Source: a virus
Virus record (IMG/VR): IMGVR_UViG_3300021598_001330
Span: 1 to 37,679 of that record
Length of the DNA stretch: 37,679 bases
Strand: one strand, 5' to 3'
Position numbers and translations under genes: made by a program. This document shows positions 1 to 37,679 of this stretch, in pieces; the first letter of the stretch is position 1, and every line of letters starts with the position of its first letter. The notes beneath the pieces were generated by a model. That model was not told where the DNA came from, ran no database searches, and was given only the letters and a program-made list of their open reading frames with translations.

Positions 1-39
1 GAAAACGAAAAAATTAAGCAAAGACAAAAAGGTAAATGA
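1..39 (+). CDS. C-terminal end of an upstream gene (partial)
   Basis: The first frame is open from base 1 and encodes a lysine-rich tail (ENEKIKQRQKGK) that stops at TGA 37-39. That stop overlaps the ATG at 36 in an ATGA junction, the usual coupling of adjacent phage genes. Too little is visible to assign a product; the reading as a gene end rests on the overlap and the shared strand with the two genes downstream. Confidence 0.45.
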   Translation, partial: ENEKIKQRQKGK

Positions 40-1529
40 AAAAGAGTAGCGAAGAACTATTACAAGAACTTCAAGAAGTGGATGCTTTAATTGCACAAAA
101 GCGACCACTTACTGGTACAGACCGTCAGCGCCTTAAAGAAATACGAGAAAGAGGTTTTCTTGCCAACATCAGAAATGGTGCGATAGAGGGCAAACCTCTT
201 AAACAAACTATATCAGAAAATTTCAAAGCCAAAGTAGTTGGCATCAAAGAAAAATTCAATCCATTAAACATCGCTAAATCGCTTGTTGGTAAAACAGGCG
301 CATCTTTACTTGGCAAAACATTTGGTGCCAATAAAGATACTATGAAGTATTTCTTAGGCGATAAAAAATCTTCAATGTCTTTATCATCCGGTGGAAAAAT
401 TGGTAGTATCGATACGGCATTTTACACCACGGTAACATCTGGACAAAGAGAAGGTCTCCGTAAAGGTAACTCTGTAGCCGATGTGGCAGGCAAACTGTTT
501 AATTTAGTAAAAACTCATAATGAAAAAAATAAACTTAATTATGAATTAGAAAAAAACTTTGAGCAAGAATTACATGAAGAAGAAGAAAGACGCCACAAAC
601 AATTAATTGAACAAATTAAAAAAAGTCAAACTACAAAATTAGGTAAAATTAAAATTAAAAAAGAACCTAAGGTTTCTCCTAAAAAAGAAACAGTAGATAA
701 AATACCAAAAGAAGAAACTAAACCAGCAACAAGTACCAAAGAAACACCTACAATTCAAACACCAAGCACATCAGCATCTAAATCTGGACCACTTAGTGCT
801 GGTAGTTTAGCAGTAGGTGGTGCAGTTGCTGCTGGTGGTAGTATGGCTCTTATTATTAAAGAGGAAGGTTTTGCTAAGAAAGCCTATCCTGATGGTGGAA
901 AAATTTCAATTGGTTATGGTCACCAAATTAAAGATGATGAATACAAACAAGGTTTTATACAAGCGGGTGACGAACAAATTCCAATTTTGGGTAATAAAGG
1001 AATAGACACTATCATTACTAAAGAGCAGGCACAAAAATTATTAAAAATGGATATGCCAAAGTATGAAGGACAAGCAAAAAAAGATTTAGGTGATTCTACT
1101 TGGAGTAAACTTAATGATAATCAAAAAGCTGCACTAACTAGTTACGCCTATAATGTAGGATCTTTAAAAGGTTTAAAAGGTTTGAAAACCGCAATCGATT
1201 CGGGAGATACAAATAAAGCTTCAGAAATTATTAGAAATGGTATTGCTACCGAACAAGGCAGGCCTCATCCTGTATTAAAAGCCAGACGAGCCCGTGAAGC
1301 GGATTTATTTCTTTCCAACTCACCTATATCAACAGTAGCACCAATTCCACAAAGTGGTGCCGTATTGAACAACCAATCAGTTCAAAACAAAGATTTAAAA
1401 GGCACATCCAAACCAAACAACATTGTTCTAAATACTAGCCAAACAATAAACAATGTGGGTGCAGGACCCTCCACACAAGTATTACATACAGGCAGCGATT
1501 TAGATTTACCACTTTTTATGGGTGCATAA
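36..1529 (+). CDS. Virion-type protein with GH24 (T4-type) lysozyme domain
   Basis: A 497-residue protein with an N-terminal domain (about 1-190) shared with the next gene, a charged Lys/Glu linker (about 165-230), a Gly/Ala-rich hydrophobic stretch (about 252-274) and a GH24 lysozyme domain from about 270 to 425. The lysozyme core shows E277 in KEEGF, D286 in YPDGGK and SIGYGH at 291-296, matching the E-D-T catalytic layout of T4 lysozyme, but with Ser291 where T4 has Thr26. The family hydrolyses peptidoglycan. Placing it in a large protein beside a paralog suggests a particle-borne lysozyme (tail or baseplate) rather than a free endolysin; that is inference. The short C-terminal tail also resembles the next protein (NNVGAG versus NSVGAG). 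An AAAAAGG ribosome site precedes the ATG. Confidence 0.8.
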   Translation: MKKSSEELLQELQEVDALIAQKRPLTGTDRQRLKEIRERGFLANIRNGAIEGKPLKQTISENFKAKVVGIKEKFNPLNIAKSLVGKTGASLLGKTFGANKDTMKYFLGDKKSSMSLSSGGKIGSIDTAFYTTVTSGQREGLRKGNSVADVAGKLFNLVKTHNEKNKLNYELEKNFEQELHEEEERRHKQLIEQIKKSQTTKLGKIKIKKEPKVSPKKETVDKIPKEETKPATSTKETPTIQTPSTSASKSGPLSAGSLAVGGAVAAGGSMALIIKEEGFAKKAYPDGGKISIGYGHQIKDDEYKQGFIQAGDEQIPILGNKGIDTIITKEQAQKLLKMDMPKYEGQAKKDLGDSTWSKLNDNQKAALTSYAYNVGSLKGLKGLKTAIDSGDTNKASEIIRNGIATEQGRPHPVLKARRAREADLFLSNSPISTVAPIPQSGAVLNNQSVQNKDLKGTSKPNNIVLNTSQTINNVGAGPSTQVLHTGSDLDLPLFMGA

Positions 1530-1530
1530 C

Positions 1531-2964
1531 ATGGCCATTAATTCATATCAACAAGCTTCTAGAGTAAACAAAAAATCATTAGGTGAACTCATTCGTGAGA
1601 AAGCTAGTAGTGGAGAATTTGGCGCAATGAAATCGGTTACTGGTGCCATATCAGATAAAATGGCCGCCAGAAGTAAGGGATTCAAAGAAAAATTTGATTA
1701 CTTAAACATTGTTAGAATGTTAATGGGTAATACAATGTCATCGATAGTTGGTAGTGCAACTGGCCGCAAAAGAGAAGATATTGAATATTTTGCCAACAAA
1801 GGTGTGAAAAATAAACAAGGCCGAGCGAATCAAATTAATGAAAGAACTAGTGGTAGTAAACTAAGCAGTATTGAACCGGCTTTATACACCAATGTTTCAG
1901 ATGGCCAAAAACAAAAACTGAGAAAAGGTGATGGTGTTGCTGATGTGTTGGCAAGGTTATACAACCTAATGAAGGCTGAGTACATTGCTGAAAGCAAAAA
2001 ACTTAAAATTGAAAAAAACTTTAAAAAAGAAAAAGATAGAGAAAAAGAAAAATGGCATAAAGAACTATTGGATGCTTTATCTAAACGAGGTGGTACAGCA
2101 ACCCCAATAAAAGAACAAAAAGAAGGATTTAACCTTTTAGATTTTATTGGTAATATATTTAAAAATGTGGCCGCAATGGTTGAAAAAGTTATAACTTCTA
2201 TTGCAGAAGCACTTTGGGGTGCTATCAAATTTCTTACTAATGGTTTAGCTACTGTTGCTGGAATGTTAGGTCTTAAAAAACTGGCTGAAAAAGCAATAGG
2301 TCAACTTGGCCAAAAAGGTAAAGAAGTACAAAAACCTAAAAAAGGAACAGAAAAATTTACCAAAGAACAAGAAAAAGCTTTAGATAAAGAATACGGTAAA
2401 AAAGTTGAAAAGGCCACCGAAAAAGAAATAGAGAAAAAAACCGAGAAAGCAGGTGTTAAAGGTGCTGCTAAGTCCGCCGGTAAGTCCATACTTAAAAAAC
2501 TTCCTTTTGGATTAGGCCTTGGTGCCGCAGGATACTTCGCTTATGATAGATTAAAAGAAGGTGATGTTGTTGGTGCTGGTTTAGAACTTGCTGAAGGTGC
2601 AGCTGCAATAGTACCATTTGTTGGCACTGCATTATCTACTGCTATTGGTGCGGTAAGCATGGGTAGAGATACATCTAAGTCTACCTCGCCAGAATCTAGT
2701 CAATCACAGTCAGTTCCAACCGCAACACCCGAGGCACCACAAGCCAATCCTATTACCAGCAGAGTACAATCAGCGATTGATGAAAATGTTAATTTAGAAA
2801 ATGCTGAGTTTGCTGGTATGCATAATGTTGTGGTAGATGCTTCTACGAAAGTCAATAGTGTTGGTGCTGGAGGCCGAGGCGTACTACTTGATACAACGGT
2901 AAATGTTCGTACTGATGACCCCACACTTCAAAAAATTCTTAAACAAAATCTTAGACCGACTTAA
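1531..2964 (+). CDS. Paralog of the lysozyme protein, lysozyme replaced by hydrophobic segments; probable virion protein
   Basis: About 477 residues starting at ATG 1531 (a GTG at 1522 inside the previous gene is less likely). The first 190 residues align with the preceding protein: FKEKFDYLNI versus IKEKFNPLNI, SSIEPALYTNVSDGQ versus GSIDTAFYTTVTSGQ, and LRKGDGVADV versus LRKGNSVADV. The middle differs: hydrophobic stretches at about 205-255 and 325-385 flank a Lys/Glu-rich helix-forming region. The C-terminus (VNSVGAG) resembles the partner's end. No catalytic motif is recognised. The tandem paralogy and long helices suggest a tail or injected virion component; it could also be a tape-measure-like or membrane-active protein. 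A terminator follows within a few bases. Confidence 0.65.
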   Translation: MAINSYQQASRVNKKSLGELIREKASSGEFGAMKSVTGAISDKMAARSKGFKEKFDYLNIVRMLMGNTMSSIVGSATGRKREDIEYFANKGVKNKQGRANQINERTSGSKLSSIEPALYTNVSDGQKQKLRKGDGVADVLARLYNLMKAEYIAESKKLKIEKNFKKEKDREKEKWHKELLDALSKRGGTATPIKEQKEGFNLLDFIGNIFKNVAAMVEKVITSIAEALWGAIKFLTNGLATVAGMLGLKKLAEKAIGQLGQKGKEVQKPKKGTEKFTKEQEKALDKEYGKKVEKATEKEIEKKTEKAGVKGAAKSAGKSILKKLPFGLGLGAAGYFAYDRLKEGDVVGAGLELAEGAAAIVPFVGTALSTAIGAVSMGRDTSKSTSPESSQSQSVPTATPEAPQANPITSRVQSAIDENVNLENAEFAGMHNVVVDASTKVNSVGAGGRGVLLDTTVNVRTDDPTLQKILKQNLRPT

Positions 2965-2968
2965 CCAA

Positions 2969-2993
2969 TAAAAAACCCCGCCGTAGCGGGGTT
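2969..2993 (-). terminator. Intrinsic terminator between converging genes
   Basis: AACCCCGC (2974-2981), loop CGTA, then GCGGGGTT (2986-2993) form a perfect 8-bp G+C-rich stem. Read on the minus strand the stem is followed by a run of six T, so it ends the gp32 transcript. It sits between the stop of the plus-strand virion gene (2964) and the stop of gp32 (3013) and may also slow plus-strand transcription, although that side lacks a T run. Confidence 0.9.
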
Positions 2994-3012
2994 CGTACAC
3001 ACATGGGAAAAC

Positions 3013-3894
3013 TTAATCTTCTTCTGCCAACTTGGCAAAATAAGACATATCATCATCATCTTCATGAATCTTTGGTTCAACTGACTTAGGAGCAGTACGA
3101 ACTTGCTCTTTAATAGTTTCTACGGTTGTCTTTGGTGCAACTACTTCACCATTCAAACCAAGAACTTTGTCAAGGCGTTGCTTCAACTCATCATAAGATT
3201 TAAACTCTTTACCAGCAGTCAATTCATTCAAAGAGAACTCTGACTTCCAGATTTTCTCTAATGCTGCATCATCATCTAATAGAGCAGTTGGTGAATCAAA
3301 CTCTGACTTATCATAGTTCTGATAACCTTCTACCTTACGAATCTTCAACTTGAAGTTAGCACCTTTCCACATATCAAATGGATTGATTGGTGATTCATCT
3401 TCAAACTGTGGATTCATTGCTTCAGTAATCTTATCAAAGATTTTCTTACCAAAGCGGAACAATTTCACTTTGCCTTCATTTTCTGGATGTTTAGGATCCG
3501 AAACGATATACACATTGGCAACATAATTTAACTTACGTTTCTGTTTGCGAACAACATCTTTATTCGCTTCAATGCCAGAATTCCATAATGTAGAATTGTG
3601 TTCACATACTGGACATTGTTGATTCTTTGTGGTCAAACAATTATCAATTAACCAACCACCAGGTCCTTGAAAACCATGGGAGAAGATTTTAACCCAAGGC
3701 AGACCATCTTCACCATCGGCTTCAGATGCTGGTAAGAAACGGATAGTGGCCATGCCATTACCTGCTTTATCAACTTCTGGTTTCCAATAGTTATCGGACT
3801 TTTCAGAACCTTCGGATGTTTGGGAGAGTGCCTCAACTGCTTTAGCAAGTTTGTCGAGGTTGCCGGATTGGCGTTTTAGATTTGCGAAACTCAT
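3013..3894 (-). CDS. 32: Single-stranded DNA-binding protein gp32
   Basis: A 293-residue homolog of T4 gp32, which coats single-stranded DNA during replication, recombination and repair. Visible features in order: a basic N-terminus (FANLKRQSGNLDKL) as in the cooperativity domain; a core with NGMATIRFLP; the zinc site H73, C86, C94, C97 (FSHGF, NCLTT, CPVC) matching the His-Cys3 site of T4 gp32; FRFGKKIFDKI as in T4 RYRFGKKIWDKI; and an acidic tail (EDDDD, LAEED) that in T4 contacts replication partners. Length is close to the 301 residues of T4. It lies downstream of gp59 and gp33, as in T4. The upstream gap holds its own promoter; the A+T-rich leader may allow autoregulation, which cannot be shown here. 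Confidence 0.97.
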   Translation of the reverse strand: MSFANLKRQSGNLDKLAKAVEALSQTSEGSEKSDNYWKPEVDKAGNGMATIRFLPASEADGEDGLPWVKIFSHGFQGPGGWLIDNCLTTKNQQCPVCEHNSTLWNSGIEANKDVVRKQKRKLNYVANVYIVSDPKHPENEGKVKLFRFGKKIFDKITEAMNPQFEDESPINPFDMWKGANFKLKIRKVEGYQNYDKSEFDSPTALLDDDAALEKIWKSEFSLNELTAGKEFKSYDELKQRLDKVLGLNGEVVAPKTTVETIKEQVRTAPKSVEPKIHEDDDDMSYFAKLAEED

Positions 3895-3961
3895 AGTATT
3901 ACCTTTCGTATTAACGGAGTATAAACGGAATATATCAAATTACTTCTCATAATCAACTGCT

Positions 3962-3991
3962 AGTATATCATAGTATTTAGGCGTTTGTCAA
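3962..3991 (-). promoter_or_regulatory. Sigma70-type promoter for gene 32
   Basis: On the minus strand TTGACA (3991-3986) is followed after 18 bases by TATACT (3967-3962), about 68 bases upstream of the gp32 ATG. The -35 box overlaps the last codon of the HAD gene. CTAAATA, a motif like the late promoters reported in some T4-like marine phages, lies inside the spacer, so transcription could be both early and late. Confidence 0.6.
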
Positions 3992-4479
3992 ATGTACATA
4001 TGCAATATTGCCATAGTACTGTGCCAGTCTTTATGTAGAATACCAATACCACCTTTTGCTGTCCATTGAGTGATGTTTATTTCAGTATCATCAATAAGAA
4101 TGCAATCTGGTTCTGCATAGTTCTGTTTCAACCTTTTACCTGGTACTATAATAGGGTAAAACGTAATGCCGTGTTTTTCCAACCACAACATTTTTTGTTT
4201 AGAAACATCATCATGGCGTTTTTCGCTTGACGATGAGGTAAGCATCTGAGTAAGTACATTGGATTTTCTCAAATATTCCAAACCTTCTGCTGCGCCTGGC
4301 ATTAAATCTAGGCTAGCAAACTGTTGTGTAGCAATAAACTCACTAAAAAACTTATCAAATTGTTTGTGTTTCTCTGCATCTTTTGGTGCCATGTTATAGA
4401 GTTCTCTATATCGCTTATCAAAATCAGCAATAACTCCATCCATGTCCAAATAAACACATTTAATGTTAGGCCTGTTCAT
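3988..4479 (-). CDS. HAD-family 5'(3')-deoxyribonucleotidase-like phosphatase
   Basis: A 163-residue protein with HAD motif I at residues 10-16 (YLDMDGV: nucleophile D12, acid D14), motif II around LTSSSS, and a C-terminal acidic motif (ILIDDTEIN) for Mg2+ binding. This pattern fits small 5'-nucleotidases that dephosphorylate (deoxy)nucleoside monophosphates; phages use such enzymes in nucleotide metabolism. Substrate is not provable from sequence. The ATG overlaps the end of gp59 by 14 bases, so the two are translated together within the 33-59-HAD-32 block; T4 has other genes inserted in this block but not this one. Confidence 0.82.
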   Translation of the reverse strand: MNRPNIKCVYLDMDGVIADFDKRYRELYNMAPKDAEKHKQFDKFFSEFIATQQFASLDLMPGAAEGLEYLRKSNVLTQMLTSSSSEKRHDDVSKQKMLWLEKHGITFYPIIVPGKRLKQNYAEPDCILIDDTEINITQWTAKGGIGILHKDWHSTMAILHMYI

Positions 4480-5086
4480 GTATCTTTTTCTTTAAAATAT
4501 GTAAAAACTTTTCTTTATCGTATTGTATAAATGGTGTATATCTTTGTATTAATCGTTTGTGTGTTGGCCAAATAATATCTTCGGTGATTTGTTTTTCCCA
4601 TCTTGGCATACAACCCACCAAATCAACCAATATACAAACTGATTCCAACGATACCTGATTCTTCATCAATTTTGTGATAATCATTGGCCATCCGCCATCG
4701 ATGGGCTTTAGTATATCATCACGGTTAACAAATTCAGCACCATCCACCAAATCAAACAAATACATTATATCATTCTCAAAGGTATAAGTCAAGCTTTGTT
4801 GCCGTTTTTGCCACTTGGCATAGTTCTCATCACCATCTTGTAGTAATTCACCAACCCAATCACCTTTACCTTCTATGAAGTTTGCCACATAGAATGATTT
4901 CAATTCTTCCAAATCATACTTGCGAGATAACTTGTAGAATTGGTATTTGGATTTATTTGTGGTAAACGACTGCTTTGATACATTGGTCTTGCCGCTGTAT
5001 TTAAAGTAGTTGTATGAATCGGAAGTAAAATGAAGCTTCAAGGCATTCCATAATGCGTATGCTTCAAAACCGGTATTCTCGGTCAT
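4466..5086 (-). CDS. 59: Helicase loader gp59
   Basis: A 206-residue protein recognisable as T4 gp59, which loads the gp41 replicative helicase onto gp32-covered forks. The segment YNYFKYSGKTNVSK followed by YQFYKLSRKYDLEEL and DWVGEL parallels T4 YDVIKYNW, YFFQKLSEKYKLKEL and DAWIGDI. Length is close to the T4 protein (217). The gene lies between gene 33 (4-base overlap) and gene 32, the T4 order. Helical and basic throughout, as in T4. Confidence 0.93.
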   Translation of the reverse strand: MTENTGFEAYALWNALKLHFTSDSYNYFKYSGKTNVSKQSFTTNKSKYQFYKLSRKYDLEELKSFYVANFIEGKGDWVGELLQDGDENYAKWQKRQQSLTYTFENDIMYLFDLVDGAEFVNRDDILKPIDGGWPMIITKLMKNQVSLESVCILVDLVGCMPRWEKQITEDIIWPTHKRLIQRYTPFIQYDKEKFLHILKKKIHEQA

Positions 5087-5304
5087 ATTGGTAGCTTAGA
5101 AGTTTTCTTTAGTAGATTTAAGTCTTGTGCTTCCAATTTAATCTTAGCCTTTAATGCGGCAGAGATTAATGTGGCAGACACCTCGATTTCTAAACCACTT
5201 TCTTTACAATGATGGCATATTGCATCCATCAAGGTCAATTTTTCTGTCTTAGCAACCTGTTCAATCAAATCACTAAAATGTTTTATTTCATCTTTAGTAG
5301 GCAT
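5083..5304 (-). CDS. 33: Late transcription coactivator gp33
   Basis: A 73-residue all-helical protein. In T4, gp33 binds RNA polymerase and couples the sliding clamp gp45 to the late sigma gp55. The stretch LMDAICHHCKESGLEIEVSA then LISAALKAKIKLEAQDLNLL matches the spacing of T4 gp33 (YLEATTAFLEENSIPE, then IIEKIQSEAIDENLL). It is shorter than T4 gp33 (112), mostly at the N-terminus and the clamp-binding tail. The position directly before gene 59 is the T4 order and is the best support. Confidence 0.82.
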   Translation of the reverse strand: MPTKDEIKHFSDLIEQVAKTEKLTLMDAICHHCKESGLEIEVSATLISAALKAKIKLEAQDLNLLKKTSKLPI

Positions 5305-5323
5305 TATGTTATACTTTCAATTA

Positions 5324-5830
5324 TTAGTTTCTTGCATAGAATACATGGTTACCTATCTTGGCCACTACTCGGTTTTTCCAACCAGGATTTACATATACTG
5401 CATGATAGAATTGTGCATTTGTGCTTGCTATTTTATCATGTAATATTGGTTCTGTCAATGCTTTGCGTGCTACTATTTCCGATTCTTCCCAAGCGTATTT
5501 GTTTCTTACTGCCAAATTCTTTAAACAAGTCCAACTAAATTGGCAGGTACCTAATGTTCTTTGATATACCACACCACAAATGGTAGATGGAAATCTAGAA
5601 TCATTAACACGATTGATGGTAACTTGTGCTACTGCCAGTTTGCCTTCGTAAGATTCTCCGGCTGCCTCAAAGTAAATATTTTTAGCTAAGCAGTCTAATT
5701 GTTTGTTGAAGTCCTCATTGACTTCTTGTTTGATATTATTATCCTTAATTTCTTGTGAAATAGAAGGTATTGAAATTAGTAGTGAGGCGGCCAAAATTCC
5801 GACCAGCACTTGTTTAATGTGATGAAACAT
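5324..5830 (-). CDS. Secreted SleB/CwlJ-type cell wall hydrolase
   Basis: A 168-residue protein with a cleavable signal peptide (residues 1 to about 26: basic start, hydrophobic LVGILAASLLIS) and a Hydrolase_2 domain. Signature segments are NIYFEAAGES (putative catalytic E55), GKLAVAQVTINRVNDSRFPSTICGVVYQ, CQFSWTC and NAQFYHAVYVNPGW. The family cleaves peptidoglycan as a lytic transglycosylase or amidase. A signal peptide on a phage lysin suggests Sec-dependent export to the periplasm for lysis. A strong AAGGAG site lies 6 bases before the ATG. No holin is recognisable next to it. Confidence 0.88.
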   Translation of the reverse strand: MFHHIKQVLVGILAASLLISIPSISQEIKDNNIKQEVNEDFNKQLDCLAKNIYFEAAGESYEGKLAVAQVTINRVNDSRFPSTICGVVYQRTLGTCQFSWTCLKNLAVRNKYAWEESEIVARKALTEPILHDKIASTNAQFYHAVYVNPGWKNRVVAKIGNHVFYARN

Positions 5831-5850
5831 TATATCTCCTTGTTAAGGCC

Positions 5851-5868
5851 GACCTGGCGAACCAGGTC
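5851..5868 (-). other. Perfect 7-bp hairpin with UUCG loop before the hydrolase gene
   Basis: GACCTGG (5851-5857), loop CGAA, CCAGGTC (5862-5868); on the transcribed minus strand the loop reads UUCG. It lies between the stop of the 90-residue gene and the ribosome site of the hydrolase. There is no T run after it, so mRNA end protection or processing is more likely than termination. Confidence 0.6.
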
Positions 5869-5880
5869 GAACATCTCCAA

Positions 5881-6153
5881 TTACGAATTTGATTTCGATT
5901 TTATTTTAACTTCAGGTTGTGGAGGGGTTTGAGAAACGAATAGATTGAGGGCTTCCGCCTTCTTAACTATGTCTGTTTCTGTGGGGAATGGTGGCAACTC
6001 GGGGATATCAGGTGACTCTAAACCGGCAATCTTTGCTGCCTCGACCTGTGTGTGCCATTGTTCTAGTTTAGCGCTTCTGTTGTATGAATACTCATCAGAT
6101 ACTAAACCTTGCGCCATCTTTAATAATTCTAGGCGAATTTCATAGGGTGTCAT
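5881..6153 (-). CDS. Small conserved-type phage protein, function unknown
   Basis: Ninety residues: a helical N-terminus (MTPYEIRLELLKMAQ), a proline-rich centre (SPDIPELPPFPTETD) and a short basic tail. It resembles small proteins I associate with T4-like marine phages but has no assigned function. A good AAGGAG site precedes the ATG. It is the first gene after the tmRNA and may be read from the tmRNA promoter or from the late-type motif at 6214-6221. Confidence 0.7.
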   Translation of the reverse strand: MTPYEIRLELLKMAQGLVSDEYSYNRSAKLEQWHTQVEAAKIAGLESPDIPELPPFPTETDIVKKAEALNLFVSQTPPQPEVKIKSKSNS

Positions 6154-6265
6154 ATTGTTACTCCTTGTGTGTGTTTATGTGTATTACCAGCGGTTTGTGT
6201 GTTGCTGGTGTTTTATTTATCCAGGTGATTCTGTTGCTAAGTTCACCTGGCGAAACTCCGCTTAC

Positions 6266-6301
6266 CTATCAGGCAGCAAGTGCATACTTATTATCGTTTG
6301 C
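6266..6301 (-). other. tmRNA tag reading frame, ANDNKYALAA then TGA TAG
   Basis: From the resume codon GCA at 6301 the frame reads ANDNKYALAA and ends at tandem stops TGA (6271-6269) and TAG (6268-6266). Compare ANDENYALAA of E. coli: the AND start and the YALAA degradation signal are the same, and only residues 4-5 differ (NK for EN). The tag is 10 residues, the same length as the E. coli tag, and should target products to ClpXP/ClpAP-type proteases and bind SspB-like adaptors. Confidence 0.95.
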
Positions 6302-6382
6302 GTTTAATTTAAATAGTTTTTACGGCTTCTCTGCCGATTCTCCATTGTTCTAATTATTGCCATGTCGAATCTAGGCACCCCC

Positions 6383-6450
6383 ATCAGAAGTATATTGCCA
6401 CAACTATATTGTGTGTTTGCTACCGATAACTCGGTTCGTCAATATACTTT
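6383..6450 (-). repeat. tmRNA intervening segment closed by a perfect 10-bp inverted repeat
   Basis: AAGTATATTG (6388-6397 on plus) and CAATATACTT (6440-6449) are perfect complements located just inside the ends of the 68-base segment between the CCA end and the 5' G of the coding piece. They extend the acceptor stem of the precursor, so the unprocessed RNA would be one long helix with a removable loop. An ACCGA/TCGGT hairpin sits inside. This is the arrangement expected for maturation of permuted tmRNA precursors. Confidence 0.9.
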
Positions 6451-6510
6451 TGGTGGAGGTGGTGGGAATCGCACCCACGTCCACAACAACGTTCAAACAA
6501 CTTCTACGAA

Positions 6511-6642
6511 TTACTTTACCGCTTCGGTATGTTTATGCTTAAGGCTTTTCTTTAACAATTTAAACCATAGTTTTTTAATCAATGGCGTATCATGCTTAAT
6601 TTCAGCCTCATATAAATTTTTAATTAACTCTTTAACTTTCAT
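6511..6642 (-). CDS. 43-residue basic peptide encoded between the promoter and the tmRNA
   Basis: ATG at 6642 to TAA at 6511 encodes a lysine-rich helical peptide (starts MKVKELIKNLYEAE, ends HKHTEAVK). A GGTGGG site lies about 10 bases before the ATG. The stop falls right at the start of the tmRNA acceptor piece. It is the only ORF between the strong promoter and the tmRNA. Function is unknown; it may be a real leader gene or a chance frame. Confidence 0.55.
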   Translation of the reverse strand: MKVKELIKNLYEAEIKHDTPLIKKLWFKLLKKSLKHKHTEAVK

Positions 6643-6680
6643 TTTCCGACCCACCACTTATTTTAACGAAATAAGAAACT

Positions 6681-6709
6681 ATTGTAACATAAAACTATTT
6701 AGATGTCAA
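6681..6709 (-). promoter_or_regulatory. Strong sigma70-type promoter for the tmRNA transcript
   Basis: On the minus strand TTGACA (6709-6704), a 17-base spacer and TACAAT (6686-6681). This is near-consensus and sits 39 bases upstream of the 43-residue ORF and about 170 bases upstream of the tmRNA acceptor piece, just after the nuclease gene ends. It should be read by unmodified host polymerase, so the tmRNA is probably made early. Confidence 0.85.
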
Positions 6710-6732
6710 CCATCGTTGGCATTATTACCGTT

Positions 6733-7170
6733 TTATTGGCACCAACCGACCTTAGCTCCACCATAGTATTCCCGTGCATATCCTTGTTGGATCAACATGG
6801 AACGCAACGATTTACCATCTAACAATACATCACCTAGGACACGACCACCATACTTGTCCCAATCCATTAATACCACTTGGCGAGTTTTGGCTGCATTGAT
6901 AGTGCTTTTGGTAAATGCCGTGGCCGCTTGACCTCTTTCATTTTCAGAGGGACATTGCGCACGATGGCCTTTTTCTGGAGTGTCCACACCAAATACACGA
7001 ATTGATAATTCTTTCTTTAATGGATCTGGTAACCATAGTGCTTGAAATGCCACAGTATCACCATCAATAACTCTGGTAATGGTTGCAGTATATGTTACGC
7101 CTTCTTTTTGTTTCTGTGCAAATACTGTTGTTGAAGTAACCAATAATAATGCAATCAAAATGTTTTTCAT
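6733..7170 (-). CDS. nuc: Secreted thermonuclease (staphylococcal nuclease family)
   Basis: A 145-residue protein with a signal peptide (residues 1 to about 19, ending VFAQ) and an SNase domain. RVIDGDTV at 33-40 gives D38; IRVFGVDTPEK gives R58, D63 and E66; DKYGGR gives R110. These match R35, D40, E43 and R87 of staphylococcal nuclease, so it should be an active Ca2+-dependent nuclease. Export suggests a role in the periplasm or outside the cell, for example digestion of host or competitor DNA. It overlaps the exonuclease gene by 4 bases (ATGA), so the two are probably co-translated. Confidence 0.92.
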   Translation of the reverse strand: MKNILIALLLVTSTTVFAQKQKEGVTYTATITRVIDGDTVAFQALWLPDPLKKELSIRVFGVDTPEKGHRAQCPSENERGQAATAFTKSTINAAKTRQVVLMDWDKYGGRVLGDVLLDGKSLRSMLIQQGYAREYYGGAKVGWCQ

Positions 7171-7820
7171 CTTTGTTCCTTGTAAAATTTAATCGCCTTC
7201 ACCAAACCAGGAATATGGTCTTGTGTCCGTTGTTTAAATAACAACGGTTGTTCATTTTCTACCGCCATTATAATTACAAGATTATTTATAGGTGTACCAA
7301 TCATTTCTTCATACATCAAAGCGTATGCAGCTGTTTGCCAATAGTAATCTTCAATGTTTGCGCTTGATTTAATCTTCTTGGATGTTTTAAAATCAATTAC
7401 AGATAGTTCACCATCGAATTCACCAATACAGTCTACACGACCTGCCATTTCTAATTGTTTGGACCATAAGGCACACTCTTGGTAATGAATATTGTCGATT
7501 CGATTAAGTAATGGTTTCAATGATACAAACATTTCTTTGGCATCAGGCATAATATCACCCAATGATTCATTATTGAGATATCGTTCACAGAGTGTGTGAA
7601 CATTGGTACCACGACTAGTTGCCTTCTTTGATACACGATTGGCTTCTTCTTCACCAACTCTCTTACGCCACTCCATAATGGCTTGTTTCTTTTGGGCACC
7701 AAGCACAGTAGTTACAGAAGGTAATTTGGTACCATCTTCTAGTGTATAGTAACGCTTTCCATCAGGAAAGGTTTCAGATTTTAAGTCAGCAAGGACTTTT
7801 GGTGGACAATAATTAAACAT
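7167..7820 (-). CDS. PD-(D/E)XK exonuclease, MGME1/RecB type
   Basis: A 217-residue protein with the RecB-like nuclease layout: SVTTVLG near residue 35, RGTNVHTLCERYL (conserved His) near 70-80, AGRVDCIGEFDGELSVIDFKTSKK (the D, then D-F-K catalytic core) around 125-150 and a QTAAYALMYEE motif (conserved Q and Y) downstream. It resembles the mitochondrial genome maintenance exonuclease group common in T4-like environmental phages, and probably processes single-stranded DNA ends in recombination or host DNA degradation. It overlaps the oxygenase gene upstream by 8 bases. Confidence 0.85.
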   Translation of the reverse strand: MFNYCPPKVLADLKSETFPDGKRYYTLEDGTKLPSVTTVLGAQKKQAIMEWRKRVGEEEANRVSKKATSRGTNVHTLCERYLNNESLGDIMPDAKEMFVSLKPLLNRIDNIHYQECALWSKQLEMAGRVDCIGEFDGELSVIDFKTSKKIKSSANIEDYYWQTAAYALMYEEMIGTPINNLVIIMAVENEQPLLFKQRTQDHIPGLVKAIKFYKEQR

Positions 7821-8469
7821 AATCTATATCGAATACAAATACATTACGAGGCAAATCACTATTATGGACACTAACAGCATGATATACTTCTGGTGAATGT
7901 ATTACTAATTCTCCTTGTTTTGGTTTTAAATAGTACCTATCACATTCATCATATTCATGAATATATGTATCTGCTTTACCGTTGCGTATAAAAACTAAAT
8001 CTGAACTGCCTTCTGGTACATCAACATAAAAAATTCCAACGGCATCTGGTCTAAAATTCTCTGGTGAGTATTGGGTCATTTCAGACATATACTCATCCAG
8101 TTTAACATGATTATGGCATAATCCTTGGCCATCACGAAATAGTCTATTTGCCCAACTTCTTTTATAATACACCGATTTTACTTCTTTGTCAACACCTAAT
8201 TGTTTGTGTACCAAAAGAAATTGTTCTGTAATCCAACTAGTTAAGTTTGAAGCACCAGGTAAGTGAATTAAATCTAAGTATGACTGACCAACAGAAGTTA
8301 AACCGTTACCCTTATGTGAATCGCCTTTGTCATTTCGTTTTCTGTTTTTCACCGTAGGCATATTCAAAACGTGGTCAACACTTTTTGTTAAATCTTCATT
8401 ACGATAAAGTTCTTCATTTTGACATTGTATTCTTACGATTGTACTATCAAAAACATTTTCAATAATCAT
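7813..8469 (-). CDS. 2OG-Fe(II) oxygenase-like protein of the modification cassette
   Basis: A 218-residue protein whose second half has the double-stranded beta-helix pattern of 2-oxoglutarate/Fe(II) dioxygenases: a His/Asp-containing segment CHNHVKLDE (119-126), beta strands FYVDVPEGSSDLVF, then KPKQGELVIHSPEVYHAV (H197) and LPRNVFVFDI (R208 for 2OG). Exact iron ligands are uncertain because the first site is not a clean HxD. The family hydroxylates or otherwise oxidises unactivated carbons. The ATG abuts the end of the halogenase, so it belongs to that operon and probably acts on the same product. Confidence 0.65.
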   Translation of the reverse strand: MIIENVFDSTIVRIQCQNEELYRNEDLTKSVDHVLNMPTVKNRKRNDKGDSHKGNGLTSVGQSYLDLIHLPGASNLTSWITEQFLLVHKQLGVDKEVKSVYYKRSWANRLFRDGQGLCHNHVKLDEYMSEMTQYSPENFRPDAVGIFYVDVPEGSSDLVFIRNGKADTYIHEYDECDRYYLKPKQGELVIHSPEVYHAVSVHNSDLPRNVFVFDIDYV

Positions 8470-9992
8470 TATGTATTTTTAAGTTCCTCAATATAATCAT
8501 TATGGTGAAACATAAAACTACTTTCTAACTCAAATAATTCGGTCAAATCATTTTCAGTTTTTGTAAAATCTTTAAAATCTCGGTTTAATATTTTTTTAGC
8601 CATCTCAGAACTATAATACTTTATACCAGATCCAACTTGTAACCAACTACTTTCTGAAAACATTGGTATATGTTTTATGCTTGGATTGATTCTGTTTGTT
8701 TCCAAATCATTTAGATAGGTTAAATTGTGTTTTTCAATTATATTATCTTTTATTATTAAATTTAAATCTTCAATAAATGGTAGAATTTTATTTTTTGTAG
8801 AAAAATTTATCCAAAATTCACTATCGTTTCTCTTTGTTTTATAGTGGAAGTGTATAAAATTTAAAACATCTAAATTTGTCCGTTTCATAGAATCATTAAA
8901 GTCTTTAATTATATTTAAGTCTTTTTCTAATATTTTTTCTTTGTTGTTTCCCCAACTCTTTAACATTAGAATAGTTACCCATATGCTTGTTGCTTCTAGA
9001 GGTTCAACAAAGCTCGAACTTAAACCCATAGCAACACAATTTTTTACACAAACCTCCTCAAAACAACCGGGATCAAAATTAAATGCTCTTGGGCTTGTTA
9101 TTTTGTGGCCAAAATATTCTTCTAATTCTTTAATAATATCTTCATCTGAAACAAAATTAGAATCGAAAACATAACCACACCCATGACGACCTTGCACGGG
9201 AATTTTCCACACCCATCCATGTTTCATTGCAATTGATTCTGTATATGGTGGCAATTCTTCGCCATCATTATCAATGAAAAAAGGAAGTGCTCGGTTCAAT
9301 GGTAAATGCTCTTTGTATGATTTCCATTTAGAACCATAATGTTGACCAATAATTAATCTTTTAAATCCTGTGCAATCGAACACAAAATCGGTTGTCATTA
9401 ATCCTTGTGATTTTAAATCAAAACTTTTAATAAAACCTTCAGAATCATTATTAATAGAAATTACTTCATCATCAATTAATTTAATATTTCTTTTTAGACC
9501 AACGGACTGTAAATGTTTTGCCAATAGATTGGCATCAAAATGTAACGCATATGCTCCGTATGATTCGTAATTTTCTTTGTGTATTTTTACTTGATTTTTT
9601 TCTGAAATATATGATGTTAGATTGATATCATTGAATGAATCGCCAGATGAAATCTTATTCAAGTAGTATGGTTTAAAATCGGCATTTGCTCGCTCATCGG
9701 TATTCTTAAAGTAATCTTGAAACCCGTGATAATAATGGCTACCATCTCCATTCCAATTAGTAAATTTAATACCGTTTTTAAATGTACCTTTGGCGTTTTT
9801 AATGATATCAGAGATTGGAATATTCATTTCGTTCATCAGTTCAACGAATTGTGGTGTAGTACCTTCGCCTGCACCCAATATTCCTATCTCACTACTTGCA
9901 ACTACAACCACTTCATCTTTTGGACAAATATGTCTAACATAAAGAGCTGTTAACCATCCTGCCGTACCTCCACCAATAATTGTATATTTCAT
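8469..9992 (-). CDS. Flavin-dependent tryptophan halogenase family protein
   Basis: A 507-residue protein with the FAD-binding GGGTAGW (7-13), the GxGE-T motif AGEGTTPQF (41-49), a catalytic-lysine region GTFKNGIKFTNW (K72 the likely one) and the family signature WxWxIP at 260-265 (WVWKIP). SSSFVEPLEATSIW (326-338) carries the conserved glutamate region. Known members use FADH2, chloride or bromide and oxygen to halogenate tryptophan, free or within peptides. All core motifs look intact. It sits between an unknown 223-residue gene (4-base overlap) and a 2OG oxygenase, in a cassette that also has a radical SAM enzyme and a peptide with a hidden Trp-containing tail, which favours a peptide substrate. 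Confidence 0.9.
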   Translation of the reverse strand: MKYTIIGGGTAGWLTALYVRHICPKDEVVVVASSEIGILGAGEGTTPQFVELMNEMNIPISDIIKNAKGTFKNGIKFTNWNGDGSHYYHGFQDYFKNTDERANADFKPYYLNKISSGDSFNDINLTSYISEKNQVKIHKENYESYGAYALHFDANLLAKHLQSVGLKRNIKLIDDEVISINNDSEGFIKSFDLKSQGLMTTDFVFDCTGFKRLIIGQHYGSKWKSYKEHLPLNRALPFFIDNDGEELPPYTESIAMKHGWVWKIPVQGRHGCGYVFDSNFVSDEDIIKELEEYFGHKITSPRAFNFDPGCFEEVCVKNCVAMGLSSSFVEPLEATSIWVTILMLKSWGNNKEKILEKDLNIIKDFNDSMKRTNLDVLNFIHFHYKTKRNDSEFWINFSTKNKILPFIEDLNLIIKDNIIEKHNLTYLNDLETNRINPSIKHIPMFSESSWLQVGSGIKYYSSEMAKKILNRDFKDFTKTENDLTELFELESSFMFHHNDYIEELKNT

Positions 9993-10660
9993 AGTGGTAA
10001 AATGTTGGTGTGTTCTTCTAAAGTTTTTGGCATAGTATTATTATAATATTCTTTTATTTTTTCAACTATATTGGGGTGTTGTTCAACATCTTCACAAACT
10101 TCAATTGGAAATGTACCTGAATATTTTGTAAAGATATTTGTATCGTTTGAATGTTTCATATCACAATTAATAACAATATAATTTGAGATACTATTGTTAT
10201 ATAACTTAATATTTTCCACAAACTCAAATTCATTAATTTTTTCCAACAATTGAGCTTGTATCACACTAATTTCCGTTATGGCTGTGGCCTTATGAATTTG
10301 TTCAATGATATCGGTCTCTGGATTTAAATAATAAAAAGAATCCAAATAATCGGTATTGATACACAATGTACAATCATTATCTGTACAAGACTTTCTATCA
10401 AAATAACCTTCCATCAACATATCAATTTGACTTTTATTTTGTATAACTTCTTGTGGAAGAGGTTCTGAACAAAATATTTTTGGTATAACCAATTCAATAA
10501 AATGTTCATTTTTAAATAACTTAAACATAAAACACTCAACACCACCAATCAATTGTTTGTATTCAATTGGATTATTATAAATCTCAACACTAGTGATATT
10601 TACCATACTATCAAAAAAATCAATTTTTTCTTGTAAATTTGGTGTTATTGTTACCGACAT
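9989..10660 (-). CDS. Unknown 223-residue protein of the modification cassette
   Basis: No family is recognised. The protein has a short cysteine cluster (SCTDNDCTLC, about residues 91-100), an acidic composition and no signal peptide or membrane segment. It starts directly after the radical SAM stop codon (TAA then ATG, no gap) and ends in a 4-base overlap with the halogenase, so it is translated with both. By position it could be a peptide-binding or carrier component for the modifying enzymes, but nothing in the sequence shows that. Confidence 0.75.
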   Translation of the reverse strand: MSVTITPNLQEKIDFFDSMVNITSVEIYNNPIEYKQLIGGVECFMFKLFKNEHFIELVIPKIFCSEPLPQEVIQNKSQIDMLMEGYFDRKSCTDNDCTLCINTDYLDSFYYLNPETDIIEQIHKATAITEISVIQAQLLEKINEFEFVENIKLYNNSISNYIVINCDMKHSNDTNIFTKYSGTFPIEVCEDVEQHPNIVEKIKEYYNNTMPKTLEEHTNILPL

Positions 10661-12100
10661 TTATACCTCTACTCTAGATTTTCCATAAATTTCCACATCA
10701 TTCAATTCACCAATTTTTTCTGCAACAACTTTAATTGGTATAATTTTTCTTGTGGGTTTTTCTTCATGTTTATATACTGTTCCAAAAATATCTTGGCGTG
10801 ATAAAGGTAAACCTTCACCTTTAATCGTAACAGGAATATAACCACCTGTTATTTTTTCTAATGCCAAAGCAAATAAACTAATGGCATCCGAATAAGCATT
10901 ATCACAAGTTACATCCCAATGTTTTCCGTCCAAATACATACAAGAACCTTTACAGATATGTAGAACTGGACAATCCGAACAACTCACACGATTCATCCAA
11001 TGTGTGGCAGATGTTAAGCTAACATTATCATAATCATCTAGATTACCACCATAATGTGGTTCACCATTCTTACTATTCTCAACGATAGAAACGTTCTGAC
11101 AAGTTACAATATTACCTTTTAAATCAAGTGCAACTGTTGTTGGTTCTTCCATACCACACTTTTGGCCAACATATTTGTTTTCAACATGAGCCAATGTGCC
11201 TTTAATAAAATTATCAATTTTGGTAAAGACCATACCAAAATTAATACTGCCTTGGGAGGCGTAAATATCGCCAAAAGATTTTCTTCTGTAATTAAAGTGT
11301 TCGTCTAATGTAATTAATGAATTATTTACTGCTGCATCATCATACGCATCAATGAATCCACCTTCACCAATTGGAACTGATGGATCACCAGTCAACTCAG
11401 CAAAGAAATCATAAATTGCTTTACGGTCAATATTTTTATTATTCAACATGGCATTAAAACTAATTCTGCCTTGTGGCCTCATGATGTTATAAAACTCCAA
11501 GATAATCTTTTTCTTCTCAGCGTCATCAAACGGATCAGGACCACGAACATATTGGCCAGGACCATCGTGACTGATGCCAACACTAAATCCCATGTAGTAG
11601 ATCCAAGAACAAATCTCTCTTGTTAATAGTGATCCATTGGTTACCATACTGAAATTAACTTTCTTTTTCCAATGGCTATATCTTTCAGCAAAAGCTTCGG
11701 CCAAAGGTTTTAAAGTTTTCCAATATACTAATGGTTCGCCACCCCAAAATTCTACTCTTAAACCAGATTCTTCAGTAATGTTTAATGCGTCCAGTTTACG
11801 CATAAATTCTTCAATATCTTTTTTGCTTGTTTCTGGTGGCCTTTCAACAAATCTTTGACTGCAATAGTCACAGGTGTAATTGCAAGATAAACCTAATTGA
11901 ATTTTAATCAAATCAATATTTTTTGATTTTTTAAGTGGATTTTCTTTCGAAAAAGGTACAGTTTCTTTTAGATTAGGTTTTTTTATTTCTGGATATTCAT
12001 AAACAAAACCAGTTTCATCTTTCAAAATTGAATTTACATTATCATAGTAAAACTTCTTACCATCAGTAGAATTTTTTTCAGCATATATTTCAAATATCAT
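10661..12100 (-). CDS. Radical SAM enzyme with SPASM domain
   Basis: A 479-residue protein. CNYTCDYC gives the radical SAM CxxxCxxC site (C73, C77, C80); WGGEPL (119-124) is the GGE motif. The C-terminal part has C315 and C334 followed by C374-x2-C377-x5-C383-x3-C387 and C399, the full seven-cysteine SPASM layout that binds two auxiliary iron-sulphur clusters. Such enzymes modify peptides and proteins: thioether and carbon-carbon crosslinks in RiPPs, or formylglycine in sulphatases. The first 65 residues form a small beta-rich extension that could bind a leader peptide. AAAAGG precedes the ATG, and the gene starts 12 bases after the small peptide gene, the usual precursor-maturase arrangement. 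Confidence 0.93.
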   Translation of the reverse strand: MIFEIYAEKNSTDGKKFYYDNVNSILKDETGFVYEYPEIKKPNLKETVPFSKENPLKKSKNIDLIKIQLGLSCNYTCDYCSQRFVERPPETSKKDIEEFMRKLDALNITEESGLRVEFWGGEPLVYWKTLKPLAEAFAERYSHWKKKVNFSMVTNGSLLTREICSWIYYMGFSVGISHDGPGQYVRGPDPFDDAEKKKIILEFYNIMRPQGRISFNAMLNNKNIDRKAIYDFFAELTGDPSVPIGEGGFIDAYDDAAVNNSLITLDEHFNYRRKSFGDIYASQGSINFGMVFTKIDNFIKGTLAHVENKYVGQKCGMEEPTTVALDLKGNIVTCQNVSIVENSKNGEPHYGGNLDDYDNVSLTSATHWMNRVSCSDCPVLHICKGSCMYLDGKHWDVTCDNAYSDAISLFALALEKITGGYIPVTIKGEGLPLSRQDIFGTVYKHEEKPTRKIIPIKVVAEKIGELNDVEIYGKSRVEV

Positions 12101-12112
12101 AATAATCCTTTT

Positions 12113-12367
12113 TTATTTACCAACAAGCACAAGCACAAATCCAACAAGCACACGCACAGCAGATTCAGAGCAATTACCATTGTTACAATTACCTTCATTG
12201 TTGCTTTGATAATATGCCTTACTGTAAAAGGCCGCCATATTAGGAGATGCTGGCGCCGATTTCAATAACCCATTCAAAAAGTTTAAAGATGAGGAAAAAG
12301 TAGGCGCTTGGCCAATTTCCGTATTGATATTGGATATGGTTATGGGTCCCGAGGCTGGTAATGTCAT
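12113..12367 (-). CDS. Tail-fibre-like small peptide, candidate substrate of the cassette; 3' end frame-disrupted
   Basis: As it stands this encodes 84 residues. The first 55 (LPASGPITISNINTEIG, SLNFLN, AAFYSKAYY) match the short motif repeated in phage tail-fibre proteins. Then comes NNEGNCNNGNC and an odd valine-rich end. In the -1 frame, bases 12164-12117 read I-CCACACWICACACW-stop. The two repeat units there (TGT GCG TGT GCT TGT TGG and TGT GCT TGT GCT TGT TGG) differ only at a silent Ala position, while in the annotated frame the same difference is Arg/Leu. A slip after Ser69 would give an 83-residue product ending GNCSES-CCACACWICACACW. With a Trp halogenase and a radical SAM/SPASM enzyme in the operon, this looks like a precursor peptide core. 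The frame break may be a sequencing error, a mutation or programmed. Confidence 0.7.
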   Translation of the reverse strand: MTLPASGPITISNINTEIGQAPTFSSSLNFLNGLLKSAPASPNMAAFYSKAYYQSNNEGNCNNGNCSESAVRVLVGFVLVLVGK

Positions 12368-12391
12368 TTACAATTCCTTAAATTAATGAGG

Positions 12392-12399
12392 TATTTATC
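12392..12399 (-). promoter_or_regulatory. T4-late-promoter-like GATAAATA upstream of the small peptide
   Basis: Minus strand reads GATAAATAC, one base from the T4 late -10 element TATAAATA, 25-32 bases before the peptide ATG. The same octamer occurs at 6214-6221 and 14140-14147, also upstream of genes. A late class would fit a peptide with a tail-fibre-like domain. The motif is short and A+T-rich, so chance is possible. Confidence 0.3.
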
Positions 12400-12967
12400 T
12401 ACTAATATTTGATACTGATCCATTATGTATATTTGTAGTAATACTAATCCTTTTGTCATCCGACATATTTTTCTCAACCTCATGTAAAACATATGCCGGA
12501 AATAACACCAATTTACCCTCTTTCGGCTTAACTCTTTTGTATTTGATGCCACGAATACCACCATCTTCCAACCATTCCCAATTTACACCACCTCTAGGGT
12601 CAACCAATAACAAATCACCACAATCGGCCGGAGATTTAACATAGTAAGTACAGGTTAATAATGAACCTCCATGGTCATGTAGTGGGTTACCCACACCTTT
12701 AAGATTTTCATTAATCCAGCCAAACATAATACATGGATTGTAGGGGTAAAAGTCTGGGAAGTATTCAGTTACCGTGTTATCCAAAGATTCAAATATTTTA
12801 TCTATTAAAATATTCAAGCACGGAGTTGAATATTCCCATAGGTTAGTGCGTGAATTTTTTGGTATCGTACCATTCAATTCTTCCAATAATTTATCATTAA
12901 AAAGATAGTTTAAACCAGTGTCTATTTCCCAAACGGGAGTTGACCACCACTCATGTTTCGTAATCAT
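12395..12967 (-). CDS. 2OG-Fe(II) oxygenase-like protein
   Basis: A 190-residue protein of the putative 2OG-Fe(II) oxygenase type: an N-terminal WWSTPVWEID segment, then PLHDHGGSLLTCTYYV (H97/H99 as iron ligands), GDLLLVDPR, KPKEGKLVLFPAYVLHEVE (H162) and DDKRISITTNIH (R173 for 2OG). The order fits a compact jelly-roll dioxygenase. It overlaps the next oxygenase by 17 bases and ends 27 bases before the small peptide, so it is the gene directly upstream of the candidate substrate. Confidence 0.78.
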   Translation of the reverse strand: MITKHEWWSTPVWEIDTGLNYLFNDKLLEELNGTIPKNSRTNLWEYSTPCLNILIDKIFESLDNTVTEYFPDFYPYNPCIMFGWINENLKGVGNPLHDHGGSLLTCTYYVKSPADCGDLLLVDPRGGVNWEWLEDGGIRGIKYKRVKPKEGKLVLFPAYVLHEVEKNMSDDKRISITTNIHNGSVSNISR

Positions 12968-13547
12968 AATGTTTTTCTTTCACACGATTCAAATTTTTCA
13001 TATCAATATTAATTTCATTAATGAAAAAATTAAGGCTTAATCTACAATCATCAATGCTTTGGCCAAAACCAAAATTGGGAGAATGAAAATAATCTCCACG
13101 ATACAATATCATTTTATTGAATTCATAACTAATGTTGGTTTCTTCACCATTTCTGTATATTTTTGTTCCATGATTATTAAATTTATCCACAAAGTTTTCA
13201 TTTAAATAAATTAAACCAGAATATAAAGAGGTGTCTTTGTGTACCCAAGAATTATTTGGTATATGGGTATCAAATAAACAATGAAACAAACATATGGATT
13301 GTAATTTAATTTTGGACGGTACGCTGTCTTTAAAGAGTTTGGATACTATCTTATTATTTAATTCATAACACAATTCTTCACTTAATATATCAGAAATGTG
13401 TAATGTTCTTATACCACTATAACCAAACTTTGGATTGGTCATCGATGGGTTATCTTTTGTTAGATAATATTTTTGTTTTTTGGCCAATTCAACAATTTTG
13501 TGTGGGTCATCAAAGAAATTGTTGACACATAATATATCGGGTATCAT
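12951..13547 (-). CDS. 2OG-Fe(II) oxygenase-like protein (DUF6445-like)
   Basis: A 198-residue protein with a clear HxD pair in SWVHKDTSLYSGLIYLNE (H103, D105), the distal GDYFHSPNF (H155) and DDCRLSLNFFI (R169). These are the iron and 2-oxoglutarate ligands of prolyl-hydroxylase-like dioxygenases. It starts immediately after the stop of a 49-residue gene (TAA ATG) and is the first enzyme of the oxygenase-peptide-rSAM-halogenase run. Confidence 0.8.
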   Translation of the reverse strand: MIPDILCVNNFFDDPHKIVELAKKQKYYLTKDNPSMTNPKFGYSGIRTLHISDILSEELCYELNNKIVSKLFKDSVPSKIKLQSICLFHCLFDTHIPNNSWVHKDTSLYSGLIYLNENFVDKFNNHGTKIYRNGEETNISYEFNKMILYRGDYFHSPNFGFGQSIDDCRLSLNFFINEINIDMKNLNRVKEKHYDYET

Positions 13548-13697
13548 TTATTCTCTATACCTAAATTGTGGTTCTTTACGGTTTTCAAACTCTTTTACTT
13601 GTTTGACATATTCAATTAGTTCTTGCTTTACTCTGTCCTTGTTTTGATATTCGTAATACAGCCGCTGTTGTTTGGACATTCCTCTTTTTTTGCTCAT
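13548..13697 (-). CDS. 49-residue charged small protein
   Basis: ATG 13697 to TAA 13548 encodes a basic helical protein (MSKKRGMSKQQRLYYEYQ, then KQELIEYVKQVKEFENRK). GGGGA lies 5-9 bases upstream and the stop abuts the ATG of the oxygenase gene, both good signs. Function unknown. Confidence 0.7.
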   Translation of the reverse strand: MSKKRGMSKQQRLYYEYQNKDRVKQELIEYVKQVKEFENRKEPQFRYRE

Positions 13698-13815
13698 TGT
13701 AATCCCCATTGTTATTGTTATCGGATAGGTTTTGAGCTTTTACTACGGGGGCAATTTTGTTATCAAATTTGACTCCTTTGTAGGTGAGTAAAACAGGAAG
13801 ATTATTGATTACCAT
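13612..13815 (-). CDS. Possible overlapping 67-residue ORF
   Basis: A frame starting inside the last codons of the preceding gene encodes VINNLPVLLTYKGVKFDNK, protein-like up to about residue 30, and then runs into the 49-residue gene in another frame. It may be a real short gene overlapping its neighbour or, more likely in its second half, a shadow. It does fill an otherwise empty 111-base gap. Confidence 0.35.
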   Translation of the reverse strand: MVINNLPVLLTYKGVKFDNKIAPVVKAQNLSDNNNNGDYNEQKKRNVQTTAAVLRISKQGQSKARTN

Positions 13816-14087
13816 TCTCTAGGTGTCTTTGTTTTATGACCACCCATTGTATTACCAGGAATAGTTTCTTTCATACGGTTGATAACATACTTCTCAAACG
13901 CCGATTCTGGTTTACCAATACCTGGTACAGACAAACGGTTACCATCGGAGTACACAGGAAAGTTTTCAAGAAAGATATGCTGTTCTAGTTGGGGATTGTC
14001 GACCTTGAATTGGTCCAACACGGTATAGGACATACGGTGTTCTTCACGTTCATTTGTTTCTTTATTTACAAAGGTGTAGGTCGGCAT
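13809..14087 (-). CDS. Conserved T4-like phage protein, function unknown
   Basis: Ninety-two residues beginning MPTYTFVNKETNEREEHRMS, followed by YTVLDQFKVDNPQLEQHI and a Gly/Lys-rich tail. The beginning resembles the FmdB-type start (MPTYxF) but no zinc-binding cysteines are present. I recognise this as a small protein type recurring in T4-like environmental phages. It overlaps the next gene by 22 bases. Confidence 0.75.
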   Translation of the reverse strand: MPTYTFVNKETNEREEHRMSYTVLDQFKVDNPQLEQHIFLENFPVYSDGNRLSVPGIGKPESAFEKYVINRMKETIPGNTMGGHKTKTPREW

Positions 14088-14656
14088 ACTGGCAAATCCT
14101 TCATTCTCATATTAATCAACCATTTTGGTACTGGCCTACTATTTATCTTACCTTTCCATGACCACAAATGACCTTTGCTCATATTGTAATAGTTATGGTA
14201 AGATTGTAATGAATTGCCTGGTACTTTACATTCATCAGGCATAGCAGGTGTAGGACCAGTAAACGGTTTATGTGGAATATTTGTAGGCAGTACCGCAAGG
14301 TCTGGTATTAATCGAGCACAAGCATGAGTTTTGCCATAACGATAGGTGAATTCTTTTAGTAGTTCGCACCACATATTGTATAACCATACATAGTTCTTAT
14401 CAGATTGGCGTAACCATATGGCGGATGGGTGGTTCATCATTGTAGGCTTCATGAGGCGTTCTTCACGACCATCAGGTAGTCGCCATGCCTTGATTGAACG
14501 GTTATTGGCAGAAAGTCTACGGTATTCTTCACCGTCAAGTACACGATGTGTTGTGGAAAGCAACTGAGCATACTCAATTACCATTTTGCAAACGTGCTTA
14601 TCAACGTGCATTTGAGCACACTTCACAGGATCATTATCTAGATAAAATATATTCAC
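14066..14656 (-). CDS. Conserved T4-like phage protein, function unknown
   Basis: A 196-residue protein starting MNIFYLDNDPVKCAQMHVDK, then HVCKMVIEYAQLLSTTHR, NHPSAIWLRQSDKNYVWLY and ending RPVPKWL plus a basic tail. The His- and Cys-rich N-terminus and the Trp/Tyr-rich centre suggest a compact enzyme or nucleic-acid-binding fold, but I cannot name one. It recurs in T4-like phages as a hypothetical protein. It overlaps both neighbours. Confidence 0.78.
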   Translation of the reverse strand: MNIFYLDNDPVKCAQMHVDKHVCKMVIEYAQLLSTTHRVLDGEEYRRLSANNRSIKAWRLPDGREERLMKPTMMNHPSAIWLRQSDKNYVWLYNMWCELLKEFTYRYGKTHACARLIPDLAVLPTNIPHKPFTGPTPAMPDECKVPGNSLQSYHNYYNMSKGHLWSWKGKINSRPVPKWLINMRMKDLPVCRPTPL

Positions 14657-14898
14657 TTCTTCACCTTATTAATAGTTGCAGTAGATGTTTTTTCATCTAT
14701 TGTCATATAACCTTCACAAGCAATATTCCAGTCATCACCAAATTCATTGCCGGATCGTTCTGATTGTGATGGCACATTAATCTTTACATTTTTAAAAATA
14801 AACTCATCACCATTTTCAAATACACGCCACGCATGGTCTTTACCGCCACGACCTGGTTGGCCTTTTGATTTGTTAAAACGAATATGATATTTGTTCAT
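14653..14898 (-). CDS. Small conserved-type protein, function unknown
   Basis: Eighty-one residues, beta-rich and basic: NKYHIRFNKSKGQPGRGGKDHAWRVFENG, then FIFKNVKINVPSQSE and a Thr/Lys tail. No signal or membrane segment. It is coupled by 4-base overlaps to both neighbours. Confidence 0.7.
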   Translation of the reverse strand: MNKYHIRFNKSKGQPGRGGKDHAWRVFENGDEFIFKNVKINVPSQSERSGNEFGDDWNIACEGYMTIDEKTSTATINKVKK

Positions 14899-15560
14899 GC
14901 GTTTGTTATGGCCAAATTAAAATGAATTAATCTTAATGGTTGTTTACTTGGATTTCTTTGAATGGTGTGTGGCAACCAAGAATTAGTTAGAATCATCAAA
15001 CCAGGTTCAGGCGTATAGTTTATCATGTTGCTTGCAATCGTTGCTTGAGTAATATCCATTTCAGGTAAATTGGCATAAACTTTAGCAGGTCTTGGATCAT
15101 GAAACACAACTCTCGGTCCATCTTTTGGGGTATCAAGGAAATAAAATCCAGATATTTGATTACCCATGCCGTGAATGTGTTCTTCGTGGCCAGAACCTGT
15201 GTGGTGTTCTTGAGCCCACATTTCAGTATATACCATTTTAAAACCGGTTACATTGTAACCTTGCGAGAGCAATACTTGATGTGCAGCACCACTCACAAAA
15301 CCAACAAAGTCACTAATCCTTGGATCAGTAAACATATTGTCACCTTGAGCAATAGGAAAAGTTTTATCTAGTTTAACTTTTTTCTTTGATTCATCAAGAT
15401 ATAGTTTAGATACTTTTCTTAGTGTATCAAGAAACTTTGGTTCAATCAAAGAGTAGATGCTACTACAAAAATAATTGGCGCCGTAAAGTTGTACTTGCTC
15501 ACTTTTTAATTCGTTGGTGTTTTCAGAAACTTCACCAACTACTTTTGCTTTTTTTACCAT
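14895..15560 (-). CDS. 2OG-Fe(II) oxygenase-like protein (TIGR02466-like)
   Basis: A 221-residue protein with GHEEHIHGMGNQISGFYFLDTP (H128/H130 iron ligands), GPRVVFHDPRPA, EPGLMILTNSWLPHTIQRN (H198) and QPLRLIHFNLA (R210). The order and spacing fit putative 2OG-Fe(II) dioxygenases common in marine T4-like phages. It lies 1.3 kb upstream of the modification cassette and on the same strand, separated by small genes, so whether it acts there is open. Confidence 0.82.
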   Translation of the reverse strand: MVKKAKVVGEVSENTNELKSEQVQLYGANYFCSSIYSLIEPKFLDTLRKVSKLYLDESKKKVKLDKTFPIAQGDNMFTDPRISDFVGFVSGAAHQVLLSQGYNVTGFKMVYTEMWAQEHHTGSGHEEHIHGMGNQISGFYFLDTPKDGPRVVFHDPRPAKVYANLPEMDITQATIASNMINYTPEPGLMILTNSWLPHTIQRNPSKQPLRLIHFNLAITNA

Positions 15561-15575
15561 AATTATTCCAATATA

Positions 15576-15860
15576 TTATAACATTCTCATTAAGCCGACA
15601 ATATCAATAGTTACGAGCAGAAGATAGTTAGCCAACATACCAACTGATTTCCTAGTATAAGCAGCCCAAGCATACATGGCGCAACCAAGAATCCAAATTG
15701 GATATAATATGAGTAACGGTGGGTTGGGTACTGTAAGAGCCATTGCGAGAGCACAACCAATGCTAATTGCCCATGCCAATAACTCCACAACAAAGCGGAG
15801 TTTATTTGATTTCCAATCGTCACTTATCCAACCAAACACATTATAAAATAAATCGTTCAC
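15576..15860 (-). CDS. Small integral membrane protein
   Basis: Ninety-four residues with three hydrophobic helices (about 22-42, 46-66 and 72-92) and a short charged N-terminus. The last helix (YLLLVTIDIVGLMRML) recalls PnuC-like or other small phage transporters, but the match is weak. It overlaps the gene upstream by 4 bases. Confidence 0.7.
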   Translation of the reverse strand: MNDLFYNVFGWISDDWKSNKLRFVVELLAWAISIGCALAMALTVPNPPLLILYPIWILGCAMYAWAAYTRKSVGMLANYLLLVTIDIVGLMRML

Positions 15861-16108
15861 TTCTTGTCAAATATACTTTCGGTATACATGTCCAAGTCAT
15901 CACGACCATTTGAATATTTTTTACCGAGAGGTTCACCTACAAATTCTAAATTACCTTCAAGGTGAAAACCACAACCACGTAAAAAGGTTTCAAATTCATC
16001 AATGACACTATCTAAACGGTCAGCATTAAACTCAAATGTTTTTTTGGTGACGATTGCATCAGCAAATGGCATTGGTTCATCTTCACAGATAAATGTAAAC
16101 TTGCTCAT
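15857..16108 (-). CDS. Conserved-type small phage protein, function unknown
   Basis: Eighty-three residues: FTFICEDEPMPFADAIVTKKTFEF, then LDSVIDEFETFLRGCGFHLEG. An alternating beta-alpha pattern. I associate this type with T4-like phages. It overlaps both neighbours by 4 bases. Confidence 0.7.
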   Translation of the reverse strand: MSKFTFICEDEPMPFADAIVTKKTFEFNADRLDSVIDEFETFLRGCGFHLEGNLEFVGEPLGKKYSNGRDDLDMYTESIFDKK

Positions 16109-16383
16109 AGTTTTGGAATATCCAAGTCAACTGCAATATTTTTCTTTAAAGATTTTAGACGTGCGGCAATATCTTCACTCGATACTGTCTGCATAGCAAA
16201 TTGTTGGAACTGTGTATATGAATCTTCTACCTTCATAACACGGGTACCGCCAACTGCGGCCGCATCATTAAAGAACAAATCACAACCACCACTCTTTAAA
16301 GGAGCAACTTCTACAATTTGATCCAAATTAATAATAACTTTACACATCTTTTCTTTCGATGTAACTTCAACAAATAATGCCAT
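16105..16383 (-). CDS. Small protein, function unknown
   Basis: Ninety-two residues from ATG 16383 (GGAG 7 bases upstream; a GTG at 16386 is less likely). VEVTSKEKMCKVIINLDQIVEVAP begins a beta-rich half; the C-terminus is helical. The ATG overlaps the stop of the 58-residue gene in TGATG, implying translational coupling. Confidence 0.7.
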   Translation of the reverse strand: MALFVEVTSKEKMCKVIINLDQIVEVAPLKSGGCDLFFNDAAAVGGTRVMKVEDSYTQFQQFAMQTVSSEDIAARLKSLKKNIAVDLDIPKL

Positions 16384-16559
16384 CACTCATCTCCTTGGTT
16401 TGATTGGGATTTCGTCCCACTTAATTTAGCCATCTTGGCTCGTTTTTCGGATACTTCTGCTTCAATCAACATCTTCTTCCAATGACCTCGCTTATCAGTA
16501 GGTAGGCCTGATAGGATCCTTTTGGACTCTTTACTTAGGCAAAAATCTTTATTAGTCAT
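16383..16559 (-). CDS. 58-residue basic protein
   Basis: ATG 16559 to TGA 16383. A lysine-rich helical protein (LPTDKRGHWKKMLIEAEVSEK) with an AAGGA site before the ATG. Its start and stop overlap both flanking genes (TAATG and TGATG), so the frame is well supported although short. Function unknown. Confidence 0.72.
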   Translation of the reverse strand: MTNKDFCLSKESKRILSGLPTDKRGHWKKMLIEAEVSEKRAKMAKLSGTKSQSNQGDE

Positions 16560-16807
16560 TACTTGATTCCTTTATCACAATCTTGAACACGAATTAAATA
16601 TACTGTATTGGTGGCAGGTCTTACAAAGTAACACTCACCTTTAATATTCCAAACTAAACGGTTTTGAATACCATCTTTATATTCTTGTAATGGTGGATTC
16701 TCCACAAAGAAAGAAACACCAGCAATTATAAATGAACCAATAATTATGCCAATGAAATAACCAGCAACATTAATTGATTTGATTTTATCCAATAATTTTG
16801 TAAACAT
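16559..16807 (-). CDS. Small membrane-anchored protein
   Basis: Eighty-two residues from ATG 16807. One membrane helix near residues 16-36 (GYFIGIIIGSFIIAGVSFF), then a C-terminal beta-rich part (GECYFVRPATNTVYLIRVQDC) with two cysteines, probably periplasmic. Possibly works with the next membrane protein, with which it overlaps. Confidence 0.68.
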   Translation of the reverse strand: MFTKLLDKIKSINVAGYFIGIIIGSFIIAGVSFFVENPPLQEYKDGIQNRLVWNIKGECYFVRPATNTVYLIRVQDCDKGIK

Positions 16808-17036
16808 CAATAAACCCCTTATTAATTGAGTAACCTAGGCTAACACAGAATACCAATAAAGTCAACAGAAAAACGGTAAACTTTCTTGATGTTTCACGGA
16901 AATGTTCCACTTCTAACTCGAGCATATCTTTCTGTGCCTCTAACATATAATTGGAAGAATCACCCATCAATTCAATAGTTTTCTTGGCACCTTCCAATGA
17001 CTTCTTGGCCTGCCAGAGATAATAATAAGGTATCAT
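16785..17036 (-). CDS. Small protein with coiled coil and C-terminal membrane helix
   Basis: Eighty-three residues from ATG 17036. Residues 8-45 form a charged amphipathic helix (AKKSLEGAKKTIELMG, AQKDMLELEVEHF), followed by a membrane helix (FTVFLLTLLVFCVSLGY). Layout resembles a small antiholin or spanin-like protein, but no specific family is seen. Confidence 0.65.
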   Translation of the reverse strand: MIPYYYLWQAKKSLEGAKKTIELMGDSSNYMLEAQKDMLELEVEHFRETSRKFTVFLLTLLVFCVSLGYSINKGFIDVYKIIG

Positions 17037-17037
17037 A

Positions 17038-17700
17038 TTAGTCCCACAAATTTTTGTAATAACTACCAAATAACTTAAAGCCGTTTGCTTTACGCTTTTG
17101 ATGTGCTTCTAAACCTTCACGGTCTACTTTAACTTTACTTACATATTGACCATTTTCATTCCATGGGAATTTTTCATCACCACATTCAGAATGGTCAAAG
17201 AATTGGTGTTCATCATCGTCTTTAAGTTCTTGTTCAAATGCCCAAATCATTTCATTGAGAATCCAATCCCAACGCATGAAATGCAAACTATCGGTGTCCC
17301 ATTCATTCTCTTTTGGTTCTGCCATATGACTACGCAGGTGTTCTGGTACATCTTCATCATCAGTATAAGGTGCGCCGTGTTTAGTTTCATTTAATTGAAC
17401 TAACATAGGGTGAATGATGTAAGCCAAGGTATGATCCATTGACCATGTATCGTATCGGTCAATCTTCACATAACGAATTTGTGGACTGATTACCTCACGA
17501 ACCTTTTGTAATGCATTACAAAATGGATTCAATAGTGGTACGACCTTTTCAACCCATGCAGGATGGTCAATCCATTTTTCATCAGCAATAATTTGTTTGT
17601 TGCGTGAACACTTTGACCAATTTGTCCAAAAGAACACATAGTCAATAATGGTGTATGGTGACAACCAAGTGTCTGGATAACCATTCATGTATACTTTCAT
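17038..17700 (-). CDS. Conserved T4-like phage protein, function unknown
   Basis: A 220-residue protein beginning MKVYMNGYPDTWLSPYTI, with a Trp- and Asp-rich middle (RYDTWSMDHTLAYIIHPML) and MRWDWILNEMIWAFEQE. It resembles a hypothetical protein shared by T4-like environmental phages. No catalytic motif is evident. The gene abuts the metallophosphoesterase downstream of its stop. Confidence 0.75.
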   Translation of the reverse strand: MKVYMNGYPDTWLSPYTIIDYVFFWTNWSKCSRNKQIIADEKWIDHPAWVEKVVPLLNPFCNALQKVREVISPQIRYVKIDRYDTWSMDHTLAYIIHPMLVQLNETKHGAPYTDDEDVPEHLRSHMAEPKENEWDTDSLHFMRWDWILNEMIWAFEQELKDDDEHQFFDHSECGDEKFPWNENGQYVSKVKVDREGLEAHQKRKANGFKLFGSYYKNLWD

Positions 17701-18442
17701 TTAAATCTCCATATATTTTAATTCAAAGTCTTTTGCTCTTTGTTCGTGCTTCACATAACCTCTTGGATTACAAACAACTCTGGTGTCACCAACCATATAA
17801 TCCGATACATTGTGCATATGACCGTGAGTCCACAATTTAATCTGTGGTCTATCTAAAATAAAATCGGATAAATCAGATGCAAAGGCACCATTCATTAGTG
17901 TATCACCTTTGTAACACTCAGCAATACTAATTGGTGATGGCGCATGATATTAAAGTGCCATCTTCATTTCGCTCACTCTCATGGTAAACATTTCTCTTGT
18001 GTTGAACCATACGATTACTATTTGTAATCACACTAAAATCACTCATACCTTTGCCGCAATGCCACAAGGTCAATGGATCATCTTTGTTCATATCAGTCCA
18101 TAATGTACCAGCAACAAAGGTCACACTATTGTGTTCCCATGTTTCTTTCTCAAGCAAATGAATGTTTGGCAAATCGGCCAATTCAGCTTTTAACCTATCG
18201 TAGGTGTTAGCAATATCAAAATTATAGTGCTCGTGATTACCCATGATATACACAACATGAGGAAATTGAAATGCACACCGCTTAAAGAAATCTTTAACCA
18301 TCATTCTTTCTTTTGGCTTGTGTTTAAATTGTTTTGCTGTGCAAATATCACCACTCAAAACAAGAACGTCAGCATTTTCCTCATTCTTTAAGAAAAGGTC
18401 CCCAAATTCTAAATGGATATCTGAGGCTAATGCAATTTTCAT
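17701..18442 (-). pseudogene. Calcineurin-like metallophosphoesterase split by a one-base frameshift
   Basis: The first part (18442-17927) encodes SDIHLEFGD, LVLSGDICT, VYIMGNHEHY and VTFVAGTLWTD, the metal ligands of the family. It stops early at TAG 17927. The same protein continues in the +1 frame as HAPSPISIAECYKGD, then ASDLSDFILDRPQIKLWTHGHMHN, giving the expected HxAPS and GHxH motifs. Total length is 742 bases, 247 codons plus one base, so one extra base near 17946-17956 breaks a 246-residue enzyme. It is either inactivated or a sequence error. Intact homologs hydrolyse phosphodiesters or phosphomonoesters. Confidence 0.82.
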
Positions 18443-18672
18443 TAATGTACCTGTGGTTTTATTTTTTCGTTTTCAACAATATCTTTAGGTGCTTCTAATA
18501 ATCTAAGAAAATCATCAGTATAATTTCCTTGTTTGGCCAAGTGTGTTAATCTTGCCAGCATAACGGCAGTTAAATTTAATCCAGGCACTTCATATGTAGT
18601 CAGCCATTTAATTAAAGCATTATCAATATCTTCAGATAAATGTTCTAACATACCATCATCAATCTTTGCCAT
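18442..18672 (-). CDS. Small protein, function unknown
   Basis: About 76 residues, starting MAKIDDGMLEHLSEDIDN at ATG 18672 where GGGAG lies 7 bases upstream; earlier ATG codons at 18678 and 18717 overlap the previous gene more. Helical (LTAVMLARLTHLAKQGNYTDDFLRLLEAP). Overlaps the phosphoesterase start by one base. Confidence 0.68.
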   Translation of the reverse strand: MAKIDDGMLEHLSEDIDNALIKWLTTYEVPGLNLTAVMLARLTHLAKQGNYTDDFLRLLEAPKDIVENEKIKPQVH

Positions 18673-18973
18673 TGCCATTCTCCCGCCAATGATTTTCACA
18701 ACTTGATTTGGTTGCATTTAAATTGTATTTAATACAATCTTCAATAAACTCTGCTGGCACAACATCTTCTGGTGCAATGACCGCAGGCTTTGATTCAGTA
18801 GAACTATTTCCTGATGACATGGCAAATACAGTAACGCAAAACAAAATGCCTACGCCAGTCACAACAAAACGCCAATACATACCGACCAAAAAGATTATAA
18901 TGCCTGCCAAAATAGCAAACTGTAATACTCTGGTAGTAATACCAATAGAAGATAAATTCTCAAATAATTCCAT
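18659..18973 (-). CDS. Small membrane protein
   Basis: About 104 residues from ATG 18973. Two adjacent membrane helices (VLQFAILAGIIIFLVGMYW and FVVTGVGILFCVTVFAM), then a polar C-terminus with two cysteines (EDCIKYNLNATKSSCENHW). Topology suggests a short cytoplasmic loop and a periplasmic tail. Function unknown. Confidence 0.68.
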   Translation of the reverse strand: MELFENLSSIGITTRVLQFAILAGIIIFLVGMYWRFVVTGVGILFCVTVFAMSSGNSSTESKPAVIAPEDVVPAEFIEDCIKYNLNATKSSCENHWRENGNGKD

Positions 18974-18981
18974 GTTTAATC

Positions 18982-19209
18982 TCAATAAGCATCGCAACGA
19001 ACATCAACGGGTACCAACACTTTGCTACCATCAACCTTTTGTGTTACATATTCGGTTGTAGGCCGCATCTTGGCACGAACACATTCTCTTGCAGCATTAA
19101 TAACTTCATTTCGACCCATAACTTCAGGACCTGTATAACCTTTAATTGTGTATGTTGTACCACAAGCGGTCAACGATAACAAAGATAATACTACTAATGT
19201 TTTTTTCAT
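18982..19209 (-). CDS. Small lipoprotein
   Basis: About 75 residues. MKKTLVVLSLLSLTACG is a type II signal peptide with lipobox LTAC, so the mature protein is lipid-anchored at a cysteine. The rest contains two further cysteines (AAREC, VRC). Phage lipoproteins often act as spanins or superinfection blockers; neither is proven. Two tandem ATGs are present; the second has better spacing from GGAG. Confidence 0.78.
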   Translation of the reverse strand: MKKTLVVLSLLSLTACGTTYTIKGYTGPEVMGRNEVINAARECVRAKMRPTTEYVTQKVDGSKVLVPVDVRCDAY

Positions 19210-19409
19210 CATAACTCCATAATATGGTTAATTACTTCTCTTGCTTCATGTAACTCTGATACAGCAACGGAATGGTCAATATAATCAAGTTGCGACAGTT
19301 TAATAGCCTGTTCAACTTTAAATATTTCAACAAACCTATTTGCTTCTTGTTCGGTATTAAAGAAAGCAAACGGATAACCGTTCATTCTTACGGCAATCTT
19401 ATTTGTCAT
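19209..19409 (-). CDS. Small protein, function unknown
   Basis: Sixty-six residues: a beta hairpin start (NKIAVRMNGYPFAFFNTEQEANRF) then helices (VEIFKVEQAIKL, VAVSELHEAREVINHIM). It looks like a short regulator or modulator, unassigned. It overlaps both neighbours (ATGA). Confidence 0.65.
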   Translation of the reverse strand: MTNKIAVRMNGYPFAFFNTEQEANRFVEIFKVEQAIKLSQLDYIDHSVAVSELHEAREVINHIMEL

Positions 19410-19540
19410 TTGCCTGTATCCACTTTAACTGATATAGTTTTTAATGTTTCAATGCCTTCATCTAATGCTTGTGCTAGACCACTAAATCCGATTGTAGCAA
19501 CAAAGAAACCTAAAACAAATCCAATAATTACATTAATCAT
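19406..19540 (-). CDS. 44-residue membrane peptide
   Basis: ATG 19540 to TGA 19406: a membrane helix (INVIIGFVLGFFVATIGFSGLAQA) and a short charged tail (LDEGIETLKTISVKVDTGK). AGGA site upstream, and 4-base overlaps on both sides support it. Function unknown. Confidence 0.7.
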   Translation of the reverse strand: MINVIIGFVLGFFVATIGFSGLAQALDEGIETLKTISVKVDTGK

Positions 19541-19680
19541 ATATAATCTTCCTCTAATACAATATATTCAATATACAAATTATCCAATTCTTCATCGGAC
19601 TTCTTCATTAATGAATCAGTAGTAAAATAACCTTTTACTGATAACATCAAAATAATATCACTTCTTGAAATAGAATCCAT
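19537..19680 (-). CDS. 47-residue acidic protein, first gene after a promoter
   Basis: ATG 19680 to TGA 19537, AGGA 8 bases upstream. An N-terminal amphipathic part (SRSDIILMLSVKGYFTT) and an acidic tail (SDEELDNLYIEYIVLEEDY). It is the first gene behind the promoter at 19707-19734. Function unknown. Confidence 0.7.
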   Translation of the reverse strand: MDSISRSDIILMLSVKGYFTTDSLMKKSDEELDNLYIEYIVLEEDYI

Positions 19681-19706
19681 AAATTTTCCTAATCAACTAA
19701 AATACC

Positions 19707-19734
19707 ATTGTAACACAACCACGGATGGTGTCAA
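19707..19734 (-). promoter_or_regulatory. Sigma70-type promoter
   Basis: Minus strand TTGACA (19734-19729), 16-base spacer, TACAAT (19712-19707), 27 bases before the ATG at 19680. It probably drives the small membrane and lipoprotein genes downstream. A TGTTG-N8-CAACA inverted repeat lies 6 bases upstream. Confidence 0.8.
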
Positions 19735-19740
19735 GTGGTA

Positions 19741-19758
19741 TGTTGTTCCTAAGCAACA
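19741..19758 (-). repeat. Inverted repeat TGTTG-N8-CAACA upstream of a promoter
   Basis: TGTTG (19741-19745) and CAACA (19754-19758) with 8 bases between. The stop codon of the gene at 19749 lies in the loop. Similar elements precede three other promoters (22910, 26347 and 28053). It could be a protein-binding site or an RNA hairpin at the end of the upstream transcript. Confidence 0.5.
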
Positions 19759-19967
19759 CAAATTAACTTACCAATACCAACATACTCCTCAATAGCGTGT
19801 TTCAACTGCTTAGGTGACGCCTTAGGTGCAATGAACACATAGTCCAACTCAGGCTTCACGACACTATCAGACAGCACCTGGTTCAAGTATAGGACTGCCT
19901 CACGAGCATCATCAAATTCTTTCATGCCTGTATTATTAAATAACTTTGGCTTGGCAATGTATTTCAT
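19749..19967 (-). CDS. Small protein, function unknown
   Basis: About 72 residues from ATG 19967 (MKYIAKPKLFNNTGMKEF), then DAREAVLYLNQVLSD and VFIAPKASPKQLKHAIEEYV. An alpha/beta pattern. The start overlaps the previous stop by 4 bases. Unassigned. Confidence 0.68.
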   Translation of the reverse strand: MKYIAKPKLFNNTGMKEFDDAREAVLYLNQVLSDSVVKPELDYVFIAPKASPKQLKHAIEEYVGIGKLICVA

Positions 19968-20245
19968 TTTTTCTTCTTTTCTTTTTCTAATAATTGCTCT
20001 CGCAATGCAGCACATTCTTCATTCAACATACGATTCTCACGAACCAACGACATATGTACATCTTCAAATAATTCCCACAACTTGTTGAATCTAATTTCGT
20101 TGATTTCTTTCAGACCAAATAATACATTGGTAATCTGGTCATGGCTTAAATCACGCTCGAGAATGGCCTCAGACAAATCATAGATGTCATCAGTAACCAA
20201 CCAACACTTTTGAATCTGTTGTTCAAAATCAAATCTATCACTCAT
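19964..20245 (-). CDS. Helical small protein, function unknown
   Basis: Ninety-three residues, strongly helical and acidic with a likely coiled coil at the end (LVRENRMLNEECAALREQLL followed by a Lys-rich tail). It overlaps the 56-residue gene upstream by 4 bases. Unassigned. Confidence 0.7.
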   Translation of the reverse strand: MSDRFDFEQQIQKCWLVTDDIYDLSEAILERDLSHDQITNVLFGLKEINEIRFNKLWELFEDVHMSLVRENRMLNEECAALREQLLEKEKKKK

Positions 20246-20412
20246 TTTTTTACCTTTTTCTTTGGATTGTAAAAATCATTATTAACTGATTCTTTTAACA
20301 TGGCAACCAAACCCCATTGAATCAACAATGCGAGTGCTTCTTTATCAAAGTTAATAGTAGCATCAGCCGAACCATCTTCATTTTCTTCAATTACTTCAAT
20401 TTCAATTTTCAT
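20242..20412 (-). CDS. 56-residue small protein
   Basis: ATG 20412 to TGA 20242 with AGGA just upstream. MKIEIEVIEENEDGSADATI is a beta hairpin, then an amphipathic helix (KEALALLIQWGLVAMLKESV) and a basic tail. It follows directly after a structured RNA candidate. Function unknown. Confidence 0.72.
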   Translation of the reverse strand: MKIEIEVIEENEDGSADATINFDKEALALLIQWGLVAMLKESVNNDFYNPKKKVKK

Positions 20413-20429
20413 ATTATATCCTCACCTCA

Positions 20430-20540
20430 TTAAAGCATACTGCACTATTTGCTACCACTCACTGGAGTCATCCGGATTAACCAGACTATTGCGGTAGTTA
20501 CTCAGGCTTTGCATTACCCATGGCTTACAATATGCTTTAA
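20430..20540 (-). ncRNA. Candidate structured RNA upstream of the 56-residue gene
   Basis: A perfect 10-bp helix (TTAAAGCATA 20430-20439 with TATGCTTTAA 20531-20540) closes about 91 bases. Nested inside on the minus strand are CTACC/GGTAG and, within that, AGTC/GACT extended by a short hairpin (UGG-UUAAU-CCG). A second small hairpin (CCG-ACTTA-CGG, 20551-20561) follows towards the upstream gene. The region is richer in G+C than its surroundings and has no convincing ORF. It could be a cis-regulatory leader or an independent phage RNA. I could not match it to a riboswitch class I know. Confidence 0.5.
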
Positions 20541-20594
20541 TAAGGTGCCACCGACTTACGGCGCTTCACAGCGAGCTGCAATGGCATAAAACTA

Positions 20595-20933
20595 TTAAGC
20601 CGTTACTGTTGGTTGTTGGACTACAACAGGTTTTACAGGTGATGCTTTGGTCTGTAACTGTTGATTGCTTTTGAAACGACCATTGGCATCGAACTGGTCA
20701 TTATTAACCAATTGATAACCGGTAACTTTACGGCCTTGTTTGATAACTTTTACAATACCACCGTCTTTACGAATATTGTAAATGTTGGTTGATAGGCGAT
20801 ACAATACTGCCTCTTGGTTTGTGCCTTTGAATACATCAGCAATTTCCTGAGGTGATACTGGTTTGCCACTTAATAATACTTGGGTGATTTTCTCATGACG
20901 ATTAATCTTACCCTTGCGAACTGTTAAAGCCAT
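20595..20933 (-). CDS. Winged-helix-like DNA-binding protein, probable regulator
   Basis: A 112-residue basic protein. Residues 12-85 have the pattern of a winged helix: HEKITQVLLSGKPVSPQEIADVF, LYRLSTNIYNIRKDGGIVKVIKQGRKVTGYQL (recognition helix then wing). The tail is Gln/Val/Pro-rich and flexible. It could be a phage transcription factor. AAGGAG precedes the ATG. The gene follows a terminator and is followed by the structured RNA. Confidence 0.65.
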   Translation of the reverse strand: MALTVRKGKINRHEKITQVLLSGKPVSPQEIADVFKGTNQEAVLYRLSTNIYNIRKDGGIVKVIKQGRKVTGYQLVNNDQFDANGRFKSNQQLQTKASPVKPVVVQQPTVTA

Positions 20934-20959
20934 TGTAATACTCCTTCAAATTAAACATA

Positions 20960-20996
20960 ATAAAAAGCTGGTTTTATTTTATAGTCAAAAACCAGC
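20960..20996 (-). terminator. Intrinsic terminator after the AAA+ ATPase gene
   Basis: On the minus strand GCTGGTTTT, a 12-base loop and AAAACCAGC (20988-20996 pairing 20967-20975), followed by TTTTTATT. A perfect 9-bp stem with a U tract. The 87 bases between it and the ATPase stop (21084) also contain a ATGGTAA/TTGCCAT hairpin. Confidence 0.88.
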
Positions 20997-21083
20997 AAAA
21001 GTAGACTGCGAGTTTTACGGGGTTCATGGTACCCGAAGGATGGCAACACCCTTACCATTTTAACCATGGTATCACATCTGTGG

Positions 21084-22247
21084 TTAATTGGCAACCTCGG
21101 TTGTGGTAGAATTGAATGCTGTATTAGCAGGTGATTCTACCGAACTATCGACCTTAGAATACAGGTCTAAGAATGCCATTTTGGTTTCTTCGTCAAAACG
21201 ATTCACACACAATGTAATGGCTTTCATTCTATCTTTAAAGATACCATATGCCTTGGCAATATGTACCAATCGGCGAGTGGAGATAATCTCATCAGTAGCA
21301 CCTTCTTGGTACGATTTACGAACCACATCAGCCCATTGGCATAGGTTCTCAACAAAATCTTTATCATCAAGCAATGGTGATAGAATTTTCTTCTCAGTTT
21401 TGGCATCAGGATATTCCTGTTCTACCGTAATTGGGAATCTTTCTAAGAAAGCATCGTCAAGGATTTGGGACAGATATTTGCCTTCGTCACTACCACGACC
21501 TTTGGTGTTTGCCGTTGCGATGATAGTAAAGCCATTCTTTGGATATACCATCTCACCAGATTTCTTATTGTAGTGTGGTTTGCCTTCCATGATGCCTTGC
21601 AAACACATCAACTTATTAGAACCACGGTCTACTTCGTCAATCAACAATACTGCGCCACGCTTCATTGCAATAAGAACAGGACCATCACGATTGACCACAT
21701 TACCATTGACCAAGGTAGGACCACCAAGTAGGTCGCTCTCATCAGTTTCAACTGAAATATTAACACGAATACACTCCCTATTTAATTCAGCACACACTTG
21801 CTCGACCATCAAGGTCTTGCCGTTGCCTGACAAACCAGTAACGAATATCGGATAGAATGATTTGCTACTAATGATATTCTTCATATCTTTGTAGAAACCA
21901 AATGGTACATAATCAGGCCATTTTTGTGGCACAGCAGGTTCAGAATCATCAATCAGTTTTGGCTGACGAAACTCTAGCACTTGTGCTGTGTTGGTCTGAT
22001 ATGCCATTTCAACTTCAGGTTCAGGATTCTTTACAATAGTTTCAGATTTCTTTACAATCTTTTCACCTGATGGTGGTACTTTGTATTGACCACGGTCATA
22101 ACGATATTGTGCCTTAGTAACCAACCAATAGGGATACGGTGCACCAGATTCATTACAAATCTGTGTAATGCCGTCACGGGTAATAATTGTTTCACTACCA
22201 AACACTTGCTCACACGCTACGATAAACTGCTTTGCATTTTTATTCAT
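21084..22247 (-). CDS. cobS: MoxR/CobS-like AAA+ ATPase
   Basis: A 387-residue protein. After an N-terminal region of about 110 residues comes an AAA+ domain: Walker A GLSGNGKT (138-145), the MoxR-type acidic region DESDLLGGPTLVNG, Walker B LLIDEVD (201-207), sensor 1 FTIIATANTKG and arginine finger region AFLERFPI. T4-like marine phages carry this gene as cobS, after the cobaltochelatase subunit, though no cobalamin pathway is visible here. MoxR ATPases act with VWA-domain partners to remodel protein complexes; the CobT-like protein at 35690-37679 is a likely partner. GAAAGG precedes the ATG, and a terminator follows the gene. Confidence 0.9.
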   Translation of the reverse strand: MNKNAKQFIVACEQVFGSETIITRDGITQICNESGAPYPYWLVTKAQYRYDRGQYKVPPSGEKIVKKSETIVKNPEPEVEMAYQTNTAQVLEFRQPKLIDDSEPAVPQKWPDYVPFGFYKDMKNIISSKSFYPIFVTGLSGNGKTLMVEQVCAELNRECIRVNISVETDESDLLGGPTLVNGNVVNRDGPVLIAMKRGAVLLIDEVDRGSNKLMCLQGIMEGKPHYNKKSGEMVYPKNGFTIIATANTKGRGSDEGKYLSQILDDAFLERFPITVEQEYPDAKTEKKILSPLLDDKDFVENLCQWADVVRKSYQEGATDEIISTRRLVHIAKAYGIFKDRMKAITLCVNRFDEETKMAFLDLYSKVDSSVESPANTAFNSTTTEVAN

Positions 22248-22264
22248 AACTACCTTTCAAAATA

Positions 22265-22339
22265 TGGTACACCCAAGGAGAATCGAACTCTTATTCCCGC
22301 CGTGAAAGGGCGATGTCCTAACCGTTAGACGATGGGTGC
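22265..22339 (-). tRNA. tRNA-Glu (anticodon UUC), CCA encoded
   Basis: Minus strand 22339-22265. GCACCCA pairs with TGGGTGT (ending in a G-U pair), the anticodon arm CGCCC-TTTCACG-GCG shows TTC, the T loop is TTCGATT, and ACCA ends the gene. The T stem has one mismatch (A-C). It reads GAA/GAG, common in the acidic proteins here. Confidence 0.92.
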
Positions 22340-22351
22340 ATAATAACAAAA

Positions 22352-22567
22352 TTAATCCAATAAAACCATATACGCTTCTGCGTTATTCTCAATAAACCAA
22401 TTGATGCCTTTTCTTACACCATCGTAATCACCAAACAACTCACAACCTTTTAATGTGTCATACACGGCAACTTCTTCGGCTGTCAGCATAATGCCTTCGC
22501 CTGAAAATGGATTAGTAATGAACTCATCAACTTCACCAACAAATATATCTTTATACGGCAATTTCAT
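22352..22567 (-). CDS. Small protein, function unknown
   Basis: Seventy-one residues, acidic, alpha/beta: PYKDIFVGEVDEFITNPFSG, then TAEEVAVYDTLKGCELFGDY. It overlaps the gene upstream by 17 bases and lies between the two tRNA genes. Unassigned. Confidence 0.65.
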   Translation of the reverse strand: MKLPYKDIFVGEVDEFITNPFSGEGIMLTAEEVAVYDTLKGCELFGDYDGVRKGINWFIENNAEAYMVLLD

Positions 22568-22739
22568 TAGTCACCTCATTATAAAAATCAATCAATGCAT
22601 CGTCTGACATTTCCAAACAACGCTCTTCAAGTAAATCACGGCATAAGCCAAGTAAGTCACGCTTTTTTAGTTTACGAATTGTTGTCATTTCTGAATCAAC
22701 AATGGCATCAATAGCAGTTTTTAGTTTAATTTTTTTCAT
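22551..22739 (-). CDS. Small protein, function unknown
   Basis: About 62 residues from ATG 22739 (MKKIKLKTAIDAIVD), all helical with DLLGLCRDLLEERCLEMSDD. The earlier in-frame start at 22763 is less likely because it lacks a ribosome site. Directly downstream of tRNA-Tyr. Confidence 0.65.
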   Translation of the reverse strand: MKKIKLKTAIDAIVDSEMTTIRKLKKRDLLGLCRDLLEERCLEMSDDALIDFYNEVTNEIAV

Positions 22740-22767
22740 ACACTCTCCAATTAAACATAACAAATAC

Positions 22768-22853
22768 TGGTGGGTAAGGATGGATTCGAACCAACTCAGC
22801 CATAGGCAACAGATTTACAGTCTGCTGTAACTCTCCAACTTTACCGCTTACCC
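22768..22853 (-). tRNA. tRNA-Tyr (anticodon GUA), CCA encoded
   Basis: Minus strand 22853-22768. GGGTAAG/CTTACCC acceptor stem, anticodon arm GCAGA-CTGTAAA-TCTGT with GTA, a long variable arm typical of bacterial tyrosine tRNA, T loop TTCGAAT and terminal ACCA. One T-stem mismatch. It lies 14 bases after the promoter -10 box at 22867-22872, so it is probably transcribed from it. Confidence 0.92.
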
Positions 22854-22866
22854 AATTTAATCAACC

Positions 22867-22894
22867 ATTATACAGGTACCACATTATATGTCAA
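22867..22894 (-). promoter_or_regulatory. Sigma70-type promoter for tRNA-Tyr and following genes
   Basis: Minus strand TTGACA (22894-22889), 16-base spacer, consensus TATAAT (22872-22867). The -10 region reads CCTGTATAATGGT, the same as at 26313 and 27977. The -35 box overlaps the stop of the SWIM protein gene. Confidence 0.88.
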
Positions 22895-23298
22895 GTAATA
22901 TCTGCTGGCTGTTGTGCCGAAGCAACACTTTCCGAATGCTTACATTTACCACGATAGGCATACCCGATACAATTACATTGATACTTACCAGATTCTAAGG
23001 TGACCGTATAGGTCTTGCCTGAATCGCTTTTAACTGACCAATGAGGCGTATTCTCAAGGTTAGGCACATCAAGCACCACCGTTGCGCCATATGAGTCCAA
23101 TGCCTCATGTTTCACCTTGATAAACTTACGCCTACGGGTATCCATTGGTAATGGTTTATGTAATATCACCAATTCATTATTGCTCGCCTTCGCATATGCC
23201 AAAATATTGGACTTACCATCAAATAGGTAAGTATGGTTCGGCACCACAAACTCTGAATTGTCCCACTCTGTTACTTCTTTATATGCACTAATACTCAT
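22891..23298 (-). CDS. SWIM-type zinc-finger protein
   Basis: A 135-residue protein. Its C-terminal part TYTVTLESGKYQCNCIGYAYRGKCKHSESV fits the SWIM zinc-binding pattern CxC...CxH (here CNC then CKH) preceded by beta strands. SWIM domains bind DNA or proteins. The N-terminal half is beta-rich with no known domain. The last 8 codons carry the TGTTG-N8-CAACA repeat. Confidence 0.72.
   Translation of the reverse strand: MSISAYKEVTEWDNSEFVVPNHTYLFDGKSNILAYAKASNNELVILHKPLPMDTRRRKFIKVKHEALDSYGATVVLDVPNLENTPHWSVKSDSGKTYTVTLESGKYQCNCIGYAYRGKCKHSESVASAQQPADIT
22910..22927 (-). repeat. Inverted repeat TGTTG-N8-CAACA upstream of a promoter
   Basis: TGTTG (22910-22914), TGCCGAAG, CAACA (22923-22927), inside the 3' end of the SWIM gene and 16 bases upstream of the TTGACA box. 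One of four such elements. Confidence 0.5.
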
Positions 23299-23588
23299 TA
23301 TTCATATCCTTCAGCCCAAGTAATTTTTGGATTTTCTCTTTCATACAACTCAACCAATTCTTCCAATGACCACATAAAATCGGTCTCAAAGGTATTCAAC
23401 CAGTCACTAAATCTACCCCAATCTTCAACAAGCATTGGTGATAAGCCAATTTCATCACCGTATGGTCCTAAATCTTCACCACGACAATCAATACGACCGG
23501 CAGCATAAGTCCAAAGCTCAAGGCCTCGCTCTTCATACCATTGCTTATTAATTGGTCCCATCCAGTTGGTACTATACCTCACGGGCAT
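23298..23588 (-). CDS. Conserved-type phage protein, function unknown
   Basis: Ninety-six residues: RYSTNWMGPINKQWYEERGL, then YAAGRIDCRGEDLGPYGDEIGL and DWGRFSDWLNTFE. Trp-rich and acidic, and of a type recurring in environmental phages. Overlaps both neighbours. Confidence 0.7.
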   Translation of the reverse strand: MPVRYSTNWMGPINKQWYEERGLELWTYAAGRIDCRGEDLGPYGDEIGLSPMLVEDWGRFSDWLNTFETDFMWSLEELVELYERENPKITWAEGYE

Positions 23589-23904
23589 ATTTTAATTCTT
23601 TCCAATTTGTATTCTCAGGCAGTATTTCAATTTTATAATCTGCCTTATCAATAAAGTTCGCTAACACACTGCCGCCATAACCATTGGTGCCATAACAATT
23701 CTTATGACAACGATATACCGATCCAGAGTGACCATGAAATTCATAATAGTTATCTGCCAATTCAACTTTAACAATACCGCTATTGAATTGCCACGAATCA
23801 GAGCCACCAAGTCCGCCATACCAACAAGCAAATACCTTATATAGCATTTCTTTATCGGTTGTAATCTTTACTACAAGCCATCTATCAGGCGTATAATCAC
23901 TCAT
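23572..23904 (-). CDS. Conserved-type phage protein, function unknown
   Basis: About 110 residues from ATG 23904 (MSDYTPDRWLVVKI), with GGGAG upstream and a TAATG junction with the previous stop. Gly- and Tyr-rich middle (ACWYGGLGGSDSWQFNSG, HGHSGSVYRCHKNCYG). Beta-rich; a small jelly-roll-like fold is possible. Confidence 0.7.
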   Translation of the reverse strand: MSDYTPDRWLVVKITTDKEMLYKVFACWYGGLGGSDSWQFNSGIVKVELADNYYEFHGHSGSVYRCHKNCYGTNGYGGSVLANFIDKADYKIEILPENTNWKELKYAREV

Positions 23905-24092
23905 TAACATCTCCCGTCATCATCATCTTTCCATTGGTCGTTTTCACCAGTTTCAGTCCAAACATTCCAAATCTTGGCGTTAGGCCAACCTAATTTAATT
24001 GAATGAACTGCTTCCTCTGCTGAAATAGCGGACACTTCTTCATATTGAGGATGAACCGAATCATCCATAAATTCAACAAGATAATAATTCAT
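23904..24092 (-). CDS. Small acidic protein, function unknown
   Basis: Sixty-two residues: YYLVEFMDDSVHPQYEEVSA, ISAEEAVHSIKLGWPNAKIW, then an acidic tail with DDDD. The pattern strand-helix-strand resembles small phage modulators. Coupled to both neighbours. Confidence 0.65.
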   Translation of the reverse strand: MNYYLVEFMDDSVHPQYEEVSAISAEEAVHSIKLGWPNAKIWNVWTETGENDQWKDDDDGRC

Positions 24093-24265
24093 TTTCTATC
24101 CTTTATTTTATTAATGGCTTCCATGGCATCAGGATATTCTTTCATCCATAAAACCAACTCATCATTCTTCACAACATCATCTAATGGGTTTTTTGGCTGT
24201 GTATTGACCACAATATTATACTTTGCCAATCTTTCCCAATCGATTTGATAATTGCTTTTATTCAT
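24089..24265 (-). CDS. Small protein, function unknown
   Basis: About 58 residues from ATG 24265 (MNKSNYQIDWERLAKYNIVV), then NPLDDVVKNDELVLWMKEYP. The start at 24265 is preferred because upstream codons belong to the 59-residue gene. Unassigned. Confidence 0.62.
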   Translation of the reverse strand: MNKSNYQIDWERLAKYNIVVNTQPKNPLDDVVKNDELVLWMKEYPDAMEAINKIKDRK

Positions 24266-24437
24266 CTTCACCATCATTAGTATAAACTTCTTCATAGATG
24301 GATTTAATAACTTCACCCTCATGCTCATCAGCACAATATTCTTTTACATCTTCAACTGTATATTGGCCAACATGAATAATTCTACCTGATTGAAATTCAA
24401 CCATGTAAATTCTTTCAAAATCTGAATCATAACTCAT
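24258..24437 (-). CDS. 59-residue acidic protein
   Basis: ATG 24437 to TAA 24258 with AAAAGGA upstream. MSYDSDFERIYMVEFQSGRI, then HVGQYTVEDVKEYCADEHEG and an acidic end. Strand-helix-strand pattern like its neighbour at 23904. Overlaps both flanking genes, which supports the frame. Confidence 0.72.
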   Translation of the reverse strand: MSYDSDFERIYMVEFQSGRIIHVGQYTVEDVKEYCADEHEGEVIKSIYEEVYTNDGEDE

Positions 24438-24883
24438 GCTAATTCCTTTTCTTTACAAAATTCAGTAAACTCTTTTAGATTGCCTTTGAATACAAAATCA
24501 TGTTTATCACTCATGGTGACACCAAACATATTACAACCACAATCAACCACTTCAATATACAAACCTTTACCACTATCATAGATGTGATATTCATAATCTT
24601 GACCACAATCGGTCATATCAGTAGGGTAAATGTAGAAACCACCAGGTGTTTGCTTGAAATAAGCAACCATCGATGCTGCTAAACAACTCATACCATTAAA
24701 AACAACTTCTTCAACAGTTTTGGTTTCAATCAAACCATTTACTAAACGACCACCACTCAAAAACTCTGCCAACTCAGCACCATGACCGGTTGGATAACCA
24801 TCATATTGTCGGTACATATTGCAAACTGGTTTCTGCACATGATTATATTCTTCATATACAAATGTTAATGACCTAGTACCCAT
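24434..24883 (-). CDS. Conserved phage/plasmid protein of the MGTRSLT type, function unknown
   Basis: A 149-residue protein starting MGTRSLTFVYEE, a start shared by a family seen in phages and plasmids. It contains MYRQYDGYPTGHGAELAEFL and PTDMTDCGQDYEYHIY, beta-rich with conserved Gly and Tyr. No biochemical function is known to me. Confidence 0.75.
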   Translation of the reverse strand: MGTRSLTFVYEEYNHVQKPVCNMYRQYDGYPTGHGAELAEFLSGGRLVNGLIETKTVEEVVFNGMSCLAASMVAYFKQTPGGFYIYPTDMTDCGQDYEYHIYDSGKGLYIEVVDCGCNMFGVTMSDKHDFVFKGNLKEFTEFCKEKELA

Positions 24884-25122
24884 TATACAATCTCACTTTC
24901 TTCAATAACCCAACCTTCAGCACGCAACTGAGCACGGCCTTCTGGTGTTTTCTTCATAGCATCAAAAGCATCATGTATGCCATTAATACTTTCAATCAAC
25001 CAATCACGGTTACGCCATTGTTCTGGTGTTGCAAAACGAGGACGAAAACCATAATAATCTTTATGAAAATCAGAGAAATACGATTGTAATTCTTCAACAT
25101 TCATATCATCAAAATCACTCAT
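24883..25122 (-). CDS. Small phage protein with SDFHKDYYGFRPR motif
   Basis: About 79 residues from ATG 25122. The motif YFSDFHKDYYGFRPRF is typical of a short protein found in many phages; function unknown. The end is helical (GIHDAFDAMKKTPEGRAQL). Overlaps its neighbours. Confidence 0.75.
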   Translation of the reverse strand: MSDFDDMNVEELQSYFSDFHKDYYGFRPRFATPEQWRNRDWLIESINGIHDAFDAMKKTPEGRAQLRAEGWVIEESEIV

Positions 25123-25442
25123 ACACCCGCCCATCTAATATGTTTAAATTCACCAGTTAATACATTGCCACGACCAAAGTTACGAGCAGGTGCTTTCCAA
25201 CTTGCTGACTTTAGAATTTCACCTTGCTTAAACTGTTTGTCATTATCAAGCATAATCCAAGAATGTGAACTGCGTTGACCAATACTAAACTGGCCAATAT
25301 GCTTCATAATGACATGAGCATATTTACGACCACGCTCATAATAAAACTCTATGAACTGGTTGCCACCTTTACTATCATAATCTGCCTGTAGGTGCGCCAC
25401 ATACTCTTGCAAACCAGTATCTAAATCTTTATAAGCTACCAT
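25119..25442 (-). CDS. Conserved-type phage protein, function unknown
   Basis: About 107 residues from ATG 25442 (MVAYKDLDTGLQEYVAHL), chosen because GGAG lies 9 bases upstream and earlier codons fall inside the previous gene. Contains FYYERGRKYAHVIMKHIGQ and KQGEILKSASWKAPARNFGR. Basic, beta-rich, possibly nucleic-acid binding. Confidence 0.68.
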   Translation of the reverse strand: MVAYKDLDTGLQEYVAHLQADYDSKGGNQFIEFYYERGRKYAHVIMKHIGQFSIGQRSSHSWIMLDNDKQFKQGEILKSASWKAPARNFGRGNVLTGEFKHIRWAGV

Positions 25443-25626
25443 ATAATGATACTCCATCAATGTCATAAAAATCCAAATCTTCATTGAAGCTTGGGTCACG
25501 CTTAATCTCTGAAGCAATCCATGCCTCAGCATCTGCATAGACAGTAAAAGCTCGCAATGTCAACCAATTGGTATTACCTGTCATTTCATCAAAACGACCA
25601 GAACTCACCACATATACATTACTCAT
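25429..25626 (-). CDS. Small protein, function unknown
   Basis: Sixty-five residues: NVYVVSSGRFDEMTGNTNWL, AFTVYADAEAWIASEIKRDP, then an acidic end. Strand-helix-strand pattern again. Overlaps the next gene by 14 bases. Confidence 0.65.
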   Translation of the reverse strand: MSNVYVVSSGRFDEMTGNTNWLTLRAFTVYADAEAWIASEIKRDPSFNEDLDFYDIDGVSLYGSL

Positions 25627-25946
25627 TAATGGCTCCTATTGTTTGCCCAACGGACACCACGATTAAAGGCATCACGCTCAATACGAATTTCTCTGGTATC
25701 ACGGTCACTGCGTTGATATACATCAAACGCCTTAGCATCACGCTTACGGGTAGAATAACTACGATTAAAACGAGGACCACGGAAGCAAACATAATACTTG
25801 GTGAAATCAATAAATTGTTTTACTTCTTCATACAAAGCAATTGGTACTGCCTTATAAGTAGAACGAAAATTAGCTGGTGCCTGAAAATTCTCTAATGCTT
25901 GGCACATTGCAATTTCTTTTAAACGATAATTCATATTATTACTCAT
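25626..25946 (-). CDS. Basic phage protein, function unknown
   Basis: A 106-residue Arg-rich protein (FRGPRFNRSYSTRKRDAKAF, RSDRDTREIRIERDAFNRG). The charge suggests nucleic-acid binding. It starts just after a terminator, so it may have a promoter of its own that I cannot identify. Confidence 0.65.
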   Translation of the reverse strand: MSNNMNYRLKEIAMCQALENFQAPANFRSTYKAVPIALYEEVKQFIDFTKYYVCFRGPRFNRSYSTRKRDAKAFDVYQRSDRDTREIRIERDAFNRGVRWANNRSH

Positions 25947-25957
25947 AATATACTTTC

Positions 25958-25994
25958 AAAAAGATGAGGTCTTATACCCGACAGGATGCCTCAT
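25958..25994 (-). terminator. Intrinsic terminator after the 94-residue gene
   Basis: On the minus strand ATGAGG (25994-25989), an inner ATCC/GGGT helix and CCTCAT (25969-25964), followed by CTTTTT. It lies 7 bases after the stop at 26001. Confidence 0.75.
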
Positions 25995-26000
25995 TTAACA

Positions 26001-26285
26001 TTAAACTTTACTTAAATTAATTACTCTAAAATCGAATTCGCTAAAACTGGTTTGATGTGGTACAAAAGCAATCTGCTCAACACGGTTTCTAGCAGTAGCT
26101 TTGGTTTCGTATTTTTTAAACTTATCAACCGTTACTTTTATTTTGTATGAACTAAAACCGGACTCATAAGAATTGGTATCAATCACCACACCTTCAATAA
26201 ATGCATCATCACGACCTGCACATGGTTTAAAATCATATGCACGGATAATATCACCAACAGTAGCAATTCCTTCAAATTTCAACAT
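26001..26285 (-). CDS. Small protein, function unknown
   Basis: Ninety-four residues, beta-rich: KFEGIATVGDIIRAYDFKP, AFIEGVVIDTN, SYKIKVTVDKFKKYETKATA. The pattern suggests a small barrel. Single-gene unit: promoter 26313-26340 upstream, terminator 25958-25994 downstream. Confidence 0.68.
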   Translation of the reverse strand: MLKFEGIATVGDIIRAYDFKPCAGRDDAFIEGVVIDTNSYESGFSSYKIKVTVDKFKKYETKATARNRVEQIAFVPHQTSFSEFDFRVINLSKV

Positions 26286-26312
26286 AATATCTCCTAATCA
26301 ATTAATGAAACC

Positions 26313-26340
26313 ATTATACAGGTACCAATGAATACCACAA
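26313..26340 (-). promoter_or_regulatory. Promoter of the TTGTGG-N16-TATAAT type
   Basis: Minus strand TTGTGG (26340-26335), 16-base spacer ending GGTACCTG, TATAAT (26318-26313), 28 bases before the ATG at 26285. The consensus -10 compensates for a weaker -35. Confidence 0.75.
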
Positions 26341-26346
26341 TAGGTT

Positions 26347-26364
26347 TGTTGTATGGAAACAACG
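26347..26364 (-). repeat. Inverted repeat GTTG-N8-CAAC upstream of a promoter
   Basis: TGTTG (26347-26351), TATGGAAA, CAACG (26360-26364): a 4-bp repeat with 8-base spacer, 7 bases upstream of the -35 box. The sequence is close to the element at 28053 (TGTTGTATGGGCACAACG). Confidence 0.5.
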
Positions 26365-26391
26365 AAAAGCGAAAATAATTTTTGTCAAGCT

Positions 26392-26529
26392 TTACTTGGT
26401 TTTACTCTTAACAATGTTGTATCCACGCAACAGTTTTTGTTCCACAAACAATTCCGTGATTGCCTGATGATCCTCAAAACCTTGTTGGAGTGATTTTAAT
26501 TCACTTACCACAAAATCCCATGTATTCAT
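26392..26529 (-). CDS. 45-residue small protein
   Basis: ATG 26529 to TAA 26392 with AAGGA upstream. Helical: NTWDFVVSELKSLQQGFEDH, then AITELFVEQKLLRGYNIV and a basic tail. Overlaps the 34-residue membrane peptide by 4 bases. Function unknown. Confidence 0.68.
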   Translation of the reverse strand: MNTWDFVVSELKSLQQGFEDHQAITELFVEQKLLRGYNIVKSKTK

Positions 26530-26630
26530 TTAATCGGTTCCTTAAATAGTTTAATAAATCCAATGCCTGCAATTACTGTTAATGTACCAGTTAAGGCAAA
26601 TAATACGATTAATACAGTTTGACTAATCAT
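26526..26630 (-). CDS. 34-residue membrane peptide
   Basis: ATG 26630 to TGA 26526. Almost entirely one membrane helix (SQTVLIVLFALTGTLTVIAG) with a basic end (KLFKEPIK). GGAG 7 bases upstream. Overlaps genes on both sides. Could be a small membrane modulator. Confidence 0.65.
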   Translation of the reverse strand: MISQTVLIVLFALTGTLTVIAGIGFIKLFKEPIK

Positions 26631-26850
26631 CATTATCTCCAAATACTGTTGAGATATCACGCTCACGCAATTCCGTTTCTAATTCTTCATCAAAGTAATT
26701 CTGATAACCTTTGAAACCAGAATATAGTATTTGTGCCAATACCGATTCATCACCACATTCTTCACGCATTGTCATAAATGAATTTAAATCATCATTTACC
26801 AATGCTTCAATGGCATTATCCCGCCATTCAGGTCTAAAACTAGTTACCAT
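26623..26850 (-). CDS. Acidic small protein, function unknown
   Basis: Seventy-five residues, acidic and helical (FRPEWRDNAIEALVNDDLNS, FDEELETELRERDIS). Overlaps the next gene by one base. Acidic early phage proteins are often inhibitors or DNA mimics, but nothing specific is seen. Confidence 0.65.
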   Translation of the reverse strand: MVTSFRPEWRDNAIEALVNDDLNSFMTMREECGDESVLAQILYSGFKGYQNYFDEELETELRERDISTVFGDNDD

Positions 26851-27149
26851 TATTCTACCTCTACTTTATTCAAATAATCTTCTAAATGACCTTGGACTCT
26901 ATCATCTTCCGCTGAATAGAATACAAAATCACCCATTTCATGCCGATATTCTGTATCAACATATTCAAAACCACCATAATACTGTAAGGCACGGTCATTA
27001 CCTTTATATACAGCAATACAATCAGGTGATACAAACAAACTACCTGACCTATTATCAAGACCTAATTTGACAGCAGGTACTTTTTCCATTGTACCAATAT
27101 AATTCTCGGTCAATTCGGTAACTTCATCAATTAATTTAAATAAATTCAT
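26850..27149 (-). CDS. Acidic small protein, function unknown
   Basis: Ninety-nine residues: helical start (LFKLIDEVTELTENYIG), then beta strands (SGSLFVSPDCIAVYKGN, YYGGFEYVDTEYRHEMGDF). Abuts the GP88-like gene (one base gap). Unassigned. Confidence 0.66.
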   Translation of the reverse strand: MNLFKLIDEVTELTENYIGTMEKVPAVKLGLDNRSGSLFVSPDCIAVYKGNDRALQYYGGFEYVDTEYRHEMGDFVFYSAEDDRVQGHLEDYLNKVEVE

Positions 27150-27150
27150 A

Positions 27151-27927
27151 TTATGCCGCCTTATCTAATTTGATAGTAAATGAATACTCACCAACAGGAT
27201 ATTTTACGAAACCGCTAGTATCCTTCTTTGCCTTGCCTTTGGCATATAAACCAACCACACAACCTTTTGGATCAAGAAAGCGTAAATCACTTTCATCACC
27301 ATTAAATACGGTCAGGTTAGAATTAAAGAATTTCTCTGGCATTGCTGTGCCTTTCTTAATACCAAATACCACAGCAATATTAAGACCTTCATTAACCGCC
27401 TGTTTACAATCCATGTAATTACCATCTGCCATAGAGAATGTAAGGTGATAATTAGGAATATGTTTTACTTTACGACCAAGCACCTTAGTATAATCATAAA
27501 ACTGGACATTATCAAAAGCTGCAAATATGTTAGTAAATACTACACCGTTACGGGTTACTGAATACTTTTCCCATGATAAATCACTAGTACCATTCAAACG
27601 GAATACTGGAATAAGACCTGCTTTGGCAGATTGTTTAATTGCCAATTCAATATCTTTTACCAATAATGCCATAAACTGTTCACGATTATCATAAAACATT
27701 TTAGTTTTACGGATTCTCGCCTGCTGAATAGTATTCGTTACCTCACCACGCTTAAACATACCACCTCTGCCTGCCGTATTCAAACAAGCGGCAGCGCAAC
27801 CTGCTGACGCCTTAGGACAAGTATTATGTCCAGATAATGTATATGGCGCAAGATGCAAAATAAAGGTATTGTAACCTTGTGCCATTCCCTTTAAAGTCTT
27901 GGGATTACCGACTGATAATAATTTCAT
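27151..27927 (-). CDS. GP88-family phage protein
   Basis: A 258-residue protein with the N-terminal cysteine motif NTCPKASAGCAAACLNTAGRG typical of the phage gene product 88 family, followed by RIRKTKMFYDNREQFMALLVKD and RLNGTSDLSWEK. The family is widespread in phages; its activity is not established. The three clustered cysteines suggest metal or cluster binding. It is the first gene downstream of the promoter at 27977-28004. Confidence 0.82.
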   Translation of the reverse strand: MKLLSVGNPKTLKGMAQGYNTFILHLAPYTLSGHNTCPKASAGCAAACLNTAGRGGMFKRGEVTNTIQQARIRKTKMFYDNREQFMALLVKDIELAIKQSAKAGLIPVFRLNGTSDLSWEKYSVTRNGVVFTNIFAAFDNVQFYDYTKVLGRKVKHIPNYHLTFSMADGNYMDCKQAVNEGLNIAVVFGIKKGTAMPEKFFNSNLTVFNGDESDLRFLDPKGCVVGLYAKGKAKKDTSGFVKYPVGEYSFTIKLDKAA

Positions 27928-27976
27928 AATTTCCTATTCTTAAAAATTTCAATCAAGATTTGCTACTGAAAAAACC

Positions 27977-28004
27977 ATTATACAGGCATTAGAATAGACC
28001 ACAA
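27977..28004 (-). promoter_or_regulatory. Promoter of the TTGTGG-N16-TATAAT type for the GP88-like operon
   Basis: Minus strand TTGTGG (28004-27999), 16-base spacer ending CCTG, TATAAT (27982-27977), 50 bases before the ATG at 27927. The same -35, spacer length and CCTGTATAATGG block as at 26313. Confidence 0.78.
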
Positions 28005-28052
28005 TCAATATGGCATATTCCAATACGGTTTCTCTGCCGAAAAACCATAATG

Positions 28053-28070
28053 TGTTGTATGGGCACAACG
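28053..28070 (-). repeat. Inverted repeat TGTTG-N8-CAAC upstream of a promoter
   Basis: TGTTG (28053-28057), TATGGGCA, CAACG (28066-28070), 49 bases upstream of the -35 box and just past the stop of the 36-residue gene at 28073. Fourth copy of the element. Confidence 0.45.
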
Positions 28071-28072
28071 GA

Positions 28073-28183
28073 CTATTTGAGATAATAATTAAAATACATT
28101 ACCGAATAATATAAATTTAATGCACATAATGTTAATGCCCACAAACAAAATAAAATGGTAAGATAATATAATTTCCTTATCAT
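28073..28183 (-). CDS. 36-residue membrane peptide
   Basis: ATG 28183 to TAG 28073: basic start (MIRKLYY), a membrane helix (LTILFCLWALTLCALNLYY) and a short tail. ATGA overlap with the gene upstream. Function unknown. Confidence 0.62.
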   Translation of the reverse strand: MIRKLYYLTILFCLWALTLCALNLYYSVMYFNYYLK

Positions 28184-28386
28184 AATGGCGCCGCCTTAAT
28201 CTCACCTTTACCCAGCATTATAGTATATACTGGATCGGTACGCCACCTTAATGATATTGGATTATCCAGTTTGACCGTATATACAATACGCTTACCATAC
28301 ATTCTACTGGATTCTACCTTACCGATAACCGCTTCATTTTGAAATAAACCAATTACCCGTGTATTATCTGCAATAAATTTACTCAT
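28180..28386 (-). CDS. Small protein, function unknown
   Basis: About 68 residues from ATG 28386 (MSKFIADNTRVIGLF), with CAGGAG upstream; the longer frame runs through the 59-residue gene and is rejected. Beta-rich (IVYTVKLDNPISLRWRTDPV). Unassigned. Confidence 0.68.
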   Translation of the reverse strand: MSKFIADNTRVIGLFQNEAVIGKVESSRMYGKRIVYTVKLDNPISLRWRTDPVYTIMLGKGEIKAAPL

Positions 28387-28558
28387 TATTACTCTCCTGT
28401 ATATCCAACCAAGTATCAAATTCACTTTGATACGCATTTGGATTAAGATTAAACAATATCTCCGATGCTGAATACTTAATACCAGAGATTTCCACACCAC
28501 TATTATTATTATCAAAGTAATAATTAAATTCTTCGATTAACCGCTTCGTACCACTCAT
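28379..28558 (-). CDS. 59-residue acidic protein
   Basis: ATG 28558 to TAA 28379 with AAAGG upstream. SGTKRLIEEFNYYFDNNNSG, then SASEILFNLNPNAYQSEFDT. Overlaps both neighbours. Function unknown. Confidence 0.7.
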   Translation of the reverse strand: MSGTKRLIEEFNYYFDNNNSGVEISGIKYSASEILFNLNPNAYQSEFDTWLDIQESNNE

Positions 28559-28665
28559 AATGACCTTTCAATATGTAAATTACCACTCATTACCATAAAT
28601 TGACTATTGATATCAGAAAAATGGTAAGATAATGATATAACCAAACACAATACAATAAATTTCAT
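28555..28665 (-). CDS. 36-residue peptide with hydrophobic start
   Basis: ATG 28665 to TGA 28555, AGGAG upstream. The start (MKFIVLCLVISLSYHFSD) looks like a signal or membrane segment. ATGA overlap with the 59-residue gene. Function unknown. Confidence 0.6.
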   Translation of the reverse strand: MKFIVLCLVISLSYHFSDINSQFMVMSGNLHIERSL

Positions 28666-28722
28666 AAACAAACTCCTAATAATATTACTAATGGATACTA
28701 ATCAATATCCACTATAATACCA

Positions 28723-28896
28723 CTATTCTATTAGATTAAGTGCATCTGATATATCACCAGAAGCGTTAATCAGATAAGATAATGGTGAATCCATATCGTC
28801 CAAATCATTATCATCTGGATATTCAGTAATAACCGTATCGATTAATTCCTGTGCTTTTTCTAATAATGCTACCATATCTGCTTTAGATAAACTCAT
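28723..28896 (-). CDS. 57-residue acidic protein
   Basis: ATG 28896 to TAG 28723, AGGAG upstream. Helical: SKADMVALLEKAQELIDTVI, then acidic DDNDLDDMDSPLS and a second helix. Function unknown. Confidence 0.7.
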   Translation of the reverse strand: MSLSKADMVALLEKAQELIDTVITEYPDDNDLDDMDSPLSYLINASGDISDALNLIE

Positions 28897-28970
28897 AAAC
28901 ATACTCCTAATAATAATAAACTACTGCTTAATAACACAATCTTAATATACTGCTTATCTTCCCATGACAT
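28893..28970 (-). CDS. 25-residue membrane peptide (possible)
   Basis: ATG 28970 to TGA 28893: charged start (MSWEDKQYIKI) and a hydrophobic helix (VLLSSSLLLLGVCL). AAGG upstream and an ATGA overlap downstream support it; the size makes chance possible. Confidence 0.5.
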   Translation of the reverse strand: MSWEDKQYIKIVLLSSSLLLLGVCL

Positions 28971-28979
28971 AATGATACC

Positions 28980-29099
28980 TTAAATTGGTTGATTTTCTGA
29001 TAATATATCTTGGATTCTATCTCGCTGTTCCCATGTAAAATCATAAGAAAAACGAGATAATAACATACAAATAATGCTTACTACAATATCATTTATCAT
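28980..29099 (-). CDS. 39-residue small protein
   Basis: ATG 29099 to TAA 28980: a hydrophobic start (INDIVVSIICMLLSRFSY) and an amphipathic end (WEQRDRIQDILSEN). It starts one base after the preceding stop. No clear ribosome site, so coupling is likely. Confidence 0.55.
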   Translation of the reverse strand: MINDIVVSIICMLLSRFSYDFTWEQRDRIQDILSENQPI

Positions 29100-29100
29100 A

Positions 29101-29247
29101 TTAATGTCCACACGCTGTTAGAAAACGGTTAATGTCGAATAATCTATTATCATTCTTAAACTGGACTGCCAGATTAGAACATAATAGAAAATCTGCTTTT
29201 GATTCAAATAATGATTTTGCTACGATAATGTAATGCTTTTTACTCAT
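29101..29247 (-). CDS. 48-residue small protein of a common phage type
   Basis: ATG 29247 to TAA 29101, AAAGGA upstream. SKKHYIIVAKSLFESKADF and a C-terminus DINRFLTACGH, a pattern (helix, then F-x-RFL-x-ACG) I associate with short phage and plasmid ORFs of unknown function. Confidence 0.72.
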   Translation of the reverse strand: MSKKHYIIVAKSLFESKADFLLCSNLAVQFKNDNRLFDINRFLTACGH

Positions 29248-29297
29248 AATAACTTCCTTTATAATAATTAATAATATGTCGCCATAATGTCGCCGGT

Positions 29298-29381
29298 ATA
29301 GTGCTTCGATTAAGTCTTAGTTTGAATACCAGATTATCCTAGTGCGTCCTAGTTAATCCAAACAGATTATCCGAGCACTAT
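29298..29381 (-). ncRNA. Candidate structured RNA in a 237-base gene-free stretch
   Basis: The stretch 29248-29484 has no convincing ORF. ATAGTGCT (29298-29305) and AGCACTAT (29374-29381) form a perfect 8-bp closing helix around 68 bases. Inside are GATTAA/TTAATC and GTTTG/CAAAC complements and repeats of GGATAATCT. The size is tRNA-like, but no anticodon arm or T arm fits. It could be a leader of the 48-residue gene or a small RNA. Confidence 0.4.
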
Positions 29382-29484
29382 CTAAGATTATCACAATAAA
29401 ATATTCAATATAATCAATAACTTACTAATAATCACTATGCACCTCTGAGCGACATAATGGTTATTATAAATCATCAATATGGTA

Positions 29485-29643
29485 TTACTTTATTATTTTA
29501 AGGTAAACTAAATCATCTAGAGCAGTATAAGCGGTATTCAATATCGCAACATACTCTGGATGGTCTATATAAAACTCATCTTTTAATTGTGTAATATCAT
29601 TGCGAATGGCAACAATTTTAATATCTAAGGCATTATTCAGCAT
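29485..29643 (-). CDS. 52-residue small protein
   Basis: ATG 29643 to TAA 29485, overlapping the end of the upstream gene. Helical: NNALDIKIVAIRNDITQLKD, then YVAILNTAYTALDDLVYLKI. The ribosome site is weak, so it probably depends on coupling. Function unknown. Confidence 0.62.
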   Translation of the reverse strand: MLNNALDIKIVAIRNDITQLKDEFYIDHPEYVAILNTAYTALDDLVYLKIIK

Positions 29644-29890
29644 AAGCGTTACTCACAATAAGATTAACAGCATTAGCAAAATCATCAACATAATCAATTT
29701 GGTTGAATTCTTCATGCGATATATTTCCGAATTCTGCGCAATCTAACGAATATACTTCATAATCATTATCAGAGCGCTCTACAAAATACCCGAGCATATT
29801 CTCATTTAAATCATATACTTCATATTCATTTTCAGTACGGGACGCAAACGATTGCAATACTACATAATTATCAGTTTTTTCTATTAACAT
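29633..29890 (-). CDS. Acidic small protein, function unknown
   Basis: Eighty-five residues with an internal near-repeat: NEYEVYDLNENMLGYFV and NDYEVYSLDCAEFGNIS. The repeat and beta pattern suggest a duplicated small motif. AAGGA upstream. Unassigned. Confidence 0.7.
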   Translation of the reverse strand: MLIEKTDNYVVLQSFASRTENEYEVYDLNENMLGYFVERSDNDYEVYSLDCAEFGNISHEEFNQIDYVDDFANAVNLIVSNAYAE

Positions 29891-29938
29891 AATTTCCTTT
29901 TTAGTTTAATTGTTTATAAGTGGTAATAATACTTACTA

Positions 29939-29966
29939 ATATGCTCTGATACTCTCAAAGCATATT
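29939..29966 (-). other. Perfect 8-bp hairpin between small genes
   Basis: AATATGCT (29939-29946), 13-base loop, AGCATATT (29959-29966), in the 83-base gap between the genes at 29974 and 29890. No T run follows on the minus strand, so it may be a processing or operator site rather than a terminator. Confidence 0.4.
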
Positions 29967-29973
29967 ATAAACA

Positions 29974-30192
29974 TTATACTGCTAGTTTTGCAGTTAATTT
30001 GGCAAGTTTATCTTCTGCCGCTTTAATCTGCGCTAATACTTTTTCCTTCTTAGCATTTTCTTTTGCTACTTTAGAAAATACTTTTAATACTTTTTGCTCT
30101 TTTACTTCTTCTGAGATAATAGAGCGGATTGTTTTAACTAATGCTCTTTTATCTTTTAATGATAATGCTTGAATAGTGTCGATTAATAACAT
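29974..30192 (-). CDS. Coiled-coil small protein
   Basis: Seventy-two residues, highly charged and helical; residues 30-72 (AKENAKKEKVLAQIKAAEDK and onward) form a lysine-rich coiled coil. It could bind nucleic acid or act as an assembly partner. Function unknown. Confidence 0.68.
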   Translation of the reverse strand: MLLIDTIQALSLKDKRALVKTIRSIISEEVKEQKVLKVFSKVAKENAKKEKVLAQIKAAEDKLAKLTAKLAV

Positions 30193-30208
30193 ATAATTTC
30201 CTTTTAGT

Positions 30209-30556
30209 TTAAAGTGATACGATTTTGGTTAATGATACTGTAAATGGTTTATTACTATATTTTCTCGATTTTCTTGGTCGAGCAGTGATAATATGATTAC
30301 CACTATTGAGATACTCTAGAATATCTTGCTGAATTTGAATATCTGCTTTTAGTTTAGCATTTTCTACTGGTTTTGGATATTGTTTATTAGTAAATCGTTT
30401 AGCAATATCGTTACATATTTCATATTCAGTAGGTACATTATCAGCAGCAATTTTCTCAGCACGCTTAATGGACTTAATATCTTGATTAACGCAAGATAAT
30501 AATTGCTTTAATTCAGCGATACTCATATTGGATAATGCTTTAATATCGTTATTCAT
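30209..30556 (-). CDS. Basic helical protein, first gene after an early promoter
   Basis: A 115-residue protein with a helical N-terminus (SIAELKQLLSCVNQDIKSIKR) and a basic C-terminus (ITARPRKSRKYSNKPFTV). The design suggests a DNA- or RNA-binding early protein. It lies 66 bases downstream of the -10 box at 30622-30627. Confidence 0.68.
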   Translation of the reverse strand: MNNDIKALSNMSIAELKQLLSCVNQDIKSIKRAEKIAADNVPTEYEICNDIAKRFTNKQYPKPVENAKLKADIQIQQDILEYLNSGNHIITARPRKSRKYSNKPFTVSLTKIVSL

Positions 30557-30621
30557 AATAATAATATAATACTTTCAGATAATAATAAAGCGCAATATCG
30601 TTGCGCAGACTTGATTTTACT

Positions 30622-30649
30622 AGTATACACGAACCACCGAAATTGTCAA
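30622..30649 (-). promoter_or_regulatory. Sigma70-type promoter of the tiny-gene region
   Basis: Minus strand TTGACA (30649-30644), 16-base spacer, TATACT (30627-30622). It follows the G+C-rich island and is the first strong promoter for the run of small genes from 30556 downward. Confidence 0.82.
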
Positions 30650-30670
30650 CCGTTATTTTTTGATGCGGTA

Positions 30671-30900
30671 AGTGGTTGATTTTATTGAGGATAATACTGT
30701 AGCGGGGTGGTCAAGTATTATTGGGACGCTTCGGGACGCACGGCGAGGCGTACAGGGGATAAGGCAGGACGCATGGAAACCAGACAGGAGACGCAGAGGG
30801 GGTATAGAGCAGCTCAGAGAGGCGCTGAGAGAAAGCGCCGGCAAGCAGTTGATCCGTATAGGTAAAAAAAAGTCCGTACCAGGTCAAACACTTTAAATCC
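30671..30900. other. G+C-rich island of unlike composition
   Basis: About 230 bases that are visibly richer in G+C than anything else in the window and purine-rich on the plus strand. It contains GGCGCT/AGCGCC and CTCAG/CTGAG hairpins. It lies between the end of the LpxH-like gene and the promoter at 30622. Possible plus-strand frames are given separately. Composition suggests recent acquisition or a functional structured RNA; nothing recognisable is present. Confidence 0.55.
30707..30865 (+). CDS. Possible 52-residue Arg-rich ORF in the G+C-rich island
   Basis: A GTG-started plus-strand frame: VVKYYWDASGRTARRTGDK, then METRQETQRGYRAAQRGAER and a basic end with VDPYR. The purine-rich strand bias favours plus-strand coding, as for the other genes here, but there is no well-placed ribosome site. 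A second plus frame (30672-30896) is also open. Treat as tentative. Confidence 0.3.
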   Translation: MVKYYWDASGRTARRTGDKAGRMETRQETQRGYRAAQRGAERKRRQAVDPYR

Positions 30901-30914
30901 AAAAAGTTTTTTTT
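30890..30914 (+). terminator. Possible weak plus-strand terminator
   Basis: ACTTT (30890-30894), loop, AAAGT (30903-30907), then eight T. A short A+T-rich stem with a good T run, at the end of the G+C-rich island. It would fit a plus-strand transcript there. Confidence 0.35.
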
Positions 30915-30915
30915 A

Positions 30916-30956
30916 GGCCGGAATCAGTATTTCGAAATTTTTTTCCAGGACCGGCC
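30916..30956. repeat. GGCCGG/CCGGCC inverted repeat around a T-rich loop
   Basis: GGCCGG (30916-30921) and CCGGCC (30951-30956) flank a loop that contains the palindrome ATTTCGAAAT. It sits 9 bases after the stop of the LpxH-like gene. Large loop and no T run on the minus side make it a poor terminator; it may be a recombination or RNA-processing site. Confidence 0.4.
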
Positions 30957-30964
30957 AAGAAGGA

Positions 30965-31720
30965 TTACGATGCGTCCTGTTCTTTAGTCCAATGGATAAT
31001 CTCCCATGTTCCGTCATGGTGTTCTACCAGAGCGGTACAGGATTCTACCCAATCACCGTCATTCATATAGAGAATGCCGTCTATCTCTTTTATCTCAGCA
31101 TGGTGTATATGTCCACAGATAACTCCGTCAAAGCCACGTTTCTTACAGTATTCAGAGATATTCTTCTCAAAGCCTAACAGAAAGTCTACGGAGGATTTTA
31201 CTTTATATTTGAGGTACTTACTCAATGACCAATAACCTAATCCAAAGCGTCTACGAAAAGAATTGAATTTCGAGTTCCATCCGAGTATCATATCATACAG
31301 TTTATCACCAAGGAAAGTCAACCACGGAGCCAACTTAGAGATACCATCAAATAGGTCGCCATGAGTAACAAGAAAGCGTTTACCATTGGCATCGATATGT
31401 TCAGTTTGATTGTGTATCTCTATGGTACCAAAAGAGAATCCATAGGGTATCATAGGTCGTAGAAATTCATCGTGGTTACCAGCAACATAGATTACTCTGG
31501 TACCTCTCTTTGCATGACCAAGGATTCTACGAACTACATTGGAATGAGATTGTTGCCACCGCCATTTGTTTTGAGTAATCTTCCAAGCATCAATGATATC
31601 ACCAATAAGGTAGAGAGTATCACAGGTATTATGTTTAAGAAAATTATTCAGTTTATCGGCCTGACAATCTCTGGTACCTAAATGTACATCTGAGATAAAG
31701 ATACTACGATAGGTTTTCAT
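30965..31720 (-). CDS. LpxH-like metallophosphoesterase
   Basis: About 251 residues from ATG 31720 (MKTYRSIFISDVHLGT). Metal-binding motifs appear in order: SDVHLG, GDIIDAW, AGNHDE, VTHGDLFD and CGHIHHAE, the full calcineurin-like set, with the WRWQQSH region and size of UDP-2,3-diacylglucosamine pyrophosphohydrolase relatives. In bacteria LpxH-type enzymes act in lipid A synthesis; in a phage it could alter lipid A or act on another phosphoester. Assignment to the exact reaction is uncertain. An in-frame start at 31789 would overlap the upstream gene heavily. Confidence 0.82.
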   Translation of the reverse strand: MKTYRSIFISDVHLGTRDCQADKLNNFLKHNTCDTLYLIGDIIDAWKITQNKWRWQQSHSNVVRRILGHAKRGTRVIYVAGNHDEFLRPMIPYGFSFGTIEIHNQTEHIDANGKRFLVTHGDLFDGISKLAPWLTFLGDKLYDMILGWNSKFNSFRRRFGLGYWSLSKYLKYKVKSSVDFLLGFEKNISEYCKKRGFDGVICGHIHHAEIKEIDGILYMNDGDWVESCTALVEHHDGTWEIIHWTKEQDAS

Positions 31721-31886
31721 CGTGTTGGATGATCCATTGGAGGGCTTCGGTAAGGTTTGAGTAGATTGGAGAGGCAGATTTTTCTTCATTAGTGTACCAT
31801 TGGTAGAGAGTGGTTTCTCCGATCCGCCACCGATTATTTTCTACGTCCCACTTAGCGGTTCTATTGTATGTCTTATTTAGAACCAT
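31704..31886 (-). CDS. Small protein, function unknown
   Basis: Sixty residues: NKTYNRTAKWDVENNRWRIG, then SNLTEALQWIIQHDENLS. Beta start and helical end. It ends inside the LpxH-like start and begins 3 bases after the DUF2452 gene. Unassigned. Confidence 0.65.
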   Translation of the reverse strand: MVLNKTYNRTAKWDVENNRWRIGETTLYQWYTNEEKSASPIYSNLTEALQWIIQHDENLS

Positions 31887-31889
31887 ACT

Positions 31890-32369
31890 CTATTGTATCT
31901 CCATCCATGTGTGGTCACCCATATACTTCACCTGTGTCTGATATTCATAATCTTCAGGAGCACCACTTGACCAATCCTTTGGACCATTCTGTGTTAAGAG
32001 TATATGTTGTTTTCTCTTATCCCATACTAACCAATATACATGACCCATGACTGGAGAAAACTGGTACACAGCGGCATGAACAGCATCCGTGACATTCAAT
32101 CTGCGTTTAATATCATCAGCCTGTTTTTGTAATACAGAAACCAGTTCCATAATTCTATCATATTCTTGCTGGGCATACATCCTAGCATGATTAATCATTA
32201 TGTCTTTTTGCTGAGTTACAGGTACCAGTTCAAATTTAACTGCGCCTGCCTCTGTGGGATATTCTGATATATTCCTGTTAAGGAAAGGTACCAGAGTTCC
32301 ACCTATCTCCGCATCGAAACTATGTCTGCCTTTGGCTAGATTCGATTTTTTACCTGGTTTTCCAGTCAT
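31890..32369 (-). CDS. DUF2452 protein
   Basis: A 159-residue protein. The core MINHARMYAQQEYDRIMELV, LQKQADDIKRRL, VYQFSPVMGHVYWLVWDK and LTQNGPKDW fits the DUF2452 pattern (helix with repeated Gln, then a beta sheet with HVYW). The family is found in bacteria and T4-like marine phages; its role is unknown. One-base overlap with the membrane protein gene upstream. Confidence 0.8.
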   Translation of the reverse strand: MTGKPGKKSNLAKGRHSFDAEIGGTLVPFLNRNISEYPTEAGAVKFELVPVTQQKDIMINHARMYAQQEYDRIMELVSVLQKQADDIKRRLNVTDAVHAAVYQFSPVMGHVYWLVWDKRKQHILLTQNGPKDWSSGAPEDYEYQTQVKYMGDHTWMEIQ

Positions 32370-32569
32370 TAAAGAGTGATTATCTTAGAAGCTTCAGGTT
32401 GTTTTGGTTCTTTCGGAGTCCATTCTTTCCAACGAATAAAGAAAAAGAGAGTGGCCACTAAGGTCCACGGAGACCAATCTTCTTTTGTAATGAGATAGAT
32501 TGTTCCGCCGAGCATAGAAGTATTCCACATAAACGTGAAGAATAATCCGAGAATGTTATAGAATATCAT
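32369..32569 (-). CDS. Small membrane protein
   Basis: Sixty-six residues with two hydrophobic stretches (FYNILGLFFTFMWNTSMLGG and PWTLVATLFFFIRW) and a Lys/Pro-rich cytoplasmic-type tail. Coupled by overlaps to its neighbours. Function unknown. Confidence 0.68.
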   Translation of the reverse strand: MIFYNILGLFFTFMWNTSMLGGTIYLITKEDWSPWTLVATLFFFIRWKEWTPKEPKQPEASKIITL

Positions 32570-32781
32570 TTAATAAAAATAGTGATTTGTAAATCTTTAA
32601 ATCGGTTACCATAATAGTCTGTGCAAGTCCACAGATCCTCAGAGGAACCCTTTTGAGGCCGACAAGTAATCGTATCCTCGGTTATTGTGGGAATATAACG
32701 GCTAATAGCTCCGGAAGCGCTGGCAAAAACCAGAAGCGTGAGAGCGGTTAGGATGGTAAGTTTCGTTTTTACGTTTCGCAT
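32566..32781 (-). CDS. Small secreted protein
   Basis: Seventy-one residues with a signal peptide (NVKTKLTILTALTLLVFASASG) and a mature part of about 48 residues with two cysteines (ITCRPQ, WTCTDYYG) that could form a disulphide in the periplasm. Function unknown. Confidence 0.72.
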   Translation of the reverse strand: MRNVKTKLTILTALTLLVFASASGAISRYIPTITEDTITCRPQKGSSEDLWTCTDYYGNRFKDLQITIFIK

Positions 32782-32783
32782 TT

Positions 32784-32969
32784 TTATTCTTCAGTTTTGA
32801 AATCTGGCACTTCGTGTTCTTCTAAAATATCTTCTTCTTTAAATGGCCATGCAGAGGAAGTTTCTTCCCAATCCAATGGTAATTCCATTTGGTCTTTGTT
32901 TTGAAGGTCATTCATAATTTTTTGGCGCTTCTCTGCTTCTTCTCTATCTTCACTAGTAAATGTGGTCAT
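32784..32969 (-). CDS. Small acidic protein
   Basis: Sixty-one residues, Glu-rich, helical start (SEDREEAEKRQKIMNDLQNK) and acidic tail (EEDILEEHEVPDFKTEE). A reasonable GGAG site lies upstream. Function unknown. Confidence 0.65.
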   Translation of the reverse strand: MTTFTSEDREEAEKRQKIMNDLQNKDQMELPLDWEETSSAWPFKEEDILEEHEVPDFKTEE

Positions 32970-32998
32970 GTCATTCTCCTGTCATACTTATTGTCCTA

Positions 32999-33010
32999 TA
33001 TACTAGTATA
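32999..33010. promoter_or_regulatory. Palindromic TATACTAGTATA between diverging genes
   Basis: The 12-base palindrome contains a TATACT -10-like box on each strand and lies in the 76-base gap between the minus-strand acidic protein (start 32969) and the plus-strand 37-residue gene (start 33046). The -35 boxes are weak on both sides. It could be a back-to-back promoter or an operator. Confidence 0.4.
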
Positions 33011-33045
33011 AACACTAATAGTGAAACTACTAATAAGGAATTAAA

Positions 33046-33159
33046 ATGAAACTACTTAAATCTATCTACTTTTTTCTCTGTGTAATTGGTCAAGCCAAGT
33101 ATGCCGCTAACTTAGCTCGCAATGGTAAAATCAAAGAATCACAAGCCTTGTATCGTTAA
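33046..33159 (+). CDS. 37-residue small protein on the opposite strand
   Basis: ATG 33046 to TAA 33157-33159, with AATAAGGA upstream. MKLLKSIYFFLCVIGQAKYA, then ANLARNGKIKESQALYR. This layout (hydrophobic start, then AxxLARNGxxxEAxALY) is a type I associate with many phages. It is the only confident plus-strand gene after 3 kb. It overlaps the end of the next minus gene by 4 bases. Confidence 0.75.
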   Translation: MKLLKSIYFFLCVIGQAKYAANLARNGKIKESQALYR

Positions 33160-33341
33160 TCATTAACTTCAACTGACCACTTTTCATTCTTGACCTGAAT
33201 TTCTTTAATTCGTTGAAGTAATACACCTGCTGCCGTATTAAAATGACCTGTACCTTCTGCGTGCGGGTCGTGTAAACTCAACAGGTGTTCACGTTCTTTT
33301 CTTAATACGGCAATATACATCTCATCATAAGTGGTTACCAT
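33156..33341 (-). CDS. Small protein, function unknown
   Basis: Sixty-one residues: TYDEMYIAVLRKEREHLLSLH, GHFNTAAGVLLQRIKEIQVK. Helical and charged. Lies just after the GroES-like gene. Unassigned. Confidence 0.65.
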   Translation of the reverse strand: MVTTYDEMYIAVLRKEREHLLSLHDPHAEGTGHFNTAAGVLLQRIKEIQVKNEKWSVEVND

Positions 33342-33343
33342 AA

Positions 33344-33610
33344 TTACTCCTCAACAATCATTACGACTTCTTCCTCTTTAACAAGGAAGTAATCTTCTTT
33401 TTCAAATTTTGTAGGTTCTGCAGCATTCCAATTAGGAATAATACTATCACCAACTTTAACGTATTCTACAGCAGGACCAACAGCCAGCACTTTTGCTCGC
33501 TGGGCTTCGTGTTGGTCTTTTGTAGTCAAAACGATACCAGAATTTAGTACTTGTTCTTTTTCCATATTCTCCAATTGAATGAGAATTTTAGTCTTTATAG
33601 GTTGTAACAC
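33344..33610 (-). CDS. GroES-like co-chaperonin
   Basis: About 88 residues from GTG 33610, where AAAGGA lies 7 bases upstream; ATG starts at 33625 and 33634 are possible. LQPIKTKILIQLENM matches the GroES start, QVLNSGIVLTTKDQ the mobile loop, AKVLAVGPAVEYVKVGDSIIPNW the GxGxxxxxGD core, and YFLVKEEEVVMIVEE the end. Phages supply their own co-chaperonin (as T4 gp31 does) so host GroEL can fold the capsid protein. Loop length is shorter than in gp31. Confidence 0.85.
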   Translation of the reverse strand: MLQPIKTKILIQLENMEKEQVLNSGIVLTTKDQHEAQRAKVLAVGPAVEYVKVGDSIIPNWNAAEPTKFEKEDYFLVKEEEVVMIVEE

Positions 33611-33809
33611 GGACAGTCCTTTCATTTGGGTCACGACATTTTTTTATCACTTCAGGTGGAACATCTGGATGCCAACCAGCAATTAACTTATCACAATTAT
33701 AACGGACTATGTGTGGTTTGTCAAACTCTTTATGGTAATCATCATCATTCATAAGTGCATAAACACCTACTAGGAAGATAATCATTCCGGTAAATTTAAG
33801 GGTTTCCAT
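33588..33809 (-). CDS. Small membrane-anchored protein
   Basis: About 73 residues from ATG 33809 (METLKFTGMIIFLVGVYALM: one membrane helix), then a polar part with two cysteines (RYNCDKLIAGWHPD, KKCRDPNERT). An upstream ATG at 33872 falls within the epimerase. The mature part is probably periplasmic. Function unknown. Confidence 0.66.
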   Translation of the reverse strand: METLKFTGMIIFLVGVYALMNDDDYHKEFDKPHIVRYNCDKLIAGWHPDVPPEVIKKCRDPNERTVRVTTYKD

Positions 33810-34633
33810 TTTAGCATTTCTTCGTAAGTATAGTTTCTTTTCATAAACGGCGACGGGTTCTCTAAGTAACAAGATTCCAAATCACCAGGCCGTCTTGGTG
33901 CATATTCAACTTGACAATTTACTTTGTTCACTTTGATAAAAGTTTGGACAATCTCTTTGACCGTTCTTGTATCATTGTATGCCAAGTTTTCAAAACGACT
34001 TTTAGATGGATTATCAATAGCTTCTATCAAAGCACGGCAAACATCCATTACATGAACATACTCACGAACTGCTGTACCATCTTTTGTGTCGTAATCATCA
34101 CCATATATAGTAATTTTACCTGTTTCTATTGCTTGTACTAAATTATAAAATAGTCCATCGGGATTAGTAGGTTCAAAACCATCAGAACCAATTACATTGT
34201 AGAATCGAAAGATAGTACAATTTGGTTCTTGTTCAATTAACATCTGCTCTGCCACTCTTTTTGAGATAGCATAAGGAGATGCCATACCTTCAGCCGCACC
34301 AGTTGAGGCAAAAATAAACTTCTTATGTGATACAATATTCCTCAACCAATTTGTACCATTGATATTTGTATTATAGTAAGCAGTAGGATATTCTACTGAT
34401 TGTCCTACTTGCACTAAAGCTGCCAAGTGGATAATTGTATCATAATCATTATACATAACACCAGAACTTTTAATGTCCTGAGGTTTTCTTAAATCTACCT
34501 TAAACTTATAAGCACCAGGTTCTTCAATATATGAATCTAATTTGTGTACATCAAAATCACGTTGTTCTAAAAGCGAACAAAGGTGTTGTCCGATATATCC
34601 TTCGGATCCAGTTACTAATATTTTTTTTGTCAT
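33782..34633 (-). CDS. NAD-dependent sugar-nucleotide epimerase (GalE-like extended SDR)
   Basis: A 283-residue extended SDR. GSEGYIGQHL (8-17) is the NAD-binding motif, DTIIHLAALVQVGQSVEYP the second dinucleotide segment, FASTGAAEG the serine/threonine strand, YAISK the catalytic Tyr-x3-Lys, and RFYNVIGSDG plus YGDDYDTKDGTAVREYVHVMDVC the substrate part typical of UDP-glucose 4-epimerases. It could supply sugars for DNA or surface glycan modification. No glycosyltransferase is seen nearby. Confidence 0.87.
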   Translation of the reverse strand: MTKKILVTGSEGYIGQHLCSLLEQRDFDVHKLDSYIEEPGAYKFKVDLRKPQDIKSSGVMYNDYDTIIHLAALVQVGQSVEYPTAYYNTNINGTNWLRNIVSHKKFIFASTGAAEGMASPYAISKRVAEQMLIEQEPNCTIFRFYNVIGSDGFEPTNPDGLFYNLVQAIETGKITIYGDDYDTKDGTAVREYVHVMDVCRALIEAIDNPSKSRFENLAYNDTRTVKEIVQTFIKVNKVNCQVEYAPRRPGDLESCYLENPSPFMKRNYTYEEMLKWKPLNLPE

Positions 34634-34752
34634 TGAGGTAACTGCGATTTAAAATGATTAATCAATTCATCTAATAAAATTCTAGCTTGTGAATCTTGTT
34701 TGGTCCACATTTTGATTGTATGTAACCGGTTTATTAATTCTTTAATTTCCAT
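34630..34752 (-). CDS. 40-residue small protein
   Basis: ATG 34752 to TGA 34630, one amphipathic helical stretch (EIKELINRLHTIKMWTKQDS, RILLDELINHF). TAATG coupling upstream and ATGA coupling to the epimerase support it. Function unknown. Confidence 0.68.
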   Translation of the reverse strand: MEIKELINRLHTIKMWTKQDSQARILLDELINHFKSQLPQ

Positions 34753-35027
34753 TATTTAAAAATGCTTGACCAAGTTTCCAACTTTATCCTTTTGTGTTCC
34801 ATTGCTGCAACCATGGCTTCTTCATCAATAACACCTTGTTCTACCAAAATACCAATCATACAAAGTAATTGTCCCATTTCCATTGTCAAACACTCTTTAG
34901 TAGAAGCAGAATCTTCAGTTGGATAACAAGAATCAAAACCAAATCTCATTACCTTAGAAACTGCCTGAATAACTTCGGCACATTCCTCTTGAGTTATAAT
35001 TAATGTTTCTTTAATTTTATCGTTCAT
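34752..35027 (-). CDS. MazG-like nucleotide pyrophosphohydrolase-type protein
   Basis: About 91 residues from ATG 35027. Helix QEECAEVIQAVSKVMRFG carries the ExxE metal site and TKECLTMEMGQLLCMIGIL the second ExxxxEMGQL helix of all-alpha NTP pyrophosphatases. Family members hydrolyse (d)NTPs or related nucleotides; in marine phages MazG-like proteins may affect host nucleotide or ppGpp pools. Substrate unknown. Confidence 0.72.
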   Translation of the reverse strand: MNDKIKETLIITQEECAEVIQAVSKVMRFGFDSCYPTEDSASTKECLTMEMGQLLCMIGILVEQGVIDEEAMVAAMEHKRIKLETWSSIFK

Positions 35028-35283
35028 TTGGATCTTCAATAAATTTAATTACAGGCATATATTCTTCCACTTTTTTAAGTGCTGCCAATTTCGTGGAAGC
35101 AATTACTTTGCAAGTATATAAGCCATCTTTCATACTAATTGTAAACGGTACAACGCCGTTAATAAACCATTCTTCTTGCACATAACACTTGATGTGCCAT
35201 TCTCTGGCATCAAGGCAACGTTTAATCATTTCATCAGCAATCTTCTTAGGATTAAACTCATCTTCAGCAACCATATTAGACAT
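35017..35283 (-). CDS. Small protein, function unknown
   Basis: Eighty-eight residues: helical start (PKKIADEMIKRCLDAREWHI), then beta strands (VPFTISMKDGLYTCKVIAST). An alpha/beta fold. Overlaps its neighbours by 8-11 bases. Unassigned. Confidence 0.66.
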   Translation of the reverse strand: MSNMVAEDEFNPKKIADEMIKRCLDAREWHIKCYVQEEWFINGVVPFTISMKDGLYTCKVIASTKLAALKKVEEYMPVIKFIEDPNER

Positions 35284-35488
35284 TGTTCCATTTCTCCACT
35301 AAAAAACTTGGCCCCTTCTTTTCTTCGGCCAAAACATAATCTTCTGCCAAATCTTCAGCTTTTTGATAATCAGCAGTAACTTCTTTTTTAATTACCTTGT
35401 CATTCAGATAATATACAATAGTATAATTATACTCCGACCTTTCTACAATGGCTTTCTTATCGCCATTCATAAATTTAGATAGTTCCAT
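35276..35488 (-). CDS. Small protein, function unknown
   Basis: About 70 residues from ATG 35488 (a GTG at 35497 is possible). ELSKFMNGDKKAIVERSEYN, then TIVYYLNDKVIKKEVTADYQ and a helix. Beta-hairpin-helix layout shared with the next gene, so they may be distant paralogs. Confidence 0.64.
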   Translation of the reverse strand: MELSKFMNGDKKAIVERSEYNYTIVYYLNDKVIKKEVTADYQKAEDLAEDYVLAEEKKGPSFLVEKWNNV

Positions 35489-35693
35489 TTTGCTCACTCA
35501 ATAAGGTAGGTTTAGAATTTTTGTTTGTATAGTCTGCTGCAAACTGAGTTGCTTCAGATTCCGTCATAAACACTTTACTGAAAGAAGCTGGTGCTTCGGA
35601 TGTTCCATAATTTACTTTCCAAAAGCCTTCGCCTTCATAAATCACGGCCATAATTTTACCAGCTTCACCAACAAAAGTTGCTATATCTTTCAT
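35475..35693 (-). CDS. Small protein, function unknown
   Basis: Seventy-two residues: ATFVGEAGKIMAVIYEGEGF, then FSKVFMTESEATQFAADYTN. Same strand-strand-helix pattern as its neighbour. 4-base overlap with the VWA gene. Confidence 0.64.
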   Translation of the reverse strand: MKDIATFVGEAGKIMAVIYEGEGFWKVNYGTSEAPASFSKVFMTESEATQFAADYTNKNSKPTLLSEQNGTI

Positions 35694-37679
35694 GATATTA
35701 ATCCTATAAAACGATTTAATACAACACGGTTATTCAAACGGTTACCAGCGTACTTACTAAATGCTGAAACCAGACCACGGGTGGTGGCATTCTCTTTCAC
35801 TTCAAAGGTTACATCTTCATCTGTATCTAGTGCTTCTGTTTTCAACAAATAGTATTCATCGAAACCGGCATTGGTAACAGTCAATGATTTGTTTTTACGG
35901 AACTCTGCTTTGATTTTATCATGTAACATATAGTTATTAGGATAAAAATGATGCAGTTCACGACCCAACTCACGACCAGCCAATACATAGAAACCAACAA
36001 TGTTACAATTAGTTCTCAACTTCAACATCTTTATATATGATGCAGTTAATTCACGACCACGGTTAATCTCAATAATTTCTTGATTCTTGGTAATTGGATC
36101 ACGCAACACCATTTGGCGTTTTGCTCGCCAGTTAATACTATCATAATCAATTTCTTGATTGGTTGAACCATCTCTTAAATTACCCTTGTTATCTCTATAA
36201 AAAACATCAGAAAGACCATGGCCTTCACCATCAGTTAAGAATACGGTATTCACAATTTGTAACTTATATTGTTTTTGAAATTCAGGAACAATCTTCATGG
36301 CAGAGATAACGGCTTCATTCAATGGTGTGCCGCCTTTTTGCAACCAGTTTGGTCTCCAGCCACAGCGATATTCTGACATCTGTACTAAGGCAGAACCGGC
36401 ATAGGTAAATTCAGCCGCAGTCATCTTACTTGATAACAGATTCAACAATTTAAATTGACGCAATACAACATCACCTTCAACTAAGGCTTGTTTGTATGGT
36501 TCATCATGTTCGGCAGAGAAAGCATACACATCATAAGGAATGTTTACTTTCTTACAGAACATTACTAAATTAATTAATTGCTTTACAGTATTTTCCATGT
36601 GGCCAGACATAGAACCAGACCAATCGAGGAACATTACAAGACCATGTGATTTGGCACCAGGCACTACTGTCATCTTTTTGAAAATGTCATCAGTCAACTG
36701 GTAAGAATAAATCTTACTCATGTTCAAATCGCCAGTTTTGGCAATAGAAGCACGTTTCAATTGGTCAGCATTTTTACGCAATTCAAATTCTTTGGCAAGA
36801 TAGCCAACAACTTTTTTGGAATCATTACGCAACTTCATAAATTTCTCTGTGTCGAGGCCGGTAAAATCATCACTTCTATAATGCTTTGATTCATTTTTGG
36901 CATCTTCACGAAAACGTTTCCATAAAGATTTGTGATTTACAATTGCATCTTCTAATTTAATATTAGGAATATTGGCATAGTAATGAGTGCGGCCATCGGT
37001 CGCAAATAGTTTACTTTCGTTTTTACGATATGCTTCATCAGTATAGGATTTAATTTCGAGAGATTCTTCTTCGGAAACTTGAGTGCCGCCAGCTTCATTG
37101 CCCGAATCTACATCAGGATCTTGGTCATCTTCTTTTGCGTTAGGATTTTCTTCGCCAGAATTTTTATTATCTTTGCGAGTTTCTTCTTCTTCATCAAATT
37201 CATCAGAATCATCATAACCATCAGCATCGATACCTTCATAGTCACCATCTTCATCTTCTTCAAATTCGGTAGGATGATTTTTCTTGTGTTCTTCGGCTTG
37301 CTTTTTCATATAGTCGCAAACAAGGCGAGCAACCTTCATCACATCATCATAGGTCTCGGTTCCTTCAATAAGGTGAATCAGGGTTTGCTCATAGTCGGTA
37401 AATTTAATACCTTGTGTTGTACCACCTTTGGTGTAAAGATTGGTACGGTCAATAAAGTTTAAATCATTAAGGTCGGTGCCGTTGGTACCAAAGAAATCTT
37501 TTTCAATTAGTTCACGATATGCACGAACAAAGCTGGAACGAATACCAGGATATTTGTTTTTAACTTTTTTCTCAATACGAACATCTTCCAAAACATTCAT
37601 TACAGATGCTGGAATCTTTTCTTCGTGGGCTTTGATTAAACCATCGAGAGGAGTATAAAGTGCATGGCCAACCTCATGA
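35690..37679 (-). CDS. CobT-like VWA protein with HExxH motif (5' end outside the window)
   Basis: The frame is open to the window end, 26 codons beyond the first internal ATG (37600), so the gene is partial. The visible start HEVGHALYTPLDGL carries a zinc-metalloprotease-type HExxH motif, followed by VLEDVRIEKKVKNKYPGI. Counting from ATG 37600, residues 110-180 are very acidic, and a VWA domain begins near 315 with the metal-site motif DWSGSMS (326-332), then FCKKVNIPYDVYAFSA and TVFLTDGEGHG. The layout resembles CobT-type VWA proteins that pair with MoxR/CobS ATPases; the CobS-like gene at 21084-22247 is the likely partner. The complex may remodel or cut a protein target. Function in the phage is not known. 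Confidence 0.85.
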   Translation of the reverse strand, partial: HEVGHALYTPLDGLIKAHEEKIPASVMNVLEDVRIEKKVKNKYPGIRSSFVRAYRELIEKDFFGTNGTDLNDLNFIDRTNLYTKGGTTQGIKFTDYEQTLIHLIEGTETYDDVMKVARLVCDYMKKQAEEHKKNHPTEFEEDEDGDYEGIDADGYDDSDEFDEEEETRKDNKNSGEENPNAKEDDQDPDVDSGNEAGGTQVSEEESLEIKSYTDEAYRKNESKLFATDGRTHYYANIPNIKLEDAIVNHKSLWKRFREDAKNESKHYRSDDFTGLDTEKFMKLRNDSKKVVGYLAKEFELRKNADQLKRASIAKTGDLNMSKIYSYQLTDDIFKKMTVVPGAKSHGLVMFLDWSGSMSGHMENTVKQLINLVMFCKKVNIPYDVYAFSAEHDEPYKQALVEGDVVLRQFKLLNLLSSKMTAAEFTYAGSALVQMSEYRCGWRPNWLQKGGTPLNEAVISAMKIVPEFQKQYKLQIVNTVFLTDGEGHGLSDVFYRDNKGNLRDGSTNQEIDYDSINWRAKRQMVLRDPITKNQEIIEINRGRELTASYIKMLKLRTNCNIVGFYVLAGRELGRELHHFYPNNYMLHDKIKAEFRKNKSLTVTNAGFDEYYLLKTEALDTDEDVTFEVKENATTRGLVSAFSKYAGNRLNNRVVLNRFIGLIS

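What the first reader, a model, noticed from the sequence alone, without database searches (positions are those of the whole stretch)
7813..13547. Candidate phage RiPP-type locus: oxygenases, precursor-like peptide, radical SAM/SPASM, halogenase
Seven overlapping or abutting genes encode three 2OG-Fe(II)-like oxygenases, a small peptide, a full seven-cysteine SPASM radical SAM enzyme, an unknown protein and a complete flavin-dependent Trp halogenase. In bacteria such enzyme sets surround a small gene whose product they modify. The peptide's first half is a tail-fibre-like motif, so the product may be a chemically decorated virion peptide or a secreted toxin. Halogenases alone are known in marine T4-like phages; I do not know of a described phage system with this combination.
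Basis: partly seen in the sequence, partly recalled or inferred. Interest (0 to 1): 0.95.

Follow-up and report, generated by a model that had tools for sequence, protein, structure and literature searches.

The report
Phage cassette tailoring cysteine-rich fibre tips
A virus of bacteria carries a set of enzymes normally used to make modified peptides, beside a cysteine-rich fibre-like protein that they probably modify; among its relatives the tryptophan-halogenating enzyme appears only where that protein ends in tryptophan.

Summary
The seven genes are real. The 84-aa "peptide" is a damaged copy: three near-identical phage contigs carry an intact 160-aa version (23 Cys), of which the window lacks 232 nt. 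The intact protein has an Asn-Cys-repeat tail ending NCACACWICACACW. In the capped IMG/VR samples, 114 of 116 distinct Cys-rich proteins have the radical SAM/SPASM gene within 4 kb; both misses are on contigs cut nearby. In 59 of 78 loci on bacterial genome records a candidate was found; 53 carry the repeats at the extreme C-terminus and 5 before a Hint domain. The halogenase tracks a C-terminal Trp: 26 of 27 (the miss is a cut contig) against 0 of 71 assessable others. Two variants place the Trp directly before an S74 self-cleaving domain. Caveat: halogenase and Trp cluster on the trees, so independent origins are few.
Best reading: a phage cassette that covalently tailors a virion-fibre tip (Cys crosslinks, hydroxylation, Trp halogenation). 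Chemistry and virion location are inferred. Ten searches of one open-access library listed no description.

The parts
12951..13547 (-). oxC: 2OG-Fe(II)-type protein (DUF6445, HKD motif), first gene of the cassette
   Evidence: PF20043 2.1e-6; phrog_1644 4.4e-20; found by profile in 6 distinct sequences
12395..12967 (-). oxB: 2OG-Fe(II) oxygenase, PF13759/TIGR02466-like
   Evidence: PF13759 2.6e-18; TIGR02466 60.3 bits against cut-off 62.5; related 2OG genes near many Cys-rich-protein loci
12113..12367 (-). Substrate protein, damaged copy: fibre-like N-terminus (MTLPASGPITISNINTEIG...) and the start of the Asn-Cys-rich tail; intact 160-aa copies in L003, L004, L005
   Evidence: family of 116 distinct sequences
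12159..12160 (.). Junction of the 232-nt deletion relative to L003/L004/L005 (no microhomology)
10661..12100 (-). Radical SAM/SPASM maturase-like enzyme, CX3CX2C plus seven SPASM Cys
9989..10660 (-). Partner protein of unknown function, fast-evolving, two alpha/beta halves; directly behind the radical SAM gene in all 27 halogenase-group loci examined
8469..9992 (-). Flavin-dependent Trp halogenase with GGGTAGW, K72, GWVWKIP and E330
7813..8469 (-). oxA: 2OG-Fe(II)-like oxygenase (PF13759, weaker; HNH in place of HxD), last gene of the cassette
   Evidence: PF13759 7.4e-7, phrog_81 2.5e-14, motif

Best explanation
A phage-encoded post-translational tailoring cassette for the tip of a small fibre-type virion protein. 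The substrate is the protein at 12113-12367 (intact in sister contigs): an N-terminal phage-type segment followed by a tail of Asn-Cys repeats that ends in Trp. The radical SAM/SPASM enzyme most likely crosslinks the repeat cysteines to neighbouring residues (thioether bonds, as in PapB and QhpD). The 2OG oxygenases hydroxylate residues in the tail. The halogenase, perhaps with the 9989-10660 protein presenting the substrate, halogenates the C-terminal Trp. The result would be a rigid, chemically unusual fibre tip for contact with the host surface. Shown: gene linkage, conservation of the substrate, tracking of a C-terminal Trp by the halogenase, and fusion of the same kind of tail to self-processing and fibre modules. 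Inferred: each chemical step, presence in virions and the role in adsorption.
For: Radical SAM gene within 4 kb of 114 of 116 distinct Cys-rich proteins. [ND]C[NADST]C ORFs on the coding strand near 76 of 80 viral radical SAM loci against 6 of 80 on the other strand; genome-record set 61 of 78 against 26 of 78. Terminal Trp: halogenase 26 of 27; no terminal Trp: 0 of 71 assessable. L026 and L032 carry ..CFW directly before the S74 domain (Pfam match starts at S128 and S125), with the Ser...Lys spacing of the self-cleaving dyad (PMC3742443, passages). Partner gene in 28 of 28 radical SAM loci with a halogenase against 6 of 134 without. Best NCBIfam scores are peptide or protein maturases: PapB 1.3e-24, geopeptide 5.2e-21, QhpD 4.3e-20, CcpM 3.6e-19. 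75% of repeat Cys follow Asn. Genome-record candidates: repeat at the C-terminus in 53 of 59, before Hint in 5. In Achromobacter phages JWF and 2-1 the radical SAM gene is the second gene after the fibre gene, just ahead of the lysis genes.
Against: No modification has been observed. Halogenase and Trp change only twice on the radical SAM tree, with one supported independent pair, and the peptide-linked halogenases are one clade, so common descent explains much of the correlation. The scans were capped at the best 80, so the counts describe close relatives. 17 of 78 genome-record loci lack the motif near the radical SAM gene, and the opposite-strand control there is high, 26 of 78. All radical SAM scores shown lie below the family cut-offs (PapB 87 of 340 bits), and sulfatase maturases and viperins also score. 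The short W-tailed protein itself has no Pfam or PHROG hit. L315 ends in W without a halogenase in its locus. L018 has the radical SAM gene and no Cys-rich protein nearby. oxA and oxB lack a plain HxD motif. The oxygen-using enzymes would have to work beside an oxygen-sensitive one.
Confidence: 0.6

Rival explanations
1. A true RiPP-type product: the tail is modified, cut off and released as a small peptide toxin or signal, and is not part of the virion.
For: The enzyme set is RiPP-like; RiPP halogenases acting on a C-terminal Trp (SrpI) or on modified cores (MibH) are known (PMC12615548, passages). A peptidase family (phrog_459, 1.3e-160) is encoded elsewhere in the window at 35693-37600.
Against: No transporter, protease or immunity gene was recognised among the seven cassette genes; not every ORF of the window was scanned. 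S74, Hint and fibre fusions put the same kind of tail on fibre-type proteins, and in JWF and 2-1 the module lies between fibre and lysis genes.
Confidence: 0.15
2. The Cys-rich tail binds a metal or Fe-S cluster or forms disulfides; the radical SAM enzyme and the halogenase do something else.
For: Dense CxC repeats could ligate metal; AlphaFold leaves the repeat unfolded (pLDDT about 30 in a long variant).
Against: Linkage to one radical SAM/SPASM family in 114 of 116 cases and the strong Asn before Cys (75%) are not expected of plain metal sites.
Confidence: 0.12
3. Auxiliary metabolism: the halogenase acts on free tryptophan and the oxygenases on small metabolites, with the genes merely clustered.
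For: 57 of 83 halogenases on the tree are not linked to the peptide (4 of these are cut members of the linked clade); 2OG genes of this kind also lie outside the cassette (14895-15560).
Against: The peptide-linked halogenases form one clade, in which the 4 members without the peptide have at most 798 nt of upstream sequence, and no halogenase lies beside a tail without terminal Trp (0 of 71 assessable).
Confidence: 0.08
4. Carrier-peptide biosynthesis: the C-terminal Trp is modified on the protein and then released as a small molecule, as in the pearlin pathways (name recalled).
For: A scaffold peptide with stepwise-modified residues resembles that logic (start of the ammosamide abstract in a search listing, PMC12715798).
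Against: No peptide aminoacyl-tRNA ligase was seen among the seven genes; the Trp is genetically encoded.
Confidence: 0.04

Closest known systems
PapB-type ranthipeptide maturases, QhpD and CcpM (radical SAM/SPASM)
   Same: Same superfamily with SPASM; among the best NCBIfam scores; Cys-containing ribosomal substrates (recalled)
   Different: 87 bits against a cut-off of 340 for PapB; phage-encoded; substrate is a fibre-like protein with Asn-Cys repeats; reaction unknown
SrpI/SrpE and MibH (RiPP tryptophan halogenases)
   Same: Flavin-dependent halogenase paired with an encoded peptide; SrpI acts on a C-terminal Trp, MibH after other modifications (PMC12615548, passages)
   Different: SrpI needs a nitrile-hydratase-like leader and MibH a lanthipeptide; neither is evident here. 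The peptide-linked phage halogenases form a clade of their own among the phage halogenases compared (SrpI and MibH were not in that tree). Activity untested
VirX1, cyanophage Syn10 halogenase
   Same: Viral flavin-dependent halogenase; matches our profile at 8.8e-63
   Different: The review passages that I saw list small-molecule substrates in vitro (PMC8407142). Its own locus was not examined; the cyanophage halogenase loci that I did examine (S-H38, P-SSM2; 8 kb each side) have no Cys-rich partner
Phage fibres with S74 intramolecular chaperones, and Achromobacter phage JWF gp028 with a Hint domain
   Same: A C-terminal self-processing domain directly behind a Cys-rich tail
   Different: Not linked, in what I could search, to a dedicated radical SAM or halogenase modification of the fibre end

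Membership tests
Radical SAM/SPASM enzymes | CX3CX2C plus the seven-Cys SPASM pattern (pattern recalled) | tested here: met
   C73, C77, C80, C315, C334, C374, C377, C383, C387 and C399 invariant in 15 sequences
PapB ranthipeptide maturases (NF047865) | Score above the curated cut-off | tested here: not met
   87.1 bits against 340
Flavin-dependent halogenases | GxGxxG, WxWxIP, catalytic Lys and Glu | tested here: met
   GGGTAGW, K72, the GW.W.IP core and E330 invariant in 5 sequences and aligned with the solved halogenase 5lv9; which Lys and Glu are catalytic is recalled
RiPPs | Encoded precursor next to its modifying enzymes | tested here: met
   114 of 116 proteins with the radical SAM gene within 4 kb
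RiPPs | Post-translational modification of the precursor | not testable with these tools
   needs mass spectrometry
RiPPs | Leader removal and release of a small product | not testable with these tools
   no protease or transporter recognised among the seven genes, which is not proof of absence
Phage tail-fibre proteins | Homology to known fibre families | tested here: inconclusive
   Hits for L026, L032 (largely through the S74 domain) and JWF gp028, L245 (largely collagen repeats) and L262, mixed for L263, weak for L278; none for the short W-tailed form, the helical-domain form or L258
S74 self-cleaving fibres (L026 and L032 variants) | PF13884 domain with Ser...Lys dyad | tested here: met
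   PF13884 1.2e-6 and 1.3e-4, both just above the cut-off of 22 bits for L032 (22.6) and above it for L026 (29.2); SDDTLK directly after ..CFW

The most novel reading that the evidence does not exclude
Diverse phages, including T4-like viruses such as the window's and phages or prophages of Burkholderiales and Rhodobacteraceae, share an undescribed maturation system: a dedicated radical SAM/SPASM enzyme converts Asn-Cys repeats at the end of a virion fibre into a crosslinked tip, to which some lineages add hydroxyl groups and a halogenated C-terminal tryptophan, giving virions chemically non-proteinogenic receptor-contact tips. One viral halogenase clade would then have a virion protein end as its native substrate.
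Probability: 0.5. Interest if true: 0.96.

Novelty: new variant of a known kind. Interest (0 to 1): 0.9.

Why it matters
If true, phages use natural-product chemistry (radical crosslinking, halogenation) on the parts that meet the host. That would be a new layer of virion chemistry and of host-range evolution, it would give one clade of viral halogenases a native substrate, and it would supply enzymes that modify the end of a protein. The correlation between halogenase and C-terminal Trp makes a precise prediction that one mass-spectrometry experiment can test.

Tried and rejected
The window's 84-aa peptide as the precursor: rejected, because the copy is damaged and its last 15 residues are out of frame. 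A -1 frameshift was considered first (note) and dropped once the 232-nt deletion was seen. tblastn of the damaged peptide against phage records gave no match, possibly because BLAST masks low-complexity sequence. tblastn of the radical SAM enzyme there gave 18 records, of which 3 cover at least 80% of it (phages 2-1 and JWF, the latter twice).

Whether phage halogenases in general share the pairing: no. The loci examined in HTVC008M, S-H38, P-SSM2 and DSL-LC01 have no Cys-rich partner within 8 kb; in HTVC008M the neighbouring terminase ORF ends in W, which I take as coincidence. Many IMG/VR halogenase loci also lack it.

Fold of the 9989-10660 protein: model pLDDT 83, no PDB match at E <= 0.001, best VIA Z 5.8, for the second half only, to a ribosome-hibernation type chain: too weak to use. 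Helical C-terminal domain of the long variants: no PDB match at E <= 0.001, four viral predicted structures at E <= 0.001.

Independent origins of halogenase plus Trp: tested, not shown.

Literature: ten searches of one open-access library (some had other aims) listed no description of this system; most subscription papers are not held. Passages of PMC5332604 report a T4-like environmental genome with 12 radical SAM genes, and of PMC10783043 a radical SAM gene in Alphaproteobacteria phages; in the passages shown neither links them to fibres.
Full report
1. Observation. The ORFs stand as described, and families were checked with Pfam and PHROGs. The window is a 37,679-base virus record. Flanking genes match phrog_224 single-strand DNA-binding protein and phrog_269 helicase loader, which I read as T4-like (recalled). 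The seven genes run on the minus strand in the order oxC, oxB, peptide, radical SAM, unknown, halogenase, oxA.

2. The peptide is a damaged copy. A scan of IMG/VR with the radical SAM protein gave 8 loci. Three (L003-L005) match the window at 99.82-99.97% over 9,496 bases, and each encodes a 160-aa protein with 23 Cys directly before the radical SAM gene. The window has the same start and end but lacks 232 nt between 12159 and 12160, with no microhomology, which puts the last 15 residues out of frame. A second gap of about 134 nt at 17948/17949 in the same window hints at an assembly fault, but a real deletion is not excluded. More diverged loci hold homologous proteins ending ICACW (L006) or ICACACW (L007, L009). 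L006 and L007 keep the whole gene order; L009 lacks oxB and has extra sequence before oxA. Within these three the unknown gene is the most diverged (27-31% identity) and the radical SAM gene the least (77-79%).

3. The pairing is general among close relatives. Profile-based scans of IMG/VR gave 80 loci each for radical SAM and halogenase and 79 for the peptide, and a later peptide scan 80; all were capped at the best 80 of more matches. Near the 80 radical SAM loci, a coding-strand ORF with an Asn/Asp-Cys-x-Cys motif occurs in 76, against 6 on the opposite strand as control. The four misses are L018, L039, L041 and L047; in L039 and L047 the radical SAM gene begins at the contig end, and L041 ends 265 nt behind it. 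After removing duplicates over all fetched IMG/VR and genome loci, 116 Cys-rich proteins remain, 114 with the radical SAM gene within 4 kb. Of the two misses, L204 ends 159 nt downstream, and L195 starts 238 nt upstream, where a short radical SAM piece had been seen at a looser threshold. The proteins are under purifying selection: median dN/dS 0.09 over 47 pairs, 0.05-0.08 for W-tailed pairs such as L023/L024, L020/L022, L029/L040 and L021/L023. In the repeats 75% of Cys follow Asn, and spacing 2 is the commonest.

4. Relatives on bacterial genome records. A scan (capped at 80) gave 79 loci, of which 78 were analysed. Record titles name mainly Burkholderiales (Limnohabitans, Polynucleobacter, Paraburkholderia, Burkholderia and others), Rhodobacteraceae and Rhodospirillaceae, with a few Bacteroidetes, Verrucomicrobia and Akkermansia MAG titles; whether each is an integrated prophage was not tested. 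61 of 78 have the motif on the coding strand within 3.5 kb, against 26 of 78 on the other strand, so the background is higher here; 17 lack it, at least 7 of them with full flanks (L288, L297, L301, L303, L307, L308, L317). With a stricter choice 59 candidates remain: 53 carry the repeat at the extreme C-terminus, 5 before a Hint domain and 1 internally. Examples end ..YNCNCNCACDCC or ..FNCNCNCRC. Of six such proteins (five from this set and JWF gp028), L262 (phrog_7389, 4.3e-10), JWF gp028 (4.8e-9) and L245 (5e-89, largely collagen repeats) match fibre families; L263 matches fibre and head-decoration families; L278 is weak (0.0012) and L258 has none. In Achromobacter phages JWF and 2-1 the fibre gene with NCNC repeats and Hint lies behind the tail genes, the radical SAM gene is the second gene after it, and the lysis genes follow. 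A 2OG-type gene lies directly before the radical SAM gene in L258 (phrog_81 2.5e-11; Pfam 23 bits, under the cut-off of 27) and L262 (PF13640 4.6e-7); the gene at that place in L245 has no hit.

5. Halogenase and C-terminal Trp. Of 27 proteins whose mature end is Trp, 26 have a halogenase within 6 kb; the other (L015) is on a contig that ends 2.7 kb downstream. Of 71 without terminal Trp and with at least 4.2 kb downstream, none has one; a further 18 on shorter contigs also show none. 'Mature' means that an S74 domain, where present, is taken off. That concerns two of the 26 (L026 and L033; L032 and L034 show the same end). In L026 and L032 the Pfam match begins exactly at the Ser after ..CFW, and Ser and Lys lie five apart as in the self-cleaving dyad (PMC3742443, passages). 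That cleavage leaves the residue before the Ser as the new end is recalled, not read. In an alignment of 21 W-ended tails (chosen for that end, so its invariance is by selection) the inner Trp is replaced by F, L or T or missing.

6. Limits of that correlation. On a radical SAM tree of 81 rows, halogenase and Trp agree in 81 of 81, but the label changes only twice and only one supported independent pair exists (two on all branches); Fisher p = 9e-22 there ignores descent. On the halogenase tree of 83 rows all 26 peptide-linked halogenases fall in one clade of 30 (SH-aLRT 99). The four others in it (L010, L094, L100, L101) have 798, 14, 2 and 3 nt of upstream sequence, and L010 retains part of the radical SAM gene. 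The correlation is thus deep conservation in one or two lineages, not many parallel gains. One counter-example: L315, on a genome record, ends ..CACCGW with no halogenase in its locus; its radical SAM match is only partial.

7. The partner protein. An ORF of 103-239 aa starts 0-7 nt behind the radical SAM reading frame in all 27 halogenase-group loci examined. 16 of these belong to the profile A5; the other 11 match it with E from 5e-50 to 2e-7, the weakest being L122 with a half-length ORF. With a profile built from all 27, radical SAM loci with at least 4.2 kb downstream have it in 28 of 28 cases with a halogenase (partly by construction) and in 6 of 134 without. The model shows two alpha/beta halves (pLDDT 83) and no clear fold match. 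A substrate-presenting role is a guess.

8. Mechanism. The radical SAM enzyme scores best against peptide or protein maturases (PapB 1.3e-24, geopeptide 5.2e-21, QhpD 4.3e-20, CcpM 3.6e-19), all below cut-off; sulfatase maturases and viperin also score. Thioether formation is inferred from this kinship; that PapB and QhpD make thioethers is recalled. The halogenase has the usual motifs, and the solved chains that it matches are almost all Trp halogenases (30 sequences, best 4.6e-77). Precedents for a peptide C-terminal Trp (SrpI) and for halogenation after other modifications (MibH) come from passages of PMC12615548. oxC has an HxD; oxA and oxB show mostly HNH and HDH (or similar) at the expected place, so their activity as 2OG enzymes is less certain. 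The long variants carry a helical C-terminal domain (pLDDT mostly 87-96) behind a Cys segment that AlphaFold leaves unfolded; viral predicted structures with that domain include an 886-aa 'DUF4815 domain-containing' phage protein (3.9e-9).

9. Comparison and novelty. It works like RiPP or protein maturation, but membership as a RiPP is open: precursor linkage is met, modification and release are untested. The literature searches (listed under Tried and rejected) showed no description. I call it a new variant of a known kind; it would be categorically new if virion modification were shown.

Noticed in passing
window 6178-6543 (-): A phage-encoded tmRNA: ARAGORN tag ANDNKYALAA; Rfam tmRNA_permuted 115.5 bits (gathering 47) and beta_tmRNA 85.2 (gathering 84). 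It hints at a betaproteobacterial host.
   Followed up: partly
window 17948/17949: A second clean gap: L003, L004 and L005 carry about 134 nt more here.
   Followed up: no
window 14895-15560 (-): A fourth 2OG-Fe(II) oxygenase (PF13759 4.3e-15, phrog_81) outside the cassette.
   Followed up: no
window 35693-37600 (-): A peptidase-family protein (phrog_459, 1.3e-160), far from the cassette; a role in processing was not examined.
   Followed up: no
L315, Cys-rich ORF starting about 3.6 kb upstream of the radical SAM match: Fibre-like protein ending ..CACCGW without a halogenase in the locus; relatives such as L287 end CCGCC.
   Followed up: partly
L018 6103-7548: A radical SAM relative (70%) without a nearby Cys-rich protein; a halogenase of another clade begins about 7 kb downstream.
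   Followed up: no
L245 7567-8376 and L258 7611-8399: A gene of about 265 aa between the fibre-like and 2OG-position genes, with similar C-terminal ends in several genome-record loci and no Pfam or PHROG hit.
   Followed up: no
L025 305-1402: The Cys-rich tail is joined to a long glycine-rich stretch behind the usual N-terminal motif, reminiscent of glycine-rich phage adhesins (recalled).
   Followed up: no
L109, L112, L114, L115, L118: These phage contigs carry two or three different halogenases within about 8 kb of each other, with 2OG genes nearby and no Cys-rich protein found.
   Followed up: no
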